From assembly GCF_016863255.1 (NCBI RefSeq), contig NZ_BOON01000015.1, forward strand, positions 115,007-179,006: a stretch of DNA of 64,000 bases. The letters run 5' to 3'. The notes beneath the pieces were generated by a model. That model worked only from the letters and a program-made list of their open reading frames with translations, ran no database searches and was not told the origin of the DNA. The number at the start of each line of letters is the position of its first letter. The first letter of the stretch is position 1. Positions 1-64,000 of the stretch are shown piece by piece. The position numbers were made by a program, and so were the translations under genes. Source of the stretch: Planosporangium mesophilum. GTDB lineage: Bacteria > Actinomycetota > Actinomycetes > Mycobacteriales > Micromonosporaceae.

Positions 1-680
1 GCCCGGAAGACCTCCTCGGGAGCGTCGGCGAAGGCGGCGCCGAGCAGCAGCGGCCGTTCGACCGTGTACTTCGCCGACTTGTACCGCGCGACCAGGCCGG
101 CCCGCGACAGTGAGGTGTCACCGGTGACCTGGGTGTGGATGTCGAGGTACTGCCCGACCGTGACCTCGGTGCGCATGTCGTCGAAGACCCGCCGGGCCCG
201 GGCCAGCGTCGCCGGGTCGAGGCCGCTGCCGTGCAGCAGGGCGTCCGACCACACCAGGCAGAGGTCGCCGAGCAGGATCGCGGAGGCGGTACCGAAGTCG
301 GCGGGCTCGCCCATCCACTTCGACTCCCGGTGCAGCGACTCGAACTGCCGGTGCATGGCCGGCTCGCCCCGGCGGGTATCCGAGCCGTCCATCACGTCGT
401 CGTGGATCAGGGCGCTGGCCTGTACGAACTCCAGCGCCGCCGCACCGGCCACGATCTCGTCGCGGTCGACCCCGCCGGCGGCCCGGTAGCCCCAGTAGGC
501 GAACGCCGGGCGCAGCCGCTTGCCGCCGCGCAGCACGAACCGCTCGATGGCGTCGGCGACCGGCAGCAGGGCCGGCTGGTCGATGCCGGCGAGCTGGTCG
601 CGCCTGGAGGCCAGGAATGCCGCGAGGGCGTTGTCGACCCGAGTACGCAGACCTGCCCGGTCCAACACAGACGCCGCCAC
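1..680 (-). CDS. Polyprenyl (geranylgeranyl-type) diphosphate synthase, 3' part outside window
   Basis: Trans-isoprenyl diphosphate synthase that condenses IPP with allylic diphosphates. The GTG start at 680 gives VAASVLDRAGLRTRVDNALA. Seen: the substrate motif GGKRLRPAF, then the first aspartate-rich motif DDVMDGSDTRRG that binds Mg-diphosphate. The second Asp-rich motif would lie beyond position 1, so about 226 codons are present and the C-terminus is cut by the window edge. The upstream regulator gene ends at 690, 9 nt away, so the two are probably cotranscribed. A carotenoid operon 3 kb away makes a GGPP role plausible, but quinone or other prenyl chains are equally possible from the sequence alone. 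No strong Shine-Dalgarno precedes the start. Confidence 0.85.
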   Translation of the reverse strand, partial: MAASVLDRAGLRTRVDNALAAFLASRRDQLAGIDQPALLPVADAIERFVLRGGKRLRPAFAYWGYRAAGGVDRDEIVAGAAALEFVQASALIHDDVMDGSDTRRGEPAMHRQFESLHRESKWMGEPADFGTASAILLGDLCLVWSDALLHGSGLDPATLARARRVFDDMRTEVTVGQYLDIHTQVTGDTSLSRAGLVARYKSAKYTVERPLLLGAAFADAPEEVFR

Positions 681-689
681 GAGGTGAAC

Positions 690-1913
690 CTAGCCGTACC
701 CGGTGGGCGCGTCGGCGGCGCCCCCCACGCCCCGCGGGAGGTACGGGACGGCGGTCCGGTACAGCTCGACGTAGTCCCGGACGGCCGGCACCGACCCCAG
801 TTCGCGAAGGCGCGGATGCAGGGCGGTGATCCGGCACAGGGCGCGGACCGAGCCGACGCGCACCGTGACGATCAGCGCCGCCCGTACGGTCGCGCAGGCC
901 TCTTCCACCTCACCGGTGTCGAGCTGCGAGCCGGCGAGCCAGGCCGCGTACAGCGCCCACGCGCGCAACCGGATCCGCCCGTCGGCCAGCGCGGCGCGCA
1001 GCAGCGGCTCGGCCAACCGGGGCCGGCCCACCGCGGCGTAGCAGCGGCCGGTCATCGCGGTCAGCTCGGCCTCGTTGAGCCAGTACAGCCAGGACGGGTC
1101 GCGCTCCGGGGCGCGCCGCTCGAAGGCCCGTTCGGCGCCGGCGAGGGCCTGCTCGCACGCCCGGTACTGGCCGCACCGCGCCGCCGCGAACGCCACCCGG
1201 TGCAGCAGCAGGGCGCGGGCGGTGGCCGGGGCCGTGGGGTGGGCGATCCGGTACCCCCGCTGCACGAGCGCCAGCCCTCGCGCCGGATCGGTGTCGAGGT
1301 GGCCGCGGGTGGCGAGCAGGTGACCCAGCAGGACGTACTGATCGGCCGCGGTCGCCGCCGCGACGCCGATCCGGTGTGCGCGCCGGGCCGGGCCGGGCGC
1401 ACCCGCGTCGGCGGCCACCCAGCACGCGAGCTGGGCCAGCTCGGCGACGGTCGGCAGCAGACGGCGCCGCTGCCGGTCGGTCGACCCGCCCGGGCGGAGC
1501 AGGCGGAGTGCGGCCGCCAGCTCCCGGCCGGTCAACCTGGTCAGGTCGGCGCCGCCGACGAGATCGTCCATCCGCCGCAGTGTCGCCACCCGCGAGGCCA
1601 GGTCGAGCGCTCCGGGATCGGGCCCGGTGAGCGGGGGCGGAGAGCCGAGCAGGTCTCCGCGCCGTAGCCGGGCGACGGTGGTGGCCCGCTCCAGGTCGTC
1701 GAGCGGTACGCCGAGCACGAGCGAGAGCCAGCGCAGCCACCGCTGACTCGGGATGCGCTCCTCGCGCTCCCAGCGGGAGATCTCATGTCGGGTCAGGGTC
1801 GGCACGCCGGACGCCGCGCACAGCAGCTCGGCCAGCCGAGGCTGCGACCAGCCGTACGCCGCCCGCACCCGAGTGAGCAACGACCCGATCGACTCCTGTC
1901 GCGACGGTGCCAT
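690..1913 (-). CDS. XRE-family helix-turn-helix regulator with long helical C-terminal region
   Basis: A 407-aa DNA-binding protein. Residues about 8-60 form an XRE/Cro-type helix-turn-helix (LLTRVRAAYGWSQPRLAELL, followed by LTRHEISRWEREERIPS). The rest is Ala/Arg/Leu-rich and helical, resembling the TPR-like sensor half of many actinobacterial XRE regulators; no known ligand motif is visible. The ATG at 1913 has GGAGG 7 nt upstream, which fixes the start. It is transcribed away from metF and runs straight into the prenyl synthase gene. Target genes cannot be deduced; the inverted repeat at 1966-2002 in its upstream region is a candidate autoregulatory site. Confidence 0.8.
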   Translation of the reverse strand: MAPSRQESIGSLLTRVRAAYGWSQPRLAELLCAASGVPTLTRHEISRWEREERIPSQRWLRWLSLVLGVPLDDLERATTVARLRRGDLLGSPPPLTGPDPGALDLASRVATLRRMDDLVGGADLTRLTGRELAAALRLLRPGGSTDRQRRRLLPTVAELAQLACWVAADAGAPGPARRAHRIGVAAATAADQYVLLGHLLATRGHLDTDPARGLALVQRGYRIAHPTAPATARALLLHRVAFAAARCGQYRACEQALAGAERAFERRAPERDPSWLYWLNEAELTAMTGRCYAAVGRPRLAEPLLRAALADGRIRLRAWALYAAWLAGSQLDTGEVEEACATVRAALIVTVRVGSVRALCRITALHPRLRELGSVPAVRDYVELYRTAVPYLPRGVGGAADAPTGYG

Positions 1914-1965
1914 CGACCAACCTCCGTATCTGTGACACCTGCCTGGTCGCGACCCCCTGCCTGCA

Positions 1966-2002
1966 CAGACCCCCGTGGTGACAGTGGTACCGCAGGGGTC
2001 TG
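1966..2002. promoter_or_regulatory. Inverted repeat in the XRE regulator/metF divergent region
   Basis: Arms CAGACCCC (1966-1973) and GGGGTCTG (1995-2002) are perfect inverted repeats separated by 21 nt, between the divergent regulator and metF. It could be an operator for the XRE protein or a weak hairpin; the sequence does not decide between them. Confidence 0.35.
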
Positions 2003-2083
2003 ACGAATCGGGACGGGAGAACAGCGGTACAGATCACCACGCCAACTGTCGGGACAACCGGGGCGAATCTCCCGTCAGCTGGG

Positions 2084-2097
2084 TACAGTCCCAGCCG
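2084..2097 (+). promoter_or_regulatory. -10 element for leaderless metF transcript
   Basis: TACAGT (2084-2089) fits the actinobacterial TANNNT -10 consensus. Exactly 7 nt separate it from the GTG start at 2097, which would put the transcription start at the start codon. No Shine-Dalgarno is present upstream of the GTG. Confidence 0.6.
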
Positions 2098-3017
2098 TGG
2101 CACTCGGACTTCCATCGGTGATGCCCGACGACAGGCCGTCGATCGGGGACCTGGTGCGTTCGTCCGGTCCCACGTTCTCCTTCGAGTTCTTCCCGCCGAA
2201 GACCGCCGACGGCGAGCGGCTGCTCTGGCAGGCGATCCGCGAGCTGGAGTCGCTGCGGCCGTCGTTCGTGTCGATCACGTACGGAGCCGGCGGCTCGACC
2301 CGCGACACCACGATCTCGGTGACCGAACGGATCGCAACCGAGACCACCCTGCTGCCGATGGCGCACCTCACCGCGGTGAACCACTCGGTGGCGGAGCTGC
2401 GCCGCGTCATCGGCAACTACGCCGAGGTCGGCATCCACAACGTGCTGGTGCTGCGCGGCGACCCGCCCGGCGACCCGCAGGCGGAGTGGGTGGCACACCC
2501 CGACGGCCTGCACTACGCCAGCGAGCTGGTCGAACTGGTACGCCGCAGCGGCGACTTCTGCGTCGGGGTGGCCGCGTTCCCCGAGAAGCACCCGCGCTCG
2601 CCCGACCTCGACACCGACGTGGACTACTTCGTCCGCAAGTGCCGCGCCGGCGCCGACTTCGCCATCACGCAGTTCTTCTTCCGCTGGGAGGACTGGGCCC
2701 GGCTGCGCGACGGGGTGGCCGCGCGTGGCTGCGACGTGCCGATCATCGCCGGCGTCATGCCCGTGACGAACGTCAAGCAGATCGAGAAGATGGCGCAGCT
2801 CTCCGGCGCCGCCTTCCCGGCCGATCTCGCGGCGCGGCTGCGGGCCGTCGCCGACGACCCCGCCGCGGTACGGGAGATCGGCGTCGAGGTGGCGACCGAG
2901 CTGTCCGATCGGCTGCTCGCCGAGGGCGCGCCGGGCATCCACTTCATCACCCTCAACCGGTCGACGGCCACCCGCGAGGTGTGGCAGAACCTCGGGGTGC
3001 ACACCGCCGCTCGATGA
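2097..3017 (+). CDS. metF: 5,10-methylenetetrahydrofolate reductase
   Basis: FAD-dependent TIM-barrel enzyme reducing 5,10-methylene-THF to 5-methyl-THF, the methyl donor for methionine synthase. The 306-aa length is typical of bacterial MetF. Seen: the N-terminal signature [10 protein letters not shown], the strand [17 protein letters not shown], then LVLRGDPPG and [11 protein letters not shown], all family landmarks. The start is GTG 2097 ([15 protein letters not shown]) because a TANNNT -10 ends 7 nt before it; the ATG at 2121 is an alternative. The stop overlaps the next gene start (ATGA), so the CDP-alcohol phosphotransferase is translationally coupled. Confidence 0.95.
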
Positions 3018-3649
3018 AGACCTGGGACGAGTACGCGCTCGCCTGGCGCGAGCTGCACGGCGGGTACGACCCCCGGACCGGGTCGGTGTTCGTGCGGGGA
3101 TGGCTGCGGTTCGCGTACACGGTGGCTCGCATCGCCGTGCGCGGCGGGGCCACCCCGGCCGTGGTCACCGGGGTCGGGGTGGCGTTGTCGCTGGGCGTAC
3201 CGGTCGCCGCGCGGCTGCCGCTGCTGGCGGCGGCGCTGGTCGCGCTGTCGGCCGTCGCCGACTCGGTCGACGGCGCCGTCGCGGTGCTCACCGGCCGGGC
3301 GTCGCGCGCCGGCTACGTCTACGACTCGCTGGCCGACCGGGTCAGCGAGGCGTGCTGGCTGGTGGCGCTGTGGCTGCTCGGCGCGCCCGGCTGGTTGCTG
3401 CTCTGCTGCGGTGGCCTGTCCTGGCTGCACGAGTACGTGCGGGCGCGGGCCGCGGTCGCGGGCATGAGCGAGGTCGGGGTGGTGACCGTCGCCGAGCGGC
3501 CGACGCGCGTCATCTTCGCCGTGGCGGGCCTGGTCGTGGCGGCGTTCGCGCCGCCGGGGGCGGTGACTGTCGTCGTCGGGGTGTGGACGGTGCTGGCAGC
3601 CGTCGGCCTCGGCCAGCTTCTGGTCGCGGTCCGCGCGAGGCTGCGCTGA
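3014..3649 (+). CDS. CDP-alcohol phosphatidyltransferase family membrane protein
   Basis: A 211-aa integral membrane enzyme of the family that moves a phospho-alcohol from a CDP carrier in phospholipid synthesis. The catalytic motif is visible as [18 protein letters not shown] followed by YVYDSLAD, which keeps all four aspartates and the spaced glycine of D(x2)DG(x2)AR(x8)G(x3)D(x3)D. The Arg of the AR pair is Val here, an uncommon change at the nucleotide-binding position. Several hydrophobic segments follow (about 55-80, 120-135, 165-205). The start ATG overlaps the metF stop by 4 nt. The alcohol acceptor cannot be assigned from the sequence. Confidence 0.8.
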
Positions 3650-3666
3650 GCCGGTCGGCGCGACAA

Positions 3667-5145
3667 CTACGCTGAGCCGATCTGGTCGGCCACGATCTTC
3701 GCCGACAGCATCACCATCGGCAGCCCGCCACCGGGGTGTACCGACCCGCCGACCAGGAACAGCCCCCGGACCGGCCCCCGGTTGCCGGGCCGGCGCAGCC
3801 CGCTGAGGCCGTGCGCGGGCGTACCGTAGATCGCCCCGCCCGGGGACGCGGTCGTCAGTTGCAGGTCGGCCGGGGTGAGCACGTCCCGGAACAGCACCCG
3901 GTCGCGCACCTCCACGCCGCGGGCGGCCAGCACGTCGAGGATCCGGTCGGCATACCCGTGCGCGGTCGACGAGCTGGCCCAGTCGACGCCGGCCGCGTTG
4001 TCGCCGTGCGGCGGCGCGTTGACCAGGACGAACCACGCCTCGTGGCCGTCCGGGCGGACCAGCGGGTCGTCGGCGACCGTGACGTAGACGGCCGGGTCGC
4101 GGGCCGGCCGGGCCACCATGCCGTCGCGCGGCCGGCCGAAGACGTCGTCGAACTCGGCGTCGTAGTCGGTGGGGAACAGCACCGTGTGGTGGGCCAGCCC
4201 GGGGGTACGGCCACGCACGCCGAGCAGCAGAACGAAGCCGGCGAGGCTGCGCTCCCGCAGGCGGGCCGCCCGGCGCCGGTCGGGCAGCAGGTCGCGGTAC
4301 ACCTCGAGGGCGTCGGCGTTGGCCACCACGACGTCGGCGCGGACCAGCGCGCCGTCGGCCAGCCGTACCCCGTGCACCCGCCCGCCGGCGGCCTCGATCT
4401 CCACCACGCGGGTGCCGGTACGGACCCGTACCCCGAGGGCGTCGCACCGGGCCAGCAACGCGTCGGCGAGGGTTCCCAGCCCGCCCCGCAGGTACCAGCC
4501 GCCGTAGCGCAGCTCGGCGTACGGGACGGCCAGCAGCGCGGCCGGCGCCCGCCGGGGGTCGGCGCCGGCGTAGGTGGCGTACCGGTCGAGGAGGGTACGC
4601 ATCCGGGGGTCGGACAGGTACCGGCGGCCCACGCTCCGGATGTTCTGCCCCGGCCCGATCGCGGCCAGGTCACCGGCCCGCCAGGCCAGTGTGGACAGAC
4701 CGAGGGTCGAGCGGGCCGGCGCGCTGAGCACGTGCCGCCAGGACGTCTGCCACACCCGCTCGGCGCGCCGCCACAGCCGCCGCCACTCGTCGGCCGACCG
4801 TTCCCCGAAGGCCTCGGCGATCCGGGACGTGAACGTCGCCTGGTCGGCGCACGAGTCGAGCACGGTGCCGTCGGGGAACCGGTGCCGCACGATCGGGTCG
4901 AGCTCCACCAGGTGCCCGGACAGGTCGTCGCCCAGCAGGTCGGAGACGACGTGGGGGAGGGTGAGCAGGCTCGGGCCGGTGTCGAAGCGGAAGCTGCCGG
5001 CGGGCGTGGAGCGGACGTGCCGGCCGAGCTTGCCGCCGACGGTACCGGCGCGTTCGTACACGGTGACCCGGTGCCCGGCCGTGGCGAGCCGGACCGCGGC
5101 CGACAGGCCGCCGACCCCGGCGCCGATCACCACCACCTCGCTCAC
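3667..5145 (-). CDS. Carotenoid desaturase, FAD-dependent (CrtI/CrtD family)
   Basis: A 492-aa phytoene-desaturase-family flavoprotein. The N-terminus carries the FAD dinucleotide fold GAGVGGLSAAVRLA with the following acidic YERAGTVGGKLG, and the C-terminus has GLFLVGGSVHPGGGLPMV, the family FAD-closing motif. The GTG start at 5145 overlaps the glycosyltransferase stop by 4 nt (GTGA). CrtI converts phytoene to lycopene; CrtD introduces the 3',4' double bond into 1'-hydroxylated carotenoids. Position after a CruF-like hydratase and a glycosyltransferase favours the CrtD role (inference), as in the Salinispora sioxanthin pathway. The 3' end lies 17 nt from the convergent phosphotransferase gene. 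Confidence 0.85.
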   Translation of the reverse strand: MSEVVVIGAGVGGLSAAVRLATAGHRVTVYERAGTVGGKLGRHVRSTPAGSFRFDTGPSLLTLPHVVSDLLGDDLSGHLVELDPIVRHRFPDGTVLDSCADQATFTSRIAEAFGERSADEWRRLWRRAERVWQTSWRHVLSAPARSTLGLSTLAWRAGDLAAIGPGQNIRSVGRRYLSDPRMRTLLDRYATYAGADPRRAPAALLAVPYAELRYGGWYLRGGLGTLADALLARCDALGVRVRTGTRVVEIEAAGGRVHGVRLADGALVRADVVVANADALEVYRDLLPDRRRAARLRERSLAGFVLLLGVRGRTPGLAHHTVLFPTDYDAEFDDVFGRPRDGMVARPARDPAVYVTVADDPLVRPDGHEAWFVLVNAPPHGDNAAGVDWASSSTAHGYADRILDVLAARGVEVRDRVLFRDVLTPADLQLTTASPGGAIYGTPAHGLSGLRRPGNRGPVRGLFLVGGSVHPGGGLPMVMLSAKIVADQIGSA

Positions 5146-6197
5146 TCGACCGGCCGGCCCTTCCAGCTCAGCTCGCCTCGGTGACGGCGCCGGAACGAGA
5201 CCGCGACCAGCAGCGCGAACACCGCGATCGAGACGGGGTGGGCCAGCGCGTCCGGGAACCACCGGCTCCCGGTGGCGCGGGCGGTCACCGCCCGGCCGGC
5301 CACCCCGGCGAGGTAGCAGGCCAGCCCGGCCGGCCCCGCCGCGAGCGGCAGCAGGTACAGGGCGACCAGCAGCGTCACGACCGCGACCGCGCCGGCCGGC
5401 GAGCCGAACGAGGCCCACAGCGACTTGCCGTACCCGTCGACCAGCTCCCGCCACGAGGCGTACATCCGGCAGGTCGCGAGCGCCGACCCGTCGGCCAGCG
5501 CGATCCGCCCGCCGGCCCGCTTGACCGCGCGGGCCAGTTCGATGTCCTCGAGGACCCGGTCCCGCACGGCCGCGTGGCCACCGGCTTTCGCGTACGCGTC
5601 GGCCTTGACGGCGAGGAACTGCCCGCCGGCGGCCGCCAGCGACGGCCGCCGTGACCGCTCCATCGCGCGCAGCGGCAGGAAGGTCAGCCAGGACCACTGG
5701 AGCAACGGCTGCACCAGTCGCTGGCCAATGATCTTCGGGTACGGGGAGATCAGGTCCACCTCGTCCAGCAGCGCGACGGCGGCGGCCACGGCGTGCGGGG
5801 CGAGCACCACGTCGGCGTCGACGAATACGAGGATGTCGGCGTCGGCTTCGGCGGCGAGCTGGCTGCACGCGTACGGTTTGCCCAGCCAACCGGCCGGGAG
5901 CGGCGCGCCGGTGAGCAGTCTCGCGCCGTCCCCGGCGATGGACCGCACGAGGTCGGCGGTGCCGTCGGTCGAGCCGTCGTCGAGGACGAGGATCTGCAGG
6001 TTCGGCACGCCCCGCTGGGCCAGCAGCGCGCGCAGGCACGGCTCCACGCGGTGCGCCTCGTCGCGCAGCGGCAGCAGGACCGCGACGCGCCGGTCGGTGG
6101 CGGGCGGCCGGGCCGGCGGGCGGCGCAGCAGCATGGCATTGACGCCCGCGTGGACGGTCAGCGCGGCGACGGCGCCGGCGGCGATCCAGCCGATCAC
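5142..6197 (-). CDS. Family 2 glycosyltransferase, probable carotenoid glycosyltransferase (CruC-like)
   Basis: A 351-aa GT2 enzyme. An N-terminal hydrophobic segment (about 1-20) precedes the GT-A domain with VAVLLPLRDEAHRVEPCL, LVLDDGSTDGTADLV and the metal-binding VFVDADVVLAP. Later come LEDIELARAVKRAGG and YASWRELVDGYGKSLW (a Q/RxxRW-like region), then C-terminal membrane segments (about 270-330). This layout matches membrane glycosyltransferases of carotenoid and hopanoid pathways. It lies between the CruF-like and CrtD-like genes and overlaps both by 4 nt, so glycosylation of a tertiary carotenoid hydroxyl is the likely job (inference). The GTG start at 6197 is set by the overlap. Confidence 0.8.
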   Translation of the reverse strand: MIGWIAAGAVAALTVHAGVNAMLLRRPPARPPATDRRVAVLLPLRDEAHRVEPCLRALLAQRGVPNLQILVLDDGSTDGTADLVRSIAGDGARLLTGAPLPAGWLGKPYACSQLAAEADADILVFVDADVVLAPHAVAAAVALLDEVDLISPYPKIIGQRLVQPLLQWSWLTFLPLRAMERSRRPSLAAAGGQFLAVKADAYAKAGGHAAVRDRVLEDIELARAVKRAGGRIALADGSALATCRMYASWRELVDGYGKSLWASFGSPAGAVAVVTLLVALYLLPLAAGPAGLACYLAGVAGRAVTARATGSRWFPDALAHPVSIAVFALLVAVSFRRRHRGELSWKGRPVE

Positions 6198-7069
6198 GGC
6201 GCCACCCGCTGCTCGTTGCTCTGGTCGGCACGACGTCCGGGAAGTCGTGGCCTCAAGGGGCTCCCATCACCACGACCTCCGATGCGGACGTTGTGGCGAT
6301 CTTTGCGGTCGCGAGCGCCACAGCGCCACAGCACCACCGCGAGCGGTACCGCGACGGGCGCCATGCCCAGGCCGCCCCACACCGCCGACGCCGGCAGGTG
6401 CAGGAACACCGCGTGCGCCAGTACTCCGGAGGCGTAGGTCCACAGGTACAGCGCGTACATCGGGCCGTCGGGTCCCGGCCGGCGGGCGTCGGGTACAGCC
6501 GCGAGCAACGCCATCAGGGCGATCGCGACGAGCAGCCAGCCCAGGTAGTTGGAGATCGGGATGTCGGGTACCCCCGGCAGCGCCGGCCGGGGAGCGCGCC
6601 AGGTCCAGTACCCCTCGGCCACCATCTGCGGGTCGAGGAACAGGTCCCACGCGGCCAGGGCGAGACCGGCCACCGGTACCTGGGCGGCCCCGGGTGCCAG
6701 CCGCCCCGCCACCAGCCAGGCCGGCCACGCCATCCAGGTCCAGGCGAGCGGGATCACCAGCGGCACGCCGAGCGCGCTCGGGCCGAGCGCCGCCGAATAC
6801 CCGTACGAGCCGAACGGCACCCCCGTCGCCACCCCGAGCGCCTCGACGGCCAGCCCGCCGCCCCCGGCGACTCCGACCAGCACGGCCGCGGCCCGCCAGC
6901 CCCGGCTGGTCGCGGCGTGGGCGACCGAGACGGCGCAGCCGAGCAGCACGGTGAGGACGGTCAGGCGGGTCCGGGTCGCGCCGTCGGCCAGCGGGTACCC
7001 GATCTCGGCCAGCACCACGGCCGCGAGCCCGGCCCAGCTCGCCGCGCCCGGCCGGGGCCGCGCGCTCAC
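6194..7069 (-). CDS. CruF-like carotenoid 1',2'-hydratase (DUF422 membrane protein)
   Basis: A polytopic membrane protein of 291 aa matching the COG2324/DUF422 carotenoid biosynthesis family. Family landmarks seen: the strand GVPFGSYGYSAALGPSALGVPL, then PLAWTWMAWPAW, AAWDLFLDPQMVAEGYWTW and IPISNYLGWLL. CruF adds water to the psi end of lycopene-type carotenoids, making the 1'-OH that a glycosyltransferase then decorates. The GTG start at 7069 overlaps the GNAT stop; the stop overlaps the GT2 start. The open frame extends further upstream into the GNAT gene, but that region is the GNAT gene in another frame. Confidence 0.82.
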   Translation of the reverse strand: MSARPRPGAASWAGLAAVVLAEIGYPLADGATRTRLTVLTVLLGCAVSVAHAATSRGWRAAAVLVGVAGGGGLAVEALGVATGVPFGSYGYSAALGPSALGVPLVIPLAWTWMAWPAWLVAGRLAPGAAQVPVAGLALAAWDLFLDPQMVAEGYWTWRAPRPALPGVPDIPISNYLGWLLVAIALMALLAAVPDARRPGPDGPMYALYLWTYASGVLAHAVFLHLPASAVWGGLGMAPVAVPLAVVLWRCGARDRKDRHNVRIGGRGDGSPLRPRLPGRRADQSNEQRVAP

Positions 7070-7620
7070 GCCGGAACGCGCGCGGGCAGCGGCAGGGTGC
7101 GGCCCAGGATGCCGAAGGCGCGGTCGTCGCCGGGAAAGTAGAAGTTGCGCAGCACGTCGACGAAGCCGAAGCGGCGGTACAGCCGCCAGGCGCGGGACGT
7201 GTCCTCGTCGGCCTCGGGGGTCGAGAGCAGGACGGTGCGGTGGGGTACGGACGACAGCAGTGCGCGCAGTTGCCGCTGGCCGATGCCGTGGCCCTGGGCG
7301 CCGGGGCGTACGTGCAGCTCCACCAGTTCGAAGCAGTCCGACATCCAGGACTTGCCGTCGTCGCGGCGCAGCGACGCCCTGATCTGGTCGTGCCACCACT
7401 GGCCGGGCGTGGACGTGTACCCGTACCCGAAGCCGAGTAGCGAGCCGTCGTCGCCGGTGGTGGCGACCGCCCGGAAACCGGGCCGGCCGGCGTGCGCCGC
7501 CACGTACCCGCGGCGGGTCTGTAGCAGGGCGGCGTGGTATCCCATGGCGGCGCCGTACACCTCGATCACGTCGTCGAGGCGGCGCACCAGGTCATCGGGC
7601 TGCCAGGCCACGAGCCTCAT
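7066..7620 (-). CDS. GNAT-family N-acetyltransferase
   Basis: A 184-aa acetyl-CoA-dependent acyltransferase. The acetyl-CoA-binding signature is visible as VELHVRPGAQGHGIGQRQLRALL (R/Q-x-x-G-x-G/A), followed by AWRLYRRFGFVDVLRNFYFPGDD. The ATG at 7620 overlaps the upstream CrtA-like gene (ATGA) and its stop overlaps the CruF-like start. The substrate is unknown. Placement inside a carotenoid-glycoside operon raises the possibility that it acylates a pathway intermediate, but GNAT enzymes normally use amines and nothing in the sequence supports a sugar acceptor. Confidence 0.75.
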   Translation of the reverse strand: MRLVAWQPDDLVRRLDDVIEVYGAAMGYHAALLQTRRGYVAAHAGRPGFRAVATTGDDGSLLGFGYGYTSTPGQWWHDQIRASLRRDDGKSWMSDCFELVELHVRPGAQGHGIGQRQLRALLSSVPHRTVLLSTPEADEDTSRAWRLYRRFGFVDVLRNFYFPGDDRAFGILGRTLPLPARVPA

Positions 7621-8324
7621 CGCCGGTCGTCCCTTCCGTTCCAGCCGAGCACGCCTCGGTCCCCGTCGACGTCGAGCACCGAGAAGCGGGCGAACAGCTC
7701 CTCGGCGTACCAGCGCCGCAGGGGTGTCGCGGCGACCACGGCCCGGTGCGCCGACGGACCGTACGCGAAGCCTACGAGGTCCGCACTGCCCCGCCACACG
7801 CTGACCGTGCCCTGCCAGCCCAGCGGGGCCTCGCCGATGCCGAACGCGGCGAGCAGGCCCGGCGCGGCGGGCAGGGTCGCCGCGACGTCCGGGATCGCGC
7901 GCCAGAAGGCCGCCGCCCGTACCGGCTGCAGCCGGGCGCGGGTGAGCGCGAGGACCGGTCCGTCGGTGCGTGGCGAATCGGTGACCTCGAACGGGGAGCG
8001 GCCGGCCCACGCGCCGCGGCTGGTGACCGGACGCAGCGCCAGCCGGCAGCGCGCCGTCGCGAACTCGGCCCACGCCCGGCCGACCGGCGAGTCGTCGAAG
8101 CGCTCGGCCGCGCTCGCGTCGTCCCACGCGATGACGGCCGCCCACCGGCCGGGGTCCGCGCCGGTCGGCCCGAAGTGGAGGTCACGGCCCGTACCCAGCA
8201 GCTTCGCGAACGACACTCCGGGAGTACGCCGCAGCCGTCCCCGGTCGAGGGCCATCCGCCACAGCGCGCGGGGCAGCGCGCCGCGTGGCACCCGCCAGGC
8301 GTGGAGGGTCACCAGGCTGTTCAC
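7617..8324 (-). CDS. CrtA-like (spheroidene monooxygenase family) carotenoid oxygenase
   Basis: A 235-aa protein that I assign to the CrtA family by its pattern rather than by one signature: N-terminal LVTLHAWRVPRGALPRALWRMA, then FAKLLGTGRDLHFGPTGADPGRWAAVIAWDDASAAERF (given here only as a region, residues about 32-70), and later GPVLALTRARLQPVRAAAFW, repeating the same ferredoxin-like half. CrtA in purple bacteria is a haem monooxygenase that inserts oxygen at C-2 of acyclic carotenoids. The GTG start at 8324 overlaps the YbaK stop (GTGA). Operon partners are carotenoid enzymes, which supports the call. The exact position oxidised is unknown. Confidence 0.68.
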   Translation of the reverse strand: MNSLVTLHAWRVPRGALPRALWRMALDRGRLRRTPGVSFAKLLGTGRDLHFGPTGADPGRWAAVIAWDDASAAERFDDSPVGRAWAEFATARCRLALRPVTSRGAWAGRSPFEVTDSPRTDGPVLALTRARLQPVRAAAFWRAIPDVAATLPAAPGLLAAFGIGEAPLGWQGTVSVWRGSADLVGFAYGPSAHRAVVAATPLRRWYAEELFARFSVLDVDGDRGVLGWNGRDDRR

Positions 8325-8818
8325 GCCACGTCGGCCGGGGACCCCGCCGTGATGCGGACCAGGTCGGGGTACGTGATGGGGAAGACGGCGTGCGGGATGC
8401 CGCCAGCCGCCCACACCTGGTCGTAGCCGTTCAGCGCGGTGTCGACGAGGGTGCGTACCTGTTTGGGGTGGCCCAGCGGCGCCACGCCGCCGATCGGCTG
8501 GCCGGTGTGGCGCCGGACGAACTCCGGGGTGGCCCGGCGTAGCCGCTGCACGCCTATCAGGGCGGCGACCTTCGCGGTGTCCACCCGGTGGGCGCCGGAG
8601 GTCAGGACGAGCAGCGCCTCGCCGTCGGCGTCGAAGATGAGGGAGTTGGCGATCTGGCCGACCGCTACGCCCAGCGCCGCGGCGGCCGCCACCGCCGTGT
8701 GCACCGCGTCGGGCAGGATCCGGACCGCGCTCGGCTGGTTCTCGGCGTCGCGCGCGCCCGCCGAGTCGAGCGCGTCCTGCACGGCCTGCGCGTTGGGGTG
8801 AAGCTGCATGGGGTCCAT
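8321..8818 (-). CDS. YbaK/EbsC-family aminoacyl-tRNA deacylase
   Basis: A 165-aa single-domain protein of the YbaK/ProX editing family, which hydrolyses mischarged tRNA (Cys-tRNAPro and others) in trans. Seen: VGQIANSLIFDADGEALLVLTSGAHRVDT (region about residues 47-77), the conserved VRRHTGQPIGGVAPLGHP, and DQVWAAGGIPHAVF near the end. The start could be ATG 8818 (MDPMQLHPNAQAV) or ATG 8809; no strong Shine-Dalgarno chooses between them. It is the first gene of the 4-nt-overlap chain into the carotenoid genes, although its function is unrelated. Confidence 0.88.
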   Translation of the reverse strand: MDPMQLHPNAQAVQDALDSAGARDAENQPSAVRILPDAVHTAVAAAAALGVAVGQIANSLIFDADGEALLVLTSGAHRVDTAKVAALIGVQRLRRATPEFVRRHTGQPIGGVAPLGHPKQVRTLVDTALNGYDQVWAAGGIPHAVFPITYPDLVRITAGSPADVA

Positions 8819-8859
8819 CTTGGCCGATCGGGCCGGTAAACGTCTGTCCGCGTACGACT

Positions 8860-9894
8860 TCAGGTGGGCGGTAGCTCGGGGACGGTGTTGGGTACGGCCG
8901 GCCGGGGGGCTCCGGTCGCGGTCGTCCGCGCGGTCCCGGCGGTGGTCGGGGCGGTCGCCGGCGCCGTCGTCCGGGCGGTCTCGGCGAGCACGACGCCGGC
9001 GAGGATCAGCGCGGCGCCCGCCAGCTGGGTCGGGGTCAGAGCCTCGCCCAGGGCGAGCCAGGCGACCCCGCCGGCGAACACCGGCTCGACCATCCCGACG
9101 ATGCCGGCGCTGGTCGGCGGCAGGTGCCGCAGCGCCGCCGTGACGAGCAGGTACGGCGCGATCGAGCCGAGGATCACCACGTAGCAGCAGAGCAGCCAGA
9201 CCGGCAGCCCGGCGCTGGTGGCGGAGAGCAGGTGGCCGGGGAAGCGCCACCACGGCCGGATGACGGAGCCGGCGACCGCCGCCGCGCCGAACGCCAGACA
9301 GGTCAGCGACACCGGGTCGCGGCGGGCCGCGCCGTTCGCGCCGATCAGGTAGTAGACGGCGAGGAGGGTCGCGGCCCCGAGGCCTGCGGCGATGCCGACC
9401 GGGTCCAGTCGCAGATCGCCCCAGAGCTCCGCGACCCCGGCCAGGCCCGCGAGGCTCAGGCTCAGACCGATCCACAACCGCCGGCGTACCGGCTGCCGCC
9501 GGCCGAATCTGGCCCACAGCGCGACCAGCAGCGGCGCGGTGTACTCGAACAGCAGCGCGATGCCGACCGGCAGCCGGCTGATCGCGATGAAGTACAGCAG
9601 GGGTACGAACGCGAACCCGGCCAGGCCGTACCCGATCAGCAGCGGCAGTTCGCGGCGGGTGAAGCGTAGCCGGCGGGGGTGGAGCGCGAGGGTCAGCACG
9701 AGGAGCCCGGCGAACGCGCCGGTGGCCCGCAGCGTGGTCAGTTGCATCGGGTCCAGTCCGGCGCGCAGGACCAGCTTGGAGACGGTGCCGTTGACCGCGA
9801 ACAGGGCGCCGGAGGCGACGACCATGGCGGCCCCCAGCGCGGGGCGGGCCGTCACGAGCGCCCTGTTCTCTCGATGGGGTGGGGCACCCGGCAT
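8860..9894 (-). CDS. EamA-family drug/metabolite transporter
   Basis: A 344-aa inner-membrane transporter with about ten predicted membrane segments made of two EamA repeats. The first repeat starts at ALGAAMVVASGALFAVNGTV and the second at AAGLGAATLLAVYYLIGAN; the second ends with GMVEPVFAGGVAWLALGEAL, the usual EamA closing loop. A low-complexity Ala/Thr/Pro tail follows residue about 310. The ATG at 9894 has GGAGG directly abutting it, which is too close, so GTG 9855 is a real alternative start. It is 41 nt upstream of the YbaK gene on the same strand and may head the operon. Substrate unknown. Confidence 0.82.
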   Translation of the reverse strand: MPGAPPHRENRALVTARPALGAAMVVASGALFAVNGTVSKLVLRAGLDPMQLTTLRATGAFAGLLVLTLALHPRRLRFTRRELPLLIGYGLAGFAFVPLLYFIAISRLPVGIALLFEYTAPLLVALWARFGRRQPVRRRLWIGLSLSLAGLAGVAELWGDLRLDPVGIAAGLGAATLLAVYYLIGANGAARRDPVSLTCLAFGAAAVAGSVIRPWWRFPGHLLSATSAGLPVWLLCCYVVILGSIAPYLLVTAALRHLPPTSAGIVGMVEPVFAGGVAWLALGEALTPTQLAGAALILAGVVLAETARTTAPATAPTTAGTARTTATGAPRPAVPNTVPELPPT

Positions 9895-9965
9895 CCTCCG
9901 TACTCGCGCCTACCGACCGGCGTACAGGAGATCACATGGCCGGCTCGCCAGGCCATCAGGCTGTC

Positions 9966-9981
9966 TCGAACGAATGTTCGA
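9966..9981. promoter_or_regulatory. LexA (SOS) box 1
   Basis: TCGAACGAATGTTCGA is a perfect match to the actinobacterial SOS box CGAAC-N4-GTTCG with palindromic flanks. It sits 72 bp (centre to centre) upstream of a second box, in the divergent region between the EamA transporter and the HEPN/mutasome operon. Confidence 0.88.
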
Positions 9982-9997
9982 AAATCTTGCGGGAGCA

Positions 9998-10028
9998 TTG
10001 AGTTTTTGTCGGCGCCCCGGTGTACTGT
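9998..10028 (+). promoter_or_regulatory. Candidate promoter for the HEPN-imuA'-imuB-dnaE2 operon
   Basis: TTGAGT (9998-10003) and TACTGT (10023-10028) resemble -35 and -10 elements but with a long 19-nt spacer. The pair lies between the two LexA boxes, so that LexA bound at the second box would cover the expected transcription start. Tentative. Confidence 0.4.
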
Positions 10029-10037
10029 ACTTGTAGT

Positions 10038-10053
10038 TCGAACATTCGTTCGA
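10038..10053. promoter_or_regulatory. LexA (SOS) box 2
   Basis: TCGAACATTCGTTCGA is a second perfect CGAAC-N4-GTTCG palindrome, 254 nt from its first base to the HEPN start codon at 10292. It is the operator nearest the mutasome operon and the one most likely to repress it. Confidence 0.88.
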
Positions 10054-10088
10054 CTGTTCGGGAGGGGCGATTCGCGGCGCACCTTCCG

Positions 10089-10110
10089 GAAGCGGTTCGC
10101 GAACCGCTTC
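10089..10110. repeat. 22-nt perfect palindrome in SOS leader
   Basis: Half-site GAAGCGGTTCG (10089-10099) is followed at once by its exact complement to 10110, giving a loopless palindrome. It lies 35 nt after LexA box 2, inside the presumed leader. It could be a protein-binding site or part of the leader RNA fold. Confidence 0.7.
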
Positions 10111-10143
10111 GAGGCCCGGTCCTCGCGGGCAGGCCTCACGGCG

Positions 10144-10190
10144 GGACCACCAACCGCCGCCCCCGACCCCCGGGCGGCGGTTGGTGGTCC
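10144..10190 (+). other. Very stable leader hairpin, 19-bp perfect stem
   Basis: Arms 10144-10162 and 10172-10190 are perfectly complementary over 19 bp (GGACCACCAACCGCCGCCC on the left) around a 9-nt loop. No T-tract follows, so it is not a standard intrinsic terminator. It lies between the SOS operators and the HEPN gene. Confidence 0.75.
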
Positions 10191-10193
10191 GCT

Positions 10194-10229
10194 GGCCGGG
10201 CGTGGTGTGGGGAAGCTCCACGCCCGGCC
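10194..10229 (+). other. Second leader hairpin, 12-bp stem
   Basis: GGCCGGGCGTGG (10194-10205) pairs perfectly with CCACGCCCGGCC (10218-10229) around a 12-nt purine-rich loop. It follows the 19-bp hairpin by 3 nt; the two could stack in the transcript upstream of the HEPN gene. Apart from these elements the 9895-10291 region holds no gene that I can support. Confidence 0.65.
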
Positions 10230-10291
10230 CACACGCTGCTGCGTCTTCCTCCGCAGCGGCCTCGACGACCATGCGCACCGAGGGAGACCTG

Positions 10292-10792
10292 ATGCCGACG
10301 AACCGATCCAAGAACCTTCCCGGCCCCAGGTCCGTCACGTCCCAGGACGGGCGCCAGGAGTTGCCCGTCGCCGCGCATGCGCTTCCCCATCGAACCCCAC
10401 GGGAGCTGATCTCGTTGGCCCGGCAGGGCCTGGAGGAGGCGGCCGAGACCCGCAAGGAGGGGCTGCGGTACGCCACCGCGCACCTGGCCGCGCTGCGCGC
10501 CGCCGCCGCCGTGCTCGCCGCACGGGCCCGCCCCGCACCCGGCCGGCGCAGTCGCCTCACCAGCGTCTGGGAGCTGGTGGTCATGGTCGCGCCGGAGCTC
10601 AGCGAGTGGGCCGCCTTCTTCGCCGCCGGAGCCTCGAAGCGGGCCGCCGCCGAGGCCGGCATCCCCCGGGTGGTGACCGCGCGGGAGGCGGACGACCTGA
10701 TCCGTTCGGCCGAGCAGTTCATCGCGGTCGTGGAAGTGTCGCTCGGCCTGTCCTACCAACCCCTGTTGAACGGCGACCGCCTGGCCAGTTGA
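10292..10792 (+). CDS. HEPN-domain protein of the SAV_6107 family, mutasome-associated
   Basis: A 166-aa helical protein. After a variable 30-residue N-terminus comes ELISLARQGLEEAAETRKEG, then LRYATAHLAALRAAAAVLAA, a basic linker, and LTSVWELVVMVAPELSEWAAFFAAGA. This pattern matches the HEPN-like family found next to imuA'/dnaE2 in actinobacteria. HEPN domains are often RNases using R-x4-6-H; a clear RxxxxH pair is not visible here, so nuclease activity is not claimed. The ATG at 10292 has AGGGAGA 5 nt upstream; ATG 10271 is weaker. It is the first gene after the LexA boxes and lies 69 nt before imuA', so it is very likely SOS-regulated. Confidence 0.75.
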   Translation: MPTNRSKNLPGPRSVTSQDGRQELPVAAHALPHRTPRELISLARQGLEEAAETRKEGLRYATAHLAALRAAAAVLAARARPAPGRRSRLTSVWELVVMVAPELSEWAAFFAAGASKRAAAEAGIPRVVTAREADDLIRSAEQFIAVVEVSLGLSYQPLLNGDRLAS

Positions 10793-10861
10793 GGCCGCGC
10801 GGAAACTTCTGTCACCCGGACCGGGGGCCCGGGTAGGAACAGCAACGGGGGGAGAAGCCGC

Positions 10862-11743
10862 GTGGTCGGCTTGTCGACAGGAACTTCGCCGGCGGTTTTA
10901 CCGCCGAAGGGTCCGAGGCCGGAGACGCCGGCGCCGGTCCCGGGGGCGTCGGACGACCGGCGGGCGGCGGGCGACCGTTCCGCCAAGGGGCTGGCGATCG
11001 TACGGGCGGCCGCGCTGACCGGCACGATCCGGCGGGCCAGCGACCACGCGCTCGGCGCGCTCGGCAGTGAACGCCTGCTGCCGGTGCTGCCCGAGTTGCG
11101 GGCGCTGCTGCCGGGCCGGGGGCTGCGCCGGGGCGCCACGGTCGCGGTCGCCACCACCAGCGGCACCGCCGCGGACAGCCCGAGCGCCGGTCCGGTCCGA
11201 TCCGTCGGCGCCACCTCCCTGGTCCTGGCGCTGCTGGCGGCTGCCTCGGGCGCCGGCTCGTGGTGCGCCGTCGTCGGGGTTCCCACCCTCGGCGCGGTCG
11301 CCGCCGCCGAGGCGGGCATCGCTCTCGACCGGCTGGCTCTCGTACCCCATCCCGGCCCCGACTGGACCACCGTCGTCGCCGCGCTGCTCGACGGCGTCGA
11401 CATCGTGGTCGCCGCCCCGCCCGGTCCGATCGCCCCGTCCGTGGCCAGCCGGCTGGCGGCGCGGGCACGGCAGCGGGGCAGCGTGCTCGTCTCGTACGGG
11501 CGGTGGGACGGCGCCGACATCACCTTCGACGCGGTACGCGGGGTGTGGCACGGGCTCGAGCGGGGCCGCGGCCGCCTGCGCTGCCGGCAGCTCACCATCA
11601 TGGCGCGCGGGCGCGGGGCCGCCTCCGCGCCCAGACGCACCGAGGTCTGGTGGCCAGCCCTCCAGCGATCCCGGACAAGCGGGGTGCCCACCGCGCCGGC
11701 GGCCGTGCATGAGGGCGAAGCAGCCCTTGAAGCGACGGGGTGA
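10862..11743 (+). CDS. imuA': ImuA'-type mutasome accessory protein
   Basis: A 293-aa protein in the position of mycobacterial ImuA' (Rv3395c type), which bridges the mutasome proteins during mutagenic repair. The core resembles a degenerate RecA fold: LLPGRGLRRGATVAVATTSG and SLVLALLAAASGAGSWCAVVG occupy the places of the RecA core strands but no Walker A lysine motif is present. DGVDIVVAAPPGPIAPSVASRL follows, then a basic RARQRGSVLVSYGRW. The GTG start at 10862 has GGGGGGAGAA upstream. imuB follows after 6 nt. Identification rests on order (HEPN-imuA'-imuB-dnaE2) as well as sequence. Confidence 0.78.
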   Translation: MVGLSTGTSPAVLPPKGPRPETPAPVPGASDDRRAAGDRSAKGLAIVRAAALTGTIRRASDHALGALGSERLLPVLPELRALLPGRGLRRGATVAVATTSGTAADSPSAGPVRSVGATSLVLALLAAASGAGSWCAVVGVPTLGAVAAAEAGIALDRLALVPHPGPDWTTVVAALLDGVDIVVAAPPGPIAPSVASRLAARARQRGSVLVSYGRWDGADITFDAVRGVWHGLERGRGRLRCRQLTIMARGRGAASAPRRTEVWWPALQRSRTSGVPTAPAAVHEGEAALEATG

Positions 11744-11749
11744 CCGGCC

Positions 11750-13282
11750 GTGCGGACGCTGGTGCTGTGGTGTCCGGACTGGCCGGTGATCGCCGTCGAG
11801 ATCGTCGAGGGCGTGCCCGCGCACCGGCCGGTGGCCGTGATGCACGCCAACCGGGTGCTCGCCTGCTCGCCGGCCGCCCGGACCGAGGGGGTACGCCGCG
11901 GGCTGCGCCGGCGTGAGGCGCAGGGTCGCTGCCCCGAACTGGTCGTCGTCGACCACGACGCCGCCCGCGACACCCGGGCGTTCGAGCCGGTGGTGGCCGC
12001 CGTCGAGGAGTTGGCCGCCGGGGTCGAGGTCGTCCGGCCCGGCGTCTGCGCGCTCGCCGTACGCGGTCCGGCCCGGTACTTCGGGGGCGAGGAGGAGGTC
12101 GCGGAGCTACTTGTCGAACACGTCGCGCAGGTGTGCGACGTTGAGGCGCAGGCCGGGATCGCCGACGGCGTGTTCGCCGCCACGCTGGCCGCGCGGGCCG
12201 GCCGGCTGGTCCCGCCCGCCGGTACCACAGCCTTCCTCGCCGGTCTCGACATCACCGCCCTCGGCCGGCCCACCCTGGTCGACCTGCTGCGCCGGCTGGG
12301 CCTCCACACCCTCGGCGACTTCGCCGCGCTGCCCGCGGGCGACGTGCTCGCGCGGTTCGGGTTCGACGCGGCGCTGGCCCACCAGTTCGCCGCCGGCCGG
12401 GACGAGCAGCCGCTCGCTCCCCGGCAGCCGCCCCCCGACCTCGACGTGACGGAGGCGTTCGACGAGCCGGTCGACCGGGTCGACGCCGCCGCGTTCGCCG
12501 CCCGGGCCCTCGCCGAGCGGCTGTACCAGCGCCTCGCCGGGCACGGGCTGGCCTGTACCCGGCTGGGGATCGAGGCCCACACCGTGGCCGGGGAGGAGCT
12601 GTACCGCACCTGGCGGCACGACGGGCTGCTGAGCGCGGCGGGCATCGCCGACCGGGTGCGCTGGCAGCTCGACGGCTGGCTGACCACGGCGGGAAGGCGC
12701 TCGGTACCGACCGCGGGCCTGACCCGGCTGCGGCTGCTGCCCGAAGGGGTGGTGGAGCACGCCGGCCTGCAGCTCGGGCTGTGGGGCGAGGCGGGGGAGG
12801 AGCGCGATCGGGCGCACCGCGCCCTGACCCGGGTCCAGGGCCTGCTCGGGCCGGAGGCGGTCGTGCTCGCCGAGCTGAGGGGCGGTCGTTCGGCCGCCGA
12901 CCGGGTCCGGCTGCTGCCCTGGGGCGACGAGCGTACGGCTATCGGGCCCGAGGTGCCGCCGTGGCCGGGCAGGTTGCCGGCGCCGGCCCCGGCGACGGTC
13001 CTGCCCGAGCCGCTGTCCGTGAGCGTCACCACCGCTGAGGGCGTACCCGTCGGGGTCACCGGCCGGCTGGCCGTGACCGGCGACCCGGCACTGGTCGGCA
13101 TCGGGAACGCCCGGCCCGTACAGGTGTGGGGCTGGGCCGGCCCGTGGCCGGTCGACGAGCGCTGGTGGGCGCCGGAGGAGTCCGACCGCCGGGTGCGGTT
13201 CCAGATGCTGCTCGCCGACGGCCAGGCCCTGCTGCTGTCGCTGTCGGCTGGTCGATGGGTCCTGGAGGCCGTCTATGACTAG
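11750..13282 (+). CDS. imuB: ImuB, catalytically inactive Y-family polymerase homologue
   Basis: A 510-aa Y-family fold protein that links DnaE2 to the sliding clamp in SOS mutagenesis. The N-terminus reads MRTLVLWCPDWPVIAVEIV where active polymerases have DMDAFF, and ALAVRGPARYFGGEEEV where they have the SVDE motif, so the metal-binding carboxylates are missing. A clamp-binding motif QLGLWG sits at residues 341-346, matching the known QLPLWG site of mycobacterial ImuB. The fingers/little-finger core (LRRLGLHTLGDFAALPAGDV) is retained. The GTG start is 6 nt after imuA'; dnaE2 follows after 8 nt. Confidence 0.92.
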   Translation: MRTLVLWCPDWPVIAVEIVEGVPAHRPVAVMHANRVLACSPAARTEGVRRGLRRREAQGRCPELVVVDHDAARDTRAFEPVVAAVEELAAGVEVVRPGVCALAVRGPARYFGGEEEVAELLVEHVAQVCDVEAQAGIADGVFAATLAARAGRLVPPAGTTAFLAGLDITALGRPTLVDLLRRLGLHTLGDFAALPAGDVLARFGFDAALAHQFAAGRDEQPLAPRQPPPDLDVTEAFDEPVDRVDAAAFAARALAERLYQRLAGHGLACTRLGIEAHTVAGEELYRTWRHDGLLSAAGIADRVRWQLDGWLTTAGRRSVPTAGLTRLRLLPEGVVEHAGLQLGLWGEAGEERDRAHRALTRVQGLLGPEAVVLAELRGGRSAADRVRLLPWGDERTAIGPEVPPWPGRLPAPAPATVLPEPLSVSVTTAEGVPVGVTGRLAVTGDPALVGIGNARPVQVWGWAGPWPVDERWWAPEESDRRVRFQMLLADGQALLLSLSAGRWVLEAVYD

Positions 13283-13290
13283 GGGCGACC

Positions 13291-16200
13291 ATGGGGTTCA
13301 GTAATCCGGACGTGCCGTGGTCGCGGATGGAGCGGGTCCTGTCCGGGCGCAGCGTGAGCGCGAGGAGCGAGCGAAGCGAGCCCCGCAGTCGCGAACAGGA
13401 AGACTCTGTCCCACCGGTCGTGGACCCGCTGGCCGTCGAGGCCGACGGTGGGGACTCGCCGGCCTGGACGCGTAAGCGAAAGGAGTACCGTGCGCCGACG
13501 CTGGAGCGCCGCGAGGGCGGCGTCCCCTACGCCGAGCTGCACTGCCACTCCAACTTCAGCTTCCTCGACGGCGCCAGCCACCCCGAGGAGCTGGCCGAGC
13601 AGGCGGCCCACCTCGGGCTCGAAGCGGTGGCGATCACCGACCACGACGGGTTCTACGGCGTGGTGCGGTTCGCCGAGGCGGCCCGCGCCCTGGGCGTCAA
13701 GACCGTCTTCGGCGCGGAGCTGTCACTCGGCCTGCCCGGACCGCAGAATGGGGAGCCCGACCCGGCCGGCCGGCACCTACTCGCCCTCGCCCGAGGGCCG
13801 GAAGGGTACGCCCGGCTGTCCCGGGTGATCTCCGAGGCGCAGTTGCGGGGCGGGGAGAAGGGGCGCCCCGTCTACGACCTCGAGGAGGCGGCCGAAAAAC
13901 TGCGGGACCACGTCCTCGTGCTCACCGGCTGCCGCAAGGGGCACGTACCCGCGGCGCTGCTCACCGAGGGGGTCGAGGCGGCGGCCCGGGAGCTGGACCG
14001 GCTGACCGCCCTGTTCGGCGCCGAGCATGTCGCCGTCGAGCTGACCGATCACGCCCACCCCGACGACGACGAACGCAACGACGCGCTCGCCGCGCTCGCC
14101 GCCGACGCCGGGCTGGCGTGCGTCGCCACCAACAACGTCCACTACGCGGCGTCGGGGCGCCGACGGCTGGCCGCGGCCCTCGCCGCGGTCCGCGCCCGGC
14201 GCAGCCTCGACGAGATGGACGGCTGGCTGCCCGCCGCCGGTACCGCCTATCTGCGTAGCGGCGCGGAGATGGCCGAGCGCTTCGCCGCCTTTCCCGGTGT
14301 GGTCTCCCGGGCCGCGGCGTACGGTCGCGAACTGGCCTTCGACCTCAAGCTCGTCGCCCCCAGGCTGCCCGACTACCCCGTCGGCGAGGGCCACACCGAG
14401 ATGAGCTGGCTGCGGCACCTGACCATGCGGGGCGCGGCCCGCCGCTACGGCAGCCGGGACGAGCATCCGAAGGAGTACCAGCAGCTCGAGTACGAACTGA
14501 ACATGATCTCCAAGCTGGACTTCCCCGGGTACTTCCTGATCGTCTACGACATCGTCGAGATCTGCCGCCGGCTCGACATCTTCTGCCAGGGGCGGGGATC
14601 GGCGGCCAACTCGGCGGTCTGCTACGCGCTCGGCATCACCAACGTGGACGCCGTCGCGCACGGGCTGCTGTTCGAGCGGTTCCTGTCCGAGGAGCGCGAC
14701 GGGCCGCCCGACATCGACGTCGACATCGAGTCCGACCGGCGCGAGGAGGTCATCCAGGCGGTGTACGAGAAGTACGGCCGCCGCCACACCGCCCAGGTCG
14801 CCAACGTCATCTCGTACCGGCCTCGCTCCGCCGTGCGCGACATGGCCAAGGCGTTCGGGTACTCGCCCGGCCAGCAGGACGCCTGGAGCAAGCAGATCGA
14901 CCGGTGGGGCTCGGTCGCCGTGGCGGAGTTGGAGGAGATTCCGGCGCAGGTCGTCGAGTACGCGAACGAACTCCTGACGTTCCCCCGGCACCTGGGCGTC
15001 CACTCCGGCGGCATGGTCATCTGCGACCGGCCGGTGATCGAGGTGTGCCCGGTCGAGCACGCCCGCATGCCGGGCCGCACCGTCCTGCAGTGGGACAAGG
15101 ACGACTGCGCGTCGGTCGGGCTGGTCAAGTTCGACCTGCTGGGGCTGGGCATGCTGTCGGCGCTGCACTTCGCGTACGACATGATCGGCCTGCGCTGGGA
15201 TCTGGCCACGATGGACCTGACCGATCCCGGGGTGTACGAGATGCTCTGCCGCGCCGACTCGGTGGGCGTGTTCCAGGTGGAGAGCCGGGCCCAGATGGCC
15301 ACCCTGCCGCGGCTGAAGCCGAGAAAGTTCTACGACCTGGTCGTCGAGGTGGCGCTGATCCGCCCCGGCCCGATCCAGGGCGGCTCGGTACATCCGTACA
15401 TCCGGCGCGCCAACGGGCTGGAGGAGCCCACGGTGCCGCACCCGCTCCTGGAGAACGCGCTGCGCAAGACGCTGGGCGTGCCGTTGTTCCAGGAGCAGCT
15501 CATGCAGATGGCCATCGACGTGGCCGGGTTCACCCCGCAGGAGTCCGACGAGCTGCGGCGGGCGATGGGCGCCAAGCGGTCCACGGAGCGGATGCAGGCC
15601 ATCCGGGAGCGGCTGTACAAGGGCATGGCGGCCAACGGCATCACCGGCGAGCTCGCCGACGACCTGTTCAACAAGCTCGCCGCGTTCGCCAACTACGGCT
15701 TCCCGGAGAGCCACGCGATGAGCTTCGCGTACCTGGTGTACGCCAGCGCCTGGCTCAAGCGGTACCACCCGGCGGCGTTCTGCGCCGCGCTGCTCAACGC
15801 GCAGCCGATGGGGTTCTACTCGCCCCAGTCCCTTGTGGACGACGCGCGCCGGCACGGGGTGACGGTACGGCGGCCGGACGTCAACGCCAGCGGCGCTCTC
15901 GCCGTGCTCGAACCGCCGGTCGACGGGGAGGCTCCGGGAACCGAACCGCACGAGTGGGGCCGTGGTGGACCTGTGGTCCGGCTGGGGTTGAAGTCGGTGC
16001 GCACCCTCGGGGCGGACGTGGCCGAGCGCATCGAGGCGCGACGGGCGGCCGGCGGCCCGTACCGCGACATGGCCGACCTCGCCCGGCGGGCCGAGTTGAG
16101 CACCGCGCACCTGGAGGCGCTCGCCACCGCGGACGCGTTCGCCTGCTTCGGGCTGTCGCGGCGGGAGGCGCTGTGGGCGGCCGGCGCCGCCGCGCAGGAG

Positions 16201-16671
16201 CGCCCGGACCGGCTGCCCGGCACGACGACCGGCATCGAGGCGCCGACGCTACCCGGCATGGACGCGATCGAGCGGATGGTCGCGGACGTGTGGGCGACGG
16301 GGCTGGCCCCGGACGCGCACCCCGCCCAGTTCGCGCGCCCGGTCCTGGACCGCCTGGGTGCGCTGCCGATCGAGCGGCTGCAGACCGCCGAGCCCGGGCG
16401 GCGGGTGTTCGTCGGCGGCATCGTCACCCACCGGCAGCGCCCGGCGACCGCCGCCGGGGTCACCTTCATCAACCTCGAGGACGAGACCGGCATGCTCAAC
16501 GTCACCTGTTCGTCGGGGCTCTGGCATCGGTACCGGCGGGTGGCGCGCACGTCGTCCGCGCTGGTCGTGCGCGGGATCCTGGAACGCGCCGAGGGGGTGG
16601 TCAACCTGCGCGCCGACCACCTGGCGCCGCTGACCCTGCCGGTACGCCCGGGCTCCCGCGACTTCCGCTGA
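13291..16671 (+). CDS. dnaE2: Error-prone DNA polymerase III alpha subunit
   Basis: A 1126-aa C-family polymerase for translesion synthesis and induced mutagenesis. The PHP domain starts at ELHCHSNFSFLDG (HCH at 84-86) with AITDHDGFYG. The palm carries PDIDVDIE with catalytic Asp476 and Asp478, followed by helix-hairpin-helix segments and a C-terminal OB fold (VFVGGIVTHRQRP onward, about 1042-1085). The first about 70 residues before the PHP domain are unusually long and low in complexity; residues about 22-35 are encoded by a 43-nt repeat-like block (13354-13396). ATG 13291 lies 8 nt after imuB. It is the last gene of the SOS operon. Confidence 0.96.
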   Translation: MGFSNPDVPWSRMERVLSGRSVSARSERSEPRSREQEDSVPPVVDPLAVEADGGDSPAWTRKRKEYRAPTLERREGGVPYAELHCHSNFSFLDGASHPEELAEQAAHLGLEAVAITDHDGFYGVVRFAEAARALGVKTVFGAELSLGLPGPQNGEPDPAGRHLLALARGPEGYARLSRVISEAQLRGGEKGRPVYDLEEAAEKLRDHVLVLTGCRKGHVPAALLTEGVEAAARELDRLTALFGAEHVAVELTDHAHPDDDERNDALAALAADAGLACVATNNVHYAASGRRRLAAALAAVRARRSLDEMDGWLPAAGTAYLRSGAEMAERFAAFPGVVSRAAAYGRELAFDLKLVAPRLPDYPVGEGHTEMSWLRHLTMRGAARRYGSRDEHPKEYQQLEYELNMISKLDFPGYFLIVYDIVEICRRLDIFCQGRGSAANSAVCYALGITNVDAVAHGLLFERFLSEERDGPPDIDVDIESDRREEVIQAVYEKYGRRHTAQVANVISYRPRSAVRDMAKAFGYSPGQQDAWSKQIDRWGSVAVAELEEIPAQVVEYANELLTFPRHLGVHSGGMVICDRPVIEVCPVEHARMPGRTVLQWDKDDCASVGLVKFDLLGLGMLSALHFAYDMIGLRWDLATMDLTDPGVYEMLCRADSVGVFQVESRAQMATLPRLKPRKFYDLVVEVALIRPGPIQGGSVHPYIRRANGLEEPTVPHPLLENALRKTLGVPLFQEQLMQMAIDVAGFTPQESDELRRAMGAKRSTERMQAIRERLYKGMAANGITGELADDLFNKLAAFANYGFPESHAMSFAYLVYASAWLKRYHPAAFCAALLNAQPMGFYSPQSLVDDARRHGVTVRRPDVNASGALAVLEPPVDGEAPGTEPHEWGRGGPVVRLGLKSVRTLGADVAERIEARRAAGGPYRDMADLARRAELSTAHLEALATADAFACFGLSRREALWAAGAAAQERPDRLPGTTTGIEAPTLPGMDAIERMVADVWATGLAPDAHPAQFARPVLDRLGALPIERLQTAEPGRRVFVGGIVTHRQRPATAAGVTFINLEDETGMLNVTCSSGLWHRYRRVARTSSALVVRGILERAEGVVNLRADHLAPLTLPVRPGSRDFR
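13354..13396 (+). repeat. Repeat-like GAGCGAGCGAAGCGAG block inside dnaE2
   Basis: The block contains GTGAGCGCGAGGAGCGAG and GCGAAGCGAGCCCCGCAG, unlike surrounding codons, and is translated in frame as SARSERSEPRSRE. It resembles a short interspersed repeat I recall from Micromonosporaceae genomes, usually between genes. A 12-nt fragment (GTGAGCGCGAGG) recurs at about 47283, just before an M55 peptidase gene. Confidence 0.5.
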
Positions 16672-16679
16672 CTTCGGGA

Positions 16680-17660
16680 TCAGGAGTGGCCGCGGATCGG
16701 GTGCGGCCGGTACGGCGCCTCCAACCGCTTGATCTCGGACTCGGTGAGGTGCACCTCGAGGGCGCCGAGGGCGTCCTCGAGGTGCTGGAGCTTGGTCGCC
16801 CCGATGATCGGCGCCGTCACGCCGGGTCGGGACAGCAGCCAGGCCAGCGCCACCTGAGCCGGCTTCACCCCGCGCTCGTGGGCGACCTCGATCACCGCGT
16901 CCACCACCGCGAAGTCGTCGTCGGTGTAGAGCGTGTCGCCGAACTCGTCGCTGTTGGCGCGGACCGTACGCTTCTCGCCGCCCCGGCCGCGGGTACCGGC
17001 GAGCAGCCCCCGCGCCAGTGGGCTCCACGGGATCAGGCCGACGCCCTGGTCCAGGCAGAACGGGATCATCTCCCGCTCCTCCTCGCGGTACACCAGGTTG
17101 TAGTGGTTCTGCATCGACACGAACCGGGTCCAGCCCTTGAGGTCCGCGGTGTACTGCATCTTCGCGAACTGCCAGGCGTACATGCTGGACGCGCCGATGT
17201 AGCGGGCCTTGCCGGCGCGCACGACGTCGTGCAGCGCCTCCATCGTCTCCTCGACCGGCGTCTCCGGGTCGAAGCGATGGATCTGGTACAGGTCGACGTG
17301 GTCGGTACCGAGCCGCCGCAGCGAGTCGTCGATGCTCGCCATGATGTGTTTGCGGGACAGGCCCCGCTGGTTGGGGCCGGGCCCCATCGGGTTGAAGACC
17401 TTGGTGGCCAGGACGTAGTCGTCGCGGTCGGGGAAGAGCGCCGACAGCAGCCGCCCGGTCACCTCCTCGCTGGCGCCCAGCGAGTACATGTCGGCGGTGT
17501 CGAAGAAGTTGATGCCCGCCTCGACGGCGCGGCGCACGATCGGTTCAGCGGCCTCCACGCCGAGAACCCACTCGCGCCACGTACTGCTGCCGTAGCTCAT
17601 CATGCCGAGACAGATCCGGGAGACCTTGAGGCCGGTCGAGCCAAGTCGCGAGTACTCCAT
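16680..17660 (-). CDS. Aldo/keto reductase
   Basis: A 326-aa NADPH-dependent TIM-barrel oxidoreductase. The catalytic tetrad is seen as Asp and Tyr in FFDTADMYSLG, Lys in YVLATKVFNP and His in VDLYQIHRFDP. The C-terminal cofactor-binding region reads TAPIIGATKLQHLEDALGAL, typical of the family. Start ATG 17660 (MEYSRLGSTGLKVSRICLG) matches the usual N-terminus; the open frame extends to 17705 without support. It converges on dnaE2, leaving 8 nt between stops, and diverges from the thiamin operon. The physiological substrate is unknown. Confidence 0.92.
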   Translation of the reverse strand: MEYSRLGSTGLKVSRICLGMMSYGSSTWREWVLGVEAAEPIVRRAVEAGINFFDTADMYSLGASEEVTGRLLSALFPDRDDYVLATKVFNPMGPGPNQRGLSRKHIMASIDDSLRRLGTDHVDLYQIHRFDPETPVEETMEALHDVVRAGKARYIGASSMYAWQFAKMQYTADLKGWTRFVSMQNHYNLVYREEEREMIPFCLDQGVGLIPWSPLARGLLAGTRGRGGEKRTVRANSDEFGDTLYTDDDFAVVDAVIEVAHERGVKPAQVALAWLLSRPGVTAPIIGATKLQHLEDALGALEVHLTESEIKRLEAPYRPHPIRGHS

Positions 17661-17713
17661 GGTTCGATCCTTACTCGCCCGCGGCTCCCACGCCCCAGTG
17701 ATCATGACCGCAG

Positions 17714-17742
17714 TTGTGCCGCCCCCGGCGGGTCGCTAGGGT
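17714..17742 (+). promoter_or_regulatory. Promoter of the thiamin operon
   Basis: TTGTGC (17714-17719) and TAGGGT (17737-17742) are spaced by 17 nt, a good housekeeping-sigma promoter. Transcription would begin near 17749, about 10 nt before the riboswitch aptamer. Confidence 0.6.
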
Positions 17743-17758
17743 CGAGCATTGAGCAACA

Positions 17759-17849
17759 AACCCACGGGAGTCCGGTGTCACCGGGCTGAGAGGGGGGCTG
17801 TGAGCCCCCGACCGTCGAACCTGATCCGGGTCATGCCGGCGCAGGGAGG
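17759..17849 (+). ncRNA. TPP riboswitch (THI element)
   Basis: The conserved aptamer blocks are all present in order: ACGGGAGTCC, CCGGGCTGAGAGGG (the CUGAGA pyrimidine sensor), a G/C-rich variable P3 hairpin, then ACCGTCGAACCTGATCC and GGTCATGCCGGCGCAGGGAG. TPP binding in such elements lowers expression of thiamin genes. The aptamer end runs directly into the thiE Shine-Dalgarno (GGGAGG) 6 nt before the ATG at 17858 and no terminator is visible, so control of translation initiation is likely. Confidence 0.95.
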
Positions 17850-17857
17850 GAGGATTG

Positions 17858-18484
17858 ATGCCCCCCATCGGGCGTCTGCACCTGATCACCGATGCCCGTC
17901 CGGGCCGTGACGCGCTCGCCGTCGTCGCCGCCGCGCTGGCGGCCGGTGCCGACACCGTCCAGGTACGGGTACCCGACGACGCCACCGACCGGGAAGCGTA
18001 CGAGCTGACCGTCCGCATCCTCGCGATGTGCCGCGACAGCGGTGTCACCTGCCTGGTCAACGACCGGCTGCACGTCGCGCTCGCGGCCGGGGCCGACGGC
18101 GCTCACGTGGGCGCGGACGACCTGCCGGTGGCGGCGGCCCGCCGGATCCTCGGCGCGGAGGCCGTCCTCGGAGCGACCGCCCGCGATCCGCAGACCGCGC
18201 TGCGTGCGGTGCGCGACGGGGCCAGCTACCTCGGCGTCGGTCCCGCCTTCGCCACGAGAACCAAGGACGGACTGCCCGACCCGATCGGCCCGGCGGGCAT
18301 CGCCGCCGTCGCGCGGGCGGTGGCCGTACCCGTGATCGCGATCGGCGGCATCACCGCGACCAGGGTGCCCGACCTGACCGCCGTCGGCGCCCACGGTGTC
18401 GCGGTCGTCGGCGCGGTCTGCGACGCCGACGACCCCGCCGAGGCGACCGTCGAGCTGCTGCAGGCGCTGGGAGAACCACGATGA
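17858..18484 (+). CDS. thiE: Thiamine-phosphate synthase (first ThiE/TenI-family copy)
   Basis: A 208-aa TIM-barrel that couples HMP-diphosphate with the carboxythiazole phosphate. Seen: LHLITDARPG, VNDRLHVALAAGADGAHVG (Asn68, Asp69 that hold Mg-diphosphate), GASYLGVGPAFATRTKDG (Thr133, Thr135, Lys136) and IAIGGITATR. One classic residue is missing: the QxRxK motif reads QVRVP, with Pro39 in place of Lys. ATG 17858 follows GGGAGG; a TTG at 17855 is also in frame. The stop overlaps thiO (ATGA). A second family member lies at 20481-21071 in the same operon. Confidence 0.87.
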   Translation: MPPIGRLHLITDARPGRDALAVVAAALAAGADTVQVRVPDDATDREAYELTVRILAMCRDSGVTCLVNDRLHVALAAGADGAHVGADDLPVAAARRILGAEAVLGATARDPQTALRAVRDGASYLGVGPAFATRTKDGLPDPIGPAGIAAVARAVAVPVIAIGGITATRVPDLTAVGAHGVAVVGAVCDADDPAEATVELLQALGEPR

Positions 18485-19520
18485 CCACGCGGGTCGCGGT
18501 CGTCGGTGCCGGGATCATCGGGCTCGGTATCGCGTGGCGCTGCGTGCAGCGGGGCCTCGACGTCACCGTCTACGACGCCGGCGAGGACGGGGCGTCCACC
18601 GTGGCCGCCGGCATGCTCGCGCCGACCAGCGAGATCCAGGCCGGCGAGGAGGCGTTGCAGGGCCTGCTCGTCGACTCCAACCGGCGCTGGCCCGGCTTCG
18701 CCGCCGAGCTGGAGAAGGCCACCGGCGTCGAGCTCGGCTACCGCGACGAGGGCACGCTGATCGTCGCGCTCACCGACGACGACCTGCGCGAGGTACGCCG
18801 CCTCGCCGGGTGGTACGAGCGGGCCGGCCAGCCGGTATCCCCGCTGACCGCCCGGCAGCTGCGCGAACGCGAGCCCCTGCTGTCGCCGCGGGTACGCGGC
18901 GGCGCCCACGCGCCGCAGGACCGCCAGGTCGACCCGCGCCGGCTGCTCACCGCGCTGCGGCACGCCGTCGGCGACCGGATCGTGCCCCGGAAGGTCACCG
19001 ACCTGGCCGACGTGGACGCGGACCGGACCGTGGTGGCCGCGGGCATCGGTACGACCACGCTGACCGGCCTGCCGGTCCGCCCGGTCAAGGGGCAGACGGT
19101 TCGGCTGAAGGCGCCCGCGCCGCCGGTCCGGCACGTCATCCGCGGGTACGCCCGCAGCCGCCCGGTCTACCTGGTGCCGCGCCACGACGGGGAGCTGGTG
19201 GTCGGGGCGACCGAGGAGGAGCGCGGCGCCGATACGACCGTCACCGCCGGGGGCGTGCTCGACCTGCTGCGCCCCGCCGCCGAGCTGCTGCCGGGGATCG
19301 TCGAGTACCCGGTCACCGAGATCCTGGCCGGCCTGCGGCCCGGTACCCCCGACAACGCCCCGATCCTCGGTGCGCTGAAAGACAACCTGATCATCGCGGC
19401 CGGCCACTACCGCAACGGTGTCCTGCTCACGCCCGTCACCGCCGACCTGGTCGCCGAGCTGGTGGCCACCGGGGTGCCGCCGCAGGAGATCGAACCCTTC
19501 ACCCCGGACAGGGAGGCGCT

Positions 19521-19530
<10 letters not shown>
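18481..19530 (+). CDS. thiO: Glycine oxidase
   Basis: A 349-aa FAD amine oxidase that oxidises glycine to iminoglycine (dehydroglycine) for thiazole synthesis. The FAD fold VAVVGAGIIGLGIAWRC is at the extreme N-terminus, followed by TVAAGMLAPTSE, a ThiO landmark. The C-terminal half has VKGQTVRLKAP, EILAGLRPGTPDNAPILG and AAGHYRNGVLLTPVTADLV, the FAD-pyrophosphate and substrate-facing region. It overlaps thiE by 4 nt at the start and thiS by 10 nt at the end. The presence of ThiO means the aerobic (ThiO) rather than the radical ThiH route to the thiazole. Confidence 0.93.
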
Positions 19531-23490
<3,960 letters not shown>

Positions 23491-23496
23491 TGCGGG

Positions 23497-23510
23497 TAGG
23501 CTCCGGTGCG
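23497..23510 (+). promoter_or_regulatory. -10 element for leaderless methyltransferase transcript
   Basis: TAGGCT (23497-23502) ends exactly 7 nt before the GTG start at 23510, the same geometry as metF and dinB. It lies in the 19-nt gap after thiC, so it may give thi-independent expression of the downstream genes. Confidence 0.55.
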
Positions 23511-24241
23511 TGGAGCCCAAGGGACCCGCCTCCCCGCGTACCGCGGTGGTCTGGGCGGTGCTGCGTGCGGAGTTGGACCGGACCAACCGGCCGCTGACCG
23601 TGCTCGACGTCGGCGGCGGCACGGGCGGTTTCGCCGTGCCGTTGGCGAGCGCCGGGCACCGGGTCACGGTCATCGACGCGAGCCCGGACGCGCTCGCCGC
23701 GCTGACGCGACGCGCGGCCGAGGCCGGCGTCGCGGATCGGGTACGCGCGGTGCAGGGCGACGGCGACGCCTTGGCCGACCTGGTCCCCTCGGACAGTGCC
23801 GACCTCGTGCTGTGCCACAGCCTGCTCGAGGTGGTCGACGACCCGGTCACGGTGGTCAAGGCGCTCGCCGCGACCCTGCGCCCCGGCGGCGTCGCCAGCG
23901 TGCTGGTCGCGAACCGGGTGGCGGCCGTACTGGCGCGCGCGGTGAACGGCCACCTCGACGTCGCGACCGCGTTGCTGGCCGACCCGGAGGGCCGGGCCGG
24001 CGGACGGGACACCCTGCGGCGCCGGTTCGACCTCGAGTCGGCGGGCGACCTGCTCGCCGCCGGCGGCCTGGTGGTGGAGCAGACCCACGGCGTACGGGTG
24101 GTCGCCGACCTGCTGCCCGGCGCCGTCCTGGAGGGCCAGACCGAGGCGCTGCTCGCCTTCGAACTGGCCGCCTCGGAGCTGTCCCCGTACCGCGAGGTCG
24201 CCACCCAGCTGCACCTGTTCGCCCGCCGTCCGGCCGCCTGA
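23510..24241 (+). CDS. SAM-dependent class I methyltransferase
   Basis: A 243-aa Rossmann-fold methyltransferase. The SAM-binding motif I is VLDVGGGTGGFAVPLASAGH, followed by the acidic VTVIDASPDAL, then DSADLVLCHSLLEVVDDP and LRPGGVASVLVANRV (motifs III-IV). The DLESAGDLLAAGGL and VVEQTHGVRVVADLLP regions form the C-terminal cap. The acceptor is unknown. The start is GTG 23510, supported by the -10 element placed for a leaderless transcript. The phosphodiesterase gene follows after 1 nt, so the two form an operon. Confidence 0.85.
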   Translation: MEPKGPASPRTAVVWAVLRAELDRTNRPLTVLDVGGGTGGFAVPLASAGHRVTVIDASPDALAALTRRAAEAGVADRVRAVQGDGDALADLVPSDSADLVLCHSLLEVVDDPVTVVKALAATLRPGGVASVLVANRVAAVLARAVNGHLDVATALLADPEGRAGGRDTLRRRFDLESAGDLLAAGGLVVEQTHGVRVVADLLPGAVLEGQTEALLAFELAASELSPYREVATQLHLFARRPAA

Positions 24242-24242
24242 G

Positions 24243-25400
24243 ATGGAGCTCGTCCATCCCAGGTACGGCACGGACACTCTCGCCGACGTCCTCCCGGGCG
24301 TGCTCAGCGCGCTCGGCCTGCCCGGGGTGGCCGACCCGCTGGGCCTGTCCGGCGGGCCGCTCGCCGGGGTGCGCCGGGTGGCCGTGCTGCTCGTCGACGG
24401 CCTGGGCCAGTACCAGCTCCCGATGGCCGAGCCGTACGCGCCGAACCTGACCGACGTCGCGACCGGCCGGCTCGGCGAGGCCCGCACGATCACCAGCGGG
24501 TTCCCCTCCACCACGCCGACGAGTCTGGTCACCGTCGGCACCGGTGCCCCGCCCGGCGCGCACGGCGTGGTCGGTTTCAACGTACGGGTGCCCGAGACCG
24601 GGCGGATCCTCAACCACATCCAGTGGTGGGACGACCCGGACCCGGATTCCTGGCAGCCGGTACCGACCCTGTTCGACCGGGCGGCCGCCGGGGGCATCCC
24701 CGCCACCGTCGTCAGCCGGGCCGAGTTCAAGGGCAGCGGGCTGACCGTGGCCGCGTACGGCCGGGCGGCCGAGTACCGGGGCGCCGCCGGGCCGGACGCG
24801 CTCGCCACCGAGATGCTGGCGGCGCTGCGGGCCGAGGGAGGTCTGGTCTACGGGTACCACCCCGACCTGGACCGTGCCGGCCACATACACGGGCTGACCT
24901 CGAAGGAGTGGGCGGTGGCGGCCGGCGACGTCGATCGCCTCGTCACCCGGCTGGTCGACGGCCTGCCGGTGGACGCCGCGCTGCTGGTGACGGCCGACCA
25001 CGGCCAGCTCGACATCCCGGAGGGCGACCGGTTCGACCTCGACACCGACGCCCGGCTGCGCTCAGGGGTACGGGCCGCCGCCGGCGAGGCGCGGGTCCGG
25101 TACCTGTACACCGAGCCGGGGGCGCGCGACGACGTGATCGCCGCGTGGCGCGCGGTCCTCGGTGACGGGGCCTGGGTGGTACCGCGTGAGGAGGCGGTCG
25201 CGGCCGGCTGGTTCGGTCCGGTACCCGAGGCGCACCTCGCCCGGGTGGGTGACGTCGTGGTCGCCTGCCACGACCGCAACGCGGTGGTGGCGAGCCGGTC
25301 GGAGCCGGAGTTCCTGACCCGGATGGTCGCCTTTCACGGCTCGTACACCGCCGCCGAGATGCGGATCCCCCTGATCACGGTGACCGGAAATACGCCCTGA
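24243..25400 (+). CDS. Alkaline-phosphatase-superfamily nucleotide pyrophosphatase/phosphodiesterase
   Basis: A 385-aa metal-dependent phosphodiesterase-like protein. The metal site and nucleophile are visible: VAVLLVDGLGQYQL (Asp), then TSGFPSTTPTSLVTVGTG with the catalytic Thr/Ser region, YGYHPDLDRAGHIHG (Asp, His) and LLVTADHGQLDIP (Asp-His). This pattern is typical of the type I phosphodiesterase/NPP group. No signal peptide is seen, so a cytoplasmic location is likely. It starts 1 nt after the methyltransferase. Natural substrate unknown. Confidence 0.85.
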   Translation: MELVHPRYGTDTLADVLPGVLSALGLPGVADPLGLSGGPLAGVRRVAVLLVDGLGQYQLPMAEPYAPNLTDVATGRLGEARTITSGFPSTTPTSLVTVGTGAPPGAHGVVGFNVRVPETGRILNHIQWWDDPDPDSWQPVPTLFDRAAAGGIPATVVSRAEFKGSGLTVAAYGRAAEYRGAAGPDALATEMLAALRAEGGLVYGYHPDLDRAGHIHGLTSKEWAVAAGDVDRLVTRLVDGLPVDAALLVTADHGQLDIPEGDRFDLDTDARLRSGVRAAAGEARVRYLYTEPGARDDVIAAWRAVLGDGAWVVPREEAVAAGWFGPVPEAHLARVGDVVVACHDRNAVVASRSEPEFLTRMVAFHGSYTAAEMRIPLITVTGNTP

Positions 25401-25438
25401 TCAGCGCGGCGCCGAGGCGATCTGTCGGAGGCCACCGG

Positions 25439-25452
25439 TAACCTGCCGATCG
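25439..25452 (+). promoter_or_regulatory. -10 element for leaderless dinB transcript
   Basis: TAACCT (25439-25444) ends 7 nt before GTG 25452, and no Shine-Dalgarno is visible. No LexA box of the CGAAC-N4-GTTCG type is seen in this gap. Confidence 0.55.
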
Positions 25453-26717
25453 TGGGGCGCAGCCAGGCATTGCCGAGAGACGGCGGGGCGGGGGAGTTCG
25501 GTCCCGATGCCGACGACACCGGCTGCCCCATCCTGCACGTCGACATGGACGCGTTCTTCGCCTCGGTCGAGGTGCGCCGCCGGCCGGAGTTGCGCGGCAA
25601 GCCGGTGATCGTGGGCGGCGCCGGCCCGCGCGGGGTCGTGTCGTCGGCCAGCTACGAGGCCCGTGAGTACGGGGTCCGCAGTGCGATGCCGGGTGCCCGG
25701 GCCAAGCGGCTGTGCCCGCACGCGGTGTTCCTGCCGGTCGACGGCCCCGCCATCGCCGCCGCCTCGCGCGCCGTCATGGCGATCTTCCGCGACGTGACGC
25801 CGCTGGTCGAGCCGCTGTCGGTGGACGAGGCGTTCCTCGACGTGGCCGGGGCGGCGCGGCTGCTCGGCCGGCCGGCCGCCATCGCCGCGACCATCCGCCG
25901 GCGGGTCCTCGCCGAGCAGGGGCTGACCTGTTCGGTCGGGGTGGCGTCCACGAAGTTCGTGGCCAAGCTCGCGTCGACCACCGCCAAACCGGACGGCCTG
26001 GCGGTGGTGCCCGCCGACCGGGTCCTCGACTTCCTGCACCCGTTGCCGGTGGAGGCGCTGTGGGGCGTGGGTGAGCGCAGCGCCGAGGTGCTGCGGCGGC
26101 TCGGGCTGGTCCGGGTCGGTGACCTGGCGCGGGCCCCGGTGGGGATGCTGCGGTCCGCGCTGGGTGAGGCGGCAGCGCACCATCTGCACGAGCTGTCGTG
26201 GGGGCGCGACCCGCGGTCGGTGGTCCCGGAGCGGGCCGAGAAGTCGATCGGGGCGGAGACGACGTTCGACGTGGATGTGGTCGATCCGGGGGAGATCCGG
26301 CGGTCGCTGCTGGCCCTGTCCGGCAAGACCGCCGGCCGGCTGCGCCGTGCCGGGCAGACCGGCCGGACGGTGGCGATCAAGGTGCGGCTGGCCGACTTCC
26401 GTACCCTCAGCCGGTCCCGAACCCTGCCGACGGCGACCGATGTCACCCGGGAGATCTTCGAGACGGCCTGGGGGTTGTTCACGGCGTTGAGCCCCGGCGA
26501 GGCCATCCGGCTGGTGGGCGTTCGGGTGGAGGGGCTGGCGGCCGGCGCCGGGGCGCCGCGTCAACTGGCCCTCGGCGAGCGGGACAGTGGCTGGCGGGAG
26601 GCCGAGCGGGCCGCTGACGCGGCGGCCGCCCGGTTCGGCCATGGAGCGGTCCGACCGGCGAGTCTGCTCCGCGCTCCGGACCCCCCACCGGCCGGTGGAC
26701 GTCCATCGCCGGGGTGA
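25452..26717 (+). CDS. dinB: DNA polymerase IV (Y-family)
   Basis: A 421-aa active translesion polymerase. Unlike ImuB in this window it keeps the metal ligands: HVDMDAFFASVE (Asp31, Asp33 region) and SVDEAFLD at 123-130, plus the SSASYEAREYGVRSAMP fingers motif and LPVEALWGVGERSAEVLRRLG (helix-hairpin-helix). The little finger ends with PRQLALGERDSGWREAERA, which holds a possible clamp-binding QLALG. The N-terminal 24 residues before the palm are non-conserved. No SOS box precedes it, so expression is probably not LexA-controlled. Confidence 0.95.
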   Translation: MGRSQALPRDGGAGEFGPDADDTGCPILHVDMDAFFASVEVRRRPELRGKPVIVGGAGPRGVVSSASYEAREYGVRSAMPGARAKRLCPHAVFLPVDGPAIAAASRAVMAIFRDVTPLVEPLSVDEAFLDVAGAARLLGRPAAIAATIRRRVLAEQGLTCSVGVASTKFVAKLASTTAKPDGLAVVPADRVLDFLHPLPVEALWGVGERSAEVLRRLGLVRVGDLARAPVGMLRSALGEAAAHHLHELSWGRDPRSVVPERAEKSIGAETTFDVDVVDPGEIRRSLLALSGKTAGRLRRAGQTGRTVAIKVRLADFRTLSRSRTLPTATDVTREIFETAWGLFTALSPGEAIRLVGVRVEGLAAGAGAPRQLALGERDSGWREAERAADAAAARFGHGAVRPASLLRAPDPPPAGGRPSPG

Positions 26718-26894
26718 TCTGGCCCTCCGAGTCGGGGCAGCCGACACTACTGAGCGGGAAAAACAGTACGCTTGGACAGTCGTCCGGCTTTCCGACCCGC
26801 TTAGCCGATCGTAAACTTGCGACTAAGCAGCCGGATGGCTGTCACGGTCTGTCGATCCGTCCGGGTCGGCCCTCGAGGACCGGGGAGGAGTACC

Positions 26895-27278
26895 GTGCCG
26901 CTCTCGGAGCACGAGCAGCGGCTGTTCGAGCAGATCGAACGGTCGCTAGCCGAGGACCCGAAGTTCGCCTCGGCGGTGCGCGCCACCGACCCGCGCTTTC
27001 ACGCGCGTCGTCGGGTAGTCATCGCTGCCGTGCTGTTCCTGGCCGGCATCGCGCTGCTGATCTACGGCGCGTTCAGCAAGGTCGCCCTGGTCGGCGTGGC
27101 CGGTTTCGTGGTCATGCTCGGCTCGGCGGCCCTGGCCATGCAGTCCTACCGCCACGGGCAGAACAGAGACCTGCGAGCGGTCGGCGGGACGGCGAGTCGC
27201 CGTACCCGCCAGCGCCGTTCCTCGCTGGTCGACCGGCTGGAAGAGCGTTGGCGTCGCCGTCCCGAGGACAACCGCTGA
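26895..27278 (+). CDS. DUF3040 small membrane protein
   Basis: A 127-aa protein of the actinobacterial DUF3040 family. It starts with PLSEHEQRLFEQIERSLAED, the family signature, continues with FASAVRATDPRFHARRR, then two membrane segments (about 37-57 and 60-80) and a basic Arg-rich tail. GTG 26895 has GGGGAGGAG 4 nt upstream, a strong ribosome site. Function is unknown in the family; it is commonly found near dinB and cell-division loci. A strong hairpin follows the gene. Confidence 0.88.
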   Translation: MPLSEHEQRLFEQIERSLAEDPKFASAVRATDPRFHARRRVVIAAVLFLAGIALLIYGAFSKVALVGVAGFVVMLGSAALAMQSYRHGQNRDLRAVGGTASRRTRQRRSSLVDRLEERWRRRPEDNR

Positions 27279-27306
27279 CCCGAGACCACCCTCCAGACCC
27301 GATGCC

Positions 27307-27340
27307 GAAGGGATCCGAGCCGTACCGCTCGGGTCCCTTC
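27307..27340 (+). terminator. Terminator hairpin after the DUF3040 gene
   Basis: GAAGGGATCCGAGC (27307-27320) pairs with GCTCGGGTCCCTTC (27327-27340) over 14 bp with one G-U, around a 6-nt loop. There is only a weak T run after it, as is usual in high-GC actinobacteria. Confidence 0.75.
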
Positions 27341-27345
27341 GAGAT

Positions 27346-27387
27346 CTTGGACAGCTAGCGGGGCTTCCGGCCCGCCAGCTGTCCAAG
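27346..27387. terminator. Second, bidirectional terminator hairpin
   Basis: CTTGGACAGCT (27346-27356) pairs with AGCTGTCCAAG (27377-27387), and inside it GCGGG pairs with CCCGC after one mismatch. It lies between convergent genes (DUF3040 and the transglutaminase, whose stop is at 27399) and can serve both strands. Confidence 0.68.
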
Positions 27388-27398
27388 CTCTATATCGG

Positions 27399-29873
27399 TC
27401 AGCGGCGGGCGCCCGGCAGCAGCCGGCGGATGCTGAACACCCGCACCGTCGACTCCCGCCACTGGTCGACCGTCTCGGCGACCCGCGTCGATGCCTCGGT
27501 CACGGCGAGCCGCCAGCGGCCGAGAACCGAGGCCGGCAGGAAGATCGCCCGCAGCCGGGTGCGCACCGAGACCCGATGCGCGATCGCCTCCCGTACCGTC
27601 CGCAGCGACCCGGTCAGGTCGTCGCTGCGCAGCGGCTGCCGCGCGTACCTGGCCCGCTCCTCGGCCTGCCCGAGCAGTCTGGCCCCGGTGGCGGCCCACT
27701 CGTCCAACGCCGACCCGGTGATCAGACGTTCGGCGGTGGTCCGCGGTGAGGCGGCGGGGTCGACCGGGAGCCGGTGGTCGATCATCGTGTCGATCAGCTC
27801 GTCCCACGCCGCGTGGGCGCGCACCCGTGCGACGTCGATCGCGCTCTCGTCGGTCACCACCACGTCCGGCGAGCCCGCGACCGTGGTCACCGCCAACGGG
27901 CGGGGACCGGCGATCCGGTGCGGTGATCGTCGGCGCCGCAGCAGGGTACGCCAGAGTGCCGGCACCACCAGCAGCAGCGCGGCGGCGGCCGCGCCGAGCG
28001 CGGCCCAGACCGGCCATGGTGTCGGCTCGGGAGCCGGGGCGCCCGAGCTACCGGAGGAGCCGTCGAGGCGGTCGGCGCGGGCGGGGTCCGGTCCCGCCGA
28101 GGGGTCGCGGCCCGGACCGCCGGGGATCGGCAGGCCGTCGGCCGGCGTGCTGCCGCTCGACGCGTTCTGCTGGCGGGTGGGGTCGGGCGCCCAGGCGGAC
28201 TCGACGCCGCCGACCGAGCTGGCCGGGGTCGCGTCGAAGGGCACCCAGCCGAAGCGCTCGAAGTACACCTCGGTCCAGGCGTGCAGGTTGCGGTTGGTGA
28301 GCGTCCACGTCTCGCCGTTGCGGTTGCTGCCCCGGCTGAAGCCGAAGGCCACCCGCGCCGGGACGCCCGCCGCCCGTACCAGCCACGCCATCGCAGCCGA
28401 GTACTGCTCGCAGAAGCCCTGCTTGTTGGTGAGGAAGTCGAGGATCGCGCTGCCGCTGGTGCCGCTCTTGGTCTGCAGGCTGTAGTGGAAGCCGTTGCTG
28501 GACGAGAAGTAGTTGTAGATCGCGCGCACCTTGTCGTACGGCGTCTGCTTGTTGGCGGTGATCTCGCTGACGATCCGCTCGACCTCGGAGTTCCTCGGCA
28601 CCGTCGTGAACTGCCGCTGGATCAGGTTGCTGGAGTCGAGCGGCCGAGCGGTGCGCAGCGCCTCCGGGGTGAACTCCGGGTCTATGTACTCGAAGCTGTA
28701 CCGCTTGCCCTGCGAGTCGCTGCGGCGCGAGTAGACGACCTGGTTGGCGGTGTCGTAGAGCCACGAGTTGTCGAGCCGGTCGGCCTTGGTCGGCTGGAGG
28801 TAGATCGGCAGCGTGTTCATCTTCAGCGCCGTGACCTGCACCTGGGCGCGGTACCGCCGCCACGCCACCCCGACGGCCGGCTCGATCGGCGGCACCGGCA
28901 GCCCGGAGCTCACCGGCTGGCCGCCGCCCGGGCTGCGGGCCCGGAAACCGGCCGGCGTCACCTCGTCGGCCACCCCGAACCGCAGGTAGTACGGGTCCGG
29001 GTCGTTGGTGGTCACCTTGACCATGTCGAAGGTGCGGCTGTTGTTCAGCTCGCCGCTCAGCACGGCGTACATGTCGACCGTCCGACCCGGCGCGCCGCCC
29101 GGGCCCACGCCCTCGCCCAGGCCACCGCCGGCGCCGGGCCCGAACCGCTCCAGCAGGCCGGTGTTGCTGCCGGGTACCACCAGCGGCACCGCGACCGCGA
29201 TGAGCACGCCGACCGTCGCCAACCGCCGACCGGCCGCGGCGAGCGGTGAGGGCTCCCACGCGTCGACGCCGCGACCCTCACCGGTGAACCGGCGTCCGAA
29301 CCGCCGGACCCGGTCGACGTTGTCGGTAGCCAGTAGCCAGAGGAACCCGGCGGCGCCGGCCGCGAACGGGAGGACGTTCACGCTGTCCTGCCGCACCGCG
29401 ACCGGAACCGAGTAGATCGCCAGCATCGGGAGACCGGCCAGCGCCGGCCGGCGCACCACGATGGTCAACAGGTCGATCACGATGGCGACGATCCCGACGC
29501 CGAGCGTCGACAGGAACAGCAGCCCCTCGCGGTCCGCGACCGGTACGGCCATGTCCTGCATGTCCCGGCCGGCGTTCAGCAGCAGCGTGTTGAAGTGCGC
29601 GAAGGTCCGCGGGGTGGGGATCAGCCCGAGGAGCTCCTGCCCACTCTGGAACATCCAGGTGAGGACGAACAGGAACGCGAGCGCCATGGCGGCGGTCGGG
29701 ATCCAGGCGGCCACCCGCAGGCTCCGTACCAGCAGGGCGACGCCGGCGACGGTGATGACCACGATCACCGCGTCGACCAGCCAGGTCCAGGCCGAGAAGA
29801 CGCCCGACAGCGGCAGGGCCGCCAGTATGGACGCCGCGGCGGCCACGAGGGTCAGGTGGCGGTGCTGGTTCAC
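27399..29873 (-). CDS. Transglutaminase-like membrane protein (DUF3488/DUF4129)
   Basis: An 824-aa membrane enzyme. The first about 240 residues contain several membrane segments (DUF3488), followed by an extracytoplasmic stretch and a transglutaminase core: catalytic Cys in KQGFCEQYSAAMAWLVRAAG, His in NRNLHAWTEVYFERFGWV and Asp in PFDATPASS. A Pro/Ser/Gly linker, another membrane helix (about 620-640) and a cytoplasmic DUF4129 tail follow. The GTG start at 29873 overlaps the DUF58 stop by 4 nt. With MoxR and DUF58 proteins it forms a conserved trio thought to act in envelope protein maturation; its substrate is not known. Confidence 0.9.
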   Translation of the reverse strand: MNQHRHLTLVAAAASILAALPLSGVFSAWTWLVDAVIVVITVAGVALLVRSLRVAAWIPTAAMALAFLFVLTWMFQSGQELLGLIPTPRTFAHFNTLLLNAGRDMQDMAVPVADREGLLFLSTLGVGIVAIVIDLLTIVVRRPALAGLPMLAIYSVPVAVRQDSVNVLPFAAGAAGFLWLLATDNVDRVRRFGRRFTGEGRGVDAWEPSPLAAAGRRLATVGVLIAVAVPLVVPGSNTGLLERFGPGAGGGLGEGVGPGGAPGRTVDMYAVLSGELNNSRTFDMVKVTTNDPDPYYLRFGVADEVTPAGFRARSPGGGQPVSSGLPVPPIEPAVGVAWRRYRAQVQVTALKMNTLPIYLQPTKADRLDNSWLYDTANQVVYSRRSDSQGKRYSFEYIDPEFTPEALRTARPLDSSNLIQRQFTTVPRNSEVERIVSEITANKQTPYDKVRAIYNYFSSSNGFHYSLQTKSGTSGSAILDFLTNKQGFCEQYSAAMAWLVRAAGVPARVAFGFSRGSNRNGETWTLTNRNLHAWTEVYFERFGWVPFDATPASSVGGVESAWAPDPTRQQNASSGSTPADGLPIPGGPGRDPSAGPDPARADRLDGSSGSSGAPAPEPTPWPVWAALGAAAAALLLVVPALWRTLLRRRRSPHRIAGPRPLAVTTVAGSPDVVVTDESAIDVARVRAHAAWDELIDTMIDHRLPVDPAASPRTTAERLITGSALDEWAATGARLLGQAEERARYARQPLRSDDLTGSLRTVREAIAHRVSVRTRLRAIFLPASVLGRWRLAVTEASTRVAETVDQWRESTVRVFSIRRLLPGARR

Positions 29874-31192
29874 GGCCCCGTCCTTTCCTCGGCGGACGCC
29901 GGCCTGGCGGAGACCGTCTCCGCCATGGCGGCGCGGTAGGTGAAGCCCTGGGTACCCCGCGCGGCCTGCGGCCACAGCGCGGGCAGCCGGGCGCCGTGCC
30001 CGACCGGTACCACCCGCCAGCCACCGCGCAGCAGCGCGCGCGCCGCCGCCTCGTGCCGGCGGGCGGCCTCGTCGCGGCCGGTGGCGGGCAGGTTGAGCCA
30101 GGTGGTGCTGTCGACGAACAGCGCCACGCAGGTCGTGCCGTTGCCGCGCAGCCCCGCCAGCAGTTGCGCCTCGGCCATCGACAGCAGTCCGAACAGGCCG
30201 ATGACCAGACCCCCTTCGTTGCGGCGGCGGACCTGGTCGACCAGGGTCGTGATCGCGCCGTGCGGGGCCGGCTTCACCTCGGCCAGGTGGTCCAGCAGTG
30301 CGCCCTCGCCGTCGCCCTCGCTCGCCTTGACGTCCACACCGGACCCGGTGACCAGCCGCACCTTGTACCCGTTGTGCCGCAGGTGCAGGGCGATGCTCGC
30401 GGCCGCCGACACCGCCCACTCGAAACTGGCCGTCGGGCCCTCGCCGCGGTGGCCGGTCGCCCGGGTGTCGAGCACCACGGTCGCCCGGCTCTCCCAGGGC
30501 TGTTCCTCCCGGCGCACCATCAGCTCACCGACCCGGGCGGTCGAGCGCCAGTGCACCCGCCGCAGGTCGTCGCCGTCGTGGTACTCGCGGGTCGCGGCGT
30601 CGTCCTCGCCGTGTACCGCGACCGAGCGGGTGCGGCTGTCACCCGCGCCCGCGTACTCGCCGGCGAGCCGGACCGTCGGTAGCGCGACGACCTGGGGGAT
30701 GACGGTGAGGTGGTCGATCGCGGAGAACGAGCGGGACAGTTCGCACAGTCCGAACGGGTCGGTCAGGCGGACCATCAGCGGGCCCACCTCGTACCGGCCC
30801 CGCACGTCGGCGCGCACGCTGTAGGCCACCGAGCTGACCCGCCGGGCGCCGAGGCGCTCCAGGACCAGGCGCGGCCGGCTGCCCAGCGCGTACGGCAGGC
30901 GGTCCTCCAGCAGCAGCGTGCCGGTCGGCAGCCGGGACAGGTTCTGCAGGCGAAGCACGATGCGCGCGCCCGAGCCGACCGGGACCCGCAACGGATCCAG
31001 CGTGCGGGTGCAGGAGAGCTTGTACCGGGACCGTCCGACGTAGCTGGCGGCGAGCACCGGCAGGACCGCCAGCAGGACCGCCACCCGCAGCAGGTCCTTC
31101 TCGCCGAGGATCAGCGCCGCGATCGCCGCGGCGAGCGCCGCGGCAAGGAAACAGCGGCCGCGCGTGGTGAGCCCGCGCAGCGCCTCGCGCAC
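29870..31192 (-). CDS. DUF58 domain protein with N-terminal membrane hairpin
   Basis: A 440-aa protein. Two hydrophobic segments (about 12-50) anchor it, then a beta-rich region precedes the DUF58 signature EYHDGDDLRRVHWRSTARVG and ATVVLDTRATGHRGEG, the latter entering a von Willebrand A-like fold. This is the standard middle partner of MoxR-DUF58-transglutaminase operons, where MoxR is believed to be a chaperone for DUF58. The GTG at 31192 immediately follows the MoxR stop; its own stop overlaps the transglutaminase start. Confidence 0.9.
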   Translation of the reverse strand: MREALRGLTTRGRCFLAAALAAAIAALILGEKDLLRVAVLLAVLPVLAASYVGRSRYKLSCTRTLDPLRVPVGSGARIVLRLQNLSRLPTGTLLLEDRLPYALGSRPRLVLERLGARRVSSVAYSVRADVRGRYEVGPLMVRLTDPFGLCELSRSFSAIDHLTVIPQVVALPTVRLAGEYAGAGDSRTRSVAVHGEDDAATREYHDGDDLRRVHWRSTARVGELMVRREEQPWESRATVVLDTRATGHRGEGPTASFEWAVSAAASIALHLRHNGYKVRLVTGSGVDVKASEGDGEGALLDHLAEVKPAPHGAITTLVDQVRRRNEGGLVIGLFGLLSMAEAQLLAGLRGNGTTCVALFVDSTTWLNLPATGRDEAARRHEAAARALLRGGWRVVPVGHGARLPALWPQAARGTQGFTYRAAMAETVSARPASAEERTGP

Positions 31193-32227
31193 CTATCGCC
31201 TCCCGGGGTCGTACTGGCCGCGGGTGTCGTACGGCGAACGCTGCCGCTCGCTGGGGATCGGCAGGTGGCGCACGATGTCCGCGACGATCGCGTCGGTGGT
31301 GCGCCGAGACAGTTGCGCCTCGGCGGTAGGGATGATGCGGTGCGCGAGCACCGGCACCGCGAGGGACTGCAGGTCGTCGGGGAGCACGTAGTCGCGCCCT
31401 TCGAGGGCGGCCACCGCGCGGGCGGTCCGCAGCAGCTGGAGGGTGGCCCGCGGCGAGGCGCCGAGCCGCAGGTCGGGTGACTCGCGGGTGGTGGTGACGA
31501 GGCTGACCGCGTACTGCCGGACGGCGTCGGAGGCGTGCACCCCACGGACGGTGGCGATGAGCCGGCGTACGGTCGCCGCGTCGGAGACCGGCAGCAGGTC
31601 GAGCACGCGGTCGTCGCCGCCGTGTCCGTCCAGCATGGCCAGCTCGGACTTGACGTCCGGGTACCCCATCGCGATGCGGACGGTGAACCGGTCGCGCTGC
31701 GCCTCGGGCAGCGGGTAGGTCCCCTCCATCTCGATCGGGTTCTGGGTGGCGATCACCATGAACGGCGTCTGCAGCGGGTACGTCACGCCGTCGACGGTGA
31801 CCTGCCGCTCCTCCATGCACTCCAGCAGCGCGGACTGCGTCTTGGGGGAGGCCCGGTTGATCTCGTCCCCGACGACGATGTTGGCGAACACCGCGCCCGG
31901 CTTGAACTCGAAGTCGCGCGACTCCTGGTTGTAGACGCTCACCCCGGTGACGTCGCTGGGCAGCAGGTCCGGAGTGAACTGGATGCGCCGCACCGTGCAG
32001 TCGATGGAACGGGCGAGGGCCTTGGCCAGTTTCGTCTTTCCCACGCCGGGTACGTCCTCGATGAGGAGGTGTCCCTCCGCGAGCATCGCGGCGAGCGCGA
32101 GCCGGACCGCCGCCGACTTGCCCTCGATGACCCGTTCGACATTCGCGACGATGGCCTCGGTCACCGCGCGGAACTCCAGCGGCGGTAAGGGGCGACCGAG
32201 CTCATCCTGCGTGCGCTGGGTCGTCAC
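31193..32227 (-). CDS. MoxR-family AAA+ ATPase
   Basis: A 344-aa AAA+ protein. Walker A is EDVPGVGKTKLAKALAR, Walker B is ANIVVGDEINRASPKTQSALL, sensor 1 is VIATQNPIEMEGTYPLPEAQ, and the arginine finger and sensor region reads LDRF/AQRDRFTVRI. The C-terminal lid with RLGASPRATLQLLRTARAVA is typical of MoxR. GTG 32227 has GGAGGAGGG 3 nt upstream, a strong site. It heads a three-gene operon. The 200 nt upstream to the GH63 gene hold a small GCCACC/GGTGGC hairpin (about 32257-32271) and presumably its promoter, which I cannot place. Confidence 0.93.
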   Translation of the reverse strand: MTTQRTQDELGRPLPPLEFRAVTEAIVANVERVIEGKSAAVRLALAAMLAEGHLLIEDVPGVGKTKLAKALARSIDCTVRRIQFTPDLLPSDVTGVSVYNQESRDFEFKPGAVFANIVVGDEINRASPKTQSALLECMEERQVTVDGVTYPLQTPFMVIATQNPIEMEGTYPLPEAQRDRFTVRIAMGYPDVKSELAMLDGHGGDDRVLDLLPVSDAATVRRLIATVRGVHASDAVRQYAVSLVTTTRESPDLRLGASPRATLQLLRTARAVAALEGRDYVLPDDLQSLAVPVLAHRIIPTAEAQLSRRTTDAIVADIVRHLPIPSERQRSPYDTRGQYDPGRR

Positions 32228-32427
32228 GGGCCCTCCTCCTATATGTACGCCGTGCGGCCACCGTTGGTGGCGACCGGACTGCCGGTTACGGAGGCCGGTC
32301 CGTTGTCCCCCGTAGGAGTGCCCGCTCTTCTCAGGCTATCCGTGATCGCCGGAGGGTGCTGAGACACCCGCACAGCGCGGGATGCTAACAGTATCGCGCC
32401 GGTGCCGGGCGCCGATCGCCGTCGGGC

Positions 32428-35133
32428 TTAGAAATCGTGCCGAACCGACTCGGCCCCACCGCGCGGCCGGCGTAGCTGGAAGACGAGGTCGACAACGAGC
32501 GCCGTCCATCCCGTCTGGTGCGAAGCGCCCAGGCCGGCGCCGCTGTCGCCGTGGAAGTACTCGTAGAACGGCAGCAGGTCGTGCCAGGCCGGGTCGCGCT
32601 GGAACAGGTCCTGGTCGCCGAAGACCGGCCGGCGCCCGTCGGCGTCGTCGCGGAACAGCCCGATGAGCCGGCTGGCCAGGTCGTCGGCGACCTCGTCGAG
32701 GCTTCGGCGCTCGCCGCTGCCGACCGGGTACTCCACCAGCAGGTCGTCGCCGAAGAAGCTGCCGTACCGGCGAAGCGCCTCGATCAGCAGGAAGTTCACC
32801 GGGAACCAGATCGGACCGCGCCAGTTGGAGTTGCCGCCGAACAGGCCGCTGCTCGACTCGCCCGGCTCGTACCCGACGGTGAAATCGGTACCGGCGAGGT
32901 TCACGGTGAACGGCTCGGCGGCGTGGCTGCGCGACAGGGTACGGAGTCCGAAATCCGACAGAAACTCCTCCGGGGCGAGCATTCGTCGCAGGATCCGGAC
33001 GAGCTGGTCCGGACCGACCATCGACAGCAGTCGTAGCTCCTCGCCGCGGCGGGCCCGCTTCGAGCCCACCACGTCGCCGTACTCCGGGCGCTTGGTCAGG
33101 AACCAGTGGATGCGTGTGGCCAGCTCCGGCAGCCGCTCGAGCTCCGAGGAGCTCACGATCGTGGTGGCCGCGAGGGGCAGCAGCCCGACGACGGAGCGCA
33201 CCTTCAGCGGTACCGTCTCGCCGCCGTCGAGGCGGAGCACGTCGTAGAAGAACGCGTCCTCGTCGTGCCACAGGTCGTGGTAGTACGCGGCACCGGCGAT
33301 GTAGGCGAAGTGTTCGAAGAACTTCACCGCGATGTCCTGGTACACGTGGTCGTGGCTGGCCAGCAGCAGCGCCATGTCGAGCAGGTTGAGCGCGTACATG
33401 GCCATCCACGCCGTGCCGTCGGACTGCTCCAGGATCCCGGGTACCGGCAGCGTCGCCGAGCGGTCGAACGGCCCGACGTTGTCCAGCCCCAGGAAGCCGC
33501 CCTCGAACAGGTTGTTGCCGCGCAGGTCCTTGCGGTTGACCCACCAGGTGAAGTTGAGCAGCAGCTTGTGCATGACGCGCTCGAGGAAGTCGTAGTCGGT
33601 GCCGCCGTCCAACTCGAACACCCGCAGCGCGGCCCAGGCGTGTACCGGCGGGTTGACGTCGCCGAACGCCCACTCGTACGCCGGGAGCTGGCCGTTGGGG
33701 TGCATGTACCACTCCCGCAGCAGCAGCAGGAGCTGCTCCTTGGCGAACTCCGGGTCGAAGCGGGCGATCGTCACGCAGTGGAACGCCAGGTCCCAGGCCG
33801 CGTACCAGGGGTACTCCCACGGGTCGGGCATGGAGATGATGTCCTGGCTGTTCATGTGCCACCAGGCACTGTTGCGCCCGTGCCGGCGGCCGGGCGGCGG
33901 GGGCTCGGAGGCCGGGTCGCCGTCCAGCCAGCGCCTGACGTTGAAGTGGAAGAACTGCTTGCCCCACATCAGCCCGGCCGCGGCCTGCCGGACGATCTCG
34001 GCCTCCTCCTTCGGCGTACCGGCCGGGACGACGTCGGCGAAGTACGCGTCGGCCTCGGCGCGGCGGGCCGCCATCACCCGGTCGAAGCCGTCCGTGAGGT
34101 CCGGGGTCCCGCTCCCGGCGGGCGCCTCCTCGAACTCGGTCGCGGTCAGGGTCAGGGTCAGGCGCAGCCGGATCTCGACCCGCTCGCCGGGCGCGGCGGC
34201 CAGCAGGTAGTGGAGCGCGCCCTTCGTGCCCTCCTGGGCCGGGTTGACCGTGTCGGCGCCGTCGACGACATGATCGTTGATGCCGTCCTTCGGGTACCGC
34301 GACCGGCCGGGCTTGCCCCACAGCCGCTCGGCGTTGGTCTCGTTGTCGCAGCACAGCGGCTGGGGGGAGCCGTCACCGGCGAGCACGAGCCGGCCGAGGG
34401 CGCGGTGCTCGGCCACCAGCGAGGTGTCCTTGCCCCGGATCGTCGGCACGTAGTCGTACCCGGGCAGCCCCCACGACCAGGTGTTGCGGAACCACAGGGT
34501 GGGCAGCACGTGCAGGGTCGCCGGCTGCGGCCCGCGGTTCTCAGCGATGATCTTGATGCACATCTCGGTCGGGGACGCCTTCGCGTAGTCGACCTCGACC
34601 ATCCAGTACCGGTCGTCGTCGAACACGCCGGTGTCGACCAACTCGTACTCCGGGTCCTTGCGGCCCCGGCGGCTGTTCTCGACGTCCAGTTCGGTGTACG
34701 GGAACTCCGCCTGCGGGTAGTGGTAGCGCCAGCGCATCCAGGAGTGGGTCGGCGTGGAGTCCAGGTACCACCAGTACTCCTTGACGTCCTCGCCGTGGTT
34801 GCCGCGGTCGCCGCCCATCCCGAACATGCGTTCCTTGATGATCGAGTCCCGGCCGTTCCACAGCCCCAGGGCGAAGCAGAACGTCTGCGACTCGTCGGAG
34901 ATCCCGGCCATGCCGTCCTCGTTCCACCGGTACGTGCGGGAACGGGCGTGGTCATGCGGGAAGTAGTCCCACGCGGTGCCCCACTCGCTGTAGTCCTCGC
35001 GGACGGTGCCCCAGGCGCGCTCCGACAGGTAGGGCCCCCAGGCACGCCAAGGCCGCTCGCCGGAGTTCGCCTCCGCGAGTCGGGCGCGCTCGGCGCCGGG
35101 GTCAACCTCGATCACTGTCGGCTCCTCGATCAC
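32428..35133 (-). CDS. MGH1-like/GH63-family glycosidase
   Basis: A 901-aa protein with an (alpha/alpha)6-barrel glycosidase domain. Landmarks: RAWGPYLSERAWGTVREDYS and RWNEDGMAGISDE at the N-terminus, then NSQDIISMPDPWEYPWYAAW, GQLPAYEWAFGDVNPPVHAW and SNWRGPIWFPVNFLLIEAL with the C-terminal acidic region. These match the MGH1-like group related to GH63 mannosyl-oligosaccharide glucosidase. No signal peptide is present, so it is cytoplasmic. GTG 35133; the divergent debranching-enzyme gene starts 52 nt away. The linkage cleaved is unknown; the neighbourhood (GDE, GT4) suggests alpha-glucan or glucosyl storage compounds. Confidence 0.82.
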   Translation of the reverse strand: MIEEPTVIEVDPGAERARLAEANSGERPWRAWGPYLSERAWGTVREDYSEWGTAWDYFPHDHARSRTYRWNEDGMAGISDESQTFCFALGLWNGRDSIIKERMFGMGGDRGNHGEDVKEYWWYLDSTPTHSWMRWRYHYPQAEFPYTELDVENSRRGRKDPEYELVDTGVFDDDRYWMVEVDYAKASPTEMCIKIIAENRGPQPATLHVLPTLWFRNTWSWGLPGYDYVPTIRGKDTSLVAEHRALGRLVLAGDGSPQPLCCDNETNAERLWGKPGRSRYPKDGINDHVVDGADTVNPAQEGTKGALHYLLAAAPGERVEIRLRLTLTLTATEFEEAPAGSGTPDLTDGFDRVMAARRAEADAYFADVVPAGTPKEEAEIVRQAAAGLMWGKQFFHFNVRRWLDGDPASEPPPPGRRHGRNSAWWHMNSQDIISMPDPWEYPWYAAWDLAFHCVTIARFDPEFAKEQLLLLLREWYMHPNGQLPAYEWAFGDVNPPVHAWAALRVFELDGGTDYDFLERVMHKLLLNFTWWVNRKDLRGNNLFEGGFLGLDNVGPFDRSATLPVPGILEQSDGTAWMAMYALNLLDMALLLASHDHVYQDIAVKFFEHFAYIAGAAYYHDLWHDEDAFFYDVLRLDGGETVPLKVRSVVGLLPLAATTIVSSSELERLPELATRIHWFLTKRPEYGDVVGSKRARRGEELRLLSMVGPDQLVRILRRMLAPEEFLSDFGLRTLSRSHAAEPFTVNLAGTDFTVGYEPGESSSGLFGGNSNWRGPIWFPVNFLLIEALRRYGSFFGDDLLVEYPVGSGERRSLDEVADDLASRLIGLFRDDADGRRPVFGDQDLFQRDPAWHDLLPFYEYFHGDSGAGLGASHQTGWTALVVDLVFQLRRPRGGAESVRHDF

Positions 35134-35185
35134 ACTGGCATTGTCCCCAAGGCCGGTTTTATCCGCCCACCTCGGAGGTTTGTCA

Positions 35186-37150
35186 ATGGTTGCCGCCGCC
35201 CCGATCTTCTACGGCCCACAGGTCTGTGGTGACCTGTCCGCGGGCGGTACCCGCGAGTGGCTGGTCGCCGACGGGCGCGGCGGCTACGCCATGGGTACCG
35301 TCTCGGGGCTGCGCACCCGCCGCTACCACGGACTGCTCGTGGTCTCCGGGGAGAGCGCCGCGGCGCGCCACGTCGGCCTGGTGGCGCTCGACCCGGTGAT
35401 CACGCTCAGGTCGGGAGCGGTGATCCGCCTCGGCACCCACGAGTGGGCCTCCGGGTCCCTGGCGCCGCAAGGATACCGGTTGTTGGAGGCGTTCACGGTC
35501 GCCGACGGGTTGCCGAGGTGGCGCTGGCGGGTCGGTGACGTGCTGCTCGAGCGGGAGCTGGCCATGGTCCACGGCAGCTCCTCGGTCGCGGTCGTGCACA
35601 GGCTGCTCTCCGGCGAGGCGACGGTGACCCTGGAGGCGCTGTGCACCTGGCGCGACGCGCACGGCGAGCGGCGCGCGGACTCCGGCGACCTTCCGACGGT
35701 ACCCGCGGCGGACGGTGTGGTGATCGCTGACGCGTACCGGCTGGCCGGGCCGGGCTGGCGGCCCGCGGGGGAGTGGTACACCGGGGCCTACGCCCGCGAG
35801 GAGGCCGAGCGCGGCCTGAACGCCGTGGAGGATCTCTGGTACGCGGGGAGCTTCGCCGCGGACCTGAACGCCGGGCAGGCGCTGGAGGTGTCGGCGTGGG
35901 CCGGTGACCTCTCCACCCGACCGCCCCGACCGGTGGAGGTGATCGCGGGCGCCCGGCGCCGGGCCCGCGAGGTGGTCGCGGCCGCGAAGCCCGCGGGTGG
36001 TACGCAGGCCGCGCTGGCCCTGGCCGCCGACGCGTTCGTGATCCGCGCCGGGGTGCCCGACGTCGTCGCCGGGTACCCGTGGTTCGGCGCCTGGTCGCGG
36101 GACACGATGATCTCGTACGAGGGGCTGTTCCTGGAGACCGGCCGCGCCGATGAGGGGCGGGACCTGCTGCGCGGGTACGCGGCGACGCTGTCAGGCGGGA
36201 TGCTCGCCAACACCGCCGACACGGGTGCGACCGAGTACAACACCGTCGACGGCACGCTGTGGTTCCTGCACGCCGTGGATCGGCACGTCGCCCGTACCGG
36301 CGACACCGACCTCGCCGCTGAGCTGGTCGAGCCGCTGACCGGCGTGATCGACGCGCACGTCGCCGGGGTCCGGTACGGCATCCGGGTCGACCCGGCCGAC
36401 GGGCTGCTCACCCAGGGTGCACCGGGGGAGGCGCTGACCTGGATGGACGCGCGGGTGGACGGGGTGCCGGTGACGCCGCGGTACGGCAAGCCGGTCGAGG
36501 TCAACGCGCTGTGGATCAACGGGCTGGGCGCGGTGGCGGCGCTGCGTACGCGGCTCGGCCGCGACACCGGGGCGTTGACCGCGCTGCGCGACCGGGCGAC
36601 GGCCAGCTTCGCGCGCCGCTTCCCGGCGCCGAACGGGTGGCTGTACGACGTGGTCGACGGAGTCGACGGCCCCGGGGGGGACGACGACGCGCTGCGCCCG
36701 AACCAGGTGCTGGCGTGGTCGCTGCCGTACGCGCCCCGGCCGGGCGGCGGCGTCGAGGCCCTGCGCGCGGTCAGCGAGCAGCTGCTCACCCCGCTCGGGC
36801 TGCGCACGCTCGCGCCCGGCCACCCGGCCTACCGGGGCGTCCACCGGGGCGGGCCGGCCGACCGCGACCGGGCCTACCACCAGGGCACGGTCTGGCCCTG
36901 GCTGCTCGGCCCGTACGCGGACGCGGTGGCGGCGTTGGGCGAACCGGCGCCGGCGTCCGGCCACGCCGCCGTGGCATTGCGCACAGTGCTCCCCACGTTA
37001 CTGGGCGGTATCGACGCTCATCTGTCAGAGTGGGGTATCGGATCGGTCAGCGAGACCGCCGACGCGGATCCACCGCACCGGACCACCGGTTGTCCATTCC
37101 AGGCCTGGTCTGTCGCGGAGACACTGCGGATTTCCACAATGATCGGGTGA
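35186..37150 (+). CDS. Glycogen-debranching enzyme-type amylo-alpha-1,6-glucosidase (GH133-like)
   Basis: A 654-aa protein. The N-terminal beta domain begins TREWLVADGRGGYAMGTVSGLRTRRYHGLLV (residues about 17-47, the bacterial GDE N-domain signature). The catalytic (alpha/alpha)6 domain shows AGYPWFGAWSRDTMISYEGL, NTVDGTLWFLHAVDRHV and YHQGTVWPWLLGPYADAV. The ATG at 35186 has GGAGG 7 nt upstream. It hydrolyses alpha-1,6 branch stubs in family members; GT4 synthase follows after 166 nt, so the pair could handle an intracellular alpha-glucan. Confidence 0.9.
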   Translation: MVAAAPIFYGPQVCGDLSAGGTREWLVADGRGGYAMGTVSGLRTRRYHGLLVVSGESAAARHVGLVALDPVITLRSGAVIRLGTHEWASGSLAPQGYRLLEAFTVADGLPRWRWRVGDVLLERELAMVHGSSSVAVVHRLLSGEATVTLEALCTWRDAHGERRADSGDLPTVPAADGVVIADAYRLAGPGWRPAGEWYTGAYAREEAERGLNAVEDLWYAGSFAADLNAGQALEVSAWAGDLSTRPPRPVEVIAGARRRAREVVAAAKPAGGTQAALALAADAFVIRAGVPDVVAGYPWFGAWSRDTMISYEGLFLETGRADEGRDLLRGYAATLSGGMLANTADTGATEYNTVDGTLWFLHAVDRHVARTGDTDLAAELVEPLTGVIDAHVAGVRYGIRVDPADGLLTQGAPGEALTWMDARVDGVPVTPRYGKPVEVNALWINGLGAVAALRTRLGRDTGALTALRDRATASFARRFPAPNGWLYDVVDGVDGPGGDDDALRPNQVLAWSLPYAPRPGGGVEALRAVSEQLLTPLGLRTLAPGHPAYRGVHRGGPADRDRAYHQGTVWPWLLGPYADAVAALGEPAPASGHAAVALRTVLPTLLGGIDAHLSEWGIGSVSETADADPPHRTTGCPFQAWSVAETLRISTMIG

Positions 37151-37233
37151 GCGTTACCTCGGAGAAACGAATTTTGCTTCCGCGGTAACCCCGAGCAGGC
37201 AAGATGAGAGTCGATCACAGGTGCGTCCTCGAT

Positions 37234-37269
37234 CCGACACGACGGGAATGGGGCTTCCCGTCGTGTCGG
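37234..37269 (+). other. Perfect 15-bp hairpin upstream of the GT4 gene
   Basis: CCGACACGACGGGAA (37234-37248) pairs perfectly with 37255-37269 around the loop TGGGGC. It lies 84 nt after the debranching-enzyme stop and 47 nt before the GT4 start, with no T-tract. It could end the upstream transcript or lie in the GT4 leader. An 11-nt direct repeat CGATCACAGGT flanks it (37212-37222 and 37288-37298). Confidence 0.6.
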
Positions 37270-37316
37270 TGGTGCGTACCTGGCCGGCGATCACAGGTCA
37301 CAAAAGGGGCGGCGGC

Positions 37317-38639
37317 GTGCGAAACAATATGGCGAGCATCGGTGATCTCACGAAATCCCGTCCGCTACGCGTACTGATGCTGTCCTGGGAGTTCCCGCCG
37401 GTCGTGGTCGGCGGGCTGGGGCGGCACGTGCACCAGTTGTCCACCGCGCTCGTCGCGGCCGGCCACCAGGTCACCGTCGTCACCCGGCACAGGCCCGGCG
37501 TGCCGCTGGAGGAGTACGTCGACGGGGTACGGGTGGTGCGGGCGCCCGAGGACCCGCCGCTGTTCCCGCTGTCGACGCCGTCGATGCTGGCCTGGACCAT
37601 GGCGTTCAACCACGCGTTGACCCGGGCCGCGCTGCGGGCCGCCGAGAACGGCGGGTACGACGTCATCCACGCCCACGACTGGCTGGTCACGCACGCCGCG
37701 GTGACCCTTAAGGAGCACCTCGACCTGCCGCTGGTCGCCACCGTCCACGCCACCGAGGCGGGCCGCCACCAGGGTTGGCTGCCCGGCGAGACGAACAGGT
37801 GCATCCACTCGGTGGAGTACTGGCTGGGGCAGGAGGCGAGCCGGGTGCTGGTCTGCTCCGGGTACATGCGCTGGGAGGTCAGCCGCCTGCTCGAACTGCC
37901 GTCCGCCACGGTCGAGGTGGTACCCAACGGCGTCAACTCCGCGCTCTGGCGGGCGGAGCCGCGGGCGGTCGCGGCGGCCCGGGCGCGGTACGTGGGCGAG
38001 GGGCCGGTGATCGGGTACGCCGGGCGCCTGGTGTACGAGAAGGGCGTGCAGGACCTGATCGCCGCCATCCCCAAGCTCCGCGCGGCGCACCCCGGCCTGC
38101 GGGTGGTGATCGCCGGCGACGGCCCGTACCGGCGGGAGCTGGCCGAGGAGGTCCGCGACCGCCGGCTGCAGCGGGCCGTCAGCTTCACCGGCTTCCTGGA
38201 CGAGCCCGACCTGGCGGCGGTGCTGGCGGCGATGGACGCCGTCGTGGTGCCGAGCATCTACGAGCCGTTCGGCATGGTGGCCCTCGAGGCCGCCGCCGCG
38301 GGGGCGCCGCTCGCGGTGGCCTCGACCGGTGGCCTCGCCGAGATCGTCTCGCCCGGCGTGACGGGCGTGGTCTTCCCGCCCAAGGACCCCGACGGCCTCG
38401 CCGACGCGGTCGGCGGGCTGCTGGCCGACCCCTCGTTCGCCGCCAGGGTCGCCCAGGACGCACGGGTGATGGTGGCGGAGCGGTACGGCTGGGCCGCGAT
38501 CGCCCGGCGCACCGTCGAGGCGTACGGCAGCGCGCTGCGCCACGCCCCCGCGCTGGACGTCAAGCAGGTCGCGTCGATGCTGGCCGGCAGCCAGCGGCCC
38601 CCGATCGAGGTCCCCGGGGGCAACCTGCTGTCGCTCTAG
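37317..38639 (+). CDS. GT4-family glycosyltransferase, glycogen-synthase-like
   Basis: A 440-aa GT-B enzyme. The N-domain has VLMLSWEFPPVVVGGLGRHV with the donor-loop glycines and DVIHAHDWLVTHAAV; the C-domain has VIGYAGRLVYEKGVQDLIAA and VPSIYEPFGMVALEAAAAGA, the E-x7-E nucleotide-sugar motif. These match actinobacterial alpha-glucan synthases (Rv3032/GlgM-like). GTG 37317 (VRNNMASIGDLTKS) is chosen because AAAAGGGG lies 7 nt upstream; ATG 37329 is next. Neighbouring debranching and GH63-like genes fit a storage or methylglucose-type glucan role; donor and acceptor are not determined. Confidence 0.88.
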   Translation: MRNNMASIGDLTKSRPLRVLMLSWEFPPVVVGGLGRHVHQLSTALVAAGHQVTVVTRHRPGVPLEEYVDGVRVVRAPEDPPLFPLSTPSMLAWTMAFNHALTRAALRAAENGGYDVIHAHDWLVTHAAVTLKEHLDLPLVATVHATEAGRHQGWLPGETNRCIHSVEYWLGQEASRVLVCSGYMRWEVSRLLELPSATVEVVPNGVNSALWRAEPRAVAAARARYVGEGPVIGYAGRLVYEKGVQDLIAAIPKLRAAHPGLRVVIAGDGPYRRELAEEVRDRRLQRAVSFTGFLDEPDLAAVLAAMDAVVVPSIYEPFGMVALEAAAAGAPLAVASTGGLAEIVSPGVTGVVFPPKDPDGLADAVGGLLADPSFAARVAQDARVMVAERYGWAAIARRTVEAYGSALRHAPALDVKQVASMLAGSQRPPIEVPGGNLLSL

Positions 38640-38731
38640 CGGGCGCTTCCCGCAACGCCGGTGGCCTTCTGAGGCGGCCACCGGCGTGCCGACCTCACGG
38701 AAGTGATGTGCCTGCTCCCCGGCCGGCGCGC

Positions 38732-38745
38732 TACACTCGCGACCA
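38732..38745 (+). promoter_or_regulatory. -10 element of the leuS leader transcript
   Basis: TACACT (38732-38737) ends 7 nt before the leader peptide ATG at 38745, which predicts a leaderless transcript starting at or next to that ATG. No good -35 is seen at 16-18 nt. Confidence 0.55.
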
Positions 38746-38783
38746 TGACCCGGCAGTTCCGGCTTCTTAGCGGGCCGTGCTGA
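38745..38783 (+). CDS. Putative Leu-responsive leader peptide upstream of leuS
   Basis: A 12-codon open frame MTRQFRLLSGPC. The two adjacent leucines are both CTT, a rare codon in this GC-rich genome. There is no Shine-Dalgarno, but a TANNNT -10 lies 7 nt before the ATG, as at other leaderless genes in the window. A base-paired region and an intrinsic terminator with six T follow before leuS. This is the layout of ribosome-mediated transcription attenuation, in which stalling at Leu codons when charged tRNALeu is scarce would alter folding of the leader. The role is inferred; a 12-aa frame can occur by chance. Confidence 0.6.
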   Translation: MTRQFRLLSGPC

Positions 38784-38809
38784 CGCACCGCAATGGTGTA
38801 CGGCACGGC
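38774..38809 (+). promoter_or_regulatory. Leader hairpin between leader peptide and terminator
   Basis: GCCGTGC (38774-38780) pairs with GCACGGC (38803-38809), and CACC pairs with GGTG inside. Its left arm overlaps the last codons of the leader peptide, so a ribosome stalled on the Leu codons would cover or melt it. ACGCA within it (38783-38787) can alternatively pair with TGCGT in the terminator loop (38819-38823). Confidence 0.5.
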
Positions 38810-38810
38810 G

Positions 38811-38835
38811 ACCCCTCCTGCGTGAGGGGTTTTTT
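38811..38835 (+). terminator. Intrinsic terminator in the leuS leader
   Basis: ACCCCTC (38811-38817) pairs with GAGGGGT (38824-38830) around CTGCGT, followed by six T (38830-38835). A clear T-tract terminator is rare in this window. It lies 67 nt before the leuS ATG, so readthrough must be allowed for leuS expression. Confidence 0.8.
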
Positions 38836-38901
38836 CATGCCTTTCAGCCGAAATGACATGCTGACCGCGAAGAACCGGCAGACGAAGGTGGCGAAGACGA
38901 G

Positions 38902-41769
38902 ATGAGCCAGGCAGCCGACACGACGGTGGTACAGGCGGACAACGCAGGGGACGTTCCGCCGTACCGGTACACCGCCGCGATGGCGAACGAGATCGAGGCC
39001 CGCTGGCAGGACTTCTGGGCGGAGAACGGCACGTTCCACGCGCCGAACCCGACCGGCCCGCTCGCCGACCCCGGCCACCCTCGCTTCGGCGCCGAGAAGC
39101 TGTACGTGATGGACATGTTCCCGTACCCGTCCGGGTCCGGGCTGCACGTCGGCCACCCGCTGGGCTACATCGGCACCGACTCCTACACCCGCTACAAGCG
39201 GATGACCGGGTACAACGTGCTGCACCCGATGGGCTTCGACGCCTTCGGCCTGCCCGCCGAGCAGTACGCGGTGCAGACCGGCACGCACCCGCGTACCACC
39301 ACCGAGGCCAACGTCGAGCGGTACCGGGCGCAGCTGCGCCGGCTGGGCCTGGCCTACGACGACCGGCGCAGCTTCTCCACCACCGACCCCGCGTTCTACC
39401 GCTGGACGCAGTGGATCTTCCTGCAGATCTTCAACTCCTGGTACGACCCTCAGGCGCGCACGGCACGCCCGATCGCGGACCTGATCGCGCAGTTCGAGGC
39501 GGGAACCCGGCAGGCACCGGGCGGCCGGCCGTGGGCCGAGCTGACCGAGGTCGAGCGGCGCACGCTGATCGACGACCACCGGCTGGCGTACGTCGCCGAG
39601 GCGCCGGTCAACTGGTGCCCCGGGCTGGGTACCGCGCTGGCCGACGCCGAGGTCACCGCCGAGGGGCGCAGCGAGCGGGGCAACTTCCCGGTCTTCCGGC
39701 GCAACCTGCGGCAGTGGATGATGCGGATCACCGCGTACGGCGACCGGCTGCTGGAAGACCTGGACAAGCTGGACTGGCCGGACAAGGTCAAGACGATGCA
39801 GCGCAACTGGATCGGCCGGTCGGTCGGCGCGCACGTCGACTTCCCGTTCTCCGGTGGAGACATCCGGGTGTTCACCACCCGCCCGGACACCCTGTTCGGC
39901 GCGACGTACATGGTGCTGGCGCCCGAGCACACGGCCGTGGACGGCATCGTTCCCGACGCCTGGCCCGAGGGCACCCGGCCGGCCTGGACCGGCGGGCACG
40001 CCACGCCGGCCGAGGCGGTCGCCGACTACCGCCGCTTCGCCGCGGCGAAGTCGGACGTGGAGCGCCAGGCCGACGCCAAGGAGAAGACCGGCGTCTTCAC
40101 CGGCGCGTACGCGACCAACCCGGTCAACGGCGCGCAGATCCCGATCTTCATCGCCGACTACGTGCTGGCCGGCTACGGCACCGGTGCGATCATGGCGGTG
40201 CCCGCGCAGGACGAGCGGGACTTCGAGTTCGCCGAGGTCTTCGACCTGCCGATCGTGCGGACCGTGCAGCCACCGGCCGACTTCGACGGCAAGGCGTACA
40301 CCGGTGAGGGCCCGGCGATCAACTCGGCTGACCCTGAAAGCGGACTCAGCCTGGACGGGCTGGGCGTAGCCGACGCCAAGGCGAAGATCATCGAGTGGCT
40401 GGAGGAGAACGGCCACGGTACCGGCGCGGTCACGTACCGGCTGCGCGACTGGCTGTTTTCCCGCCAGCGGTACTGGGGCGAGCCGTTCCCGATCGTGTAC
40501 GACGAGACCGGCCTGCCGGTCGCGCTGCCCGAGTCGATGCTGCCGGTCGAGCTGCCCGAGGTCGACGACTTCTCGCCGCGTACCTTCGACCCCGACGACG
40601 CCGACACCGACCCGGAGACGCCGCTGTCGCGGGTGCAGGAGTGGGTCGAGGTGACCCTGGACCTGGGCGACGGGCCGAAGAAGTACTGGCGCGAGACGAA
40701 CACCATGCCGCAGTGGGCCGGCTCGTCCTGGTACGAGCTGCGCTACCTGGACCCGAAGAACGACAAGGCCCTGGTCGACCCCGACAACGAGCGGTACTGG
40801 ATGGGTCCGCGCGACGCGAACGACGTGGGCGGCGTGGACCTGTACGTCGGCGGCGTCGAGCACGCGGTGCTGCACCTGCTGTACGCCCGGTTCTGGCACA
40901 AGGTGCTGTTCGACCTGGGGTACATCAGCAGCGCCGAGCCGTTCCGGCAGCTGTTCAACCAGGGCTACATCCAGGCGTACGCCTACACCGACGCACGCGG
41001 TGTGTACGTGCCGGCCGAGGAGGTCGTCGAGACCGACGGCCGCTACTTCTGGAACGACCAGGAGGTGAGGCGGGAGTACGGCAAGATGGGCAAGTCCCTG
41101 AAGAACGTGGTCACGCCGGATGAGATGTGCGAGGTCTACGGCGCCGACACGTTCCGGGTGTACGAGATGTCGATGGGTCCGCTGGACGTCTCCCGGCCGT
41201 GGGAGACCCGGGCCGTGGTCGGCGCGCAGCGGTTCCTGCAGCGGGCGTGGCGTCTGGTCGTGGACGAGCAGACCGGGGCGACCCGGGTGGTCGACGACCC
41301 GACCGACGCCGAGACCCGCCGGCTGCTGCACCGGGTGATCGCCGGGGTCCGCGAGGACATGGACGCGATGCGGTTCAACACGGCCATCGCCAAGCTGATC
41401 GAGCTGACCAACCGGGCCACCACCGTCTCGGCGGTCGGCGCGTCGCGGGAGGTCGTCGAGCCGCTGGTGTTGATGATGTCGCCGTTCGCCCCGCACGTGG
41501 CCGAGGAGCTGTGGCACCGGCTGGGTCACGACGAGACCGTGGCGTACGTTCCGTTCCCGCAGGCCGATCCGGCGCTGCTGGTGGCGGCCTCGGTGACGTA
41601 CCCGGTGCAGGTCAACGGCAAGGTTCGGGGCCGGATCGAGGTGCCGGCGGACGCGCCCGAGGAGATCGTGCGGGAGGCGGCGCTGGCCGAGGTGGCCGGT
41701 CAGCTGGCAGACAAGGAGCCCCGGAAGGTCATCGTCGTACCCGGCCGGATGGTCAGCATCGTCGTCTGA
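38902..41769 (+). CDS. leuS: Leucyl-tRNA synthetase
   Basis: A 955-aa class Ia synthetase charging tRNALeu, in the cytoplasm. The HIGH motif is HVGH at 82-85 ([16 protein letters not shown]), and KMSKS reads KMGKS at 728-732 ([15 protein letters not shown]). Between them lies the CP1 editing domain with [19 protein letters not shown] and the threonine-rich editing pocket. The C-terminal anticodon-binding and Leu-specific domains follow, ending [17 protein letters not shown]. The gene is preceded by a leader peptide and terminator arrangement (38732-38835), so starvation control is likely. Ribosome site weak (AAGGTGGCGAAG). Confidence 0.97.
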
Positions 41770-41770
41770 A

Positions 41771-41815
41771 GTGTCACCTGATCCGCGCGGTGTGGATGAC
41801 ACATTGTGCGGATCA
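41771..41815. promoter_or_regulatory. Interleaved inverted repeats before the PucR-type gene
   Basis: GTGTCA (41771-41776)/TGACAC (41797-41802) and TGATCCGC (41779-41786)/GCGGATCA (41808-41815) are two perfect inverted repeats woven together directly after leuS. A TANNNT element TAGTCT (41834-41839) lies downstream. They may be an autoregulatory operator or a leuS terminator structure. Confidence 0.4.
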
Positions 41816-41870
41816 TGACGGGGTTCTTGCGGCTAGTCTGTCCCCACGCCAAGGGGGGAGGAGCCGCGCC

Positions 41871-43421
41871 GTGTTACTGGAAGACCTGGTCGCACAGCTG
41901 GGTCACAACGTGCGCCGCCACCACGCCGGAGGCGGACACGCCGACGTGACCAGCGTCCGGTTCTTCGACTGGGCGGACGTGTCGGCCATCGGCCAGGGCT
42001 GTCTCGTGCTGGCGATCGGGGTGGGGGACCGGGATTCGGCCAGGGCGGTTCTCGCGGAGGTCGAGCAGCGGCGCGCCGCGGCGGTGGTGTTCCGCGCCGG
42101 AGTGTGCGACGGCGGCCTTCCCGCGGGCGACGTGTCGATCCTGGAGAGCGTGCCCGACGCCGACTGGAGCCACGTGCACGCCCTGGCGCGGGCCGCGATC
42201 CAGGCGTCGGGGGTACGCGTCCCCGGCGTCGACGTCGAGTCGGACCTGTTCGATCTGGCCAACGTGGTCGCGACGGCGGTGCGCGGCGCGGTGCTGGTGG
42301 AGGATGCGGACAAGAACATCCTCGCCTACTCGACCGTCGAGGGGCAGGAGATCGACTGGGTGCGCCAGCGGGGGATCCTCCAGCGCCGGGTCCCCCATAC
42401 CGAGCAGACCGACGAGGGCTATCGGGAAGTGGCCGTGAGCCCCGTACCGGTTCGTTTCCCGCCCCTCAACGATCGGCACGGCAGGATCGCGGTCGCGCTT
42501 CGTGCCGGTGGCGAGCTACTGGGCTCCATCTGGGTCGACGACGTCGACGGCCGGTCCACACCCGACGCGCTGCAACTGCTCTCGGACTCGGCGGAACTGG
42601 CCTCGCTCTACATCCTGAAGGAGCGGACGCGGCGGGCCCTGGCGGCCTCGGCGTCGGGCACCACGGCGGGTCAACTCCTGCGCGGCTCGGGCGATGTCGC
42701 CTCGAACGCCGAGTGGGCTCGGCGGACGGCCACCAGCGTCGTGGTGGTGTTGGTACCCGCTGACGCGGATGGCCCGAACTCCGTGCACTGGGCCACCCGG
42801 GCGCGGTCGTCGTTGAACGTCTACCTCAGCGCCTTCCGCCAGCAGCACGCCGTCACGGTGGAGGACGACCGCCTGTACCTCGTTCTCGGCACCGGCCGCG
42901 AACGCCCCGTCGACTCCGACCGCGTCGTGCAGGGGGTGGCGGAGCACCTGCGGCAGAGCCTGCGGGTGGACCTGATCGCCGCGGTCGGCACGGCCGTGCA
43001 CGGTGTCGAGGAGATCCCCCGGTCCCGGCAGTCCGCCGACGAGCTACTCGGCCTGCTCCGGCACCGGCAGGATCTCCCGCGGATCGCGTCGTACACCGTC
43101 CTGGCCAGCCAGGTGCTGCTGCATCGACTGGGCGAGAGCAGGGAGGCGCTCCGACTGCTCGACGACCCACGCCTCCAGCGCCTGCTCGACACCGAACGGC
43201 CGTCCGGGCAGGCGTACGTGAGTACGCTCCGGGCGTACCTGGACGCGCTCGGCGACGCCGCGAAGGCGGCCAGCGCCTGCGGTGTGCACGCGAACACCGT
43301 CCGGTACCGCGTACAGAAGGTCCAGGAACTGCTCGGGGTCGATCTGGCCGACCCCGACGACCGCCTGGTGTTGTGGCTCCAGCTACGGCTACTCGCCGGT
43401 GAGAAGGCCTGGCGCGGTTGA
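41871..43421 (+). CDS. PucR-family transcriptional regulator
   Basis: A 516-aa regulator. The N-terminal PucR sensor (about 1-130) contains VRFFDWADVSAIGQGCLVLA, a GAF-like middle section includes VLVEDADKNILAYSTVEGQE and GSIWVDDVDGR, and the C-terminal PucR helix-turn-helix reads AASACGVHANTVRYRVQKVQ (about 468-487). Family members regulate purine, amino-acid and other nitrogen catabolism. GTG 41871 follows AAGGGGGGAGGAG by 7 nt. It converges on the racemase gene with a 33-nt overlap of coding ends. Its position at the edge of the peptide-uptake cluster makes it the probable regulator of that cluster (inference). Confidence 0.88.
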   Translation: MLLEDLVAQLGHNVRRHHAGGGHADVTSVRFFDWADVSAIGQGCLVLAIGVGDRDSARAVLAEVEQRRAAAVVFRAGVCDGGLPAGDVSILESVPDADWSHVHALARAAIQASGVRVPGVDVESDLFDLANVVATAVRGAVLVEDADKNILAYSTVEGQEIDWVRQRGILQRRVPHTEQTDEGYREVAVSPVPVRFPPLNDRHGRIAVALRAGGELLGSIWVDDVDGRSTPDALQLLSDSAELASLYILKERTRRALAASASGTTAGQLLRGSGDVASNAEWARRTATSVVVVLVPADADGPNSVHWATRARSSLNVYLSAFRQQHAVTVEDDRLYLVLGTGRERPVDSDRVVQGVAEHLRQSLRVDLIAAVGTAVHGVEEIPRSRQSADELLGLLRHRQDLPRIASYTVLASQVLLHRLGESREALRLLDDPRLQRLLDTERPSGQAYVSTLRAYLDALGDAAKAASACGVHANTVRYRVQKVQELLGVDLADPDDRLVLWLQLRLLAGEKAWRG

Positions 43422-44186
43422 GAACGGTGGCCGCCCGTCGGAGGCGGCCCACGCGTCGGCGACCAGCAGGAGGCGCTCCACGACCAGGTCCATGGCGTCC
43501 AGCCATCCCGGGCCGGAGCCCTGAGCGATGTCGGACAGCTCGGTGCAGGCGAGGAGGACCTCCTGCGCGCCGGCCGAACGCAGGTCGACGGCGGCGTCGT
43601 GGAGATCGGTGAGCAGTTGGCGGCCGGGGACACCGCCCTTGCGCGCCCGGATCAGCGCCATCACCCGCTCCTGCGCGGCGGCGTCCGGAACCACCAGTTC
43701 GACGCCGACGCGTGCCAGGACCTGCTGGTAGACGCCGGAGGCGAGCGTTCCGGAGGTGGCCAGCAGACCCAGCCGGGCGATACCGGGCCTGCGCCGGGTG
43801 AGGCCCGCCGCGACCGCGGCGTCCCAGCGCAGCAACGGCACCGAGATCTCGTCGGCCAACCGGGTCGCGAAGGCGGACGCGGTGTTGCAGGGCATCACCA
43901 GCAGCTGTGCTCCGGCCGCGGCCAACCGCCTGGCCATGGTCAGCAGGTACGGCGTGGGGTCCGGCCCCTCGCCCAGGAGCGCGGCGGTGCGGTCGGGAAC
44001 CGACGGGTCGTTGTCGACGAGTACGTGGAGATGGTCCTGGTCCCGACCGGCCGGGGTGGCCTCGATCAGGCGGCGGAGGAACTCCGCCGTCGCGGCGGGT
44101 CCCATCCCTCCCATGACTCCCAGTACGGGTGAGCGCCGGGCGGCTGACGGCTCCGGCCGCGAGGCCGCGACCTGTGCGGTGGACAT
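43389..44186 (-). CDS. Aspartate/glutamate racemase family protein
   Basis: A 265-aa cofactor-independent amino-acid racemase. The two catalytic cysteines are seen as LVMPCNTASAFA and VLLACTELSDIA, and the N-terminus has LGVMGGMGPAATAEFLRRLI with DNDPSVPDRT for carboxylate binding. The family interconverts D/L-Asp or Glu. ATG 44186 overlaps the P1 peptidase stop by 1 nt (TGATG). The 3' end overlaps the convergent PucR gene by 33 nt. In this cluster it would turn released D-acidic residues into L-forms, or the reverse (inference). Confidence 0.9.
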   Translation of the reverse strand: MSTAQVAASRPEPSAARRSPVLGVMGGMGPAATAEFLRRLIEATPAGRDQDHLHVLVDNDPSVPDRTAALLGEGPDPTPYLLTMARRLAAAGAQLLVMPCNTASAFATRLADEISVPLLRWDAAVAAGLTRRRPGIARLGLLATSGTLASGVYQQVLARVGVELVVPDAAAQERVMALIRARKGGVPGRQLLTDLHDAAVDLRSAGAQEVLLACTELSDIAQGSGPGWLDAMDLVVERLLLVADAWAASDGRPPFSTAPGLLTGE

Positions 44187-45247
44187 CAACGCGCACCCAG
44201 CAGCTCGGGCAGCCGCTCGACGGGGAACGGCTCCCGGAAGCGATCGGCGCGCCCGTGTACCCGCACGCTGTGGCACAGCGAGTTGAGCACCGCCTCCTCG
44301 ACGCACTCGGCGACCGCCGCGAACGCCAGGTCGAGGGGCTCCCGCGCGAGGTCGGGCCCGCGGGCGGTCGAGAAGGCGAGCACGACCTCCCCGCTCGAAC
44401 CGGACGTGGTGCAGCCGGTACGCGCGAGCCCGTTCTGCGCCCGGCGCGCCAGCCGCTTCAACTGTGCCGAGGTGGTCGGAAGGTCCGTGGCCAGTACGAC
44501 GATCACCGAACCGCCGAGGCTGGCGGCGGTCGCGGTGGCGGGCAGCAGCTGCTGACCCACCGGCCGGCCCGCGATGACGAGGTCTTCGCGCCGTCCGAAG
44601 TTCGTGAGGACGAGGGCGCCGATGTGGTGGGCCGACCCGTCGAGCGGCAGGACCCGGGAGGAGGTTCCGATACCGCCGGCGAAGCCGAAGGTGCTCATGC
44701 CGACGCCGGCGCCCACCGGTCCCTGCGGCACCGGGCCCGTGCTGGCCCCGCGGATCGCCTCGGCGACCTCCGCGGCGCCCGGACGCGTGATCCGGGGGTC
44801 GTGCATCCGGCTGTCGTTGCACTCCATCACCACGGCGTTGACCGACCGGCCGGACTTCTCGCTGCCGAGGTCGGGGTCCTCCACCAGCAGGTGGTCCACG
44901 AGGGCCCGCAGTACGTCGGGGATGCCGAAGACGCCGGTGAGGGCGATCGGCGACTCGAGCTCGCCCAGCTCCTCGATCTGCATGAGTCCGACCGACTTGC
45001 CGTACCCGTTGATGACGTGCACCGCCGCGGCGACCGGGCGGTGGACCACGCCCGGGCACGGCTGCACGACGGTGACGCCGGTGCAGGTGCCCTGCTCGGG
45101 GTCCAGGAGCGTGGAGTGTCCCACGGTCACTCCCGCCACGTCCGTGATCCCGTTTGCGGCTCCGGGCGCGAACCTCCAGGCCGGCCCCATCAGCCGACGC
45201 AGCTCGGCTGTCGGGTGCTGGCGGCCGCCGGACTCGACGAGACTCAT
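44186..45247 (-). CDS. P1-family peptidase (DmpA/L-aminopeptidase-D-esterase type)
   Basis: A 353-aa self-processing Ntn-like hydrolase (MEROPS S58). Seen: AANGITDVAGVTVGHSTL at the N-terminus, VINGYGKSVGLMQIEELGEL, MECNDSRMHDPRITRPGA, then GAGVGMSTFGFAGGIGTSSRV and GGSVIVVLATDLPTTSAQLK, the positions typical of DmpA/BapA. Members cleave L-aminoacyl amides, D-esters and beta-peptides. No signal peptide, so it is cytoplasmic. ATG 45247 has GAGGAGGG about 12 nt upstream. It is coupled to the racemase and follows the solute-binding lipoprotein gene by 134 nt. Confidence 0.88.
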   Translation of the reverse strand: MSLVESGGRQHPTAELRRLMGPAWRFAPGAANGITDVAGVTVGHSTLLDPEQGTCTGVTVVQPCPGVVHRPVAAAVHVINGYGKSVGLMQIEELGELESPIALTGVFGIPDVLRALVDHLLVEDPDLGSEKSGRSVNAVVMECNDSRMHDPRITRPGAAEVAEAIRGASTGPVPQGPVGAGVGMSTFGFAGGIGTSSRVLPLDGSAHHIGALVLTNFGRREDLVIAGRPVGQQLLPATATAASLGGSVIVVLATDLPTTSAQLKRLARRAQNGLARTGCTTSGSSGEVVLAFSTARGPDLAREPLDLAFAAVAECVEEAVLNSLCHSVRVHGRADRFREPFPVERLPELLGAR

Positions 45248-45320
45248 GCGAAGTGGACCCTCCTCGCCGGCGCGGCGCCGGCATCGGTACGAACGGACCT
45301 TCGTCGGATCTGATCCGCCG

Positions 45321-45366
45321 GACGGTCCCGTGCCGGCCGCCGTGGCGACCGCCGGCCGGGACCGTC
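45321..45366 (-). terminator. Long hairpin between lipoprotein and P1 peptidase genes
   Basis: GACGGTCCCG-T-GCCGGC (45321-45337) pairs with GCCGGCCGGGACCGTC (45351-45366): a 16-bp stem with one bulged base. On the minus strand it follows the solute-binding protein stop by 15 nt and may be a partial terminator or mRNA stabiliser, letting the lipoprotein be made in excess. Confidence 0.65.
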
Positions 45367-45381
45367 TGGCCTGACCCGTGA

Positions 45382-47088
45382 CTACCGGACCGAGACCTCG
45401 GCGATGTCGGGGAAGCCACCGAAGAAGTGCTTCATCCCCTTCACGCCGGACCCCTGCATGTAGAAGTACTTCTGGTACACCAGCGGGATCACGGCGCCGG
45501 TCTTGACCACCTGCTCGTCCAGGTCACCCCACGCCTTGTCCTGCTCGGCCTTGTCGGCGATGGCCCACGCCTTGTCGATGTTGGCGTTCAGCTCGGGGTC
45601 AGCCAACTCGCTGAAGTCGTTACCCAGGTTGTTCTTCGAGATGTTGACCCGGGAGTCGAACAGCGCCGGGATGTCGGTGGAGCCCGACGGCCAGTCCGCG
45701 ACCCAGCTGACCCACGCGACGTCCGGGTTCTGGGTCGGGTTGGCGAGGACGTCGTAGTAGTTGTCACCCATCGGCTTGAGCGTGACCTTGAATCCGGCCT
45801 TCTCCCACGACGCCTGGAGCGCCGCGGCGACCTTGTCCTGCACCGGCGACTGCTGGTACCCGTACGTGATCGGGTAGGGCTGGGGCGCCCCGGCCTCCTG
45901 GAGCAGGGCCTTTGCCCGGGCGAGATCGCCCTCCGGCGGAGCTTTCAGAACGTTGAAGTTCTTCCAGCCCGCGATGGTCTTGCTCATGATCGTGGTGGCG
46001 TACTCGCCGTAGGTGTCGCCGCCCATCGCCACCCGGTACGTGGTCTTGTCGGTGGCCAGTGCCAGCGCCTGCCGAACCTTGAGATCGGGAATGTGCTTGA
46101 CGTTGACCGAGAGGTAGTCGACGAAGCCACCGACGTCGTTGACCGAGCGCTTCTTGAGCGCCGGGTTGCTCAGCACCTGGGGAATGACCGAGGGGTCGAG
46201 CCGGGTGTTGGTGTACGCGTACTTGTCGTTGCCGCCGTCGGAGACCATCCGCTGCGACACGGTCTGGGCGTTCACCCCCTGCTCGACGACGATCTTGTCG
46301 GGCAGCGCCTTGCGGACCGAGTCCGTGGACGGGTCCCAGTTGGGGTTGCGGACCAGCGTGCCCCCGGTCTGGGGGTTCCACGTGCCCTCGAGCATGTAGG
46401 GCCCGTCCGAGAACAGGGTGAAGTCGAACTTCGCCCCGGTGTCCTTGTCCTGGCGGACGGCTCCGTAGCCGGGAAGGGCCAGGACGTTGTTGAGGTCAGC
46501 GACCGGGTGCTTGGTGTGGAAGACGATGGTCTTGGCGTCGGTGCACTGCACGGCCTTGTCGTACAGCTCCTGGCCGGTCTTCTTGTACGGGCCCTCGTAC
46601 TGCGACGACCCGTCCGGCTTGCTCGGGATGTCGAGGTACGCGATCGCGAACAGCGGGCCGGCCGTGATCGTGTCCGTGGCGAAGGTCCGCGAGATCCCGT
46701 ACTTGAAGTCCTCACAGGTGACGGCCTTGCCGTCCTGCCACTTCACGCCGTCGCGCAGAGTGAAGGTCCAGGTCTTGGCGCCGTCGCTGGCCTTGCCGGT
46801 GTCGGTGGCCGCATCAGCCACGAGATCGGCGGTGCCCGGCGCGAACGTCGTCAACGTCCGGATGAAGGTCCGCGACGAGAACGCCATGGTGCGGTTGGGG
46901 TAGATCCGCTGCGGATCGAGGTGCGTCATGGCGGAGGAGTTCACCAGGTAGAGGGTGCCTCCCTTGGCGCCGGCGCCTGCGCTGTCGGCGTTCTTCTGCG
47001 AGCCGCCGCCGCAGCCAGCCAGTGCGGTCAGCGCGCTGACGGCAATCGCACCCGCCGCGGCCAACCGTCGATGTTTTGCGTTTCCCAC
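45382..47088 (-). CDS. ABC transporter peptide-binding lipoprotein (SBP family 5)
   Basis: A 568-aa extracytoplasmic binding protein of the DppA/OppA type. From GTG 47088 the signal peptide is MGNAKHRRLAAAGAIAVSAL with lipobox LAGC, so Cys26 is lipidated. Mature landmarks: TLTTFAPGTADLVADAATDTG, WTFTLRDGVKWQDGKAVT, LFSDGPYMLEGTWNPQTG and VRQALALATDKTTYRVAMGG, all typical of the family. AGGAG lies 7 nt before GTG 47088; ATG 47106 and ATG 47136 are longer alternatives. It is divergent from the permease operon (47306 on), from which it is presumably the missing binding component. Confidence 0.92.
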   Translation of the reverse strand: MGNAKHRRLAAAGAIAVSALTALAGCGGGSQKNADSAGAGAKGGTLYLVNSSAMTHLDPQRIYPNRTMAFSSRTFIRTLTTFAPGTADLVADAATDTGKASDGAKTWTFTLRDGVKWQDGKAVTCEDFKYGISRTFATDTITAGPLFAIAYLDIPSKPDGSSQYEGPYKKTGQELYDKAVQCTDAKTIVFHTKHPVADLNNVLALPGYGAVRQDKDTGAKFDFTLFSDGPYMLEGTWNPQTGGTLVRNPNWDPSTDSVRKALPDKIVVEQGVNAQTVSQRMVSDGGNDKYAYTNTRLDPSVIPQVLSNPALKKRSVNDVGGFVDYLSVNVKHIPDLKVRQALALATDKTTYRVAMGGDTYGEYATTIMSKTIAGWKNFNVLKAPPEGDLARAKALLQEAGAPQPYPITYGYQQSPVQDKVAAALQASWEKAGFKVTLKPMGDNYYDVLANPTQNPDVAWVSWVADWPSGSTDIPALFDSRVNISKNNLGNDFSELADPELNANIDKAWAIADKAEQDKAWGDLDEQVVKTGAVIPLVYQKYFYMQGSGVKGMKHFFGGFPDIAEVSVR

Positions 47089-47216
47089 GTGCACGCTCCT
47101 GTTCATGACCGGGTGTCCTTGGAGGTCGGGCCGCATGGCTCGGCGTGTCCAGGGATGGCGGGAATGCTAGGTCCGCAGGCCGCGCCCGGGATTGTGGGTT
47201 CATCCAATCTGGAGCC

Positions 47217-47235
47217 GTCCGATTCGGTGTCGGAC
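47217..47235. promoter_or_regulatory. Inverted repeat in the divergent peptide-cluster promoter region
   Basis: GTCCGATTCGGTGTCGGAC contains perfect 6-nt arms (GTCCGA/TCGGAC) around 7 nt. It lies centrally between the lipoprotein and M55 start codons (47089-47305), where a shared operator would be expected. Promoter hexamers are not clear. Confidence 0.45.
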
Positions 47236-47305
47236 ACAAGGAACGGTGGCCGGCCGGCCGCTAGCGTGCGCAGATCAAGTGGCGTGAGCGCGAGGCGAGG
47301 GGCCG

Positions 47306-48136
47306 ATGCGAGTCTTCATCTCAGTAGATATGGAAGGCACTGCCGGTGTCGTGGACTGGGCGCAGTGCGTTGGTGACGGTCCGGAGGCGATGGCCGGCCG
47401 GCGCCTGCTCCTCGGCGAGGTCAACGCCGCGATCGACGGCGCCATCGCCGCGGGCGCGACCGAGTTCCTCGTCAACGACGGGCACGCGGCGATGCGCAAC
47501 CTCGCACCGGACGACCTGCACGGCGAGGCCACGCTGATCACCGGTTGGCACCGGCCCACCGACATGATGGAGGGCCTCGACGACAGCTTCGACGCGGCCT
47601 TCCTCGTCTCCTACCACGGCTCGATGGGTTCCGAGCTGGGCAATATGTCGCACTCCTTCAACCCCCGCGCGGTCGCCGAGGCCCGGCTCAACGGGCAGGT
47701 GGTGGGCGAGTCCGTCATCAACGCCCTCGTCGCCGCGCACTACGGCGTACCGGTCGTGCTGGTGACCGGAGACCAGACCGGCTGCGCCGAGACGGTCGAT
47801 GTGCTGCCCGACATCACGACCGCCGTGGTCAAGGACTCCATCACCCGGGCGGCCGCCGCGAGCCTGCATCCCCGCCGCGCCTGTGCGGTGATCCGGGACG
47901 CCGCCGAGCGGTCCCTGACGACGCTGGACCGCGTCGCGGGGCGGCCCTTCCCGACGCCGTCCACGTTGGAGATCCACTGGCGTACCCCCGACATGGCGGA
48001 CATGGCGACGTGGGTACGCGGGATCGAACGCACGGGACCCCGAACGACCGAGATCAGCGACAGTGACCTGCTCGCCCTCTACCGCCGCTTCATCGCCGCC
48101 ATCACCCTCACCAGGGTCGTAGCCGAGGACGTCTAG
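47306..48136 (+). CDS. M55-family D-aminopeptidase (DppA-type), first copy
   Basis: A 276-aa zinc peptidase of the B. subtilis DppA family, which hydrolyses D-Ala-D-Ala-type dipeptides. All metal and active-site residues are in register: Asp8 and Glu10 in ISVDMEGTAG, His60 in VNDGHAAMRN, His104 in LVSYHGSMG and Glu135 in QVVGESVINA. No signal peptide. ATG 47306 follows AGGGG by a few bases. The permease gene starts 1 nt after its stop. A second copy of equal length ends the operon at 53198-54028; the two are about two-thirds identical by eye without gaps. Confidence 0.92.
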   Translation: MRVFISVDMEGTAGVVDWAQCVGDGPEAMAGRRLLLGEVNAAIDGAIAAGATEFLVNDGHAAMRNLAPDDLHGEATLITGWHRPTDMMEGLDDSFDAAFLVSYHGSMGSELGNMSHSFNPRAVAEARLNGQVVGESVINALVAAHYGVPVVLVTGDQTGCAETVDVLPDITTAVVKDSITRAAAASLHPRRACAVIRDAAERSLTTLDRVAGRPFPTPSTLEIHWRTPDMADMATWVRGIERTGPRTTEISDSDLLALYRRFIAAITLTRVVAEDV

Positions 48137-48137
48137 G

Positions 48138-49148
48138 GTGACACTTTCCGCCGGGGAGTTCGCGGCAGAGCCGCTCCCCACAACAGCCGAAGAGGCTCCG
48201 ACCTCGGTCGCCGGCCGGTCCCCGTGGCAGATCGCCCGCGCCCGCCTGCGGGCCAACCGGGTGGCGATGGTCGCGTTCGTCGCGATCGTCGTCTTCGCGG
48301 TCATCGCCGTCGTCGCGCCGATCCTGCAGGCGGTCGGCGTCATCGACGCGACGACCCTGCATCCCGACCTCGTACAGGGGCCGGGCGCGATGCCCACGGG
48401 TGCGTTCGGAGGCATCAGCCTCCAGCACCCGCTGGGGGTCGAGCCGCAGACCGGTCGTGACCTGCTCTCGCGAATCCTGCTCGGGATCACGCTCGACACG
48501 GCCATCGCGGTCGCGGCGACGATCGTCAGCGTCGGCCTCGGTGTCGTCCTCGGCCTGGTCGCGGGGTTCTACCGGGGCGCCGCCGACTGGTCCATCGGCC
48601 GTTTGATCGACCTCATCCTCGCCTTCCCGCAGCTGCTGATGCTCATCGCGCTCTCGCCCGTACTCGTGCAGCGCCTCACCGACGCCGGCATCCCCTCCGG
48701 CAACCCGTCGAAGGTCACGTACATCATCGCGGTCCTCGGCTTCTTCGGCTGGCCCTACTTCGCCCGGATCATCCGCGGTCAGGTGCTCTCCCTGCGGGAG
48801 CGGGAGTTCGTCGAGGCCGCCGAGATGCTCGGCGCCCGGCGCAGCCGGATCAACTTCAAGGAGCTGCTGCCCAACCTGTGGGCACCGATCCTCGTGTACT
48901 CGACCCTGGTGCTGCCCACGTACATCTCGGCCGAGGCCGCGATGTCCTTCCTCGGGGTCGGGATCGTGCCGCCCACGCCGACCCTCGGCAACCTGCTCCA
49001 GGACTCCGTCAACTACGCCACGGCCGATCCGACGTACTTCCTCGCTCCCGGACTGACCCTGTTCATCGTCGTCCTCGCCTTCAACCAGTTCGGCGACGGG
49101 CTCCGGGACGCACTGGATCCACGTTCCGACCGCGCCGGAGGGAGGTGA
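48138..49148 (+). CDS. Peptide ABC transporter permease (DppC-type)
   Basis: A 336-aa inner-membrane permease. About five or six membrane segments begin with VAMVAFVAIVVFAVIAVVAP near residue 40. The cytoplasmic EAA loop that contacts the ATPases is EFVEAAEMLGARRSRINFKE. HPLGVEPQTGRDLLSRILLG and LSFLGVGIVPPTPTLGNLL type motifs mark the DppC/OppC group. GTG 48138 lies 1 nt after the M55 stop. In this operon DppC precedes DppB, the reverse of the usual order. Confidence 0.92.
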   Translation: MTLSAGEFAAEPLPTTAEEAPTSVAGRSPWQIARARLRANRVAMVAFVAIVVFAVIAVVAPILQAVGVIDATTLHPDLVQGPGAMPTGAFGGISLQHPLGVEPQTGRDLLSRILLGITLDTAIAVAATIVSVGLGVVLGLVAGFYRGAADWSIGRLIDLILAFPQLLMLIALSPVLVQRLTDAGIPSGNPSKVTYIIAVLGFFGWPYFARIIRGQVLSLREREFVEAAEMLGARRSRINFKELLPNLWAPILVYSTLVLPTYISAEAAMSFLGVGIVPPTPTLGNLLQDSVNYATADPTYFLAPGLTLFIVVLAFNQFGDGLRDALDPRSDRAGGR

Positions 49149-49157
49149 GAGCCGACC

Positions 49158-50171
49158 ATGTTCCAGTACATCCTCAAGCGGCTGCTTTCGATCGTCGGGA
49201 TGCTCGTCCTGATCAGCATCTCCGTCTTCGCGCTGTTCTTCGCGGTACCGGCCGACCCGGCCCGCCTCACCTGCGGGAAGAACTGCACACCCGCGATCAT
49301 CGAGGCGAACCGGCACGCGCTCGGGTACGACAAGCCGATCGTCACCCAGTACCTGGACTTCATGAAGGGGCTGGTGAGCGAGCGTGACTTCCCCGACGAC
49401 CCGGTGATCGCGAAGAACAGCCCGCAGTCCATCACGCACTGCCCTGCGCCCTGCCTCGGCTACTCCGTGACCCAGGGGCAGCTGGTGTCCAAGATGATCA
49501 AGGATGCGTTTCCGATCACGGCGTCCATCGCGGTCGGCGCCTTCGTCCTGTGGATCGTCGGCGGCGTCGGGATCGGCGTGCTGTCGGCGCTCAAGCGGGG
49601 AACCCTCCTCGAACGAGGGCTCGTCAGCGCGTCGCTGGTGGCGTACTCCCTGCCCACGTTCTTCATCGGGCTCCTGCTGCTGAACATCGTCTCGATCAAG
49701 TACGGTCTCGCCCCCGCGGCGGGGTACACGCCGTTCCTCGACGACCCGGTTGCCTGGGCCCAGGGAATGATCCTTCCCTGGATCACCCTGGCCATGGTCT
49801 TCGCCGCCCTCTACGTCCGGCTCACCCGCGCGAACATGCTCGAGACGCTGTCGGAGGACTACATCCGCACCGCCCGGGCGAAGGGTGTACCGGAGTGGGC
49901 GGTCATCGCCCGGCACGCCATGCGCGCCGCTCTCACGCCGATCGTCACGATTGCGGGGCTGGACCTCGGCGGGGTGCTCGCCGGCGCGGCCATCACCGAG
50001 ACGGTGTTCAACCTCAACGGCATCGGCAAGACCGGCGTGTACGCGATCCAGCAGCTCGACCTGCCGGTGATCGTGGCGGTCGTCCTGCTGTCGGCGTTCG
50101 TCATCGTGCTCTTCAACTTCGTGGTTGACCTGCTGTACGCGTTCCTCGACCCGAGAGTGACCCTGCGATGA
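49158..50171 (+). CDS. Peptide ABC transporter permease (DppB-type)
   Basis: A 337-aa permease with an N-terminal helix (YILKRLLSIVGMLVLISISV) and a long periplasmic loop, then five further segments. The EAA loop is EDYIRTARAKGVPEWAVIAR. A cysteine-containing loop (LTCGKNCTPAII, HCPAPCLGYS) is present, often seen in actinobacterial relatives. ATG 49158 has GGAGGTGAG upstream. The stop overlaps the next ATPase gene (ATGA), giving coupled synthesis of the pore and ATPase. Confidence 0.92.
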   Translation: MFQYILKRLLSIVGMLVLISISVFALFFAVPADPARLTCGKNCTPAIIEANRHALGYDKPIVTQYLDFMKGLVSERDFPDDPVIAKNSPQSITHCPAPCLGYSVTQGQLVSKMIKDAFPITASIAVGAFVLWIVGGVGIGVLSALKRGTLLERGLVSASLVAYSLPTFFIGLLLLNIVSIKYGLAPAAGYTPFLDDPVAWAQGMILPWITLAMVFAALYVRLTRANMLETLSEDYIRTARAKGVPEWAVIARHAMRAALTPIVTIAGLDLGGVLAGAAITETVFNLNGIGKTGVYAIQQLDLPVIVAVVLLSAFVIVLFNFVVDLLYAFLDPRVTLR

Positions 50172-51205
50172 CCGAGCAGCAAGCACGCACCCTCCTGGAC
50201 GTCCGCGACCTGCGGGTGCACTTCCCCACGGCGGACGGGCTCGTCAGGTCCGTCGACGGACTGTCGTTCTCCCTCGCACCCGGGCGCACCCTGGGCATCG
50301 TCGGGGAGTCCGGCTCCGGCAAGTCGGTCACCAGCCAGGCGATTCTCGGGCTGCACCGCGGTACCCGGGCGCAGGTGTCCGGCAGCATCTCCTTCGACGG
50401 CGTCGACCTGCTCGGCCTGCCGACCCGGGAGCTACGGCGGCTGCGGGGCAACGAGATCGCCATGATCTTCCAGGACCCGCTGTCGGCCCTGCACCCCTAC
50501 TACACGGTCGGGAGGCAGATCGCCGAGGCGTACCGGGTGCACCACTCGGTCGGCAAGCGCCAGGCGCTGGCGCGCGCGGAGGAGATGCTCGACCTGGTCG
50601 GCATCCCCAACGCCGGGCGCCGGCTCCACGAGTACCCGCACCAGTTCTCCGGCGGCATGCGCCAACGGGCGATGATCGCGATGGCGCTGGTCAACGATCC
50701 CCGGCTGCTCATCGCGGACGAGCCGACCACCGCCCTGGACGTGACCGTCCAGGCGCAGATCCTCGAGCTGATGAAGAAACTGCAGCAGGAGTTCGGCTCG
50801 GCCATCATCGTGATCACGCACGACCTGGGCGTGGTCGCCGACATCGCCGACGACGTGCTCGTCATGTACGCGGGCCATGCGGTCGAACAGGGCGCGGTCG
50901 CTGACGTCTTCTACCGCCCGCAGATGCCGTACACCTGGGGCCTGCTCGCCTCGATGCCCCGCGTCGAGAACCCGCGTGGGCAGCGCCTGGCGACCATCGC
51001 CGGCTCACCGCCGTCGCTGATCGCGCCTCCGGCCGGCTGCCGGTTCCACCCCCGCTGCGCCTACCGCGGACTGGTCGAGGGCGACGCGTGCGTCACGTCG
51101 GCGCCTCAGTTGGCCACGACCGAGCCGGGCCATCTGGTGCGGTGCCACCTCGAGGCCGCCGAGCGGGCCCGGGTCCTGGGGAACATGAAGGACGGTGTGC
51201 GATGA
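50168..51205 (+). CDS. Peptide ABC transporter ATP-binding protein (DppD-type)
   Basis: A 345-aa ATPase. Walker A is [16 protein letters not shown], the signature is [17 protein letters not shown], and Walker B is [20 protein letters not shown]. The C-terminal oligopeptide-transporter domain shows [15 protein letters not shown] with the cysteines that hold a 4Fe-4S cluster in some members. It overlaps the permease gene and the next ATPase by 4 nt and 4 nt. Confidence 0.95.
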
Positions 51206-52188
51206 CTTCTCCTTCGGAACCGCTGCTGCGCGTCACCGAGCTGCGCAAGCACTTCCCCGCCAGGGCGGGCCTGGGCAGGCGCCGCGCGTCCGTGGTGAAG
51301 GCGGTCGACGGCGTGAGCCTGGAGGTGGCCCGCGGCGAGACGCTGGGGCTGGTGGGTGAGTCCGGCTGCGGCAAGTCGACGACGGGGCGCACCATGCTCC
51401 GGGCGCTGGAACCCACGAGCGGTCGGATCGAGTTCGACGGGCGCGACATCACCGGCGTCGGGCGCGAGGAACTGCGGCGGCTGCGGCGGGAGATGCAGAT
51501 GATCTTCCAGGACCCGTTCTCGTCGCTCAACCCTCGGCACACGGTCGGCACCATCCTCGCCGCGCCGTTCGAGATCCAGCAGATCAAGACGCCGAACGGC
51601 ATCCGGACCGCCGTACGTGATCTGCTGAGCCGCGTCGGGCTCAGCCCGGAGCACTACAACCGGTACCCGCACGAGTTCTCCGGCGGGCAGCGCCAGCGCA
51701 TCGGGATCGCCCGGGCGCTCGCGGTACAGCCCAAGCTGATCGTCTGCGACGAGCCCGTCTCAGCTCTCGACGTGTCCATCCAGGCCGAGATCATCAATCT
51801 GCTGGAGGACATCCAGGACGAGCAGGGCATCGCGTACGTCTTCGTCGCGCACGATCTCTCCGTGGTCCGGCACATCTCGGACCGGGTCGCCGTCATGTAC
51901 CTGGGCAAGGTCATGGAGAGCGCCCCGAGCGACGCGCTGTACGAGCACCCGCTCCACCCGTACACGCATGCCCTGCTCTCCGCGGCCCCGCTGCCGGACC
52001 CGGTACGGCAACGCTCGCGCGAGAAGATCGTGCTCCAGGGCGACCTGCCGAGCCCGTCGGACCCGCCGTCCGGGTGCGTGTTCCGCACCCGCTGCCCGAA
52101 GGCCCAGCAGGTCTGCGCCGACGTGACACCCGAGTACTCCGAGCACGCGCCCGGCCACTGGGCCGCGTGTCACTTCCCGGCTGTGTAA
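51202..52188 (+). CDS. Peptide ABC transporter ATP-binding protein (DppF-type)
   Basis: A 328-aa ATPase pairing with the preceding one. Walker A is [16 protein letters not shown], signature [17 protein letters not shown], Walker [21 protein letters not shown]. The C-terminus [18 protein letters not shown] is the oligo/dipeptide domain. ATG 51202 overlaps the DppD stop; the longer open frame upstream has no start support. The Ntn hydrolase gene starts 20 nt after its stop. Confidence 0.95.
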
Positions 52189-52208
52189 CCCGAAGGAGAG
52201 GAACGCAC

Positions 52209-53201
52209 GTGCGGATGGGTTCACCCGTCATCATCGCCAGCGAGCGGGGCGAGGTCGGGCTGGTCGAGGCGATGCGTGCCCTGCGCGCAGGGGGCAGCGC
52301 CATGGACGCGGTCGAGATCGCCCTGCGGGCCGCGGAAGCGAACGAGGCCGACCATTACGTGGGGGTCGGGGGGATCCCCAACCTGTTGGGCGAGGTGGAG
52401 CTCGACGCGTCCATCATGGACGGATCCACCCTGGCGGCGGGTGCGGTAGGAGCCGTGACCGGGTTCCCGCACCCCATCACCATCGCCCGGGCGGTCTGCG
52501 AGCAGCTTCCGCAGCACGCCATGCTGGTCGGCCGCGGTGCGGAGCGCTTCGCCGACGAGTGCGCGATCCCACGAGGTACGACCCTGACGGAGGAAGCGGT
52601 CCGGCTCTGGAAGGAGGGGCTCACGCCGGAAGCCCTGGACGAGGCCGAGCGTACGCAGGGAGCGGGCGAGACGGCGTACCGGCGCTCCGTGCTCGCGCGC
52701 ATTCAGGCGATGGAGCCACCACACCGGCATCCGTGGGGCACGATCAACGTCATCGCGCTGGACGGCGCCGGGCGGCTCTGTACGGGGGTGAGCACGAGCG
52801 GGTACCCGTGGAAGTACCCCGGGCGGGTCGGCGACTCCGCGGTGATCGGGGCCGGCAACTACTGCGACGGTCGGTACGGGGGAGCCGCCTGCACCGGCCG
52901 CGGTGAACTGGCCATCCGTGCGGGTACCGCGCGAACCGTCGTCGACGGCCTGGCCGACGGACTGTCACCCGAGGAGGCGTGCGTGACCGCGCTGGAGCGG
53001 ACGATGTCCCTCGCCGACCCGTTCCGCGCCCAGGTGCGGACGCTCTGCCTCACCGCTGACGGTCAGCACGCCGGCGCGGCCACGGTGACCGGCGCGACCT
53101 ACGGCCTGATGACCGGCGACCACACCGAACCCGAGTTCCTGCCCAGGGCCGTCATCAGCAATCACTTTTTCATCGGAGTCGAAACGGGGAGTCAGCCGTG
53201 A
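52209..53201 (+). CDS. Ntn-hydrolase, N4-glycosylasparaginase/isoaspartyl peptidase family
   Basis: A 330-aa self-cleaving amidohydrolase of the asparaginase-2/glycosylasparaginase family. The predicted nucleophile is Thr178 in PWGTINVIALDGAG, liberated by cleavage after Gly177; the usual HDT is WGT here. STSGYPWKYPGRVGDS and GIGNYC-like AVIGAGNYCDGRYGGAACTG match the substrate pocket of the family. It starts MRMGSPVIIASERG. Members split the beta-amide of glycosyl-Asn or beta-aspartyl dipeptides. GTG 52209 with AAGGAG upstream. Its stop overlaps the second M55 gene (GTGA). Confidence 0.87.
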   Translation: MRMGSPVIIASERGEVGLVEAMRALRAGGSAMDAVEIALRAAEANEADHYVGVGGIPNLLGEVELDASIMDGSTLAAGAVGAVTGFPHPITIARAVCEQLPQHAMLVGRGAERFADECAIPRGTTLTEEAVRLWKEGLTPEALDEAERTQGAGETAYRRSVLARIQAMEPPHRHPWGTINVIALDGAGRLCTGVSTSGYPWKYPGRVGDSAVIGAGNYCDGRYGGAACTGRGELAIRAGTARTVVDGLADGLSPEEACVTALERTMSLADPFRAQVRTLCLTADGQHAGAATVTGATYGLMTGDHTEPEFLPRAVISNHFFIGVETGSQP

Positions 53202-54028
53202 AGGTTTACCTGTCCACGGACATGGAGGGAACAGCGGGCATCGTCGACTGGGCGCAGTGCGTCGGCGACGGCCCGGAAGCCATGGCCGGGCGCGCGCTCC
53301 TCCTCGCGGAGGTCAACGCGGCCATCGACGGTGCACTGGCCGCCGGAGCCACCGAGATCGTCGTCAACGACTCGCACTCCGTCATGCGCAACCTGCCGCC
53401 GGATCAGCTTCACGGCAACGCCACCTACATCGCCGGCCGGCACAAGCCGCTGTACATGATGGAGGGGCTCGACGCGTCCTTCGACGCGGTCTTCCTCGTC
53501 TCGTACCACGGCTCCATGGGCGGGGACCCGGCGGTGCTGTCGCACACCTACAACCCGCGGGCGGTCACCGAGGTGCGCCTCAACGGGGAGGTGGTCGGTG
53601 AGTCGGGCATCAACGCCCTCGTGGCGGCCCACTTCGGTGTTCCCGTCGTCCTCGTCACCGGTGACCAGACCGCCTGCCAGGAGACCAGAGCGGTGCTGCC
53701 CGACGTGCACACCGCTGTTGTCAAGGAGTCGATCTCCCGCTTCGCCGCGAGCAGCATGCACCCGTACGCCGCGCGGGAACTCATCCGGGCCGCCGCGACC
53801 GAGGCGCTGAAGGGCCTCGCGGAAGCCAAGGCCCTTGAGCTTCCGAGTCCGTCGACCCTCGAGGTGAGCTGGCGAACCGCGGACATGGCGGAGATGGCCA
53901 CCTGGATCCGGGGTACCGAGCGCGTCTCCGCCCGTACCACCCGCGCCAGCGATACGGATCTGCTGCGGCTCTTCCGGACCTTCATCACCAGCGTCCTGCT
54001 GACCCGAGGGATCGCCACGGAGGTGTGA
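53198..54028 (+). CDS. M55-family D-aminopeptidase (DppA-type), second copy
   Basis: A 276-aa paralogue of the protein at 47306-48136. The full residue set is kept: Asp8 and Glu10 (LSTDMEGTAG), His60 (VNDSHSVMRN), His104 (LVSYHGSMGG) and Glu135 (EVVGESGINA). The C-terminal halves differ more than the N-terminal metal domain. Two intact copies in one operon suggest different dipeptide specificities rather than a dead duplicate. GTG 53198 overlaps the Ntn hydrolase stop. A weak hairpin (CGCGGTC/GACCGCG, 54052-54072) follows, overlapping the end of the convergent gatD. Confidence 0.92.
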   Translation: MKVYLSTDMEGTAGIVDWAQCVGDGPEAMAGRALLLAEVNAAIDGALAAGATEIVVNDSHSVMRNLPPDQLHGNATYIAGRHKPLYMMEGLDASFDAVFLVSYHGSMGGDPAVLSHTYNPRAVTEVRLNGEVVGESGINALVAAHFGVPVVLVTGDQTACQETRAVLPDVHTAVVKESISRFAASSMHPYAARELIRAAATEALKGLAEAKALELPSPSTLEVSWRTADMAEMATWIRGTERVSARTTRASDTDLLRLFRTFITSVLLTRGIATEV

Positions 54029-54056
54029 GGGCAGGCCTGCGCGCCTCGCTACGCGG

Positions 54057-54767
54057 TCATGAAGCGACCGCGCTCAGGCGCTCCTTACGCAGCGCGTCCG
54101 GCCATGCGTCGTCGACGGGCGGAAGCATGCTGCCGGTGGCCCACCTCAGCAGCAGGTCGGCGAGGGCCGGGTTGCGGGCGAGCGCCGGGCCGTGCGAGTA
54201 CGTGCCCAGGATCTTGCCGCGCCACGCGCCTTCGGTCTGGCCGTCGTTGCCGATGCCCGTGGTGACCCGGGCGAGGGGGTAGACCTCGGGGCCGAGGTGG
54301 GTACGCCCGCCGTGGTTCTCGAACCCGGTCAGCCGGGGGAGCCCGAGCCGGGAGTCGATGTCGCCGGCCAGCTCGCCGACGGCCCGGCTGGGGCCGCGGT
54401 CGGACGTGAGGTCCAGCAGCTCCAGGCCGCGGCACTCGGTGCCCTTGGCGTAGAAGGAGTTGCCCAGGAGCTGGTACCCGGCGCAGACGGCGAAGACGAC
54501 GGCGCCCCGGTCGACGGCACGGTGCAGGCCGCCGTCGGCGAGCAGCCGCTGGGACGCCAGCGACTGCGGCCCGTCCTCCCCGCCGCCGAGCAGGTAGATG
54601 TCACCGTCGACCGGCAGGGCCTGGTCGGAGCGGACCTCGACGCTGGCCACGGGCAGCCCGCGCAGGCCGGCCCGGTGGGCCAGGATCAGCAGGTTGCCCC
54701 GGTCGCCGTAGGTCGACAGCAGGTCGGGGTAGACCCAGACCAGGCGCAGCTGGGAATCAGTTGACAC
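54057..54767 (-). CDS. gatD: Lipid II isoglutaminyl synthase glutaminase subunit
   Basis: A 236-aa class I glutamine amidotransferase that supplies ammonia to MurT, amidating the alpha-carboxyl of D-Glu in lipid II. The nucleophile is the Cys of VFAVCAGYQLLGN, and a histidine lies in GTYSHGPALARN. LVWVYPDLLSTYGDRGNLLI is the usual N-terminus. The GTG start at 54767 lies inside the end of murT (11-nt overlap). It converges on the peptide operon and is divergent in location, not direction, from mraZ. Confidence 0.92.
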   Translation of the reverse strand: MSTDSQLRLVWVYPDLLSTYGDRGNLLILAHRAGLRGLPVASVEVRSDQALPVDGDIYLLGGGEDGPQSLASQRLLADGGLHRAVDRGAVVFAVCAGYQLLGNSFYAKGTECRGLELLDLTSDRGPSRAVGELAGDIDSRLGLPRLTGFENHGGRTHLGPEVYPLARVTTGIGNDGQTEGAWRGKILGTYSHGPALARNPALADLLLRWATGSMLPPVDDAWPDALRKERLSAVAS

Positions 54768-55989
54768 GGTCGAGCTCCGCTCGGATGTCCTGGAACGCGG
54801 TGTAGTTGGCGATCACTTCCAGCCGCCCCGGCGGTACCGAGGCCAGGGCCCGGCCGAACGACGGTACGTGCTGGAACGCGATGCCGTTGACGGTCAGGCG
54901 TACCGCGAGGTCCATCGCGCGGTCCCCGGTGATCAGCACGTGGCGACCGCGCAGCGGCGAGAAGTCCACGTCGTACAGCCAGGAGGTGTCCAGGCCGTCG
55001 GGGTCGCGGGCGTTGATGGCCAGCAGTGTCGGCACGTTGTCGGCCATGTCGAACGCCTCGAGCCAGCCGGCCGGGTTCTTGGAGAGCAGCAGCCGGATCA
55101 TGCGGCCGTCGCGCTCGACCATGGCGTAGCGACCGGCGATCGACTTCACCTCGGTCATCCGTGCCAGGGCGTCGGCTATCCGTACCCGGAAATGGGCCGC
55201 GACGGCGAGTGCGGTGGCCGCGTTGGCCCGGTTGACCCGGCCCGGCAGCTGGAGCTTCACCTCGTGGTACGTGCCGGTGGGGTCGACCACCCCGTCGTGC
55301 TGGACCGTCCACTGTGGCACGGGCCGGTGCAGCGTGCAGCCGCTGCACCACCAGGCGTCACCCATCCGCTCGATGGTGGCACCGCACTCGGGGCACACCC
55401 ACGAGTCGTCGTGCCAGCGCTGGCCGGCGGCGACCCAGGTGACGTGCTCGGCGACCTGCGCGGCCCAGGTGACCATCGGGTCGTCGGCGTTGGCGACCAC
55501 CTGGATGTCGCGCTTGGCGAGGGACTCCCGCCACAGCGCCGCCATCATGGCGACCTCTTTGGCCCGGTCAAGCTGGTCGCGGCTGAGGTTGAGCAGCGCC
55601 ACGACGCGCGGATGGGTGGCGTCGAGGACCTGGTCGAGGTAGTGCTCGTCCACCTCGAGCACGGCGTACGGCGTCGGACCGGCCTTGGCCAGCGCCGAGG
55701 TGTGCCCGGTCGGCATGTTCGCGCCCAGGCCGTTGGTCGCGACGTTGCCGAGCACGCTCATCGCGGCGGTGGTGAGCCGGGTCGTGGTGGTCTTTCCGTT
55801 CGTGCCCGAGATGAGCACGATCTGGCGGCCGGAGGCCAGTTCGGCGAGCAGGTTCGGGTCGATCATGAGCCCGATCCGGCCGCCGATGACCGAACCGTCA
55901 CCGCGGCCGGTGGCTCGGGACAGCGCGGCGGCACTGCGCGTCGCCGACGTGGCGAGCTTGGCCCGCATCGGCAGCTTCTTCGTCGTCAT
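54757..55989 (-). CDS. murT: Lipid II isoglutaminyl synthase, Mur-ligase-like subunit
   Basis: A 410-aa Mur-ligase-family ATPase that activates the D-Glu carboxylate of lipid II. The P-loop is [19 protein letters not shown], a Cys4 zinc ribbon sits at [20 protein letters not shown] (two CxxC pairs), and the C-terminal DUF1727 region with [14 protein letters not shown] is present. ATG 55989 ([12 protein letters not shown]) has GAGAGCGAG upstream; the frame runs open to 56067 without support. It is translated with gatD as a pair and lies 371 nt from mraZ on the other strand. Confidence 0.94.
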
Positions 55990-56258
55990 CTCGCTCTCAC
56001 GGGGGTCGGCGATATGGGCGACCCTACCGCCCGGCGGCGACCCGCGCTGTGCCGGGAGTCGCCCCACTTCGCTCCACGAGAATCTGCGACACGCCGACGC
56101 GAAAACCCCAAAACAGATTTTTGGTACGGGTCGGCGTGCATCATCGTGTCGGCATCACGACCGCTGGGGCGGTGCCCGGTGGTGCCCTCCACCCAGACCC
56201 ACCCTCCCTGACCTGCCTGTTTTGGCGCCACCGCGCGACCACTCGGGGTAATTTCGCG

Positions 56259-56286
56259 TTGACGGTGGAGGGAAGTGGAGTAGAGT
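56259..56286 (+). promoter_or_regulatory. mra/dcw promoter
   Basis: TTGACG (56259-56264) and TAGAGT (56281-56286) with a 16-nt spacer. Transcription would start near 56293-56295. The MraZ boxes fill the spacer. Upstream, 55990-56258 holds no gene that I can support and must include the murT promoter. Confidence 0.7.
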
Positions 56287-56290
56287 GGGG
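56265..56290 (+). promoter_or_regulatory. Three MraZ operator boxes
   Basis: GTGGAG (56265-56270), GTGGAG (56275-56280) and GTGGGG (56285-56290) are direct repeats with exact 10-bp period, matching known MraZ-binding arrays (GTGGNG separated by 4 nt). The first abuts the -35 and the third overlaps the end of the -10, so binding would block RNA polymerase. Confidence 0.8.
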
Positions 56291-56360
56291 CGCAATGGCG
56301 GAGCCGGGGGCTCTGCCGGCCCCGGGGGGAACCGCGAGTGCGGGAAGGGGGTGGGGGTCG

Positions 56361-56792
56361 TTGTTTCTCGGCACCCACACTCCACGCCTGGACGAAAAGG
56401 GCCGGTTGATCCTGCCGGCGAAGTTTCGGGATGAGTTGGCGGGAGGTGTCGTGATCACCAAAGGGCAGGAGCGATGCCTGTACGTGTTTCCCGTCGCCGA
56501 GTTCGCCCGCATCGCCGGTCAGCTGCGTGAGCAGCCGATGACACACAAGGCCGCCCGGGCTTACAGCCGGGTGTTCTTCGCCAGCGCACACGACGAGGTG
56601 CCCGACAAGCAGGGCCGGGTCACGATCCCGGGCCACCTGCGGGAGTATGCCGGGCTCAACCGCGAACTCGTCGTGATCGGGGCGAGCACCCGGGTGGAGG
56701 TCTGGGACCGGCAAGCCTGGGATACCTACCTCGCCGAGAGCGAGGAGGACTTCGCCGACATCGAAGAGGGGGTGCTGCCCGGAGGGCTGTGA
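56361..56792 (+). CDS. mraZ: Transcriptional regulator MraZ
   Basis: A 143-aa AbrB-like protein with two MraZ repeats, ring-forming DNA-binding repressor of the mra/dcw cluster. The first copy is [20 protein letters not shown] and the second [23 protein letters not shown] 56361 is chosen because the family starts (M)FLGT and the length then equals the 143 aa of the M. tuberculosis protein; GGGAAGGGGG lies upstream. ATG 56295 would add 22 residues and sits 8 nt after the -10, so a longer leaderless form is possible. MraZ boxes in its promoter show autoregulation. Confidence 0.92.
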
Positions 56793-56869
56793 TCGAGAGT
56801 TCATGGCAGTCCACAAGGGACGCACACCACACCGGTCGTGGCGTACCGCGAGATCTCCAGCCGCTAGTG

Positions 56870-57006
56870 CTCCTGGCTCTACTTCCCCAGTGCCAGGCGG
56901 ACGAGCGGATGGGGATCTGGCGGTACGTCGACCCGGCCGGGCTGGTAACGCAGGCCTGACGGCGACCGCGAATCGCCGTCAGGCCTGAGGTGACGAGGGG
57001 GTCGAC
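56870..57006 (+). ncRNA. Candidate mraW-type RNA element upstream of rsmH
   Basis: The 214-nt mraZ-rsmH gap has no convincing ORF. It contains CTTCCCC and TGGGGAT that can pair, then a perfect 15-bp hairpin (56951-56965 with 56973-56987, CAGGCCTGACGGCGA on the left, loop CCGCGAA) 20 nt before rsmH. A conserved actinobacterial RNA motif called mraW is known at just this place; I assign by position and general shape, not by model score. Confidence 0.45.
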
Positions 57007-58140
57007 ATGGGGGAGCGGGGTACCCACGTACCCGTTCTGCTCGAGCGGTGTCTCGAGCTGCTCACCCCCGCCCTCGCACAGCCCGGCGCGGTGCACGTCG
57101 ATGCCACGCTGGGCCTCGGCGGCCACGCGGAGGCGGTCCTCGAGGCCAACCCGGACGTGACCCTCGTCGGTCTCGACCGGGATCCCCAGGCGCTCGAGCT
57201 GGCGGGGCGGCGGTTGGCCCGGTTCGCCGGACGCACCCACCTGGTGCACGCCGTCTACGACGAACTGCCCGAGGTGTTGGACCGGCTCTCGCTCGGGCCG
57301 GTCAACGGGATCCTGTTCGACCTCGGAGTCTCCTCGCTGCAGCTCGACGAGGCGGCGCGGGGATTCGCGTACGCCCAGGACGCGCGCCTGGACATGCGGA
57401 TGGACCAGACCCGTGGGCGGACCGCCGAAGAGGTGGTCAACACCTACAGCGCCGGCCAGTTGACCCGGATCCTCCGGGTTTATGGCGAAGAGAGATTTGC
57501 GTCACGGATTGCGGCGGCGATCGTTCGGGAACGGACGAAGACACCGCTGACGTCCTCGGCGCGGCTGGCCGAACTGGTCCGGGATGCCATCCCGGCTCCG
57601 GCGAGGCGTACCGGGGGACATCCGGCGAAGCGCACCTTCCAGGCGCTGCGCATCGAGGTCAACGAGGAACTGGGAGCGCTTGAACGGGCGCTGCCGGCGG
57701 CTCTCGACGCGCTCGCGCCCGGAGGGCGGGTGGTGCTGATGTCCTATCACTCCCTGGAGGACCGGTTGGTGAAGCAGGCGCTGGTGGCCCGGACCAGGTC
57801 GACCGCGCCGGTGGACCTGCCGGTCGAGCTGCCGGGCACGGAACCGACGTTCCGGCTGCTCACCCGGGGAGCGGAGCCTCCAAGCGAGGCGGAGGTGGAG
57901 GCCAATCCGCGGGCGGCGTCGGTGAAGCTGCGTGCGGCGGAGCGGGTGGATCCGGCAGGCCCGGGTTCGGGACGGCAGGGTTCGGACGATGCCCCGACGG
58001 GGCACAAGAACGGCGGCAGGCGGCCGGGGCTGCAACCCCGGCCGCCGCGCCGACCGAAGGCAATGCATCAGCCCAGCGCGCCGACCGCGAATCGGCGCGC
58101 CGGGGAACGGAACGGGCGGTCCGCATCGGATCAGGACTGA
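57007..58140 (+). CDS. rsmH: 16S rRNA m4C1402 methyltransferase
   Basis: A 377-aa SAM methyltransferase (MraW) acting on 16S rRNA C1402. The start [18 protein letters not shown], the SAM motif [54 protein letters not shown] and [16 protein letters not shown] are all diagnostic. The last about 70 residues are a Gly/Pro/Arg-rich tail beyond the usual end at about 310, common in actinobacteria. ATG 57007 has GAGGGGG upstream. An ftsL-like gene follows after 47 nt. Confidence 0.96.
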
Positions 58141-58187
58141 GGACCGCCCACAACGCAGCTCGAAAGTTGCGAAAGGGGTGAAACTAT

Positions 58188-58778
58188 ATGGCGATGACAC
58201 TGCCGTACCGGCGGCAGCAGGTTACACCGCGGTCGGGGGGCCGGATCGCGGGGGATCGGCGTGCGGCCATGGAGCGGGAGTACGGCAGCGGAGCACCCGC
58301 GGTGGTGGGCAACACCGCGCTCGCGCCGGAGCCGGAGGTAGGGACGGTCGCGGACCGTCCCACGCTGCCTCGGCTGCGGGTGGCGCCGCCGGCGCCGGTC
58401 AGCGTGCCGAAGGCGCCGTTCGTGGCCGGCGTGCTGGTCACCGTGATCACGGGCGTGGTGGGGATCCTGGTGCTCAACACCAAGATTAACGAGAACGCGT
58501 TCCGGCTCGAGGCGCTGCAGAAGCAGCAGGGCCGGCTCGACCGTGCGGAGGCGGAGCTCACCAAGGATCTGGCCGACAAGTCGTCGCCGACCAGCCTGGC
58601 CGCGGCGGCCCGGCGGCTGGGGCTGGTGGACAGCAAACCGGCGTTCATCACGCTGCCCGACGGCAAGGTCCTCACCGTGCCGCAGCCGGCCACCGGCCAG
58701 TCCGGTACCGGTCGGGCACCGGCACAGCAGAACGGCGGTCAGTCGCACGGCGCCCCCGCCGGCCAGACCCGGCGGTAG
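58188..58778 (+). CDS. ftsL: FtsL-like cell division membrane protein
   Basis: A 196-aa bitopic protein in the FtsL position. A basic N-terminal region (about 1-76) is followed by one membrane helix (about 78-96, FVAGVLVTVITGVVGILVL) and a short coiled coil (NAFRLEALQKQQGRLDRAEA), then SSPTSLAAAARRLGLVDSKP and a Gly/Gln-rich tail. FtsL stabilises the divisome with FtsQ/FtsB and gates FtsWI. ATG 58188 has AAAGGGGTGA upstream. The PBP gene starts 3 nt after its stop. The sequence is diverged, as usual, so context decides. Confidence 0.82.
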   Translation: MAMTLPYRRQQVTPRSGGRIAGDRRAAMEREYGSGAPAVVGNTALAPEPEVGTVADRPTLPRLRVAPPAPVSVPKAPFVAGVLVTVITGVVGILVLNTKINENAFRLEALQKQQGRLDRAEAELTKDLADKSSPTSLAAAARRLGLVDSKPAFITLPDGKVLTVPQPATGQSGTGRAPAQQNGGQSHGAPAGQTRR

Positions 58779-58781
58779 CGC

Positions 58782-61025
58782 GTGCCGTCCCGTCCGTCCG
58801 ATCCGCGTCGCGCTCCCCGCAGCGGCGTCACCGACCCGGTCATCGACCCGACGGTGACGCCGCCGCGGGGCGGCAGCGGCCGTTCCGGTATCGGCGACGC
58901 CCGCCGCTACACCCCCCGTGGTCGGAGCATTCGGGAAGCCGATGCCGAGCGGGGACAGCGCAGCCGTGGCGGTGACCCGTTCCGGCCCGCGCTGCAGGTG
59001 GTCAAGGGCGGGGCGGACGAACAGCGGCGGGGCGGCCGGGCCGTGCCGCCGCGTACCCGTGACCGGTCGACGGCCGGCACCGGAGCGGCGAGTACGTCCA
59101 CATCGGACACCCGGCGACCGGCGCGCACCGATACGGCTGCCGGTCGTTTCCGGTCGGCCGGCGGTGCGGCCGGAAAGGCCGGCAGCGTCGCCGGTGCGGC
59201 GGGCCGGGCGGCGAGGGCCGCGGGCCGTACCGGGACGGGGCGGATCGCGCCGGCCCGCAAGCCGGTCCGCCGGCCCAAGCGTCAGGTCCGGCTGCCCGAG
59301 ACGGGGCGCCGGCTGCGCCTGGCCGGTGTGCTGATCCTCGGTGTGTTCGTGGTGATCAGCGGCCGACTGGTGGAGCTGCAGCTCATCGACGCCAAGGCGT
59401 ACGCGGCCCGTGGGCTGGTCAACCGGATCCACGAGGTCGACCTGCCGGCCCCGCGCGGCACCATCTACGACCGCAACCAGCAGATCCTCGCGCACAGCGT
59501 GGAGGCGCGCTTCGTGTACGCCGACCCCGGCATGATCGACGATCCCGAGGGGACGGCGCGGCACCTGGCCCCGCTGCTCGGCAAGCCGGTCTCCGAGCTG
59601 CTGCCGAAGGTCACCAAGCACACGTTCAAGGACGGTACGCCGGTACAGTTCGAGTACCTCGCGCGCGGCGTCAGCATGGCGGTCGGCGACAAGGTGGACA
59701 GCCTCAACCTGGCCGGCATCCGCGTCAAACCGGACGAGCGTCGGGACGTTCCCGGCCACGACCTCGCCGCCAACGTCCTCGGCTTCACCGGGTACGGGCT
59801 GAAGGGCCAGGCCGGGCTGGAGCAGAGCTACGACGACGTGCTGCGCGGCGAACCGGGCAAGCGCGTCTTCGAGGTCGGCGGCGGCGACGTCGGCGCGGAG
59901 ATCCCCGGTGGCTACCACGTGGAGACCCCCGCCCGCCCCGGCTCGTCGATCCAGCTGACCATCGACAGCGACCTGCAGTACCGGGTCCAGTCCGTGCTGG
60001 GGCAGCAGGGCAAGAAGGTGCATGCGGACTTCGCCTCGGCGGTCGTGATGGACGTCAAGACCGGGGAGGTGCTGGCGCAGGCCAGCTACCCGGGCTACGA
60101 CGCGGCCGAGCCGCTGAAGGCGTCGTCCAAGCAGCGGATGGACGCCAACACCGACCTTGTCGTCGACCCGGGTTCGGTTTCCAAGGCCATCACACTCGGC
60201 GCCGCGCTGCAGGAGGGCGTCGTCAAGCCCGACAGCACAGTGCCGATCGGGCCCACGATCCGCAAGGCCGACACCACCTACTCAGACACCCACCCGCTCC
60301 CCGAGGGTACGAAGATCACCCTGCCGGGCATCCTCGCGTACTCCTCCAACGTCGGCACGATCAAGATCGCTGATCAGCTGGGGGCGCAGAAGCTGTACGA
60401 GTACCAGCAGAAGTTCGGGCTCGGCAAGGCGACCGGCGAGGGGGTGCCCGGCGAGGCGTCCGGGCTGATCCAGCCGCCGAAGAACTGGAGCGGCTCGAGC
60501 TACGGCTCCATCCCGATCGGCATGGGCATCTCCGCCACGCCGCTGCAGATGGCAGCCGTGTACGCGGCGATCGCCAACGGCGGTGAGTGGGTGCAGCCGC
60601 ACCTGGTCAAGGCCGAGATCTCGGCCGACGGCAAGGTCACCCCGGCGCCCGCGGCGCGCCGGCAGCGGGTGCTCTCGCCGCAGAACGCGGCCGCGCTGAG
60701 CCAGATGCTGGAGGCGGTGGTGACCGTCGACGGCGCGACCGGACGCAAGGCGGCCGTGCCGGGCTACCGGGTGGCGGGCAAGACGGGTACCGGAAAGTTC
60801 GTGGGGCCGGACGGCAAGTACGTCGCCGGTGAGGTCGCCTCGTTCATCGGCTTCGCCCCGGCCGACGCGCCGCGCTACGTGATCAGTGTCTTCGCCCACA
60901 CGCCGAAGGGCGAGGGCGGCGACGTGTCGGCGCCCGCTTTCGCCGACATGATGGCGTTCGCGCTGGGCCGCAACCGGGTGCCGCCCACCGGGTCCGCACC
61001 GCCGACGTTCGCGATCACCGGCTGA
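58782..61025 (+). CDS. pbpB: Class B penicillin-binding protein (FtsI/PbpB)
   Basis: A 747-aa septal transpeptidase. A long disordered Arg/Gly/Thr N-terminus (about 1-175) precedes a membrane anchor near 180-198, the dimerisation domain (VDLPAPRGTIYDRNQQIL) and the transpeptidase. The active-site motif SVSK is at 465-468 (DPGSVSKAITLG), SxN is in AYSSNVGTIKIAD and KTG is in VAGKTGTGKF. No PASTA repeats are seen. GTG 58782 follows ftsL by 3 nt. The long N-tail is typical of actinobacterial PbpB. Gap to murE 64 nt. Confidence 0.93.
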   Translation: MPSRPSDPRRAPRSGVTDPVIDPTVTPPRGGSGRSGIGDARRYTPRGRSIREADAERGQRSRGGDPFRPALQVVKGGADEQRRGGRAVPPRTRDRSTAGTGAASTSTSDTRRPARTDTAAGRFRSAGGAAGKAGSVAGAAGRAARAAGRTGTGRIAPARKPVRRPKRQVRLPETGRRLRLAGVLILGVFVVISGRLVELQLIDAKAYAARGLVNRIHEVDLPAPRGTIYDRNQQILAHSVEARFVYADPGMIDDPEGTARHLAPLLGKPVSELLPKVTKHTFKDGTPVQFEYLARGVSMAVGDKVDSLNLAGIRVKPDERRDVPGHDLAANVLGFTGYGLKGQAGLEQSYDDVLRGEPGKRVFEVGGGDVGAEIPGGYHVETPARPGSSIQLTIDSDLQYRVQSVLGQQGKKVHADFASAVVMDVKTGEVLAQASYPGYDAAEPLKASSKQRMDANTDLVVDPGSVSKAITLGAALQEGVVKPDSTVPIGPTIRKADTTYSDTHPLPEGTKITLPGILAYSSNVGTIKIADQLGAQKLYEYQQKFGLGKATGEGVPGEASGLIQPPKNWSGSSYGSIPIGMGISATPLQMAAVYAAIANGGEWVQPHLVKAEISADGKVTPAPAARRQRVLSPQNAAALSQMLEAVVTVDGATGRKAAVPGYRVAGKTGTGKFVGPDGKYVAGEVASFIGFAPADAPRYVISVFAHTPKGEGGDVSAPAFADMMAFALGRNRVPPTGSAPPTFAITG

Positions 61026-61075
61026 GGCGGTGCCCGCGTGTGCCGCCTTCTCAGCGTGCCCGCTACCGCTACCGG

Positions 61076-61090
61076 TAGGGTCTAGCCCCG
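61076..61090 (+). promoter_or_regulatory. -10 element for leaderless murE transcript
   Basis: TAGGGT (61076-61081) ends 8 nt before GTG 61090, close to the 7-nt geometry of the other leaderless starts here. It supports an internal promoter of the dcw cluster. Confidence 0.5.
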
Positions 61091-62619
61091 TGTCCGGCTA
61101 CCCCCGCCCCCGCAACACGCCGGCGACGCCACTCGCCCGGTTGGCTGCGCTTCTGACGGTGCCTGTCGATGATCGTGTGCAGGTCGCGGTCACCGGAGTC
61201 ACCCACGCCAGCGACGCGGTCCTGCCCGGTGACCTCTACGCCGCCCTGCCCGGAGCCCGTCGTCACGGTGCCGAGTTCATCGCCGCCGCGGCGGCCGCCG
61301 GAGCCGTCGCGGTCCTCACCGATCCCGCCGGCGCCGACGCCGCGCGGGCGGCCGGACTGCCGGCCCTGGTCGTCGCGGATCCCCGGTCGGCCCTCGGCGC
61401 CGTCGCGTCCCGGATCTACGGCGACCCCACCGAGCGGCTCGCCGTCATCGGGATCACCGGTACCGCCGGCAAGACGTCGACGGCGTACCTGATCGAGTCG
61501 GGACTGGCCGCCGCCGGCCGGACCACCGGGCTGATCGGCACCGTCGAGACCCGCCTGGGCGACCTCGTCGTGGACAGCGCGCGTACCACCCCGGAGGCGA
61601 CCGACCTGCACGCGGCGCTCGCCGTGGCGCTCGAGCGCGGGGTCGACGCGGTGGTCATGGAGGTCTCCAGCCATGCCCTCGCGCTCGGCCGGGTGGGCGG
61701 GGTGCGCTTCGCCGTCGGTGGCTTCACCAACCTCGGCCTCGACCATCTCGACTTCCACGCCGACGTCGACGACTACTTCGCGGCCAAGGCCAAGCTGTTC
61801 GACGGCCGGTGCGCGGTCGAGATCGTCAACGCCGACGACGAGTACGGGCGCCGCCTGCTCCGCCCCGGGACCGTCACGTACGGGATCTCGGCGGGCGACT
61901 GGCACGCCTCGCAGATCACCGACCTGGACTTCGGCCAGCGCTTCGTCGCGCACGGGCCGGACGGCATCGCGGTCGAGGCGGGTGTGGCCCTGCCGGGGCG
62001 GCACAACGTCGCCAACGCGTTGCTCGCGATCGCCTCGCTGCACGCCGTCGGTGTCGACCCGGCCGTGGCGGCCCGCGGCGTGGCCGCCTGCTCCGGCGTA
62101 CCGGGCCGGATGCAGCGCATCGCGGCCCCGGGCCCGGTACTGGGTGTGGTCGACTACGCGCACAAGCCCGACGCCGTGGTGGAGGTCCTGACCGCGCTCC
62201 GGCGGCTGGCGGCCGGCCGCAGCGGTCGGCTCATCTGCGTGATCGGCGCCGGCGGCGACCGCGACCGGGCCAAGCGCCCGGTGATGGGCGCCGGTGCCGC
62301 GGCCGGCTCGGACGTCGTGATCGTCACCGACGACAATCCCCGTACCGAGTCACCGGCCGCGATCCGGGCCGAACTGCTGGCCGCGGCCCGTGAGACCGGT
62401 GGCGCCGAGATCGTAGAGGTGGACGGGCGGCGCGCCGCGATCGAGGAGGCGGTGCGGCGGGCGGTCCCGGGTGACGTGATCGCGTTGCTGGGCAAGGGGC
62501 ACGAGCGTGGACAGGAGGTGGGCGTCGAGGTGTATCCGTTCGACGACCGGGAGGAGTTGGCGGTGGCACTGACCGCGAGATTCGGGCCGGCGCCGGTCGG
62601 GGTGGTGGAGCCCCGATGA
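61090..62619 (+). CDS. murE: UDP-MurNAc-tripeptide synthetase (meso-DAP adding)
   Basis: A 509-aa cytoplasmic Mur ligase that adds the third stem residue. The P-loop is IGITGTAGKTSTAYLI (about 120-135), with ARTTPEATDLHAALA and VMEVSSHALALGRV. The residue-3 selector motif reads DNPR at 415-418, the meso-DAP-type motif (Lys enzymes have DNPA-like). GTG 61090 (VSGYPRPRNTP) is preferred over GTG 61030 because of the -10 element and because the extra 20 residues look unlike protein. The stop overlaps murF (ATGA). Confidence 0.95.
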   Translation: MSGYPRPRNTPATPLARLAALLTVPVDDRVQVAVTGVTHASDAVLPGDLYAALPGARRHGAEFIAAAAAAGAVAVLTDPAGADAARAAGLPALVVADPRSALGAVASRIYGDPTERLAVIGITGTAGKTSTAYLIESGLAAAGRTTGLIGTVETRLGDLVVDSARTTPEATDLHAALAVALERGVDAVVMEVSSHALALGRVGGVRFAVGGFTNLGLDHLDFHADVDDYFAAKAKLFDGRCAVEIVNADDEYGRRLLRPGTVTYGISAGDWHASQITDLDFGQRFVAHGPDGIAVEAGVALPGRHNVANALLAIASLHAVGVDPAVAARGVAACSGVPGRMQRIAAPGPVLGVVDYAHKPDAVVEVLTALRRLAAGRSGRLICVIGAGGDRDRAKRPVMGAGAAAGSDVVIVTDDNPRTESPAAIRAELLAAARETGGAEIVEVDGRRAAIEEAVRRAVPGDVIALLGKGHERGQEVGVEVYPFDDREELAVALTARFGPAPVGVVEPR

Positions 62620-64000
62620 TCCCGCTGACCCTCGCCGAGATCGCCGAGCTCACCGGAGCCGAGTTGGTCGGCGCCGACCCGGGCGCGCGGGTGACCGGAC
62701 CGGTCGAGTTCGATTCACGCCGGGCGGCCCCGGGCGGTCTCTTCGTGGCGTTCCCCGGGGAGAAGGTCGACGGCCACGACTACGCCGGGGTCGCGGTGGC
62801 GGCCGGCGCGGTCGCGGTGCTCGGCAGCCGGCCGGTCCAGGGCGTACCGATGCTCGTGGTCGGTGACCCCCTGGTCGCGCTCGGCAGGCTGGCCCGCGCG
62901 GTGCGTGACCGGCTGCCGCGCCTGACCGTGATCGGCATCACCGGCTCGTCGGGTAAGACCACGACCAAGGACCTCATCGCGCAGACGCTGCCGCAGCTCG
63001 GTGCGGTGGTCGCCCCGGCCGGCTCGTTCAACAACGAGCTGGGCCTGCCGTACACGGTGCTCAAGGCGACCGAGGACACCCGGTACCTGGTACTGGAGAT
63101 GGGCGCCCGCGGCGCCGGCCACATCAACTACCTCTGCGACATCGCCCGCCCCGACATCGGCGTCGTGGTCAACGTCGGCGTGGCCCACCTGGGCGAGTTC
63201 GGATCGGTCGAGCACATCGCGGCGGCCAAGTCCGAGCTGGTCACCTCGCTGGCGGCCGACGGGCTCGCCGTCCTCAACGCCGACGACGCGCGGGTACGCT
63301 CGATGTCCGAACGGGCCCCCGGACGGGTCGTGCTGGCCGGCGAGGCCGCCGACGCGGACGTCAGGGCCGAGGGCGTCGTCCTCGACGAGCGGGGACGCGC
63401 GTCGTACCAGCTGGTCGTGGGCGGAGAGCGGGCTTCGGTGCGGCTCGGCGTGGCCGGCCGTCACCAGGTCGGCAACACGCTGCTCGCCGCCGCCGTGGCC
63501 AGCTCGCTGGGCATGGCGGTACCCGACGTCGCGGCCGCCCTGAGCGGCCTCGGGACGGTGTCCAGCCGGCGGATGGAAGTGTTCGACCGTGCCGACGGTG
63601 TCACGGTCATCGACGACTCGTACAACGCCAACCCGTCGTCCACCGCGTCGGCGCTGCACGCGCTGGCGGAGATGGGCCGGGCCGGGCGCACCATCGCGGT
63701 GCTCGGCTACATGGCCGAGCTCGGCGAGTACGAACGTGCCGGGCACGCCGAGGTCGGGCGGCTCGCCGCCGAGCTCGGCGTCGACCTGCTCGTGGTGGTG
63801 GGTGACCAGGCCGCGCCGATCGGCGCCGGCGCTGAGACCGTGGTGAATTGGGGAGGGAAGGCTGTGCTCGTGAACGACCAGGACGCGGCGGTCGCGATCC
63901 TGCGCGACGAGCTGCGATCGGGTGACGTGGTGCTGGTCAAGGGATCGCGCTACCGGACCTGGCAGGTGGCCGACGCCCTGCGCGAGACGCCGGAGGCGCA
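62616..64000 (+). CDS. murF: UDP-MurNAc-tripeptide-D-Ala-D-Ala ligase, 3' end beyond window
   Basis: The next Mur ligase, joining D-Ala-D-Ala to the tripeptide. It starts MIPLTLAEIAELTGAELVGA; the P-loop is VIGITGSSGKTTTKDLIAQT, followed by FNNELGLPYTVLKATEDTRY, VNVGVAHLGEFGSVEHIA and IDDSYNANPSSTASALHAL, all family features. About 461 codons are present up to 64000, so only a short C-terminus is lacking. ATG 62616 overlaps the murE stop by 4 nt. Confidence 0.96.
   Translation, partial: MIPLTLAEIAELTGAELVGADPGARVTGPVEFDSRRAAPGGLFVAFPGEKVDGHDYAGVAVAAGAVAVLGSRPVQGVPMLVVGDPLVALGRLARAVRDRLPRLTVIGITGSSGKTTTKDLIAQTLPQLGAVVAPAGSFNNELGLPYTVLKATEDTRYLVLEMGARGAGHINYLCDIARPDIGVVVNVGVAHLGEFGSVEHIAAAKSELVTSLAADGLAVLNADDARVRSMSERAPGRVVLAGEAADADVRAEGVVLDERGRASYQLVVGGERASVRLGVAGRHQVGNTLLAAAVASSLGMAVPDVAAALSGLGTVSSRRMEVFDRADGVTVIDDSYNANPSSTASALHALAEMGRAGRTIAVLGYMAELGEYERAGHAEVGRLAAELGVDLLVVVGDQAAPIGAGAETVVNWGGKAVLVNDQDAAVAILRDELRSGDVVLVKGSRYRTWQVADALRETPEA

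Follow-up and report, generated by a model that had tools for sequence, protein, structure and literature searches.

Leucine-rich leader peptides ahead of the leucyl-tRNA synthetase gene are known from Streptomyces. According to the accessible part of the report on S. lividans TK24, the leaderless leader LeuL2 (MRAVRLLLSEPR), which carries a run of Leu codons and is followed by a hairpin and a U-run, lies directly 5′ of leuS (PMC8079986), and the available sections of Seliverstov et al. (2005, PMC1262725) predict leuS attenuators, each with a leader ORF and a terminator, in S. avermitilis and S. coelicolor. Those same sections, which also recount that leader-codon mutations in the S. coelicolor ilvB leader had no effect, state neither conservation of the leuS element outside Streptomyces, nor a codon rule, nor codon avoidance by leuS. 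Among leaders of branched-chain biosynthesis, attenuation has been proposed for M. tuberculosis ilvB1 (PMC13236596, accessible part), and the mutationally tested “fast” attenuator of C. glutamicum ilvBNC resembles the element described here in being leaderless, a property predicted for the leuS leader, in having CUU among its control codons and in the adjacency of its two hairpins, there an antiterminator and a terminator (PMC11857589, accessible part). The E. coli trp, thr and leu attenuators likewise place a run of cognate codons and a terminator ahead of a structural gene.

Which synonymous codons serve for control is the subject of the selective tRNA charging theory, which was made for E. 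coli and according to which control codons are those of the isoacceptor that starvation affects most (Elf and Ehrenberg 2005, PMC1183508, accessible part). Sensitive control codons are thus established theory (PMC1183508 and PMC3783181, accessible parts); the available portion of PMC1183508 does not mention that a leader and the synthetase gene behind it might divide codons, and the titles and abstract openings of the open-licence literature hold no statement on a leuS codon split or on the element in Micromonospora. The charging theory addressed leader codon choice; here we describe a leader and the gene it probably controls, which divide synonymous codons between them.

A leucine leader element precedes leuS in Planosporangium mesophilum

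We analyzed a 64,000-nt stretch of Planosporangium mesophilum DNA, hereafter the window, in which the leuS locus contains the following features.

38732..38737, + strand: predicted −10 element TACACT of a putative leaderless promoter, with a 7-nt spacer to the leader ATG (script-checked)
38745..38783, + strand: leader ORF MTRQFRLLSGPC, 12 codons, ATG at 38745, stop TGA at 38781-38783; corresponding ORF in 144/145 relatives
38763-38765 and 38766-38768, + strand: CTT CTT, the tandem control codons at leader positions 7 and 8; predicted decoding tRNA, tRNALeu(GAG)
38774..38782, + strand: 5′ arm of hairpin H1, GCCGTGCTG, beginning 5 nt beyond the last Leu codon and pairing with CGGCACGGC
38801..38809, + strand: 3′ arm of H1, CGGCACGGC, from folding and covariation
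38812..38835, + strand: predicted intrinsic terminator, CCCCTC (38812-38817) and GAGGGG (38824-38829) with loop CTGCGT, then six T (38830-38835)
38885..38891, + strand: likely Shine-Dalgarno sequence of leuS, AAGGTGG, from direct reading of the sequence
38902..41769, + strand: leuS, leucyl-tRNA synthetase, 955 aa, ATG at 38902; 64 Leu codons, of which 61 CTG, 2 CTC, 1 TTG and 0 CTT

An initial annotation of the locus had described a 12-residue leader with tandem CTT codons, a TANNNT 7 nt away, an overlapping hairpin and a terminator with six T, and a script confirmed all of these positions. Its remark that CTT is rare also holds, as CTT accounts for 132 of 8983 Leu codons counted over 190 genes called in P. 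mesophilum. A hairpin followed by a U-run is present ahead of leuS, and the predicted fold of 38745-38838 (−43.1 kcal/mol) is more stable than those of 200/200 shuffles (z −2.82). A covariance model search found a single copy of the element in the P. mesophilum genome (E 2.9e-18; next match 0.78). The name leuS for 38902..41769 agrees with the leuS family match of a related locus, L235; the closest named leuS genes are those of Planosporangium flavigriseum and P. thailandense (90%) and of a metagenome-assembled genome labelled Dactylosporangium (91%). Rfam gave two matches in the whole window, both above gathering scores, a TPP riboswitch (17754-17864) and mraW RNA (56835-56938). It assigned no family at threshold to the leuS leader region, and no T-box was detected either in the window at gathering scores or within 38640-38960 at E values up to 10. 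The gene upstream of the leader (37221-38639) looks glycosyltransferase-like by eye, and just 3′ of it lies an inverted repeat, CGCCGGTGGCC..GGCCACCGGCG (38656-38686), which has no U-run and possibly marks the end of that gene's transcript.

The locus shares with LeuL2 a leaderless-type leader, a Leu-run peptide, a hairpin, a U-run and an adjoining leuS. It differs in the peptide, MTRQFRLLSGPC having two Leu in a row rather than three, and in the standing of its start, which is mapped by RNA-seq for S. lividans (PMC8079986, accessible part) and predicted for the window. The element is accordingly classed with LeuL2-type leaders and not with trp-type leaders. The initial annotation had considered a leaderless leader peptide on a synthetase gene less usual; this overstated its rarity, because such leaders are reported for Streptomyces leuS in the accessible parts of PMC8079986 and PMC1262725. 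The attenuator is therefore not new in kind; what is new is the codon split and a two-hairpin form with no predicted trp-type antiterminator. We consider that this leaderless-type element, whose last two Leu codons are CTT and whose leuS uses almost only CTG, probably acts by transcription attenuation in response to charged tRNALeu.

The leader is conserved throughout the Micromonosporaceae and beyond

All 150 drawn genomes of the family Micromonosporaceae, from 44 genera, gave a LeuS match. After leaving out G020, G038 and G063 (no usable N-terminal match among those listed) and G054 and G074 (leuS cut at a contig end), 145 leuS upstream regions were searched for a leader ORF, defined as 6-30 codons with LL and a TANNNT 6 or 7 nt 5′ of the start. 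Such an ORF was found in 144 of the 145. The opposite strand of these regions gave none (0/145), and five dinucleotide shuffles gave 0, 0, 1, 0 and 0 hits per 145 regions. The start codon is ATG in 142 leaders and GTG in 2, and a T run of at least five is present in 143 of the 144. The TANNNT lies 6 nt from the start in 87 leaders and 7 nt in 57 (n = 144), which predicts transcripts starting at the leader's own start codon; the spacing is itself a criterion of the ORF test. The sole exception in the family, L089 of genome G030, retains a terminator-like hairpin and a T run and lacks the leader ORF.

The codons are conserved as well as the residues. Of the 144 family leaders, 137 close their Leu run with CTT and 7 with CTC; the penultimate Leu codon is CTC in 71, CTT in 69 and CTG in 4, giving the pairs CTC-CTT (71), CTT-CTT (62), CTT-CTC (7) and CTG-CTT (4). 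Thus both are CTC or CTT in 140/144. Among the 94 leaders with at least three Leu codons, 82 have CTG two places before the last one.

Of 108 class-level genomes, the comparison covered the P. mesophilum genome and 68 others, in which 61 leuS loci could be oriented and 8 gave no leuS match. The same ORF test found a leader in 31 of the 61 oriented loci, one of which, G003, already belongs to the family set; of the 30 leaders outside the family, 25 close the Leu run with CTT and 5 with CTC. The peptide MRAVRLLLSEPR, identical to S. lividans LeuL2, recurs in seven class-level loci (e.g., L163 and L167). A core pattern of two Leu codons, 5 nt, a GCCGYGC-like arm, its partner and the terminator is found in 138/145 family and 22/61 class loci. 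Judged from these comparisons, the Leu mini-ORF ahead of leuS is genuine and old.

Two abutting hairpins are conserved and covary

Covariation was assessed in 59 dissimilar sequences picked among the core-pattern matches. Across both helices 94.6% of cells are paired, and compensatory changes occur at 7 of 16 pairs in 39 cells; shuffling gave 15.3 such cells and sliding the partners no more than 6. The frame and tandem Leu codons (144/145) and both hairpins with their compensatory changes are kept among relatives, which the initial annotation had named as support for its reading.

The GCCG that starts H1 is rigidly spaced in 143 of all 144 family leaders, counted with no selection for the arm: it follows the Leu run by 5 nt, or by 2 nt when a fourth Leu is present. 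In 32/144 leaders the stop codon falls one codon past the last Leu, which places the H1 arm outside the reading frame, and the arm is retained in 32/32; this argues that the stretch is conserved as RNA. H1 and the terminator abut; of 160 core matches, 137 have just 2 nt between them.

The ribosome footprint extends about 12-13 nt past the start of the A site. A ribosome at either stop position would therefore cover the 5′ arm of H1, whereas the arm would be touched in just its first base or two when the A site holds the penultimate Leu codon, and would be about half covered when the ribosome sits on the last one. The half-covered state does not speak for H1 as an antiterminator.

leuS avoids the codons used by its leader

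A clue that the initial annotation had not included lies in the coding sequence of leuS, which shuns the codons of the leader. In the 30 best family matches of 150 (12 genera, one gene incomplete), the 1994 Leu codons of leuS are 1943 CTG, 26 CTC, 21 TTG, 2 CTT and 2 CTA. Thus CTG encodes 97% of the leucines and CTC plus CTT only 1.4% (28/1994). Control genes of family genomes range from 29 to 37% for CTC plus CTT: 253/844 in valS (12 sequences), 282/959 in alaS (13), 175/503 in the main metG (11) and 234/625 in rpoB (13 pieces, counted in the central piece only). There is no strong avoidance in ilvB (218/584; 13 sequences) or in leuA (100/441; 10), the leuA counts excluding L323 from the P. 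mesophilum genome, L338, which has an in-frame stop, and L341, a weak match. The L323 match contains one in-frame TGA, reflecting either a sequencing error or a lesion.

Within P. mesophilum, leuS has the lowest share of CTC plus CTT among 190 genes (3.1%, against a median of 31% and a 5th percentile of 19%), a set drawn from the window and 17 stretches of 20 kb by simple composition-based calling, with 25 Leu codons as the minimum per gene. When all amino acids with synonymous codons were compared between leuS and 35 valS, alaS and metG loci, Leu was the sole strongly skewed one, with a total variation of 0.326, the next being Thr at 0.102.

The 45 tRNA matches that were read above the cut-off include one tRNALeu gene each with the anticodons GAG, CAG, TAG, TAA and CAA. 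The GAG species decodes CTC and, by wobble, CTT. The leader uses and leuS avoids these two codons, and thus the codons of one tRNA, tRNALeu(GAG), are split between them.

Codon skew and the presence of the leader

Genome G030, the family member with no recognized leader, has 10 CTC or CTT among the 73 Leu codons of its leuS, compared with 28/1994 in the family set; the skew is relaxed in this genome. We also compared leuS with a synthetase control from the same genome in 28 class genomes, the control being valS above the cut-off in 24 and the best lower-scoring match in 4. Among 17 genomes whose leaders carry CTT, the leuS/control ratio of CTC plus CTT does not exceed 0.23 in 16, the exception being L171 (1.28), where these codons make up 33% of leuS Leu codons. 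The two loci whose leaders have CTC only give 0.67-0.78. Of 9 genomes without a leader, 8 give 0.44-0.82, with L160 (0.11) as the exception.

A second comparison used a named set, the best 80 of 389 loci, from which 10 were dropped and in which the group without a leader was required to have GC3 of at least 0.85 and at least 300 nt upstream. Among these best 80 of 389, leuS has less than 7.5% CTC plus CTT in 15 of 25 leader-bearing loci and in 1 of 45 loci without a detected leader ORF, that one being Myceligenerans. Nine of these low-scoring loci belong to the family and partly overlap with the 150 family genomes. Among the 16 leader-bearing leuS genes of the same best 80 that lie outside the family, 6 are below 7.5% and ten are at 18-56%, namely four Actinopolyspora and one each of Halosaccharopolyspora, Oceanitalea, Georgenia, Brachybacterium, Arsenicicoccus and Phycicoccus. 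Within Saccharopolyspora, three leuS genes with a leader have 3-6% CTC plus CTT, and that of S. rosea, without one, has 16%, so that the skew is relaxed within this genus as well. Because related genomes are not independent, we offer no p value.

These comparisons suggest that strong avoidance of CTC and CTT is almost confined to leader-bearing leuS genes and that a leader does not guarantee avoidance. The link between leader and codon skew is strong within the family and has exceptions outside it. CTT control codons stand ahead of a leuS that does not avoid CTC or CTT at L472, L474, L475, L476, L505, L506, L513, L517, L520 and L529.

A proposed codon-partitioned regulatory loop

From the observed anatomy, conservation, two-hairpin covariation, codon split and single tRNALeu(GAG) gene, we infer the following switching steps. 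When leucine is ample, the ribosome would pass the CTT pair and run to the stop codon against the 5′ arm of H1, and the terminator would end transcription. When charged tRNALeu(GAG) is short, the ribosome would stall at the CTC/CTT pair, allowing RNA polymerase to read into leuS. LeuS could still be made in this state, as its mRNA would hardly call on the tRNA that is short. As to the way in which a stalled ribosome would disable the terminator, our best guess, of low confidence and by analogy to C. glutamicum ilvB, is that H1, which adjoins the terminator, may compete with the closing of the terminator base. Against this overall reading weigh the S. coelicolor ilvB leader-codon mutations that had no effect, the imperfect codon split outside the family, the lack of strong CTC and CTT avoidance in leuA and ilvB, and the folding results given below. 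The analogy is partial: the C. glutamicum ilvBNC hairpins compete at a common GCC (PMC11857589, accessible part), whereas those of leuS abut.

We regard as evenly balanced the fuller proposal that failure of tRNALeu(GAG) switches leuS on and leaves it translatable, through a switch of two abutting hairpins that dispenses with a trp-type antiterminator and whose design is shared with ilvB leaders across the Actinomycetota. If this is true, leuS would be translatable during leucine shortage by lacking the codons of uncharged tRNALeu(GAG). The proposal also makes the identity of the sensor isoacceptor directly testable by synonymous changes alone.

The main alternative is that the leader attenuates and leuS is rich in CTG for an unrelated cause such as translation speed or history, the codon split being coincidental. 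We consider this possible, though doubtful. It would accommodate the exceptions in both directions, the scarcity of TTG in leuS (21/1994), and a second metG copy in the P. mesophilum genome that is also low in CTC plus CTT (4/54 Leu codons). It does not readily explain why the strong skew is restricted to Leu codons, why valS, alaS, rpoB and the main metG have no comparable skew, why only 1 of the 45 leuS genes without a leader in the best 80 of 389 loci is as low, or why Saccharopolyspora differs internally as it does. The second metG (L318:2858-4336, on another contig) is itself preceded by a leaderless-looking ORF, MISPTRRMIPRLRGC (L318:2729-2776), which has TACCAT 6 nt 5′ of its ATG and a GC-rich hairpin with no U-run.

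No trp-type antiterminator is supported

A second alternative is a classical trp-type attenuator of three hairpins with a conserved antiterminator that folding missed. Antiterminator hairpins are indeed given for two Streptomyces leuS leaders in the available sections of Seliverstov et al. (2005, PMC1262725); in contrast, none was supported in the 160 sequences studied here. We calibrated the folding test on the E. coli trp, thr and leu attenuators. Their equilibrium terminator probability is 0.965-0.997 in every ribosome state and hence uninformative; that of the leuS leaders is likewise high in most sequences and all ribosome states, and since the controls are equally high we did not use this measure. 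Instead, we computed the probability that the terminator 5′ arm is already paired before the 3′ arm exists. For E. coli trp, thr and leu this is 0.71, 0.69 and 0.50 with the ribosome held, and 0.031, 0.009 and 0.005 with the ribosome at the stop. In the 160 leuS leaders the sign is opposite: pairing rises from 0.054 through 0.069 to 0.166 as the held ribosome is moved along the final three codons of the pattern, reaches 0.335 when it is at the stop, and stands at 0.279 if no ribosome is present, the stop state being set 3′ of the H1 5′ arm for all 160, including 28 with a stop elsewhere. Thus, the E. coli terminator 5′ arms are paired early when the ribosome is held and that of leuS is not, and no trp-type antiterminator sequestering the terminator 5′ arm is predicted in the 160 leuS leaders. 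The doubt that the initial annotation had voiced about a strong antiterminator is upheld by this calibrated test.

We also scored 26 segment pairings against permuted partners. Three stand out by their z values: the terminator (−13.9), H1 (−11.9) and an inward extension of H1 across the loop ends (−11.6). The strongest of the other 23 are loop start with terminator loop (−4.2), loop end with terminator 3′ arm (−4.1), and the stretch after the terminator with its 5′ arm (−3.5) and 3′ arm (−3.1), values of a kind that sequence kinship inflates. The Leu-codon run can pair with the terminator 3′ arm (mean −8.0 kcal/mol over 141 distinct cores), which would lend itself to an antiterminator. However, this pairing has no covariation (z −0.1), both sides being nearly invariant, and it would arise with the codons unoccupied, which is the wrong state. 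We therefore judge a hidden trp-type antiterminator unlikely, and less probable than a coincidental codon split. The element thereby poses a structural puzzle, as it is conserved and yet has no predicted antiterminator of the type on which textbook attenuators depend. A separate idea, that CTT was chosen for pairing with the terminator 3′ arm, was rejected, as CTC would pair better there.

Two further alternatives concern the ribosome itself. An arrest peptide, acting through its amino-acid sequence and sensing something besides leucyl-tRNA, would fit the PC or PR that is common at the leader C terminus. We consider it very improbable, because the 32/144 family leaders without PC still keep the DNA stretch as a hairpin arm and because conservation extends beyond the residue to codon identity. 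Least probable of all is that a CTT codon prompts the held ribosome to change frame and to carry translation across the terminator: the +1 frame past the last Leu is open up to the terminator 5′ arm in 139/160 leaders, but such openness is expected of a short, GC-rich variable stretch, and the frame clears the whole terminator stem in just 110/160, on which count frameshift read-through as a general mechanism is rejected.

ilvB leaders share the two-hairpin design

A covariance model built from leuS leaders only was searched against 197 genomes of the phylum; because the filters were tightened at the cost of weak matches, its 24 matches are a lower bound. Fifteen lie ahead of leuS and 9 elsewhere. 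The nine combine a leader, ending for example in ..LVLIT and mostly encoded as ..CTC GTA CTT ATT/ATC.., with two abutting hairpins. In the pre-terminator test, nine loci with ilvB leaders gave no consistent rise in pairing with the ribosome held at the control codon. The next gene is that of the acetolactate synthase large subunit, ilvB, in 8 of the 9; the frame chosen for the ninth, L236, matched nothing. That a model of leuS leaders recovers ilvB leaders indicates that the two share one design in the phylum. The non-leuS leader loci are L231, L232, L233, L234 and L236-L240, in other Actinomycetota.
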